Part shown: positions 1 through 22,727 of the stretch, piece by piece
How positions within the stretch are numbered: the first letter of the stretch is position 1
Layout: the number at the start of each line of letters is the position of its first letter
IMG/VR virus record: IMGVR_UViG_3300020160_000150
Span: 1-22,727 of that record
Length of the DNA: 22,727 nt
Origin: a virus
Reading direction: 5' to 3' (one strand)
Notes under the pieces: model-generated
Database searches by the model: none
Seen by the model: only the letters and a program-made list of their open reading frames with translations
Told to the model about the DNA's origin: nothing
Made by a program: the position numbers and the translations under genes

Positions 1-62
1 GCCTTGTTGCGGCGTTGCCGTTCTTTGTCGTCCGACATTGGGGTTGTTAAGTTAATTATCAT
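1..62 (-). CDS. Partial small phage protein, N-terminus only
   Basis: The N-terminal 20 codons of a minus-strand gene that runs off the left edge of the window. Translation begins MIINLTTPMSDDKERQRRNK. The ATG at 62 overlaps the TGA stop of the 58-aa gene upstream as ATGA, and AAGGAC lies about 8 nt before it, so translational coupling is likely. A second in-frame ATG at 38 (MSDDKERQ) could be used, but it lacks a clear Shine-Dalgarno sequence. The visible part is polar and charged. No family is recognised, and the length and function cannot be judged from this fragment. Confidence 0.6.
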   Translation of the reverse strand, partial: MIINLTTPMSDDKERQRRNK

Positions 63-235
63 CCCGCCATGTCCTTTTCTGCATCTTCGATCAATTCAAT
101 GGGAGGCCAGCGTAAATAGTTTACGTGCTCGTCCGTTATCACGCCAAGAAACTCCAGATATTCCATCAGGCGGTAGGCCAAGGTTGCGGCTGCGCGCTCG
201 GTGTAGTTCTCGAATTGCTCTTCGTCGTCGTTCAT
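59..235 (-). CDS. Small acidic phage protein, 58 aa, function unknown
   Basis: Starts MNDDEEQFENYTERAAATLA and ends EDAEKDMAG. A near-perfect Shine-Dalgarno (AGGAGA) sits 7 nt before the ATG at 235, and the stop overlaps the start of the next gene as ATGA. The protein is acidic and probably helical, with no cysteines, signal peptide or membrane segment. It is the second-last visible gene of the minus-strand run, and the heptad repeat tract lies directly upstream of its ribosome binding site. I do not recognise a family. The strong ribosome binding site and the coupling are the evidence that it is real. Confidence 0.75.
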   Translation of the reverse strand: MNDDEEQFENYTERAAATLAYRLMEYLEFLGVITDEHVNYLRWPPIELIEDAEKDMAG

Positions 236-249
236 TTGCTTGTCTCCTG

Positions 250-310
250 AAAACTAAAAACTAAAAACTAAAAACTAAAAACTAAAAACTAAAAACTAAA
301 AACTAAAAAC
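250..310. repeat. Heptanucleotide tandem repeat, eight copies of CTAAAAA
   Basis: C residues occur at exactly 7-nt intervals (254, 261, 268, 275, 282, 289, 296, 303, 310), giving eight perfect CTAAAAA units with no interruptions. On the transcribed minus strand it reads TTTTTAG repeated. The stop codon (TAG) of the upstream 55-aa gene lies inside the first unit in the direction of transcription, and the tract ends just before the AGGAGA of the next gene. It is therefore entirely intercistronic apart from that stop. No stem-loop accompanies it. Confidence 0.97.
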
Positions 311-470
311 GTAATTCGCTTTTCAATGCTGCCTCATTGCCCGGCGTCTGGTCCCTAATGCGTTTAGCTTCGGCGAACGTTAGGCCCTGCGAATTTCGTA
401 AAGGCCAAGCGCTATCGGATGAAACGCGGCCCTTGCGGCCTAATGGCGCGGCTTGTTGTGGTTTAATCAT
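303..470 (-). CDS. Small basic phage protein, 55 aa, function unknown
   Basis: Begins MIKPQQAAPLGRKGRVSSDS and ends with ELRF. The ATG at 470 is 3 nt after the stop of the upstream 92-aa gene, and AAGGAA overlaps that gene's end about 9 nt before the start. The protein is basic in its N-terminal half and has a short helix-like segment (TFAEAKRIRDQ) in the middle. Its TAG stop is supplied by the first unit of the heptad repeat. No family is recognised. It is accepted on spacing, ribosome binding site and position in the minus-strand run. Confidence 0.7.
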   Translation of the reverse strand: MIKPQQAAPLGRKGRVSSDSAWPLRNSQGLTFAEAKRIRDQTPGNEAALKSELRF

Positions 471-473
471 GGT

Positions 474-752
474 TTAGTTTCCTTTTGCTTTTGCGATTGC
501 GGCGAGAGCTTTCTGCTCGGCGATAGCTTCGCCTTCGGATAGCTCAATGCCGTATTGTTGATCTTGCCCGATTGTTTGTTCAAGAAGGTATTCGAGAGCG
601 ACCAACAGGTCAGGCGCGGCGGCGATTAGGTGGGCGTCCGCTTTGGTCGCGCCGTAGGTCAGCGCCGCGATGCTGCCCGTTGCGGTGTCGATATAGTTTC
701 CGCTTGGCTTACTAACAGTCCAAGGGCCGGGCGTGTGTGTTGCGTCTGCCAT
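474..752 (-). CDS. Conserved small phage protein with HTPGPW / LIAAAPDLL motifs, 92 aa
   Basis: The start is set at the ATG at 752 (MADATHTPGPW), not further upstream. A strong AAGGGG lies 6 nt before it, and the stop of the upstream gene (754-756) is 1 nt away. The N-terminal HTPGPW motif, central DAHLIAAAPDLLVALEYLL segment and C-terminal alanine-rich helix (ALAAIAKAKGN) are typical of a very widespread family of small phage proteins encoded in early or accessory regions. To my knowledge that family has no established function. It is soluble, with no signal peptide. Confidence 0.85.
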   Translation of the reverse strand: MADATHTPGPWTVSKPSGNYIDTATGSIAALTYGATKADAHLIAAAPDLLVALEYLLEQTIGQDQQYGIELSEGEAIAEQKALAAIAKAKGN

Positions 753-753
753 G

Positions 754-1053
754 TTACGCCCCTTCACTGTAACGGTTAAAAGCCATGCCATCGAAGAAAG
801 GCACGACCGCGCCTGTTGGCAAGGTGACGAACCATTTGCGCGCTTTTTGAAATACACTGTAGCCGAGCGCGTATTGGTTGGCGGCTTGGTTCATCTTGCG
901 TTTAGTGGTGACTGTTTCCCACCCGCCGCTATCCAGCGTGATCGTGTTGCCAACCTTTTCGACAATAGGCGTTGATACATAGACGACCGTCAAGCGATCG
1001 CCCGTTATCATCACGTTAGTTTTATATGAGCTAAGTTTGTTCATCTGTGGCAT
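754..1053 (-). CDS. Hypothetical phage protein, 99 aa
   Basis: Begins MPQMNKLSSYKTNVMITGDR. The start at 1053 has AGAGGG about 11 nt upstream, which is a long spacing. The in-frame ATG at 1044 (MNKL) lacks a clear site, so the first is preferred with moderate confidence. The sequence looks like a small beta-rich fold (alternating segments TVVYVSTPIV, NTITLDSGGWETVTTKRKM, WFVTLPTGAVVPF). The N-terminal part resembles small phage proteins whose central segment ends TTKRKMNQ, but I cannot name a family. The stop is 1 nt before the start of the 92-aa gene. Confidence 0.75.
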   Translation of the reverse strand: MPQMNKLSSYKTNVMITGDRLTVVYVSTPIVEKVGNTITLDSGGWETVTTKRKMNQAANQYALGYSVFQKARKWFVTLPTGAVVPFFDGMAFNRYSEGA

Positions 1054-1093
1054 AGTCTCTTATTCCCTCTAATTGGCACTAGCGCCATCCTCG

Positions 1094-1111
1094 GCGCGGA
1101 TTGCTCCGCGC
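1094..1111. other. Perfect 7-bp hairpin between minus-strand genes
   Basis: GCGCGGA - TTGC - TCCGCGC forms a perfect 7-bp stem with a 4-nt loop in the 68-nt gap between the 73-aa gene (stop at 1122) and the 99-aa gene. On the minus strand it lies about 10 nt after the stop. No run of T follows it on that strand, so it is not a standard intrinsic terminator. It may be an mRNA-stability or attenuating hairpin. Confidence 0.5.
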
Positions 1112-1121
1112 TCCGGTGGTG

Positions 1122-1343
1122 TTAGGCTTCATGCTTGGCCTTGTTGACTATGCGCGCTACTTCTTGGCGGCCTGTCATGAACAGCCACGTTATGCCTTCG
1201 TCGACCGTCGCAAAGTCCAGTAGGCGATTGCTTTCGTCTGGACCGTTGACAATCAGGCGGCCTTGTGTGTTGGTCCAGATGTGCCAGCCCTTGACATCAA
1301 GGCAGATTTTAGAGCCGCTAGAATTGATTTTATAGTGTGTCAT
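1122..1343 (-). CDS. Hypothetical phage protein, 73 aa
   Basis: Begins MTHYKINSSGSKICLDVKGW. The ATG at 1343 overlaps the TGA of the upstream 70-aa gene as ATGA, and AAGGGGGC lies about 6 nt before it, so the two are probably translationally coupled. The N-terminal half looks like short beta strands and the C-terminal half like a helix (GRQEVARIVNKAKHEA). There is no signal peptide or transmembrane segment, and I see no recognisable family. Confidence 0.75.
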   Translation of the reverse strand: MTHYKINSSGSKICLDVKGWHIWTNTQGRLIVNGPDESNRLLDFATVDEGITWLFMTGRQEVARIVNKAKHEA

Positions 1344-1552
1344 GCGATTGCCCCCTTAAATGCGTTTATAACGTCTGCGCCGTCGCCAAGCGTAAACACT
1401 TGAACGCGGCAATCGGTGCAGCCAATGTCCGCCAGCTTGGCGATAACGCTGTTCGCTTGCGCCATGTTGGCAATGCCAGCCGCTTCACTGACTAGCAGCG
1501 TTTCAGTGTCGCCTAATGGGGACTTTCCCCATATAATAAATTCGCGGTTCAT
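1340..1552 (-). CDS. Hypothetical phage protein, 70 aa
   Basis: Begins MNREFIIWGKSPLGDTETLL. AAGGAG sits 10 nt before the ATG at 1552 and overlaps the stop region of the upstream 50-aa gene. The visible pattern is a beta strand (EFIIWGKSP), a helix (MAQANSVIAKLADIG) and a strand with a Cys-x2-Cys pair (CTDCRVQVFTL). A single CxxC is not enough to claim metal binding. It ends in a short helix (GADVINAFKGAIA). The compact alpha/beta pattern suggests a small soluble protein. No family is recognised. Confidence 0.75.
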   Translation of the reverse strand: MNREFIIWGKSPLGDTETLLVSEAAGIANMAQANSVIAKLADIGCTDCRVQVFTLGDGADVINAFKGAIA

Positions 1553-1566
1553 ATTGTGGTTGCTCC

Positions 1567-1719
1567 TTAGTTTGCTTTACTGGTGACGCGGCAATAGCTT
1601 TCGCCTGACCTGTCCAGATAGTGACGCGCCTTGTGGCGCGTATCAAAGCCGCGTTCGGTGTATGGCAATAAACGTTCACCGTGCGCTGTGTCTTGTATAA
1701 TGTAGAACCGCTTAGCCAT
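1567..1719 (-). CDS. Hypothetical phage protein, 50 aa
   Basis: The start is placed at the ATG at 1719 (MAKRFYIIQDTAHGERLLPY). GGGGAGAAG ends a few nt upstream, and the stop of the 37-aa membrane peptide is 1 nt away. Longer readings from 1740 or 1752 would overlap that peptide and lack a ribosome binding site. The protein is basic, with an N-terminal strand (RFYIIQDT) and a probable helix (TRHKARHYLDRSG). Function unknown. Confidence 0.7.
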   Translation of the reverse strand: MAKRFYIIQDTAHGERLLPYTERGFDTRHKARHYLDRSGESYCRVTSKAN

Positions 1720-1720
1720 G

Positions 1721-1834
1721 TCACTTCTCCCCTTTGTCATTGCGGCAAGCATAGGATAAACCTGCCAACATACTTACAAGCCATATGAATGCGAATGCGT
1801 TAAACGGTATATACTGTGATAAGTCGAATAGCAT
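1721..1834 (-). CDS. 37-aa single-span membrane peptide
   Basis: A very short gene: the first 20 residues are MLFDLSQYIPFNAFAFIWLV, then SMLAGLSYACRNDKGEK. Residues about 9-29 form one hydrophobic membrane-spanning stretch, followed by a charged tail, so an N-out or N-in single-span inner-membrane peptide is predicted. AGAGGG lies 8 nt before the ATG at 1834, and the stop is 1 nt before the next gene. It is the first gene of the minus-strand run and follows the divergent control region. The function is unknown. Small early membrane peptides in phages often modify the host envelope or exclude other phages, but nothing here shows that. Confidence 0.65.
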   Translation of the reverse strand: MLFDLSQYIPFNAFAFIWLVSMLAGLSYACRNDKGEK

Positions 1835-1867
1835 TTGTTAGTCCCTCTATTGTTGCTACCTTCCCGC

Positions 1868-1896
1868 CAATAGGAACAACCGGCCGGTCTAGTCAA
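1868..1896 (-). promoter_or_regulatory. Candidate minus-strand promoter with palindromic spacer
   Basis: On the minus strand TTGACT (1896-1891) is followed 17-18 nt later by a weak -10 (CTATTG or TATTGG, around 1873-1867). The spacer contains ACCGGCCGGT (1879-1888), a perfect 10-bp palindrome that could bind a dimeric regulator. It lies about 35 nt upstream of the first minus-strand gene. The -35 is good but the -10 is poor, so this is a candidate only. Confidence 0.3.
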
Positions 1897-1912
1897 TCAC
1901 GAAAATGCAAAT

Positions 1913-1957
1913 ACATTGTGGACAAATGTAAACAATCGTATCACATCACAATGTGAT
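1913..1957. repeat. Nested inverted repeats, operator-like
   Basis: ATCACAT (1940-1946) and ATGTGAT (1951-1957) form a perfect 7-bp inverted repeat with a 4-nt centre. Separately, ACATTGTG (1913-1920) is the exact reverse complement of CACAATGT (1947-1954). The right-hand copies fall where the -35 of the TATAAT box at 1974 would be, which is a typical place for a repressor or activator. No regulator gene is seen in the window. Confidence 0.55.
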
Positions 1958-1979
1958 TGCCTCGCCTATATATTATAAT
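1951..1979 (+). promoter_or_regulatory. Consensus TATAAT box with weak -35, candidate regulated promoter
   Basis: TATAAT at 1974-1979 is a perfect -10 sequence within an AT-rich stretch. Seventeen nt upstream is ATGTGA (1951-1956), a poor -35 that forms part of the operator-like inverted repeat. Such a promoter would need an activator, or would be blocked by a protein bound to the repeat. A transcript from here would carry a leader of about 350 nt before the recombinase. Confidence 0.3.
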
Positions 1980-2145
1980 GCAACAGGAACCATGTGCCGC
2001 TTTATCATGGTGGAGAGGCATCGCCGCGTCTCCGTTTTCGTGCGTCTCCGAACCCATTTGGTCGCATACTAATACACTGTTACACCCTGAAACCCGCAGA
2101 ATTGCGTGCCTTTTCACCTATAGGGGGGAGGGGATGCATTCAAAA

Positions 2146-2179
2146 TACCCCCCCCCGCCCCCGCCTTGCGCGGGGGGTA
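2146..2179. other. GC-only hairpin / long C-run element
   Basis: TACCCCCC (2146-2153) can pair with GGGGGGTA (2172-2179). The inner part has further C and G runs (nine C at 2148-2156, five C at 2158-2162). A shorter alternative stem uses CGC-CTT-GCG at the centre. No T-run follows on the plus strand. The minus strand has long G runs and could form a G-rich structure instead of the hairpin. Confidence 0.5.
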
Positions 2180-2212
2180 CGTACGTATAACTAAACAGAC
2201 ATCGAGGTGTGG

Positions 2213-2249
2213 CCCCCACCCCCCTACACCCTTGTGTTTTTGATCCCCC
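2213..2249 (-). other. Potential G-quadruplex motif on the minus strand
   Basis: The plus strand has C runs at 2213-2217 (5), 2219-2224 (6), 2229-2231 (3) and 2245-2249 (5). Read on the minus strand this is four G runs of at least three, with loops of 13, 4 and 1 nt. The long loop makes it a relaxed G4 motif. It lies in the recombinase-terL leader. Confidence 0.4.
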
Positions 2250-2265
2250 AGCCAAAAAAATTCTA

Positions 2266-2304
2266 ACTTTTTTGCTTGCCAAACTGTAACATTAAATTGT
2301 AACA
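2266..2304 (+). promoter_or_regulatory. Candidate promoter with TGTAACA direct repeats upstream of the recombinase
   Basis: TTGCCA (2276-2281) matches the -35 consensus at 5 of 6 positions. TGTAAC (2298-2303), 16 nt later, matches the -10 at 4 of 6. TGTAACA occurs twice (2285-2291 and 2298-2304) with the second copy covering the -10, and its reverse complement occurs at 2078-2084. Just upstream, ACTTTTTTGCTT (2266-2277) is identical to the sequence at 4565-4576 at the next candidate promoter. The expected start is near 2310, about 25 nt before the recombinase start codon. Confidence 0.4.
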
Positions 2305-2335
2305 GCGATGTACCACGAAAAACGGGAGAAATACG

Positions 2336-3016
2336 TTGGCAGTTTTTGGATACACTCGCGTCTCGACTGAAGACCAGATTGAGAACACATCCCTCGACGA
2401 TCAAGCACGCCAAATCCAAGGCATCGCGCTCACACATAATTTGGAACTGGAGCATATCTACGAAGAGCGCGGCGTCTCCGGCGGTGTCCCACTGCTACGC
2501 CGAGAAGAAGGCTGCAAGCTGGCGTTCCTCCGGCCGGGCGATACTGTTATCGTATCGAAGCTAGACCGTATGTTCCGTGACGCACGGGACGCACTAAACG
2601 TGATCGCCGACTGGGAGACGGCGAACATCAACCTAATCATCAACGGCTACGGCAATGTGATGGACAAGGCCAACCCGAACGGCCGCTTCATGCTAGAGAT
2701 CATGGCCGTCTTCTCCGGTGAGGAGCGCCGCCGTATCAGAGAACGTGTCACCGCCGGTAAGAGAGCGAAGAAGTCACAAGGTGGATACGTCGGTGGCAAA
2801 GTGCCATTTGGATTTAAGAAGTCGGGAACAGGCCGCAAGGCCAAGCTGCATCCAGAACCAAACGCGCAGGACGCATTGATCACCATGAAAGCCGCACGCG
2901 TTAAAGGTCATAGCTACCGCGATATTGCTATTATCGTAGCAAAGCGTCATGGTATCACGGTAAGCCATCAAACAATCGCACGAGTAATTAGGGGAGATAA
3001 AAATGCAGAAGTCTGA
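2336..3016 (+). CDS. Serine recombinase, resolvase/invertase type, 226 aa
   Basis: A small serine site-specific recombinase. The catalytic domain starts at the N-terminus with YTRVSTEDQ, giving nucleophile Ser10 and Arg8. SKLDRMFRD (74-82) matches the conserved KLDR segment with its active-site Arg78, and the helix SGEERRRIRERVTAGK (127-142) is the usual E-helix start. A C-terminal stretch, about 188-220 (GHSYRDIAII ... TIARVIRG), looks like a helix-turn-helix. The length fits small resolvases or invertases, not the 450+ aa large serine integrases. The start is TTG at 2336 with GGAG 7 nt upstream. The 3' end overlaps terL by 14 nt. Possible roles are resolving genome concatemers or dimers, inversion, or a regulator that binds near the packaging genes. 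No crossover site is recognised. Confidence 0.9.
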   Translation: MAVFGYTRVSTEDQIENTSLDDQARQIQGIALTHNLELEHIYEERGVSGGVPLLRREEGCKLAFLRPGDTVIVSKLDRMFRDARDALNVIADWETANINLIINGYGNVMDKANPNGRFMLEIMAVFSGEERRRIRERVTAGKRAKKSQGGYVGGKVPFGFKKSGTGRKAKLHPEPNAQDALITMKAARVKGHSYRDIAIIVAKRHGITVSHQTIARVIRGDKNAEV

Positions 3017-4412
3017 ACCGAACTTCTTTCTGGAGTTTTTGAAGAAGTACCGCGATGATCCCGTCGGGTTCGTGCGCGATATTCTAAGAACCAAACCCGA
3101 CCCTTGGCAAATCGAGTTTCTCAAAGCGATTAGTTCAGGAAACCGCAGGATCAGCGTGCGCTCAGGCCACGGGGTAGGTAAGTCTACGGCCGCAAGCTGG
3201 GCCATGCTGCATTACTTCCTGACGCGGTATCCGGTGAAGGTTGTTGTGACTGCGCCGACATCCGCACAGTTGTTCGATGCGATGTTCGCGGAACTGAAGC
3301 GATGGGTGAATGAACTGCCCGACGTGTTGAAGGTTCTGATCGAAGTGAAGGCCGACCGTATTGAGTTGAAGGCCGCGTCGAGTGAAGCCTTTATCTCCGC
3401 TCGAACGAGCCGAGCAGAAACGCCGGAAGCTCTACAAGGTATTCACGCCGACAACGTGCTGCTCGTCGCCGACGAAGCGTCCGGTATCCCGGAGAGTGTG
3501 TACGAAGCTGCGTCCGGTTCTATGTCCGGCCACAATGCGACGACGTTGCTGCTGGGGAACCCTACGCGAAACAGCGGTTTGTTCTACGACACGCATAACC
3601 GCCTGAAGGGTGAATGGAAAACCTTTCATGTTAGCTGCCTTGATAGTCCCCGCGTATCCGATGCGTTCGTTAAGGAGATGCAGCTACGGTACGGAGAAGA
3701 CAGCCCGGCGTACCATGTGCGTGTTCTTGGTAACTTCCCGCCGCGTGAAGAAGATACGGTCATTCCTGTCGAGTTGATTGACGGGGCCATGAACCGCGAG
3801 ATCAAGATCGCCAAGCAGACGCGAAGTGTCTGGGGCCTAGACGTAGCGCGTATGGGTTCCGACGCTTCCGCCCTCGCCAAGCGGCGTGGCCCAGTTGTTG
3901 AGGAGATACAGACTTGGAAAGGTCTGGACTTGATGCAGCTAACCGGCGCAGTCGTGGCCGAGTATGAGGCGCTCGTACCTTCCGAACAACCCGTTGAGAT
4001 ATTGGTTGATAGCATCGGGTTGGGAGCCGGTGTGCTTGACCGTCTGCGCGAACTGGGCCTGCCAGCACGCGGGATCAACGTGGCAGAAAGCCCTGCGATG
4101 AAAGGGACTTACGCCAACCTACGCGCCGAATTGTGGTTTAAGTGTAAGGGATGGCTGGCGAACCGTGATGTGAAGATACCGAAGGATGAACAGTTGTTCG
4201 CCGAGTTGGCGTCGCCGCGTTACACCTTTACGTCGTCGGGTAAGATGCAGGTGGAGAGTAAGGAGAGCATGAAGAAGCGCGGACTTCCATCTCCGGATAA
4301 GGCGGACGCGTTGTGCCTGTGTCTCGCCACCGATGTGTCAACGATCATGCACGGATATTCGATGGCCAACAAGAGCGGAGCATTGCGCAGGAATATAAAG
4401 GGCATTGTTTGA
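3003..4412 (+). CDS. terL: Terminase large subunit (packaging ATPase-nuclease), 469 aa
   Basis: The DNA-packaging motor that docks on the portal, pumps DNA with ATP and cuts it. The ATPase domain has Walker A SGHGVGKS (54-61), Walker B VLLVADEAS (152-160, with Asp157-Glu158) and the coupling motif LLLGNPTR (182-189). The RNase H-like nuclease domain has acidic residues in GLDVARMGSD (Asp280), LVDSIGLG (Asp336) and SPDKADAL (Asp432/Asp435). The start at 3003 has GGGGAG closely upstream, and the gene overlaps the recombinase by 14 nt. The length is normal for a complete TerL. No obvious small terminase subunit is nearby; the recombinase occupies the usual terS position. Confidence 0.96.
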   Translation: MQKSEPNFFLEFLKKYRDDPVGFVRDILRTKPDPWQIEFLKAISSGNRRISVRSGHGVGKSTAASWAMLHYFLTRYPVKVVVTAPTSAQLFDAMFAELKRWVNELPDVLKVLIEVKADRIELKAASSEAFISARTSRAETPEALQGIHADNVLLVADEASGIPESVYEAASGSMSGHNATTLLLGNPTRNSGLFYDTHNRLKGEWKTFHVSCLDSPRVSDAFVKEMQLRYGEDSPAYHVRVLGNFPPREEDTVIPVELIDGAMNREIKIAKQTRSVWGLDVARMGSDASALAKRRGPVVEEIQTWKGLDLMQLTGAVVAEYEALVPSEQPVEILVDSIGLGAGVLDRLRELGLPARGINVAESPAMKGTYANLRAELWFKCKGWLANRDVKIPKDEQLFAELASPRYTFTSSGKMQVESKESMKKRGLPSPDKADALCLCLATDVSTIMHGYSMANKSGALRRNIKGIV

Positions 4413-4443
4413 CATAAGCTAACGATGTGATATATTTGGTTTG

Positions 4444-4478
4444 CCCGGCAGGTTTCTCCTCTCCCTCTCCCTGCCGGG
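4444..4478. terminator. Perfect 9-bp stem hairpin after terL, large pyrimidine loop
   Basis: CCCGGCAGG (4444-4452) and CCTGCCGGG (4470-4478) pair perfectly around a 17-nt all-pyrimidine loop (4453-4469), about 30 nt after the terL stop. It is followed by TATATGGG, not a T run, so it is at best a weak intrinsic terminator. It may instead protect the 3' end of the terL mRNA or bind a protein through the C/U loop. Confidence 0.5.
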
Positions 4479-4564
4479 TATATGGGTGCCTCTGGGTGTG
4501 CGCGGCTAGGCCGGTAATAGCGACTGGACGAAGTGTGCTTTCTTTGTTCGAAACGCCGCCACCC

Positions 4565-4599
4565 ACTTTTTTGCTTTTCTGCGAACTTTAGGTTATAGA
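4565..4599 (+). promoter_or_regulatory. Candidate sigma70-like promoter for the head gene run
   Basis: TTGCTT (4571-4576) and TATAGA (4594-4599) are 17 nt apart and match the -35 and -10 consensus at 4 and 5 of 6 positions. Transcription would start near 4606, giving a short leader to the HNH gene at 4620 and the structural genes beyond. The -35 is embedded in ACTTTTTTGCTT (4565-4576), identical to 2266-2277 upstream of the recombinase. The rest of the terL-HNH gap (4413-4619) holds only this and the hairpin. Confidence 0.5.
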
Positions 4600-4619
4600 C
4601 GGCCAAAGGGAGCGTACCT

Positions 4620-5045
4620 GTGGAACTAAAGACTTGTTCGAAATGTGGCGAAGAAAAGCCAATCGACCACTTCTATCCTAACCGCCGTCCCTGCAAAATG
4701 TGTATGCGCGCTTACCATCAAGCCTTCGCCGCCGCCCGCCCACATTATCACCGCAACCGCAATCTCCTCCGTAGATACGGTATTAGTGGTGACGAGTATC
4801 AAACACTTCTCGCCAATCAGAATTTCGCCTGCCCTATTTGTGAGGTAGAAATATCCGAGACATTAGAGTATAAGGCAAAACGACCAGTTGTCGTTGACCA
4901 TAACCATGAGACGGGAGAGGTTCGCGGCATACTTTGTTCGGGGTGTAATTTGGTACTAGGCCACGCGAGAGAGAATACGACTATTCTTTACAAGGCCATC
5001 GTGTATTTGAGTGAGCGTGGCGCGTATGCGCCGAAAGGTAAATGA
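4620..5045 (+). CDS. HNH endonuclease, recombination endonuclease VII type, 141 aa
   Basis: A zinc-bound beta-beta-alpha-metal nuclease. The N-terminus has a paired-cysteine zinc motif (CSKCGEEK at 6-13, CKMC near 25-28). The catalytic region contains a CPIC pair, then VVDHNHETGEVRGILCSGCN, which holds the catalytic His pair and the second zinc-binding cysteine pair, as in T4 endonuclease VII-like proteins. T4 endonuclease VII cuts Holliday junctions and branched DNA before packaging, whereas HNH proteins next to terminases can also nick DNA for packaging or be homing endonucleases. The start is GTG at 4620 with AAGGGAG 8 nt upstream. It stands between terL and the portal behind its own candidate promoter. 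Confidence 0.9.
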   Translation: MELKTCSKCGEEKPIDHFYPNRRPCKMCMRAYHQAFAAARPHYHRNRNLLRRYGISGDEYQTLLANQNFACPICEVEISETLEYKAKRPVVVDHNHETGEVRGILCSGCNLVLGHARENTTILYKAIVYLSERGAYAPKGK

Positions 5046-5046
5046 T

Positions 5047-5223
5047 ATGAAGAAACCAACTAAGGCCGACAAGAAAGTGGCCAAGGTCATGGGCGAGTTC
5101 AAGCGCGGCACACTGCACGCTGGCGTAAATCCTAAAGGCCCTGCAAAGGCTCCCTTGGCTAAATCGCGCAAACAGGCTATAGCTATCGCTCTGTCTGAAG
5201 CTGGCAAGTCCAAAAAGAAGTAA
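5047..5223 (+). CDS. DUF6496-like small basic phage protein, 58 aa
   Basis: The start is placed at the ATG at 5047 (MKKPTKADKKVAKVMGEFKR), 1 nt after the HNH stop, with AAAGGT about 9 nt upstream. The longer reading from 5011 lies inside the HNH gene. The signature is a lysine-rich N-terminus, the phrase EFKRGTLHAG and the C-terminal SRKQAIAIALSEAGK. This matches small phage and bacterial proteins I know as DUF6496. It is very basic, so nucleic-acid contact is possible, but no function is established. It is usually found near portal and terminase genes. Confidence 0.8.
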   Translation: MKKPTKADKKVAKVMGEFKRGTLHAGVNPKGPAKAPLAKSRKQAIAIALSEAGKSKKK

Positions 5224-5232
5224 GGCTAAAAT

Positions 5233-7599
5233 ATGGCGTATCGCAATAACCGTAAGCCGAGTAAGGCCGACATGGCTAAGAACCAAGGAATGTACCAAGA
5301 TACTGGTGTTCCCAACGCCAACTCTGAACACGGCGATAGCGAAGACGATACCAAAGAGACGGAGATTGAACTCGCTGACGGTACGGAAGTTTCCATTGAA
5401 GAGCCGGATATGGAAGACGAGCAGGTAGAAGACCCTGTATCCGAAGAAGAACTTCAGAACATTATCACCGCCGAGATTGACGACGCGCAGAATTACATCG
5501 ACGATGATATCTCGCCGCAGCGTGCGCTTGCGGGCCAGTACTATAAGGGCGAACCGTTCGGCAACGAAGAGGAAGGCCGGTCGCAGGCAATCTCTATGGA
5601 CGTGCGCGACACCGTGCAGGCCATGATGCCGTCGATTATGAAAGTATTTTTCGCGGCGAACAACGTCGTCGAGTTTGCGCCGAACGGCCCAGAGGATGTT
5701 GAAACTGCGCAGCAAGCGACGGATTACGTCAACTACTGCCTGACACGCGACAACAACCTATTCAACGAATGCTACTCCTCATTTAAGGACGCGCTGATCC
5801 GTAAGAACGGGATCATGAAAGTCTGGTGGGATACCGAAAAAGATGTCACGACCCATTACTTCACGGGTCTGGACGAGGCTACGTTTTCTGTCCTTCAGTC
5901 CGACCCTACCGTCGAAGTTAAGGACGTAGAGATTACTTTCGGCGAGACGATGACCGAAACGCCGATGGGCATGATGGGCCAAACTCAGCCTGCGACCTAC
6001 GACTGTACAGTAGTCCGTACAGTTGAGAAGGGCCGTCTGCGCGTTCAATCCGTACCGCCCGAAGAGTTTCTGATTGACCGCCGTGCGCGTTCTATCGAGA
6101 CCGCCGAGTTTGTAGCACACCGCCGCTACGTCACCGTATCCGATCTTGTAAAGATGGGCTACGAGTGGGACGAGGTTCAAGACCTTGGCTTTGAAACGCT
6201 TGACGATTTCGAAGGCAACCAAGAAGCCTTTGACCGCAACCCGCAAGCCTTCGTTCAAATCACAGGCCGGACAGATACGACATCGCGCAAAGTCCTTTAC
6301 ATCGAGGGCTATGTGTACGTTGACATGGATGGCGACGGGATCGCGGAACTTTGCCGCGTCTGCGTTGCTGGCACAGCCAACAAGATACTTCACTACGAAG
6401 CCTGCGACTTTAATCCGTTCATAGACTTCTGCCCAGACCCAGAGCCACACACATTCTTCGGCATGTCGATTGCCGACGTGACAATGGACATTCAGCTTAT
6501 CAAGTCGAACATCCTTCGTAACACGCTCGACAGTTTGGCGCAGGCGATCCACCCACGCACGGGTGTTGTTGAGGGCCAAGTCAATCTTGAAGATGTAATG
6601 AACACCGAAGTCGGTGGCATTATCCGTATGCGTGCACCGGGTATGGTGCAGCCGTTCACAATGCCGTTCGTCGGGCAGCAAGCTTTCCCGATGTTGCAGT
6701 ACATGGACGAACTGCGCGAGAACCGTACAGGTATCTCCAAGGCCGCATCTGGCCTCGATGCTAACGCGCTTCAGTCTTCGACCCGCGCTGCGGTTGCGGC
6801 CACGATTACTGCTGCGGCGCAACATATCGAACTGATCTGCCGTATCTTTGCCGAGACGGGCATGAAAGACCTGTTCCGCAAGTCGATGCAGCTTATCGCC
6901 AAGAACCAAGACGCACCGCGCATGGTGCGTTTGCGCAACACGTTCGTTCCGATTGACCCGCGTGTGTGGGACACGAACATGGATGTTGTAGTGAATGTCG
7001 CTATCGGCACTGGCAGCAACGAAGAGAAGATGGCATTCTTAGGCCAAGTCGCTGCCAAGCAAGAGATGCTCATGCAGATGGGCGCTCCATTGGTTGACAT
7101 GCAGGGTTACTATAATACACTGGCGCAGATGATGGCGCTGGCTGGATACAAAGACCCAACTGTGTTCTTCAAAGACCCAGCCATGATGCCGCCTCCACCG
7201 CCGCCTGCGCCACCGCAGCCGACACCGGAAGAGATGCTGTCTCAGGTTCAGATGGAAGCGATCCGCGCTGACATCCAGAAGAAGGCAGCCGAACTTGAGT
7301 TGCAGCGCGAAGAGATGCTGCGCAAGGACGACCGTGAGCGCGACAAACTCGACGCCGATCTTATGGTCAAGGCTGCGGAGATTGAAGCCAAGTACGGAAC
7401 GCAGGTCAACACGGCCAACATCGAAGCGTTGATGCAGCGCGACCGTGAGTTCCTACGCCAGCAAGGCGAAATGGATCGAGCAGCCGTGCAGGCCCAACAG
7501 GCCCAGCAAAACGCGCAGATGGCACAGGCCGTCCAACAAGCACAGATGCAACCTGAAATGCCGATGCAACCTGAAATGCCACCAGAAGGAATGATGTAA
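5233..7599 (+). CDS. Portal protein, P22-like, 788 aa
   Basis: The dodecameric portal forms the DNA channel at the capsid vertex and docks the terminase. Recognisable parts are an acidic N-terminal extension (about 30-95), the core with PPEEFLIDRRARSIETAEF (275-293) followed by AHRRYVTVSDLVKMGYEWDE, a DMDGDGIAEL turn (364-373), and the long segment 405-540 containing FGMSIADVTMDIQLIKSNILRN and the RTGISKAASGLDANAL region. These are typical of P22-type portals in podoviruses. Residues 652-665 are proline-rich, and about 666-770 form a Gln/Glu-rich helical or coiled-coil tail, comparable to the P22 barrel. The tail ends with an in-frame duplication of MQPEMP. AAGG lies 8 nt before the ATG. Confidence 0.92.
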   Translation: MAYRNNRKPSKADMAKNQGMYQDTGVPNANSEHGDSEDDTKETEIELADGTEVSIEEPDMEDEQVEDPVSEEELQNIITAEIDDAQNYIDDDISPQRALAGQYYKGEPFGNEEEGRSQAISMDVRDTVQAMMPSIMKVFFAANNVVEFAPNGPEDVETAQQATDYVNYCLTRDNNLFNECYSSFKDALIRKNGIMKVWWDTEKDVTTHYFTGLDEATFSVLQSDPTVEVKDVEITFGETMTETPMGMMGQTQPATYDCTVVRTVEKGRLRVQSVPPEEFLIDRRARSIETAEFVAHRRYVTVSDLVKMGYEWDEVQDLGFETLDDFEGNQEAFDRNPQAFVQITGRTDTTSRKVLYIEGYVYVDMDGDGIAELCRVCVAGTANKILHYEACDFNPFIDFCPDPEPHTFFGMSIADVTMDIQLIKSNILRNTLDSLAQAIHPRTGVVEGQVNLEDVMNTEVGGIIRMRAPGMVQPFTMPFVGQQAFPMLQYMDELRENRTGISKAASGLDANALQSSTRAAVAATITAAAQHIELICRIFAETGMKDLFRKSMQLIAKNQDAPRMVRLRNTFVPIDPRVWDTNMDVVVNVAIGTGSNEEKMAFLGQVAAKQEMLMQMGAPLVDMQGYYNTLAQMMALAGYKDPTVFFKDPAMMPPPPPPAPPQPTPEEMLSQVQMEAIRADIQKKAAELELQREEMLRKDDRERDKLDADLMVKAAEIEAKYGTQVNTANIEALMQRDREFLRQQGEMDRAAVQAQQAQQNAQMAQAVQQAQMQPEMPMQPEMPPEGMM
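7545..7580 (+). repeat. 18-bp perfect tandem duplication at the portal 3' end
   Basis: Bases 7545-7562 and 7563-7580 are identical (each starts GATGCAACCTG). The duplication is in frame and encodes MQPEMP twice, a few residues before the portal C-terminus. It is probably a recent slippage duplication tolerated in the disordered tail. Confidence 0.9.
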
Positions 7600-9419
7600 T
7601 GGCAGCAGTTATGGCTCTAGAGGATATGGCGTTCGGGGACTATGGCCTCGGTGGCCCGCTGCTTGGCGCGGAAGTAGTCGGTTCCGATCTCGCTAACACC
7701 TTGCTCGGTGGTCCTGAGCAGGGTGGCTCGTACACTGGGGGCATGGGTGCTGGCCCCAGCCGGACAGAAGCAGAACGCCTAGCGGCCATATTAAATGTAA
7801 ACCCGTATGTCGCGCCCAGCGCGGATATGAACCTCGACCCGATTACAAGCCTGCGAAGTGGCGGGCAGACCGGTTATTACTTTGCAAACGAACTGGGATT
7901 GCCTGCGCGTTACGGTGATGCGGGGACACCCGGCTTTGTGCCTGTTGACCAGAACGCCTCGTATCGCCTTGTTAAAGGCGGGACAGATGGCAATGTCGTA
8001 TATTCGGGCGCAGGCGAAGCGGGTTTGCGCAACGTATTTGAGCAAGCCAATAAACTTACTTTGGACAATCCCAAAAACGCCTATTGGGGCGTCGAAGTTC
8101 TTGACCCCGCCACTGGCCAATACAAGCGCGTAGCAGAGAACAAAGGCCCGAACGGCCTCGGCATCGTTGGTGACATTGCAGGCGTGGCGCTACCTGTCGC
8201 CGCTGCTATCGCAACCGGCGGCGCAAGTCTTGGTGTCCAAATCGCGGCAGGCGCCGCGGCCGGTGGCCTTGGCGGTTTCTTAGCGGGTAAAGACCCGCTT
8301 ACGTCGGCGCTAATTAGCGGTGTGACCGCTGGCCTTGGCAACGTGACCGGTGCTAACGAAGCGATTGGCGGGGTACTTAGCGACGTAGGCAGTAGTGTTT
8401 CAAATGCCTTTGCGAGTGAAGCTGCAAAAGAAGCCGCCAAGCAGGCGGTGGCTGAACAAATCCTCGTCACTGGCCTTTCAAAAACCGCGCAGGGCGCTGC
8501 GTCTGGATTGCTTCAAAGTGCTGTATCGGGCGTAACTGGCAACTTGTCTTCCCCGACAACCCAGCCAACACCGGCACAGCAACCTGTACAAGAACCTGTA
8601 CAACAACCACCCGCCGAAGCCGCTGTTAAACCTATTGTCGTCAGTGGGGTTAAAGCTGGATCGGGATTGCCATTCGCATCCGCCGTCCCCGTGCCTGTCG
8701 AGGCAATCCTTAACGGAACACTGGCGCAGCCTACACCGAAGCCGCAGCCTACAACGGAAGAGCAGTACGCCGACGAACCTATTGTTGTTAGCGCGTACCG
8801 CCCAATAAACCCCGTTGGCGGTTTCGACCCTACATCTGTTTCCAAAGATTTGATTGGTCTTGGTGGATCAGTGGCCGCAACATTACCTGCGCTCACTGAA
8901 CTGGCTATGGACCCGACGCTGACACAACCACAGCCTGAAGATATTGTCGTGAGCGGTAACCGGCCTGTACCAAAAACCGTCGTTCCTGATGAACTAGCCG
9001 CTATTCTGCCATTGCTTCCGCAACTCGGTATACCGCAGGTTCCAACTCCTGATCCCGCATTGACGGAGAAGGGCGGCGTTCTCGGCACGGGCCTAAACGT
9101 ACCCCAACTTATATCCCTTGGCAGTGTCGGGGCCGATCTTCTGAAAAACCTTTTGGCTGGCGGTGGTGGCGCAGAAACAGGAGTGCCGTATGTTTCTCCG
9201 TTCGGTACAGGCGCGGGCGTAGGTTTTGGCACAGGCCAAGATATGCGCGCCAATCCAACCATCTTAGATTACGAGCGGTATGGTTTCGGCCCAGAAGCTA
9301 TGTTCTTCCAGCCGGGCTACGGCCTCCTTAATTCTGCGGCTCCTGCACCGTCCCCTGCTTTTCTACCTCAAGCACAGCCGATTATGGCAACCAACCCTAG
9401 ATATGAGCCGTTGATCTAA
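7599..9419 (+). CDS. Glycine/proline-rich virion-type protein with repeated IVVSG motifs, 606 aa
   Basis: Starts at the TAATG junction with the portal (1-nt overlap). I do not recognise a named family. Residues 1-185 look folded (Gly/Tyr-rich, with a DPATGQYKRV turn). Residues 190-265 are a Gly/Ala-rich, glycine-zipper-like hydrophobic stretch (VALPVAAAIATGGASLGVQI ...) that could insert in a membrane. Residues 318-345 and 376-390 are Pro/Gln-rich linkers. Four similar motifs follow one another about every 50 residues: QILVTGLSK (287), PIVVSGVK (345), PIVVSAYRP (394) and DIVVSGNRP (448). The C-terminus is Gly/Phe/Pro-rich. Its place between portal and scaffold suggests a virion component, perhaps internal or ejected. 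The IVVSG motifs resemble TonB boxes. Confidence 0.85.
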   Translation: MAAVMALEDMAFGDYGLGGPLLGAEVVGSDLANTLLGGPEQGGSYTGGMGAGPSRTEAERLAAILNVNPYVAPSADMNLDPITSLRSGGQTGYYFANELGLPARYGDAGTPGFVPVDQNASYRLVKGGTDGNVVYSGAGEAGLRNVFEQANKLTLDNPKNAYWGVEVLDPATGQYKRVAENKGPNGLGIVGDIAGVALPVAAAIATGGASLGVQIAAGAAAGGLGGFLAGKDPLTSALISGVTAGLGNVTGANEAIGGVLSDVGSSVSNAFASEAAKEAAKQAVAEQILVTGLSKTAQGAASGLLQSAVSGVTGNLSSPTTQPTPAQQPVQEPVQQPPAEAAVKPIVVSGVKAGSGLPFASAVPVPVEAILNGTLAQPTPKPQPTTEEQYADEPIVVSAYRPINPVGGFDPTSVSKDLIGLGGSVAATLPALTELAMDPTLTQPQPEDIVVSGNRPVPKTVVPDELAAILPLLPQLGIPQVPTPDPALTEKGGVLGTGLNVPQLISLGSVGADLLKNLLAGGGGAETGVPYVSPFGTGAGVGFGTGQDMRANPTILDYERYGFGPEAMFFQPGYGLLNSAAPAPSPAFLPQAQPIMATNPRYEPLI

Positions 9420-9649
9420 TGGACCCTATAACAAAAGCTAACCACGCCAAGCGCCTTCTTGATGATGATATTCTCAAGGAGGCATTTGCCGCAGTGGAGA
9501 AAGATATTTTTGAAGAGTGGCGTATGTCGGCCCCGACCGAGTATGGCGCACGCTCTGACATGTTTCACACGCTCAAAGGACTTGAGCGTTTGAAAGCCCG
9601 CCTACAGGCGATCCTTGATGATGGCTTAGTCGCCAAATCAAGGAGTTAA
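9419..9649 (+). CDS. Small helical protein between the 606-aa gene and scaffold, 76 aa
   Basis: Overlaps the upstream stop by 1 nt (TAATG), and a similar junction precedes the 606-aa gene, so the three genes are translated as a coupled block. The sequence is almost entirely helical and charged: MDPITKANHAKRLLDDDILK, then an EEW segment and GLERLKARLQAILDDG near the C-terminus. Small proteins with this layout are common next to scaffold and capsid genes of podoviruses. I know no confirmed function. A head-assembly helper is an inference from context. Confidence 0.8.
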   Translation: MDPITKANHAKRLLDDDILKEAFAAVEKDIFEEWRMSAPTEYGARSDMFHTLKGLERLKARLQAILDDGLVAKSRS

Positions 9650-9673
9650 CATTTATTTAAAAAGGTGCTATAT

Positions 9674-10684
9674 ATGACGGAACAAGTCGGCAACCCCAGT
9701 GCTGGGATCGGCCTCCACGAAGCAACGTTAGCCATCGACCAACTGCTTGGCCCGGATGAGGACAACCAAGACGCGGCCGAGGCGCAAGAGCCTGAAGAGG
9801 CTCAGGGCTATGAGGAAGAACCTGAAGCCGAGGAATACTCGGATGAAGAAGAAGCCGAACAGTCCGACCCGGATGAAGAGTACGACACAGAAGAGGTTAT
9901 CGAACAGGAACTTCCTGACGATCTAACCATCAAGGTTAAACTTGACGGTGAAGAAACGGAAGTCACCCTTGACGAACTTCGGAAAGGTTATTCTCGTTAT
10001 TCGGATTACACACGGAAAACTCAGGCATTAGCCGAAGAACGCAAGTCGTTCCACGGTGAGGCCGAAGCGATCCGAATGGAACGCGCTCAATACGCGGAAC
10101 TGTTACCGGCGCTTAAAGCGCAACTTGAGGTGCAGTCCGAGGCTGAGCCTGATTGGGACAATCTTTATAACGAAGACCCCATTGAGGCGGCGCGGTTAGA
10201 ACGGCATTGGAATAAGTCTCGTCAGGAACGAGCCGCTAAACTTCAGGCTATTAACACTGAACAGCAGCGGATTGCTGAAGAGATGGCCAAAGAGCAACAG
10301 CGGGCATTGGCTGATATTGTGCAGTCAGAGCGCGCCAAACTCACGGAAGTCATTCCTGAATGGAAAGACGAAAGTACAATGCAAAGCGAAGCTAAGGAAC
10401 TTCGTGAATGGGCTATAAACAATGGGTTTAGTGAACGCGACCTAAGCGCACTTGTTCAAGCCACTCACGTCTCAATCCTGCGCAAAGCTATGATGTATGA
10501 CAAGGGTTCGAAGAAAGTGGAGAAAGTGAAGGCACAGCCAAGAAAGGTTGCGCGGATCGTTCGCCCCGGTTCTTCAGGAACTCAAGTTAACAACCGTTCG
10601 ACCGATGTAAAGAAAGCGTCCCAGCGCCTTGCGCGTACAGGCCGTGTCGCAGATGCAGCGGCCCTGTTGGATAAACTCATTTAA
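9674..10684 (+). CDS. Capsid scaffolding protein, acidic coiled-coil, 336 aa
   Basis: The scaffold directs procapsid assembly and leaves before or during packaging. The start is the ATG at 9674 (MTEQVGNPSAGIGLHEATLA), which has AAGGTG 6 nt upstream, rather than the GTG at 9665 that lies inside that site. Residues about 25-85 are extremely Glu/Asp-rich. A short folded segment (DLTIKVKLDGEETEVTLDEL, then RKGYSRYSDYTRKTQAL) follows, then a long Glu/Gln/Arg coiled coil (about 115-235), and a basic C-terminus that could bind the capsid inner face. This acidic-to-basic, helix-rich plan directly before the capsid gene is classical for scaffolds. Confidence 0.88.
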   Translation: MTEQVGNPSAGIGLHEATLAIDQLLGPDEDNQDAAEAQEPEEAQGYEEEPEAEEYSDEEEAEQSDPDEEYDTEEVIEQELPDDLTIKVKLDGEETEVTLDELRKGYSRYSDYTRKTQALAEERKSFHGEAEAIRMERAQYAELLPALKAQLEVQSEAEPDWDNLYNEDPIEAARLERHWNKSRQERAAKLQAINTEQQRIAEEMAKEQQRALADIVQSERAKLTEVIPEWKDESTMQSEAKELREWAINNGFSERDLSALVQATHVSILRKAMMYDKGSKKVEKVKAQPRKVARIVRPGSSGTQVNNRSTDVKKASQRLARTGRVADAAALLDKLI

Positions 10685-10699
10685 TAAGGATGTGAACTA

Positions 10700-11662
10700 A
10701 TGGCTATTGTAGCAAATACTTTTACCCGGTACTCCGCTATCGGTATTCGTGAAGACCTGTCGAACGTTATCTATAACATCTCGCCAGAAGAAACCCCGTT
10801 CATTTCGAACATCGGCCGCGAGAGCGTCAAGAACACCTACTTCGAATGGCAGACCGACGCTTTGGCTGCGGCTTCAGCTTCTAACGCTGCACTCGAAGGT
10901 GACGACATTTCTTCGTTCACTGCTGTTACGCCAACCGCCCGCGTTGGTAACTACACGCAGATCAGCACGAAGAACGTCGTAATCTCCGGTACGCTTGAAG
11001 CAGTCGATAAGGCTGGTCGTCGTAACGAAATGACCTATCAGCTTGCAAAGCTGGGTTCGGAACTGAAGCGCGACATGGAAAGCGCATTGCTTGCCAACCA
11101 AGCTGCTGTTGCGGGTAACACCACAACTGCACGTCGTACCGCTGGTCTGCCTGCATGGTTGACCTCGAACACTTCGTCCGGTTCAGGTGGTGCAAACCCA
11201 ACTGTAGGCTCGACCCCAACTGCTGCTCGTACCGATGGTACGCAGCGTGCGTTCACAGAAACACTGCTTAAGGGTGTTATCCAGAGCGTCTGGACTTCGG
11301 GTGGCACGCCAAAGATGTTGATGGTTGGTCCGTTCAACAAGACCGCCGCTTCTGCCTTCACCGGCATTGCGACGCGTTATCGTGACGTTCCTGCTGGCCA
11401 GCAGGCACAGATCATCGGCGCAGCCGACGTTTATGTGTCTGACTTCGGTACAGTCAACATCGTTCCTAACCGCTTCCAGCGTGACCGTGACGCGTTCATC
11501 GTCGATCCCGATTACGCATCGTTGGCGGTTCTGCGTCCAATCCAGAAGATGGACCTCGCCAAGACGGGCGACGCCGAGAAGGCTCTCCTCCTCGTCGAAT
11601 ACGGCCTCAAGGTAAACAACCAAGCTGCGCACGGTATCGTAGCTGACTTGACCACCTCGTAA
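10700..11662 (+). CDS. Major capsid protein, SU10/DUF5309-like, 320 aa
   Basis: The main shell protein, HK97 fold. Features of the SU10-type (DUF5309) family are the N-terminal NTFTRYSAIGIREDLSNVIY, then SPEETPFISNIG, YFEWQTDALA, the TARVGNYTQISTKNVVISGT segment, the long helix ELKRDMESALLAN, and the C-terminal IVPNRFQRDRDAFIVDP. The length is normal for the family. A Gly/Ser/Thr-rich loop at about 150-175 may be surface-exposed. AGGATG precedes the ATG. The gene follows scaffold by 15 nt and is followed by the strongest hairpin terminator in the window, which suggests separate dosage control for the capsid. Confidence 0.94.
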   Translation: MAIVANTFTRYSAIGIREDLSNVIYNISPEETPFISNIGRESVKNTYFEWQTDALAAASASNAALEGDDISSFTAVTPTARVGNYTQISTKNVVISGTLEAVDKAGRRNEMTYQLAKLGSELKRDMESALLANQAAVAGNTTTARRTAGLPAWLTSNTSSGSGGANPTVGSTPTAARTDGTQRAFTETLLKGVIQSVWTSGGTPKMLMVGPFNKTAASAFTGIATRYRDVPAGQQAQIIGAADVYVSDFGTVNIVPNRFQRDRDAFIVDPDYASLAVLRPIQKMDLAKTGDAEKALLLVEYGLKVNNQAAHGIVADLTTS

Positions 11663-11679
11663 GATTTGGTCTAACTGGG

Positions 11680-11702
11680 TGAGGGGGCATAGCGCCCCCT
11701 CA
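11680..11702 (+). terminator. Hairpin terminator after the major capsid gene
   Basis: TGAGGGGGC (11680-11688) and GCCCCCTCA (11694-11702) form a perfect 9-bp GC-rich stem with a 5-nt loop, 18 nt after the capsid stop. It is followed by TCTAACTATT, a weak T tract, so termination is probably partial. TCTAACT also occurs just before the stem (11670-11676) and just after (11703-11709). Confidence 0.75.
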
Positions 11703-11721
11703 TCTAACTATTGAGGGTTTT

Positions 11722-12027
11722 ATGAATAAACGCCTTATCAACGACGATGCTTTCACAGGCGTCAAAACTTTCTATGATTACGACGCCGAGAAGGACGAAG
11801 CGATCATCTCGAAAGAGCAAGACGTTTCCGCAATCATCGAGAGTAACAAACGCGAGTTCAACGAAGCGCCAGAACGCTGGGGTGAATGGACAAAGGTTGG
11901 CAGCATCCCGATTTCAGTGTATTACGAACTGGAGCGCCAAGGTATTACACAAGACCAAGAGCGCATGAAGAAGTGGTTGAACGATCCGGACAACCGTTAC
12001 TTCCGTACTAGGCCGGGGACTGTTTAA
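11722..12027 (+). CDS. Conserved phage neck-region protein, 101 aa, function unknown
   Basis: Begins MNKRLINDDAFTGVKTFYDY with GAGGG close upstream. The signatures are the opening LINDDAFTGVKTFYDYD, a central NEAPERWGEWTKVGSIP and a C-terminal WLNDPDNRYFRTRPGTV. I recognise this set from small proteins encoded directly after the capsid gene in many environmental podoviruses. It is soluble, charged and probably alpha/beta. Its position between capsid and adaptor makes a head-completion role plausible, but the function is not known to me. Its stop overlaps the adaptor start (TAATG). Confidence 0.85.
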   Translation: MNKRLINDDAFTGVKTFYDYDAEKDEAIISKEQDVSAIIESNKREFNEAPERWGEWTKVGSIPISVYYELERQGITQDQERMKKWLNDPDNRYFRTRPGTV

Positions 12028-12647
12028 TGGCGATTACGACGTATTCAGAGTTGAAGACCGCAGTCGCCGATTGGCTCAATCGGTCCGACCTAACATCTGC
12101 TATTCCAAACTTTATATCGCTTGCTGAAGCGCAGATGAGCCGCCAAATCCGTCACCGCAAGATGGTGACGCGGGCGACCGCAACTATGGATACGCCGTAC
12201 TTTGCTGTTCCTGCTGACTGGAAAGAAACAATTCGGTTCCAGTTGAACACAAACCCTATCACGCCGCTGCTCTACGTCACGCCAGAGCAGCTTCTCGAAG
12301 ACAGCTTCTCCTATAGTTCGGCAGGCCAGCCACTGTTCTTCACGACCATAGGCCAGCAGTTTGAAGTTCTGCCACAACCCGACGGGTCGTATGATGCGGA
12401 ACTACTTTACTACGCCAAGCTGACGCCACTGTCCGACGCAGCGCCGACTAACTGGCTGCTGACCGAAAGCCCAGACATTTACCTGTATGGCACGCTGGCT
12501 CAGTCCGCGCCGTACTTGAAGGAAGATGAACGCACCGCCATCTGGACTTCTTTGTATGAGAAGATGGTAGAGGATATGCGTATCGCCGACGAGCGCGCTC
12601 GTATTGGTTCGTCTAAACTTAAACCCCGCATAAGGACATTCGGATGA
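12027..12647 (+). CDS. Head-tail adaptor protein, SU10-like, 206 aa
   Basis: The adaptor ring sits below the portal and links it to the tail or nozzle. The N-terminal TYSELKTAVADWLNRSDLTS followed by IPNFISLAEAQMSRQIRHRK is the typical opening of phage adaptors of this type. AVPADWKETIRFQ and the C-terminal PYLKEDERTAIWTSLYEKMV fit the helical bundle plus beta domain of the SU10-type adaptor. The length is normal. The gene starts at the TAATG junction and ends in an ATGA overlap, so it is coupled to both neighbours. Confidence 0.85.
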   Translation: MAITTYSELKTAVADWLNRSDLTSAIPNFISLAEAQMSRQIRHRKMVTRATATMDTPYFAVPADWKETIRFQLNTNPITPLLYVTPEQLLEDSFSYSSAGQPLFFTTIGQQFEVLPQPDGSYDAELLYYAKLTPLSDAAPTNWLLTESPDIYLYGTLAQSAPYLKEDERTAIWTSLYEKMVEDMRIADERARIGSSKLKPRIRTFG

Positions 12648-13024
12648 GTTTCTCCAATTATCTTGAGAACAAGGTTCTCGGTCATGTGTTTGGTGCGGTT
12701 CCGTACACCGCGCCCGCGACTTTGTACGTCGGCCTGTACACGTCTGATCCCGGCGAAGCTAACACAGGGACGGAAGTCTCCGGCGGTTCTTACGCCCGGC
12801 AGACGATTGCGTTTACCGTCACGGCCAACCAAGCGTCCAATACAGCGGCTGTTGAGTTCCCGACTGCGACTGCCTCATGGGGAACGGTAACTTACGCTGC
12901 GGTCTTTGACGCTGTTTCTAGCGGCAATATGCTTGCCTATGGCGCGTTGACCACAAGCAAAACGATTGCAAGCGGTGACGTTCTCCGTATTCCTGCGGGC
13001 GACTTCGACATCAATCTGGACTAA
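12644..13024 (+). CDS. Beta-rich tail-fibre/decoration-like protein, 126 aa
   Basis: Overlaps the adaptor stop as ATGA. Its signatures are an N-terminal SFSNYLENKVLGHVFG, then PYTAPATLYVGLYTSDPGEA, GTEVSGGSYARQTI, and TASWGTVTYAAVFDAVSSGN in the C-terminal half. This matches a widespread small phage protein family often labelled tail fibre protein, found next to neck or fibre genes. It is nearly all beta strand and ends in DFDINLD, as family members do. I infer a fibre base, head fibre or decoration role. The exact role is uncertain. Confidence 0.78.
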   Translation: MSFSNYLENKVLGHVFGAVPYTAPATLYVGLYTSDPGEANTGTEVSGGSYARQTIAFTVTANQASNTAAVEFPTATASWGTVTYAAVFDAVSSGNMLAYGALTTSKTIASGDVLRIPAGDFDINLD

Positions 13025-13028
13025 GTAG

Positions 13029-13670
13029 ATGGCTGGCTACGGCAGCGGTCTATACGGACGCGGTAATTATGGAATAGACCCTAAAGAGGCGTCTATCACC
13101 GTAACAGCCGCGTCTAGTGCTGTCGTCTCCGCGCAACGTATTCTACTGGCCGCTGTCTCTGATACAGCCTCATCCTCTACGACTGTAACCGCGCAGAAGA
13201 TCAACCTCGCGGAAGTCACGGCCAACGCTACATCAAGCGCGTCTGTTACTGCCACCCGCGTCCAGAACGCTGCGGTAACTTCTACGGCTGCGTCCAGCGC
13301 GTCCGTGGCGGCAACGCGCATACAGATCGCTGCCTGCGCCTCTACCGCCACATCAAGCGTCACGGTGTCGCTGCAAGGCGTGTTCCTTGTATCTATCACG
13401 ACGAACGCAGTCTCATCGACAAGCGTGTCTGTGGTCCGCAAGACGCCAACATCTGTTACTTGTAACGCGCAATCTAGCGTCACGATTAACGCCACAAAGA
13501 AGTGGGAGCCGGAGCCGATCACACCGGAAACGTGGGCGGCTGCGACTGATACATCTGAGACTTGGACACCCGTCGAAGCGATTGCAGAAACTTGGACACC
13601 GCAATCAATAACAAACGAGACATGGACGCCAATTTCTGTTACAGAAGAAATATGGCAGCAAGCTGCGTGA
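13029..13670 (+). CDS. Repeat protein: seven 20-aa repeats plus ETWTP repeats, 213 aa
   Basis: Opens with MAGYGSGLYGRGNYG, a Gly/Tyr cap shared by several phage virion proteins. Residues 21-160 are seven repeats of exactly 20 residues, all with Ser-Ser at repeat positions 9-10 and a hydrophobic/Thr pattern of alternating beta strands. Residues 167-213 are repeats of 10 residues: ETWAAATDTS, ETWTPVEAIA, ETWTPQSITN, ETWTPISVTE and a last partial EIWQQAA. There are only two cysteines and no signal peptide or catalytic motif. It sits between neck genes and the S74 fibre, so a beta-solenoid fibre, decoration or adhesin-like component is likely. No named family is recognised beyond the N-terminal motif. 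Confidence 0.82.
   Translation: MAGYGSGLYGRGNYGIDPKEASITVTAASSAVVSAQRILLAAVSDTASSSTTVTAQKINLAEVTANATSSASVTATRVQNAAVTSTAASSASVAATRIQIAACASTATSSVTVSLQGVFLVSITTNAVSSTSVSVVRKTPTSVTCNAQSSVTINATKKWEPEPITPETWAAATDTSETWTPVEAIAETWTPQSITNETWTPISVTEEIWQQAA
13089..13508 (+). repeat. Seven diverged 60-bp coding repeats
   Basis: Seven consecutive units of 60 bp encode 20-residue repeats (residues 21-160). The register is held without a single insertion or deletion, and Ser-Ser is invariant at positions 9-10 of each unit. At DNA level the units have diverged, which implies old duplication followed by selection on length. Confidence 0.88.
13527..13667 (+). repeat. 30-bp coding repeats encoding ETWTP units
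   Basis: Four complete 30-bp units and one partial encode ETWTP-type 10-residue repeats (residues 167-213) at the protein's C-terminus. Each full unit begins Glu-Thr-Trp, and the partial unit has Glu-Ile-Trp. Confidence 0.88.
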
Positions 13671-13678
13671 GGACTTAA

Positions 13679-15094
13679 ATGGCTGATACAACCACAACAA
13701 ACCTTGGATTGACTAAACCTGAAGTTGGCGCATCCGCCGATACTTGGGGGACTAAACTCAATACCGATCTGGATACCATTGACGCGCTGTTCAAAGGAGA
13801 CGGCACAGGCACGAGCGTTGGCGTAAACGTCGGCTCCGGCAAGGTGCTGACTGTTGCGGGTAACGTCTCCGCCAGTGGCGCGACGATCAGCCCTACGGAA
13901 CTCAGCTATCTCGACGGCGTGACATCCGCCATCCAGACGCAGATCAACACGAAGGCCCCATCGGCCGGTCCGACGTTTACTGGGACTGTTGTTCTCCCGT
14001 CCACAACATCAATCGGGACGGTATCCGACACCGAGATTGGCTATCTCGATGGCGTGACCTCCGCTATCCAGACGCAGCTTAACACAAAAATTGACGGCAC
14101 GATGACGGCCAACTATCTGGCAAAAGCCGCCGATAGCAATACCGTCAGCGCGTCTGTGGTCTATGACGACGGCACGAACGTCGGGATCGGTACCCCTTCG
14201 CCAGCGACAAAGCTGCACCTTCTAACACCTAGCGCAACGGTTGTTGCGCTTCGCGCTGGTAACTCTGTTTCTTACGCAGAGTTTCAAGTAGATGCGTCTG
14301 GCAACTCCCAGCTTGTCGCCCCCGGCGGCAACCAAATCTTCAATACCAACGGCGCAGAACGTATGCGCATCGACAGCAGCGGCAACGTCGGGATTGGGAC
14401 GACTAGCCCAACCGGCAAGTTATCTGTTGTAAGCGCGACTAATGGTGAAGTGTTCCGCACCCAGAAATCTGGTGGAACAAACCTGACGCTTCTACGCATC
14501 AACATGGATGACAGCGCGAATACTGGCAACATCGAAGTCACTGGCGCTGCTGGCAACCCTGCGTTGACTTTCTCAACTGTTGGTTCAGAACGCGCCCGCA
14601 TCGACAGCAGCGGTAACTTGCTGGTGGGGGTGAGTAGCCCGTTTTCTGGGTACGGCGCAAAGCAAACAATCCACTGGAACGCAGCGGCGGAGCAAGGGAT
14701 TACTTTGCGGTCGTCTACAGACACTTACAACGGTAATCCCATCATTTTTGTCAACGCGTCAAATACCACGAGTGGGTTTATTTCGCAGAGTTCTACCACC
14801 GTAACTTACAACACCTCCTCCGACGTTCGCCTAAAACACGACATCGTTGCCGCGCCAGAAGCCTCAAGCCTTATTGACGCAATGCAGGTCCGCAGCTTCA
14901 AGTGGAACGCGGATAACAGCGAACAACGCTACGGCTTTGTGGCTCAAGAACTTCTTGAAGTCGCGCCAGAGGCAGTAAGCCAACCAGCAGACCCAGACGA
15001 TATGATGGGTGTGGACTACTCGAAACTGGTCCCAATGCTGGTCAAGGAACTACAATCAGTGCGGGCGCGCCTCGCACAACTAGAAGGAAACTAA
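13679..15094 (+). CDS. Tail fibre with C-terminal S74 self-cleaving chaperone, 471 aa
   Basis: The N-terminus ([20 protein letters not shown]) is the usual virion-attachment opening of such fibres. The shaft has an internal duplication, [19 protein letters not shown] (74-92) and [19 protein letters not shown] (119-137), and fibre-type [18 protein letters not shown] (227-244) and [18 protein letters not shown] (304-321) repeats. The C-terminal about 90 residues are an S74 intramolecular chaperone: [11 protein letters not shown] with predicted nucleophile Ser381 and Lys386, then [14 protein letters not shown], and a coiled-coil end ([14 protein letters not shown]). Such domains trimerise the fibre and then cut themselves off before the Ser. 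GAGGAC precedes the ATG. It is the likely receptor-binding fibre. Confidence 0.92.
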
Positions 15095-15097
15095 GAC

Positions 15098-15421
15098 ATG
15101 GCAATCACAAACACTTGGGCCGTCGTACAGATGGACGCCTATCCAGAGTACGAAGGCAACGCAGATGTAGTCTTTACCGTACACTGGACCCTCAACGCCA
15201 CTGACGGCGAACATGCTGGCGGTGTTTATGGCTCCGTCGGCCTGACGCTTGATCCTGAAGCGACTTACGTTCCCTACGCCAACCTCACCGAAGCCCAAGT
15301 AATCGGCTGGGTACAGGCAGCACTTGGTGAAGAGCAAGTCGCCGCCTACGAAGCCAACGTGGCTGAGCAGATCGCCAACCAGATCAACCCACCCGTCGTA
15401 AGCCCTGCGCTTCCTTGGTAA
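15098..15421 (+). CDS. DUF7936-like phage protein after the fibre, 107 aa
   Basis: Begins MAITNTWAVVQMDAYPEYEG only 3 nt after the fibre stop. The segment DVVFTVHWTLNATDG, the phrase LTEAQVIGWVQAALGEEQVA and the proline-rich end INPPVVSPALPW match a small phage family that I know as DUF7936. It usually follows tail fibre genes. It has an N-terminal beta domain and a C-terminal helix. The function is not established. A fibre tip, fibre chaperone or attachment accessory is an inference from position. Confidence 0.8.
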   Translation: MAITNTWAVVQMDAYPEYEGNADVVFTVHWTLNATDGEHAGGVYGSVGLTLDPEATYVPYANLTEAQVIGWVQAALGEEQVAAYEANVAEQIANQINPPVVSPALPW

Positions 15422-15433
15422 AGGCTTCAGTCG

Positions 15434-15652
15434 ATGGACATGAACTTCGGCATTGATACACTCCTCACAATCGTCGCTGGCATATTCGCCATCATTGGTG
15501 TGTGGACGCAGTTAAGCAATCGTCTCGCCATCCTTGAAACGAAACTTGAGTTTGGTGACGAGAAGTTCAATAGTATCGACAAGAAGTTTGACGAAGTTAT
15601 GATGCACCTCCGCCGGATTGAAGACAAGTTGGATCATAAGGCTGATCGGTAA
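15434..15652 (+). CDS. Single-span membrane protein with coiled coil, 72 aa (lysis cassette)
   Basis: MDMNFGIDTLLTIVAGIFAI begins a transmembrane segment (about 6-25), followed by a long charged amphipathic helix (NRLAILETKLEFGDEKFNSI ... HLRRIEDKLDHKADR) with heptad spacing. AAAGG lies 10 nt before the ATG at 15434; a second ATG at 15440 is possible. Small N-terminally anchored coiled-coil proteins like this occur at the start of phage lysis cassettes, and some are annotated as holins or holin-like. The role here is uncertain. Its stop overlaps the next gene as TAATG. Confidence 0.8.
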   Translation: MDMNFGIDTLLTIVAGIFAIIGVWTQLSNRLAILETKLEFGDEKFNSIDKKFDEVMMHLRRIEDKLDHKADR

Positions 15653-15837
15653 TGAAGTGGTTTTTGCTACCCCTCGCGGCCTTGGCCCTCATGGGCTGCG
15701 AAGATCGCTACCGCTATGATTGCCAAGACCCCGAAAACTGGCAGGAGGACATCTGCAAGAAGCCGAAGTGCGTTGCTATGGGCTACTGCACAGAATGGTT
15801 AATTGATACGGGTGAAGAGCGTGTCGAAGAAGGTTAA
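15652..15837 (+). CDS. Small cysteine-rich lipoprotein, 61 aa
   Basis: A lipoprotein signal peptide (MKWFLLPLAALALMGC) has a lipobox with acylated Cys16. The mature part of about 46 residues contains four more cysteines (24, 35, 40, 47) and acidic residues. It starts at TAATG coupled to the upstream membrane protein. The small phage lipoprotein type with the phrase CEDRYRY is one I have seen in other phages, without known function. Possible roles are lysis accessory or superinfection exclusion at the outer membrane. The small size and cysteine richness separate it from the o-spanin further on. Confidence 0.82.
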   Translation: MKWFLLPLAALALMGCEDRYRYDCQDPENWQEDICKKPKCVAMGYCTEWLIDTGEERVEEG

Positions 15838-16111
15838 GTATTGGTCGCCAGAAGAACTGCTACGGTTCATTGTCGGCGTTGTTCTGTCGTTCACGCTAAT
15901 GTTTATTGTGGCGACGGTGCTGTATTCGTTGATATTTGTGTCGCAGCCGATGGAGGGCCAGTCCCCCAACGACGCGGAGTTTTTTAAGCTGATCAACCCG
16001 ATAGCGACGTTTATCGTGGGGGCATTAGCAGGGCTTATGGCCGGGCAGGGTAGCGGCTCGATCAAGCCCAAGAAGCCAGATGAAGGAGAAGAAGATGAGC
16101 TTCCTCAATAG
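15821..16111 (+). CDS. Holin-like two-span membrane protein, 96 aa
   Basis: The start is uncertain. The GTG at 15821 gives MSKKVKYWSPEELLRFIVGV, a natural N-terminus, with GGTGA a few nt upstream. A TTG at 15803 would extend it by six residues. It overlaps the lipoprotein end by 17 nt. The protein has two hydrophobic segments (about 13-40 and 61-79), the second within INPIATFIVGALAGLMAGQG, and a charged C-terminus (KKPDEGEEDELPQ). Size and topology fit a holin, which opens the inner membrane for lysis. It resembles its downstream neighbour around the INP-x-GA motif, so the pair may be a holin and partner. Confidence 0.72.
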   Translation: MSKKVKYWSPEELLRFIVGVVLSFTLMFIVATVLYSLIFVSQPMEGQSPNDAEFFKLINPIATFIVGALAGLMAGQGSGSIKPKKPDEGEEDELPQ

Positions 16112-16577
16112 TTTTGAAAGCAAAAGCGACGGCGTGAACGACACCGTTGAGTTTGTTGTGCGCGTGGCCATCGTCACGCTATCGGCCGTTATCCTTGTTG
16201 TCGTGCTGACACTGGCCGTCGGTTTGTTTGTCCCCAACGACGTTGTGGATAGCACGGCCATCCTTGAGATGATTAACCCTGCGTTCCAGACAATCATCGG
16301 CGCGTTTGTTGGTCTGCTTGGTGGCCTGAGCCTCAACGCCAATGCGCGTGACAAAGAGCCGGAAGCGCCTGCACCTGAGCCAGAAGTCGCACCGGAGCCT
16401 GAAGCGCCCAAGCCATACAGCGATCCAAACGGCACGGTATTTATCGACACGCCTGACGACGACGATGACGAGATGGAGCCTTGGGAGAAGTATAGGAACG
16501 ATCTGCGCTATGACGCAAACGGCGACGGGCAAGTTACGGAAGAAGATTTCCCTGATTGGCGGAGGGCCGGGCAATGA
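16095..16577 (+). CDS. Holin-like membrane protein with C-terminal EF-hand loop, 160 aa
   Basis: The start is set at the ATG at 16095 (MSFLNSFESKSDGVND) because AAGGAG sits 6 nt before it. An ATG at 16080 would place that site inside the gene. Two hydrophobic segments (about 19-44 and 56-73) include MINPAFQTIIGAFVGLLGG, similar to the upstream protein. The C-terminal half is a Pro/Glu-rich spacer (PEAPAPEPEVAPEPEA), then an acidic run. It ends with DANGDGQVTEED (140-151), which matches a canonical 12-residue EF-hand calcium loop: acidic or amide groups at 1, 3, 5 and 12, Gly at 6, Val at 8. Its stop overlaps the endolysin start as ATGA. It is probably a holin or holin-regulating partner. Confidence 0.8.
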   Translation: MSFLNSFESKSDGVNDTVEFVVRVAIVTLSAVILVVVLTLAVGLFVPNDVVDSTAILEMINPAFQTIIGAFVGLLGGLSLNANARDKEPEAPAPEPEVAPEPEAPKPYSDPNGTVFIDTPDDDDDEMEPWEKYRNDLRYDANGDGQVTEEDFPDWRRAGQ

Positions 16578-17185
16578 GCCTAGTTAACCTTCAGCAAAAG
16601 ATCGGAGTAACGGCAGATGGCGCGTTCGGTCCGGGTACATTTAAGAAAGCTGCGGCTTACTATAAACTATCACATAATCGGGCTGCACATTTCTTTGCTC
16701 AAACTGCGCATGAAAGCGGCGGCTTCAAGGCGTTCTCGGAGAACTTAAACTATGGCGCAAAAGGACTTCGCGGCATTTTTGGGAAGTATTTCCCTACTGA
16801 GGCAATGGCTAAAGCGTATGAACGCCAGCCAAAAAAGATTGCTAATCGGGTATATGCAAATCGCATGGGCAACGGCGATGAAGCGTCTGGGGATGGCTGG
16901 AAGTACCGTGGACGTGGCGCTCTCCAACTTACTGGCAAAGCAAATTATCAAGCTTTCGCAAACTACATCGGACGACCCGAAGTTGTAAATGATCCGGACC
17001 TTGTGGCCGGTGAACTCTGCTTTGAAAGCGCCTTGTGGTTCTTCGATAAGAACAAGCTTTGGGGTATCTGCGATCAAGGCGTCAACGACACCGCCATTCT
17101 TGCCCTGACGAAGCGCATCAATGGTGGAACGCACGGCCTCGATGACCGTAAACTGAAGACCAAGAAGTACGCAAAATGGCTTTAA
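16574..17185 (+). CDS. GH19 chitinase-like endolysin, 203 aa
   Basis: A peptidoglycan-cutting muramidase/chitinase-fold enzyme. The start is the ATG at 16574 (MSLVNLQQKIGVTADGAFGP), with GGAGG 8 nt upstream and ATGA coupling. The first 25 residues resemble a peptidoglycan-binding motif (GVTADGAFGPGT). The catalytic region has AHESGGF with predicted general acid Glu47, SENLNYG with Glu56, and KYRGRGALQLTGKANYQ in the substrate cleft, as in phage GH19 lysins. There is no signal peptide or SAR segment, so it should need a holin to reach the cell wall. Its 3' end overlaps the i-spanin by 10 nt. Confidence 0.93.
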   Translation: MSLVNLQQKIGVTADGAFGPGTFKKAAAYYKLSHNRAAHFFAQTAHESGGFKAFSENLNYGAKGLRGIFGKYFPTEAMAKAYERQPKKIANRVYANRMGNGDEASGDGWKYRGRGALQLTGKANYQAFANYIGRPEVVNDPDLVAGELCFESALWFFDKNKLWGICDQGVNDTAILALTKRINGGTHGLDDRKLKTKKYAKWL

Positions 17186-17538
17186 TCCCTAACCCCGTGG
17201 TGCTGTATGCACTGGGTGGTGCGCTTATTATCGGCGCGGCATCCGGCTACAAAGTCCGCGACTGGCAGTGCGATGCCGCTTATTCCAAAGCATTGGAAAA
17301 GGCTCAAGAGCAACGCCAACAAATGCAAGGAAAGATAGATGAGGTTTCTACGCTTTACCAAGTCGAGCGAGATAAAGCCGATGTCGTGGTCGCCGGAGAG
17401 CGAGAAACAATCCGCGAGATTTACAAGACTTTGCCTGCTGCTCCTGATAGTTGTGTGCCTGATCCTCGCGTTGTCGGGCTGCTCGAAGGCGGTATCAATC
17501 GTGCCAATGCCGCAGCCGCCAGCGAACCTAGCGAGTAA
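17176..17538 (+). CDS. Inner-membrane spanin (Rz-like), 120 aa
   Basis: The inner-membrane part of the spanin pair that fuses the membranes at the end of lysis. An N-terminal membrane anchor (about 7-24, VVLYALGGALIIGAASG) is followed by a charged coiled coil (about 35-90) in the periplasm. It overlaps the endolysin by 10 nt and contains the o-spanin start in another frame, the usual Rz/Rz1 layout. Cys32 and Cys93 are available for dimerising disulfides. There is no clear Shine-Dalgarno sequence, so translation is probably coupled to the endolysin. Confidence 0.85.
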   Translation: MALIPNPVVLYALGGALIIGAASGYKVRDWQCDAAYSKALEKAQEQRQQMQGKIDEVSTLYQVERDKADVVVAGERETIREIYKTLPAAPDSCVPDPRVVGLLEGGINRANAAAASEPSE

Positions 17539-17692
17539 TTGCCAACCGCTTCCCTCGCCGCCAGCTACGCTTATTGATCCTGAGCGTGCTATATGGGAAG
17601 TTGATATAATTGCAAAATATGGTGATTGCGCGTTGCGTCACCGCCGAACAATAGAAGCGTGGGAAGAGGCTGTAAAAATCCCCAAGAAGTGA
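17339..17692 (+). CDS. Outer-membrane lipoprotein spanin (Rz1-like), overlapping i-spanin
   Basis: Reading in a different frame inside the i-spanin gene and extending 154 nt beyond it. It has a hydrophobic segment ending in the lipobox LALSGC (acylated Cys48 from this start), then a proline-rich part (PMPQPPANL, PLPSPPATL), which is typical of Rz1. The start is uncertain. The ATG at 17339 has a strong AAGGAA closely upstream but gives a 30-residue region before the hydrophobic core. The ATG at 17381 (MSWSPESEK) is shorter and more natural for a lipoprotein signal but has a weak site. The mature C-terminus (RRTIEAWEEAVKIPKK) may form the coiled coil that contacts the i-spanin. Confidence 0.85.
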   Translation: MRFLRFTKSSEIKPMSWSPESEKQSARFTRLCLLLLIVVCLILALSGCSKAVSIVPMPQPPANLASNCQPLPSPPATLIDPERAIWEVDIIAKYGDCALRHRRTIEAWEEAVKIPKK

Positions 17693-17727
17693 TATAAGAA
17701 CTCTAGTCTTTACGCACAGGTAATTAA

Positions 17728-19209
17728 ATGGCGCTTATTCCTATCAGTATCCCGCCGGGTGTATACCGCAACGGAACCGAACTCGACAGTTCTGGCCGGT
17801 GGTATGACGTGAACCTTGTGCGCTGGGTTGAGGGGATGATGCGTCCCGTTGGCGGGTGGCAGGCGCGAACCACCACCGCTCTTACCGGCAAAGCCCGTGG
17901 CATGATTTCGTGGCGCTCTAACAACAGCACCCGCTATATCAGCGTTGGCACGCATTCCAAACTCTACGCCATTACACAGTCTAGTGTGATCGTGGACATT
18001 ACGCCTGTTGGATTTACACCCGGCAACCCGAATGCGTCTGTCGGTGGCGGTTACGGCGTCGGCCTCTACAGCGCCGGGTATTTCGGTACGCCGCGTCCGG
18101 ACGTTGGCGTTGTTACTCCAGCTACGACATGGACGCTCGACACATGGGGCGAGTATCTTGTCGGCTGTTCAAACTTTGACGGCAAGATTTACGAGTGGCA
18201 GTTGGACACCACAACGCCGACAAAGGCCGCTGTCGTAACGAACGCGCCGACATCTAACACTGGCGTTCTCGTCACGAACGAACGCTCAATGTTTGCGCTC
18301 GGTGCGTCTGGCAACCCGCGCAGGATTGACTGGTCTGATCTCGAAGACAACACTGTCTGGACGCCTGCGTCCACGAACCTTGCGGGTGGCTTAGAACTAC
18401 AGACGGGCGGTAAGATTATCACCGCCAAACGCGTTCGTGGTCAAGTCCTCGTTCTTACGGACATTGACGCCCACGTTATTTCCTACGTCGGCCAGCCATT
18501 TGTATACACGGCTGAGTTTGCGGGCCGTGCTTGCGGTCTTGCTGGGCCAAACGCTATCGCTGTTCAGGATAACTTCGCGGTCTGGATGGGTTCGCGTGGC
18601 TTCTATATGTACGACGGCTACATCAAAGGCGTTCCTTGCGAAGTATCAGACTATGTATTCTCTGACATCAACCAAGCGCAGATCAGCAAAGCGTATGCAG
18701 TAAACAACTCGCAGTTTGATGAGGTGTGGTTCTTTTATCCGTCCGCATCAAGCCAAGAAAATAACCGCTATGTGATTTGGAACTATGTCCAGAACAACTG
18801 GTCCATCGGTACACTCGGCCGTTCTGCCGGTATTGACCGTGGCGTGTTCGCTAACCCGTTGATGGTGACGGACGATGGCTTCATCTATGACCACGAGATC
18901 GGGATGAACCACGGATCAGAAACCGTGTTCGCCGAGACAGGGCCAGTTCAGATTGGACAAGGCGATAACATCTTGTATATTAACGAGATGATACCGGACG
19001 AACGCAATCAGGGCGAAGTCACCGCGACCTTCTCTTCTCGCTACTACCCGAATGGCGACGAGCAGACATTCGGCCCGTATAGCTTGACGAACCCGACATC
19101 TGTGCGCTTCAACGGCCGACAAATTCAGATGAAGGTAACGGCCGTCAACAACTCTGATTGGCGGATCGGGACGCAGCGCCTCAACGCAATACCGGGCGGT
19201 CGTCGATGA
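17728..19209 (+). CDS. Beta-rich nozzle-like virion protein, 493 aa
   Basis: Begins MALIPISIPPGVYRNGTELD, then SSGRWYDVNLVRWVEGMMRP VGGW, an opening I know from large virion proteins of podoviruses in this group. The remainder is almost entirely beta strands, with repeated blade-like units (GTHSKLYAITQSS, WGEYLVGCSNFDGKIYEWQL, NFAVWMGSRGFYMYDGYI, WSDLEDNTVWTPAS). This suggests a beta-propeller, as in P22 gp10-like tail hub or nozzle proteins. A GYGVGLYSAGYFG motif (108-120) resembles the N-terminus of the repeat protein at 13029. No membrane segment or enzyme motif is seen. A tail nozzle or hub closing the neck is inferred from fold pattern and context. Confidence 0.78.
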   Translation: MALIPISIPPGVYRNGTELDSSGRWYDVNLVRWVEGMMRPVGGWQARTTTALTGKARGMISWRSNNSTRYISVGTHSKLYAITQSSVIVDITPVGFTPGNPNASVGGGYGVGLYSAGYFGTPRPDVGVVTPATTWTLDTWGEYLVGCSNFDGKIYEWQLDTTTPTKAAVVTNAPTSNTGVLVTNERSMFALGASGNPRRIDWSDLEDNTVWTPASTNLAGGLELQTGGKIITAKRVRGQVLVLTDIDAHVISYVGQPFVYTAEFAGRACGLAGPNAIAVQDNFAVWMGSRGFYMYDGYIKGVPCEVSDYVFSDINQAQISKAYAVNNSQFDEVWFFYPSASSQENNRYVIWNYVQNNWSIGTLGRSAGIDRGVFANPLMVTDDGFIYDHEIGMNHGSETVFAETGPVQIGQGDNILYINEMIPDERNQGEVTATFSSRYYPNGDEQTFGPYSLTNPTSVRFNGRQIQMKVTAVNNSDWRIGTQRLNAIPGGRR

Positions 19210-19421
19210 AGCTAAAACTCCCAACTCCTCCAGCGCAATATGATCCTCTCTATGAGGCGCAGCGTAACCGCCTAATTGAGCAGGCGATGAATATGAAGTA
19301 TACAATGGGCGAAGATGTGTTTATCCATCCGCCAGCAAGGCTACTTATGGTCGATGAAGACGGACATCATGTCGAAATCTATGTAACGCACTCTGAACAA
19401 GTACGCGCACGGCACGCGTAA
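19206..19421 (+). CDS. Small phage protein after the nozzle gene, 71 aa
   Basis: Starts at the ATG at 19206, overlapping the upstream stop as ATGA. The upstream in-frame ATG lies inside the nozzle gene and is not used. The sequence runs MKLKLPTPPAQYDPLYEAQR, then a helix (NRLIEQAMNMKYTMGE) and a beta hairpin with ARLLMVDEDGHHVEIYVTHS. Small proteins with a KLPTPP opening and a central helix occur next to nozzle-type genes in related phages. Function unknown, probably a virion or assembly accessory. Confidence 0.75.
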   Translation: MKLKLPTPPAQYDPLYEAQRNRLIEQAMNMKYTMGEDVFIHPPARLLMVDEDGHHVEIYVTHSEQVRARHA

Positions 19422-19491
19422 TGGGCTGTCAATCTATTTTGTTTTGTGTTAATAACGAAGGATTAGGCGGTTAGGCCGCTTGGGGAATATA
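19422..19491 (+). other. AT-rich intergenic leader before the internal virion proteins
   Basis: A 70-nt gap in an otherwise tightly packed run. It holds an AT-rich stretch (TTTTGTTTTGTGTTAATAA, about 19437-19455), which could contain a weak promoter, and a short GCGG-TTAGG-CCGC hairpin (19467-19479) directly before the GGGGA ribosome binding site of the next gene. The hairpin could modulate translation. No better -35/-10 pair was found. Confidence 0.35.
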
Positions 19492-20340
19492 ATGGCGACA
19501 ACTACCACAACTGCACAGCAACTCAATCCTTTCATTCAGGATATTCTGGCGCGTAACTATGGAGCCGCACAGCAAGTCGCGGCTATTCCTTATCAGGCTT
19601 ATCAAGGTCCGCGTGTTGCAGGCTTCCGCCCCGCTGAAGAGCAGGCGTTCGGTGTTGCCACCCGCGCTGCTACTGAGCAAGTCGGGATGCCGCAACTTCA
19701 GCAGGCCACCCAAGTTGCTCAGCGTGCAGCCGGATATTCGCCACAGCAGTTTCAGCAAGATGTCTCCGGCTTCATGTCGCCGTTCCAGACCAACGTCATC
19801 GACGCCACGATGGCCCGCTTGGCACAGAACCGCGCCGAGCGTGATGCCGCAACAAAGGCTCAGCTTGCCTCATCGCGGGCATTCGGTAACGAACGCCGTG
19901 GTGTATACGAAGCACAGCTTGCAGGCGAAGAAGATTTGAATACGGCTCAGACGCTGGCGAACCTGTATAATCAGGGATACACGCAAGCCGCTGGGTTTGC
20001 ACAGGGTCTGCCGGGTCAGCAGCTTGCGGGTGCGCAAGCCTTGTCTGGCTTTGGCCAACAGGCGCTTGGCAACGAGCAGGCATACGCGGCAATGCTTCAG
20101 GGCGTTGGACAGACGCAGCGCGGCATGGCTCAGCAGAACCTTGATCTGGCCTACAAGGACTTCCTCGAACAGCGCGGCTTCCCGCAGCAGCAGCTTCAGA
20201 CTTTGCTCATGGGTTCGCAGGGTCTTCCTTCCCCAGTCACGCAAACGACAACTGCACCGGGCCAGTCAACGCTCGGCCAAGTTGGTACGGCTGCGTCCGC
20301 GATTGGCACTATCCTTGATCTGTTTGCTAAGAAGGGTTAA
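19492..20340 (+). CDS. Gln/Ala-rich virion protein, probably internal, 282 aa
   Basis: The start is the ATG at 19492 (MATTTTTAQQLNPFIQDILA) with GGGGA upstream. A TTG at 19480 would start within that leader. The motif YQAYQGPRVAGFRPAEEQAF (34-53), the central SRAFGNERRGVYEAQ and the helical Gln/Ala-rich body are characteristic of a protein found near the nozzle in many marine and freshwater podoviruses. It ends in a hydrophobic LFAKKG after a Gly/Thr segment (GTAASAIGTILDLFAKK). The high Gln/Ala content and lack of domains fit internal core proteins that leave the capsid with the DNA. Function inferred. Confidence 0.8.
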   Translation: MATTTTTAQQLNPFIQDILARNYGAAQQVAAIPYQAYQGPRVAGFRPAEEQAFGVATRAATEQVGMPQLQQATQVAQRAAGYSPQQFQQDVSGFMSPFQTNVIDATMARLAQNRAERDAATKAQLASSRAFGNERRGVYEAQLAGEEDLNTAQTLANLYNQGYTQAAGFAQGLPGQQLAGAQALSGFGQQALGNEQAYAAMLQGVGQTQRGMAQQNLDLAYKDFLEQRGFPQQQLQTLLMGSQGLPSPVTQTTTAPGQSTLGQVGTAASAIGTILDLFAKKG

Positions 20341-20344
20341 TTAG

Positions 20345-21274
20345 ATGGGAACCCCAATAGAAGTTCTTATGCAGTCATTGGTCCCGAACCGCACCCCTCC
20401 GGGTGGCGTTGTGCGTTCTGTTGGGGCTATGCCTTCTATTGTTCAGGCAGGTGTCATGCCTCAAGCCGCGCCAGCCGCAACAGCACAGCCTACGCTTTCG
20501 CCAACGGCAAAGTATATCGCGGATATGCAGGCTCTCATGAGCGGTGGCATCGGCCCGCTATCAACTGGTGAAAAGATTAGCGCGCTTGGTCAAGTACTTC
20601 AGGCCGCAGGTAGCCGTGGCGCTTCTGATCCGGCTGCTGTTCTTCAAGGCGTGCGCAAGCAACAGATGGATAAGCTGAACGCGCAGTATCAGATCGCTCA
20701 GTTGCAACAGAAACAACAGCAAGAGCAGCAGCAACGGGCCTTTGTTAAACAATTCGCGTCGTCCTTGCCGGAGGGCCAGCGCGGCGTTCTTGAGAATGCA
20801 GACCCCGCAGAAGCATTTAAGCTGGTGCAGACAGAAGCGTTCCGGACAAAGCAAGTCTTCAACCGTGACCGCGATCCAGCCACAGGCAATGTGCGACTTA
20901 CATTCAGCGATGGTTCGACTACCGTTACTGATAAGAAGATGCCTGCCAAGACACGCGAGATCGACGTTGGCGACGCAATTCAAATTCGTGACGAAGATAC
21001 AAACGACCTTGTTCTGTCGATACCGAAGCAGATGAACGCTTTCCAAGCCCGTAGTTTGGCGCTTGATGAAAAACGCTATGCTCGTGGTGACGGTCGCAGC
21101 AGCGGTGACGGTGGCAGCGCAACGTCGTTTAGGTTCATAACTACCGACAATGGTATTGTGGCAGTTGACCCGAAGAACCCAACACGTCAGATTAGTACTG
21201 GGCTGCAAGGGGCGAAAGCCGTTGATCCTTTTGCAAAATACTTCCCGCAAGCAACCGGCAAAAAAACTTTTTAA
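20345..21274 (+). CDS. Gln-rich putative internal virion protein, 309 aa
   Basis: Begins MGTPIEVLMQSLVPNRTPPG. The N-terminal 55 residues are Pro/Ala-rich, followed by a helical part with LSTGEKISALGQVLQAAGSR (72-91), a Gln-rich stretch near 110-130 (QLQQKQQQEQQQ) and a charged C-terminal half with a short beta segment (VRLTFSDGSTTVTDKKM). The phrase ekISALGQVLQAAGS is typical of internal or ejection-type proteins in this gene position. It is separated from the upstream gene by 4 nt, so the two are co-translated or coupled. No catalytic motif is seen. The function is inferred from composition and position. Confidence 0.78.
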   Translation: MGTPIEVLMQSLVPNRTPPGGVVRSVGAMPSIVQAGVMPQAAPAATAQPTLSPTAKYIADMQALMSGGIGPLSTGEKISALGQVLQAAGSRGASDPAAVLQGVRKQQMDKLNAQYQIAQLQQKQQQEQQQRAFVKQFASSLPEGQRGVLENADPAEAFKLVQTEAFRTKQVFNRDRDPATGNVRLTFSDGSTTVTDKKMPAKTREIDVGDAIQIRDEDTNDLVLSIPKQMNAFQARSLALDEKRYARGDGRSSGDGGSATSFRFITTDNGIVAVDPKNPTRQISTGLQGAKAVDPFAKYFPQATGKKTF

Positions 21275-21288
21275 AAATAGGATTTTAA

Positions 21289-22727
21289 ATGGCCGAGGCG
21301 AAGCCGCAAGGCAACCCAGTATTCCTTGAAATTCCGGCCACTGGGGAGACGATCACGCTTCCCGGCGTAACGTCGCTTAACAGTAACGATGAACTTAAAG
21401 CTGCGGCCGATGCTTGGATCGCAAAGAATTATAAAGGCCCCCTGCTTGCGGCTCCTGTTGTCGCACGAACGCCAGCGGAAGGCGAGAGTGTTGTTACCGC
21501 TAACCGTCAGCCGGAACTAACCGCAGTTACCCCGACCACAATTACGGGCGGCGTCTATGACGCACTTGCTTCTGGCGTTGCGAATGTAGCAGGTCTGCTT
21601 CCCGGCTTTGATGAGCGCGGCGCTGTCCAGTACGGCCAAGATGTAGTGCAAAATATCGAAAGCCTTCTTGGCCTTCAGGCAATCGAGCAAAGTATCGGTG
21701 ACGTTTTAGTAGGTCGTGGCACTGGTACTGATTACCTAACCGCCGGGCTTACCGCCGCGCCATTTGTGGGTAGGCCTATAGCGGCCGGTGTCAGGCGTGC
21801 CGCGCCAGAACTTAGCGCGGCTGTCAGTCGTTTAGCTACTGGCCCCAGCGCGGCTCCGAGGGCTGCGCTCTCTCCGGAGATGGCCGCAGTTGCTACGCCT
21901 GTTGCTCCGGCCCCTGTTGTGCCGAGCAAGCTGCCAAAGGCGCAGGCTATCGAGTTGCCGGAAGCCCCCGTGGCCGCAGCGGCAATCCCTGAAGCTGCGG
22001 TAGCACCGCGCAATGTGGCGTATGATCTACCAGCATCTACTCCCGAAACAGGTATGCCCGCCATCGCGGCTATGGAAGTAAAGGGCCAGACGCAGCCTGT
22101 ACCCACCGCTGAAATTGGTGGTAAGGTCGCTAACTTTGCCGCAGACTATAGCAATCTTGCTGGGCTGCAACGCCCGGCCGATATGCCGTTCTCTGAGTTC
22201 TTCTATCGCCACTTTAAGGCAGGCACTCTTCCCGAAGAAGAGGTGTCTAAACTCGTCACGAAGTACGACCTTAAAGACGAAGACCTGTTCGAACTTATCA
22301 CGGGATCACGCCAAGGTCTTGGCGATGCCGCTCGTGTTATGCAACGGTTCAGCATGGCCAGCCGTTACGTTCCTAGAGAAGCCGCCGACATCGCTAAACT
22401 TGGCATTCAAGAAGCGGATGATCTTGGCTTTTGGAAACGACTAACCAATGCCTATCGCGGCGCGCTTGTGTCAAGCGTGGCTACCACAATGCGCAACGTC
22501 GTGTCCTCTGGTGTCCGCGTACCTATCGACGTAGCAACGAACCTTATGGACACCACGGTTAACGCTGCGGCTAATCCCTTCCGCCAACAGAAGGTTGGCG
22601 TTAGCCCATTTGATGCAGCGGCTTTGCTTACGGATCGTTTTGCTCCGGGTCGGAACACTAAGTTCTGGGAGCAAATGAAGAACGTCCAGCCGGAAATTAA
22701 CAAGGAACTCGCGGCTACTTACGCCGC
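21289..22727 (+). CDS. Large virion protein, 5' part only, at least 479 aa
   Basis: Open from the ATG at 21289 to the right edge without a stop. AGGA sits 7 nt before the start. Residues 1-60 form a small beta/alpha domain (PVFLEIPATGETITLPGVTS ... ELKAAADAWIAKNY). SVVTANRQP (67-75) resembles the motif of the 606-aa protein. Residues 85-185 are Gly/Ala-rich and partly hydrophobic (GRPIAAGVRRAAPEL), 190-260 are Pro/Ala-rich, and from about 290 the sequence becomes helical (PFSEFFYRHFKAGTLPEEEV, DAARVMQRFSMASRYVPREA). It then continues into a segment (FWKRLTNAYRGALVSSVATT) that resembles the large internal proteins of podoviruses. It is likely an ejected virion protein. The C-terminus is not in the window. 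Confidence 0.82.
   Translation, partial: MAEAKPQGNPVFLEIPATGETITLPGVTSLNSNDELKAAADAWIAKNYKGPLLAAPVVARTPAEGESVVTANRQPELTAVTPTTITGGVYDALASGVANVAGLLPGFDERGAVQYGQDVVQNIESLLGLQAIEQSIGDVLVGRGTGTDYLTAGLTAAPFVGRPIAAGVRRAAPELSAAVSRLATGPSAAPRAALSPEMAAVATPVAPAPVVPSKLPKAQAIELPEAPVAAAAIPEAAVAPRNVAYDLPASTPETGMPAIAAMEVKGQTQPVPTAEIGGKVANFAADYSNLAGLQRPADMPFSEFFYRHFKAGTLPEEEVSKLVTKYDLKDEDLFELITGSRQGLGDAARVMQRFSMASRYVPREAADIAKLGIQEADDLGFWKRLTNAYRGALVSSVATTMRNVVSSGVRVPIDVATNLMDTTVNAAANPFRQQKVGVSPFDAAALLTDRFAPGRNTKFWEQMKNVQPEINKELAATYA

What the first reader, a model, noticed from the sequence alone, without database searches (positions are those of the whole stretch)
8457..8966. Four TonB-box-like motifs spaced about 50 residues apart in a virion-type protein
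Seen: the 606-aa protein contains QILVTGLSK, PIVVSGVK, PIVVSAYRP and DIVVSGNRP at residues 287, 345, 394 and 448, separated by flexible Pro/Gln-rich linkers. Known: TonB boxes of TonB-dependent transporters and some colicins have the pattern D/E-T/I-x-V-V-T/S-A/G (for example DTIVVTA in FepA), and alphaproteobacterial receptors often begin with an IVVTG-R pattern. Inferred: the repeats could be virion-borne TonB-box mimics that recruit TonB or energise DNA or protein entry, or they could be processing or docking signals. The match is short, so coincidence is possible, but the four in-order copies in linkers are unusual.
Basis: partly seen in the sequence, partly recalled or inferred. Interest (0 to 1): 0.72.

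Follow-up and report, generated by a model that had tools for sequence, protein, structure and literature searches.

The report
TonB-box repeats in phage ejection proteins
A short-tailed phage encodes probable ejection proteins whose floppy linkers repeat the peptide that outer-membrane transporters use to hook onto the bacterium's TonB energy machine, which suggests, but does not yet prove, that the virus plugs into that machine when it enters the cell.

Summary
The 606-aa protein (7599-9419) carries four IVVSG-type motifs in a predicted-disordered region. In 59 non-redundant metagenomic relatives the core motif occurs 105 times against 1.9 in shuffles. Usually 1-3 copies (up to 6) sit in linkers that drift (pN/pS 0.37 in motifs, 0.69 in flanks). 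A strict TonB-box pattern searched over all of IMG/VR returned 21 stretches, 16 of them in clear or distant relatives of this protein. A weight matrix made only from 25 real TonB boxes of bacterial transporters put family members in 63 of the top 67 places among 1955 ORFs (column-permuted matrices: mean 6, maximum 23).

The same matrix exposed a second box in the window, GESVVTANR at 21481-21507, in another ejection-cassette protein and kept in about three quarters of its relatives (EEIRVTANRQPEL). The one named relative, Caulobacter phage RW gp066c, lies directly upstream of the DNA ejection protein.

Best reading: internal (ejection) proteins present TonB-box motifs in the periplasm, where they bind host TonB, probably to draw on proton-motive force during entry. 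TonB binding and dependence are untested. The host is unknown, with indirect signs of Alphaproteobacteria. No held paper reports virion TonB boxes.

The parts
7599..9419 (+). 606-aa protein bearing the motifs; probable internal (ejection) virion protein
   Evidence: ORF; 80 IMG/VR relatives; distant relative gp066c of Caulobacter phage RW lies beside DNA ejection protein
8454..8483 (+). TonB-box-like motif 1, EQILVTGLSK; I288 and V290 nearly invariant in the family
   Evidence: TBDT matrix score 11.4 bits
8628..8657 (+). TonB-box-like motif 2, KPIVVSGVKA
   Evidence: (8.8 bits)
8775..8804 (+). TonB-box-like motif 3, EPIVVSAYRP
   Evidence: (12.4 bits)
8937..8966 (+). TonB-box-like motif 4, EDIVVSGNRP, the best match of the four to real TonB boxes
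   Evidence: (16.8 bits)
7926..8147 (+). Only confidently folded part (residues about 110-183, strands and one helix)
   Evidence: AlphaFold2 pLDDT about 80-94; the equivalent region of L058 is 35% identical to Caulobacter phage RW gp066c
8151..8285 (+). Hydrophobic Gly/Ala-rich segment (residues 185-229), candidate membrane-inserting part
   Evidence: hydropathy up to 2.0 over 19 residues; 51 of 56 relatives exceed 1.6
9063..9416 (+). Conserved C-terminal region (residues 489-606; GVLGTGL ... DYERYGFGPEAMFF)
   Evidence: invariant columns of A1
21289..22727 (+). Last ejection-cassette protein, cut by the window end (about 1000 aa in relatives)
   Evidence: 44 relatives; distant match to a protein of SAR116 phage HMO-2011
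21481..21507 (+). TonB-box-like motif GESVVTANR in the last ejection-cassette protein
   Evidence: low-confidence linker in AlphaFold2
19480..20340 (+). DNA ejection protein (phrog_4287), context
   Evidence: homologue of phiM5 and Caulobacter phage RW proteins; the phiM5 gene at that place is annotated as found in the particle proteome
5233..7599 (+). SU10-type portal protein, context
   Evidence: PF23899, E=1.4e-209
10700..11662 (+). SU10-type major capsid protein, context
   Evidence: PF17236, E=3.1e-104

Best explanation
The 606-aa protein is an internal (ejection) protein of an SU10-like short-tailed phage. Its disordered linker is studded with TonB-box linear motifs, and a second ejection-cassette protein carries one more. 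[quoted passage not shown] Several boxes in series give repeated or multivalent capture. The pull of ExbB-ExbD-TonB then most likely helps draw out, anchor or open the ejection channel, so that proton-motive force contributes to protein or DNA entry. Shown: the motifs, their conservation, their predicted disorder, their resemblance to real TonB boxes, and the ejection-cassette context. Inferred: virion location, periplasmic exposure, TonB binding, energy use. The confidence given is for TonB binding by ejected proteins; the energy-use step alone is about 0.4.
For: Motif enrichment in 59 relatives, 105 against 1.9. Stronger purifying selection on motif codons (pN/pS 0.37) than on flanks (0.69) or the rest (0.48). 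Copy number varies, usually 1-3 and up to 6, while the motif persists. The strict pattern [DE][DE]IVVTGx[RS]P over all IMG/VR gives 21 stretches, 16 in ORFs related to this protein. A matrix built only from alphaproteobacterial TBDT boxes places family members in 63 of the top 67 of 1955 ORFs; permuted matrices give a mean of 6, max 23. The same matrix ranks the last cassette protein 1-12 of 1120 ORFs; its box is conserved as (E/G)E(I/S)xVTANRQPEL in 32 of 44 relatives, pN/pS 0.30 against 0.44 after it. Both boxes lie in low-confidence linkers. The named relative gp066c of Caulobacter phage RW lies directly before DNA ejection protein gp065c and near an SLT transglycosylase protein, and has VDEIVVTP. 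Colicins taken up through TonB carry TonB boxes (PMC11658791); klebicin E has one in a disordered N-terminus (PMC10906532); SU10 ejects five internal proteins that may form a periplasmic channel (PMC9509320).
Against: No binding, infection or proteomic data for this phage. Host unknown: no relative in GTDB genomes. TonB boxes are short and loosely defined, so similarity cannot prove binding. The Caulobacter phage RW version is weak (DEIVVTPSQ, 10 bits). Three of the window's four motifs carry S rather than T at position 5, and some relatives have N or K there. A few relatives lack the motif (L146-L148), and SU10-like isolates outside this lineage lack it, so it is not essential to the SU10 type of entry.
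Confidence: 0.55

Rival explanations
1. The motifs are strand-forming peptides that bind a phage protein (portal, scaffold, capsid or another ejection protein) and hold or order the protein inside the capsid; likeness to TonB boxes is convergence of strand-addition peptides.
For: TonB boxes act largely through backbone strand pairing, so any strand-addition peptide could look similar (PMC11658791). The gene lies between portal and scaffold. Two proteins of one cassette share similar motifs.
Against: Likeness extends beyond the IVV core to the acidic residue before, T/S-G/A, and the R/K two residues after the G/A, as in real boxes; permuted matrices do not find the family. SU10-like isolates with homologous portal and capsid but without this gene lack the motif.
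Confidence: 0.2
2. The protein is delivered or made in the cell as a TonB sponge: several boxes tie up TonB, blocking TonB-dependent uptake and superinfection by phages that need TonB.
For: Multiple boxes in a disordered chain suit titration. A TonB-box consensus pentapeptide is reported to inhibit TonB-dependent processes in vivo (Tuckman and Osburne 1992, cited in PMC7142613; known here by title only). T5 blocks a TonB-dependent receptor with a lipoprotein (PMC9586334).
Against: No obvious signal peptide or lipobox at the N-terminus as read by eye, so periplasmic access needs ejection. Ejection-cassette context of the relative and a box in a second cassette protein fit entry better than exclusion.
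Confidence: 0.13
3. The motifs are cleavage or processing sites for a capsid protease.
For: Regular spacing in a disordered chain.
Against: No capsid protease found among the ten window proteins searched. Copy number varies up to 6, and a strand-type IVV core is not a typical cleavage signal (own knowledge).
Confidence: 0.04
4. Chance or compositional bias of low-complexity linkers.
For: Short motif; low-complexity region.
Against: 105 against 1.9 in composition-preserving shuffles; lower pN/pS than flanks; permuted-matrix control.
Confidence: 0.01

Closest known systems
TonB box of TonB-dependent transporters (TBDTs)
   Same: Acidic residue, I/L-V-V-T/S-G/A, then R/K; lies in a flexible segment; the phage motifs are recognised by a matrix made only from TBDT boxes.
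   Different: TBDTs have one box before a plug and a beta-barrel. Here there are several boxes in the middle of a protein with no Pfam match at all, so no plug.
TonB-dependent bacteriocins (colicins B, M, Ia; klebicin E)
   Same: A foreign protein carries its own TonB box in a disordered region to use TonB for entry (PMC11658791; PMC10906532).
   Different: Bacteriocins have an N-terminal box and a toxic domain. Here several internal boxes, no toxin domain found, and a probable virion protein.
SU10 (Kuravirus) ejection proteins gp20-24
   Same: SU10-type portal, capsid and adaptor; an ejection cassette at the end of the structural genes.
   Different: No gene like this one between portal and scaffold in SU10, and no strong TonB-box match in its ejection proteins.
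Caulobacter phage RW gp066c (QDH50427.1)
   Same: Distant homologue: folded domain 35% identical, YGxGPEAxFF C-terminus, hydrophobic Gly/Ala segment, VDEIVVTP in a Pro-rich linker.
   Different: Weaker box, different gene position, and an extra C-terminal module like that of tape-measure proteins.
Filamentous phage pIII with TolA/TolQR
   Same: A virion protein contacts a proton-driven trans-envelope motor related to TonB-ExbBD during entry (PMC10424213).
   Different: Uses the Tol system by domain and transmembrane contacts, not TonB-box motifs, in a single-stranded DNA phage.
Phages T1 and phi80 (TonB-dependent infection)
   Same: Need TonB and proton-motive force (PMC11658791, for T1; phi80 from own knowledge).
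   Different: Dependence runs through the receptor FhuA and its own TonB box, not through a phage-borne one.

Membership tests
TonB box (linear motif binding TonB) | Consensus acidic-hydrophobic-x-V-T/S-A/G | tested here: met
   Matrix from 25 TBDT boxes: family 63 of top 67; 8.8-16.8 bits for the window's four motifs
TonB box (linear motif binding TonB) | Lies in a flexible, accessible segment | tested here: met
   AlphaFold2 pLDDT below 50 around all four motifs and the second box; low confidence is only a proxy for disorder
TonB box (linear motif binding TonB) | Conserved against its surroundings | tested here: met
   pN/pS 0.37 against 0.69 in flanks
TonB box (linear motif binding TonB) | Binds the TonB C-terminal domain | not testable with these tools
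   Needs binding assay or complex structure
TonB box (linear motif binding TonB) | Function depends on tonB/exbBD and is lost on proline substitution | not testable with these tools
   Needs infection tests
TonB-dependent transporter | Plug domain and 22-strand beta-barrel | tested here: not met
   No Pfam match; no Plug in the record
Podovirus ejection (internal virion) protein | Encoded in or beside the ejection cassette | tested here: inconclusive
   Relative gp066c in Caulobacter phage RW directly precedes DNA ejection protein gp065c, but in the window itself the gene lies between portal and scaffold
Podovirus ejection (internal virion) protein | Present in the particle and lost on genome release | not testable with these tools
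   No proteome of this phage; for phiM5 the syntenic internal proteins are annotated as detected in particles
Podovirus ejection (internal virion) protein | Sequence match to a known ejection-protein family | tested here: not met
   No PHROG match for the window protein; a few relatives match tape-measure families weakly
SU10-like (Kuravirus-type) head module | SU10-type portal, capsid and adaptor | tested here: met
   PF23899, PF17236, PF24175

The most novel reading that the evidence does not exclude
A lineage of tailed phages carries its own TonB boxes on two ejected virion proteins and couples directly to the host Ton motor, so that proton-motive force helps pull the ejection apparatus or genome through the envelope without relying on a receptor's TonB box.
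Probability: 0.4. Interest if true: 0.9.

Novelty: new variant of a known kind. Interest (0 to 1): 0.76.

Why it matters
How short-tailed phages finish genome delivery after capsid pressure is spent, and whether they tap proton-motive force, is an open question. Virion-borne TonB boxes would name a specific motor and a specific contact and make the question testable by peptide binding and deletions. It would also join phages to colicins as users of Ton through their own boxes, and it gives a sequence signature for finding other TonB-using phages.

Tried and rejected
Chance: rejected by shuffles, pN/pS and permuted-matrix controls. Retrieval bias (some search peptides abut the motif): recounted on loci fetched by C-terminal patterns only, 58 of 64 still have it. 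Recent tandem duplication of the window's copies: codons differ. TBDT gene or fragment: no Pfam match. Named relatives by direct tblastn: none for P0001, found only through L058 and fold search. Host by GTDB genome scans: none. Short-peptide tblastn against plasmids and phages: no matches, uninformative. IVVTG pattern in alphaproteobacterial plasmids: at most three hits, none shown to be in a TBDT, because boxes there mostly read VVTA. PDB fold search: no significant match. Literature: 'TonB box' or 'TonB-box' with phage gave no report of a box in a virion protein, judged from titles and abstracts.

Full report
WHAT IS THERE. The window is a 22.7-kb IMG/VR virus record with an SU10-type head module: portal PF23899, major capsid PF17236 and adaptor PF24175. 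The finding's protein, 606 aa at 7599-9419, follows the portal and precedes the scaffold gene. It has no Pfam or PHROG match and no direct match in 50,697 phage records. The four motifs are at 8454-8483, 8628-8657, 8775-8804 and 8937-8966, with different codons in each copy.

IS IT MORE THAN CHANCE. Eighty IMG/VR loci encode relatives. In 59 representatives the core motif occurs 105 times (54 proteins) against 1.9 in shuffles; adding the acidic residue gives 84 against 0.2, and adding R/K gives 48 against 0.005. Examples are DDTIVVTGARP, DEIVVTGTRP and EEIVVTGTRP. Copy number ranges from 0 to 6, usually 1-3. In 1599 pairs of relatives motif codons have pN/pS 0.37, the 20 residues on either side 0.69, and the rest 0.48. 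Pairs are not independent, so these figures are descriptive. Most relatives that fail the strict expression keep a variant such as GEIVVSKYRP or EDIVVNAP; L146-L148 truly lack it.

IS IT SPECIFIC. A strict pattern for [DE][DE]IVVTGx[RS]P over the whole IMG/VR collection returned only 21 stretches. By my count, sixteen of these lie in ORFs matching this family: fourteen clear and two weak (L089 and L095, E=1.7e-5). L087 carries EDIVVTGARPGAV in a fragment whose family was not established. L094 is a tail tube protein of a 199-kb contig, and L084/L097 are short ORFs of unknown family. A rough estimate by hand gives about two random matches.

DOES IT RESEMBLE REAL TonB BOXES. I collected 25 TonB boxes from TBDTs on Novosphingobium, Sphingobium and Methylobacterium plasmids, located with the Plug profile, for example EDIVVTATR, GDIVVTAMR and NTILVTGLR. 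A matrix from these alone ranks family members in 72 of the top 80 of 2424 ORFs. On loci fetched without using the motif, 63 of the top 67 of 1955 ORFs are family members; 60 column-permuted matrices gave a mean of 6 and a maximum of 23. Limits: the boxes were picked with a loose regular expression, and the matrix is dominated by sphingomonad sequences.

A SECOND BOX. The matrix's best hit in the window itself is not the finding's protein but GESVVTANR (21481-21507, 17.8 bits) in the last, truncated ORF. Its relatives (44 loci) are about 1000 aa long. Thirty-two of 44 keep the segment as (E/G)E(I/S)xVTANRQPEL or close variants, such as GEEIRVTANRQPEL and SEEINVTANRQPEL. They fill ranks 1-12 of 1120 ORFs, with pN/pS 0.30 in the box and 0.44 after it. 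Two unrelated proteins of one phage carrying the same kind of box is the strongest new argument for a common partner.

WHERE THE BOXES SIT. AlphaFold2 on 57 relatives finds one confident domain (residues about 110-183); all four motifs lie in segments with pLDDT below 50. The second box lies in the low-confidence stretch 58-107 (the whole model is poor). Low confidence is a proxy for disorder. A hydrophobic Gly/Ala-rich stretch at 185-229 occurs in most relatives, as expected of a membrane-inserting ejection protein.

IS IT A VIRION PROTEIN. No particle proteome exists for this phage. The one named relative is gp066c of Caulobacter phage RW. It lies between a virion structural protein (phrog_3287) and gp065c, a DNA ejection protein (phrog_4287), followed by gp064c and gp063c, which has an SLT transglycosylase domain. 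It has VDEIVVTPSQP in a Pro-rich linker and the YGxGPEAxFF C-terminus. The window's own ejection protein (19480-20337) is homologous to a Sinorhizobium phage phiM5 protein annotated as detected in particles. Ejection-protein status is therefore supported by context but not shown.

HOST. No relative was found in GTDB genomes. Pointers to Alphaproteobacteria are the serine recombinase closest to Gluconobacter and Methylobacterium plasmids, capsid relatives including Sinorhizobium phage phiM5, relatives in Caulobacter and SAR116/Roseobacter phages, and the alphaproteobacterial style of the boxes. These are indirect.

MECHANISM. TonB boxes pair with the TonB C-terminal domain by strand addition and transmit a pull powered by proton-motive force (PMC11658791). 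Bacteriocins carry their own boxes (PMC11658791, PMC10906532). SU10 releases five ejection proteins that may form a periplasmic channel (PMC9509320). The most economical reading is that ejected proteins present boxes to TonB in the periplasm to gain force or anchorage. Rivals are a phage-internal binding partner and a TonB sponge. Sequence alone cannot separate these.

NOVELTY. Phage need for TonB via a receptor is classical (T1), and pIII of filamentous phages contacts TolQR (PMC10424213). I found no report of a TonB box in a virion protein in the held open-access library; most subscription journals and bioRxiv preprints are not in it.

Noticed in passing
window 21481-21507 and L200-L241: A second, conserved TonB-box-like segment, (E/G)E(I/S)xVTANRQPEL, near the N-terminus of the large ejection-cassette protein; not in the finding.
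   Followed up: yes
L094:2513-3454 (-), 198.6-kb contig: Tail tube protein (phrog_45) of a large myovirus with N-terminal ELDEIVVTGRRPTSG, the highest matrix score outside the family; a single case fetched by the pattern, may be chance.
   Followed up: partly
L084:6995-7381 and L097:1934-2284: Short related ORFs (117-129 aa) with FPMEDIVVTGGSPV in other phages; family unknown.
   Followed up: no
window 7599-9419 relatives (L002-L149): The linker region is mosaic: cassettes such as NVVDGVDQDTGEIVVSKYRPINPPGGFDP recur in otherwise different relatives, suggesting exchange of motif modules by recombination.
   Followed up: no
Caulobacter phage RW gp066c and L089: These relatives have a C-terminal stretch that matches several tape-measure profiles (GPGTGRSDSI... 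module).
   Followed up: no
window 2336-3016: Serine recombinase beside the terminase of an SU10-like head module, closest to Gluconobacter and Methylobacterium plasmid recombinases; MW202879 also has a resolvase gene.
   Followed up: partly
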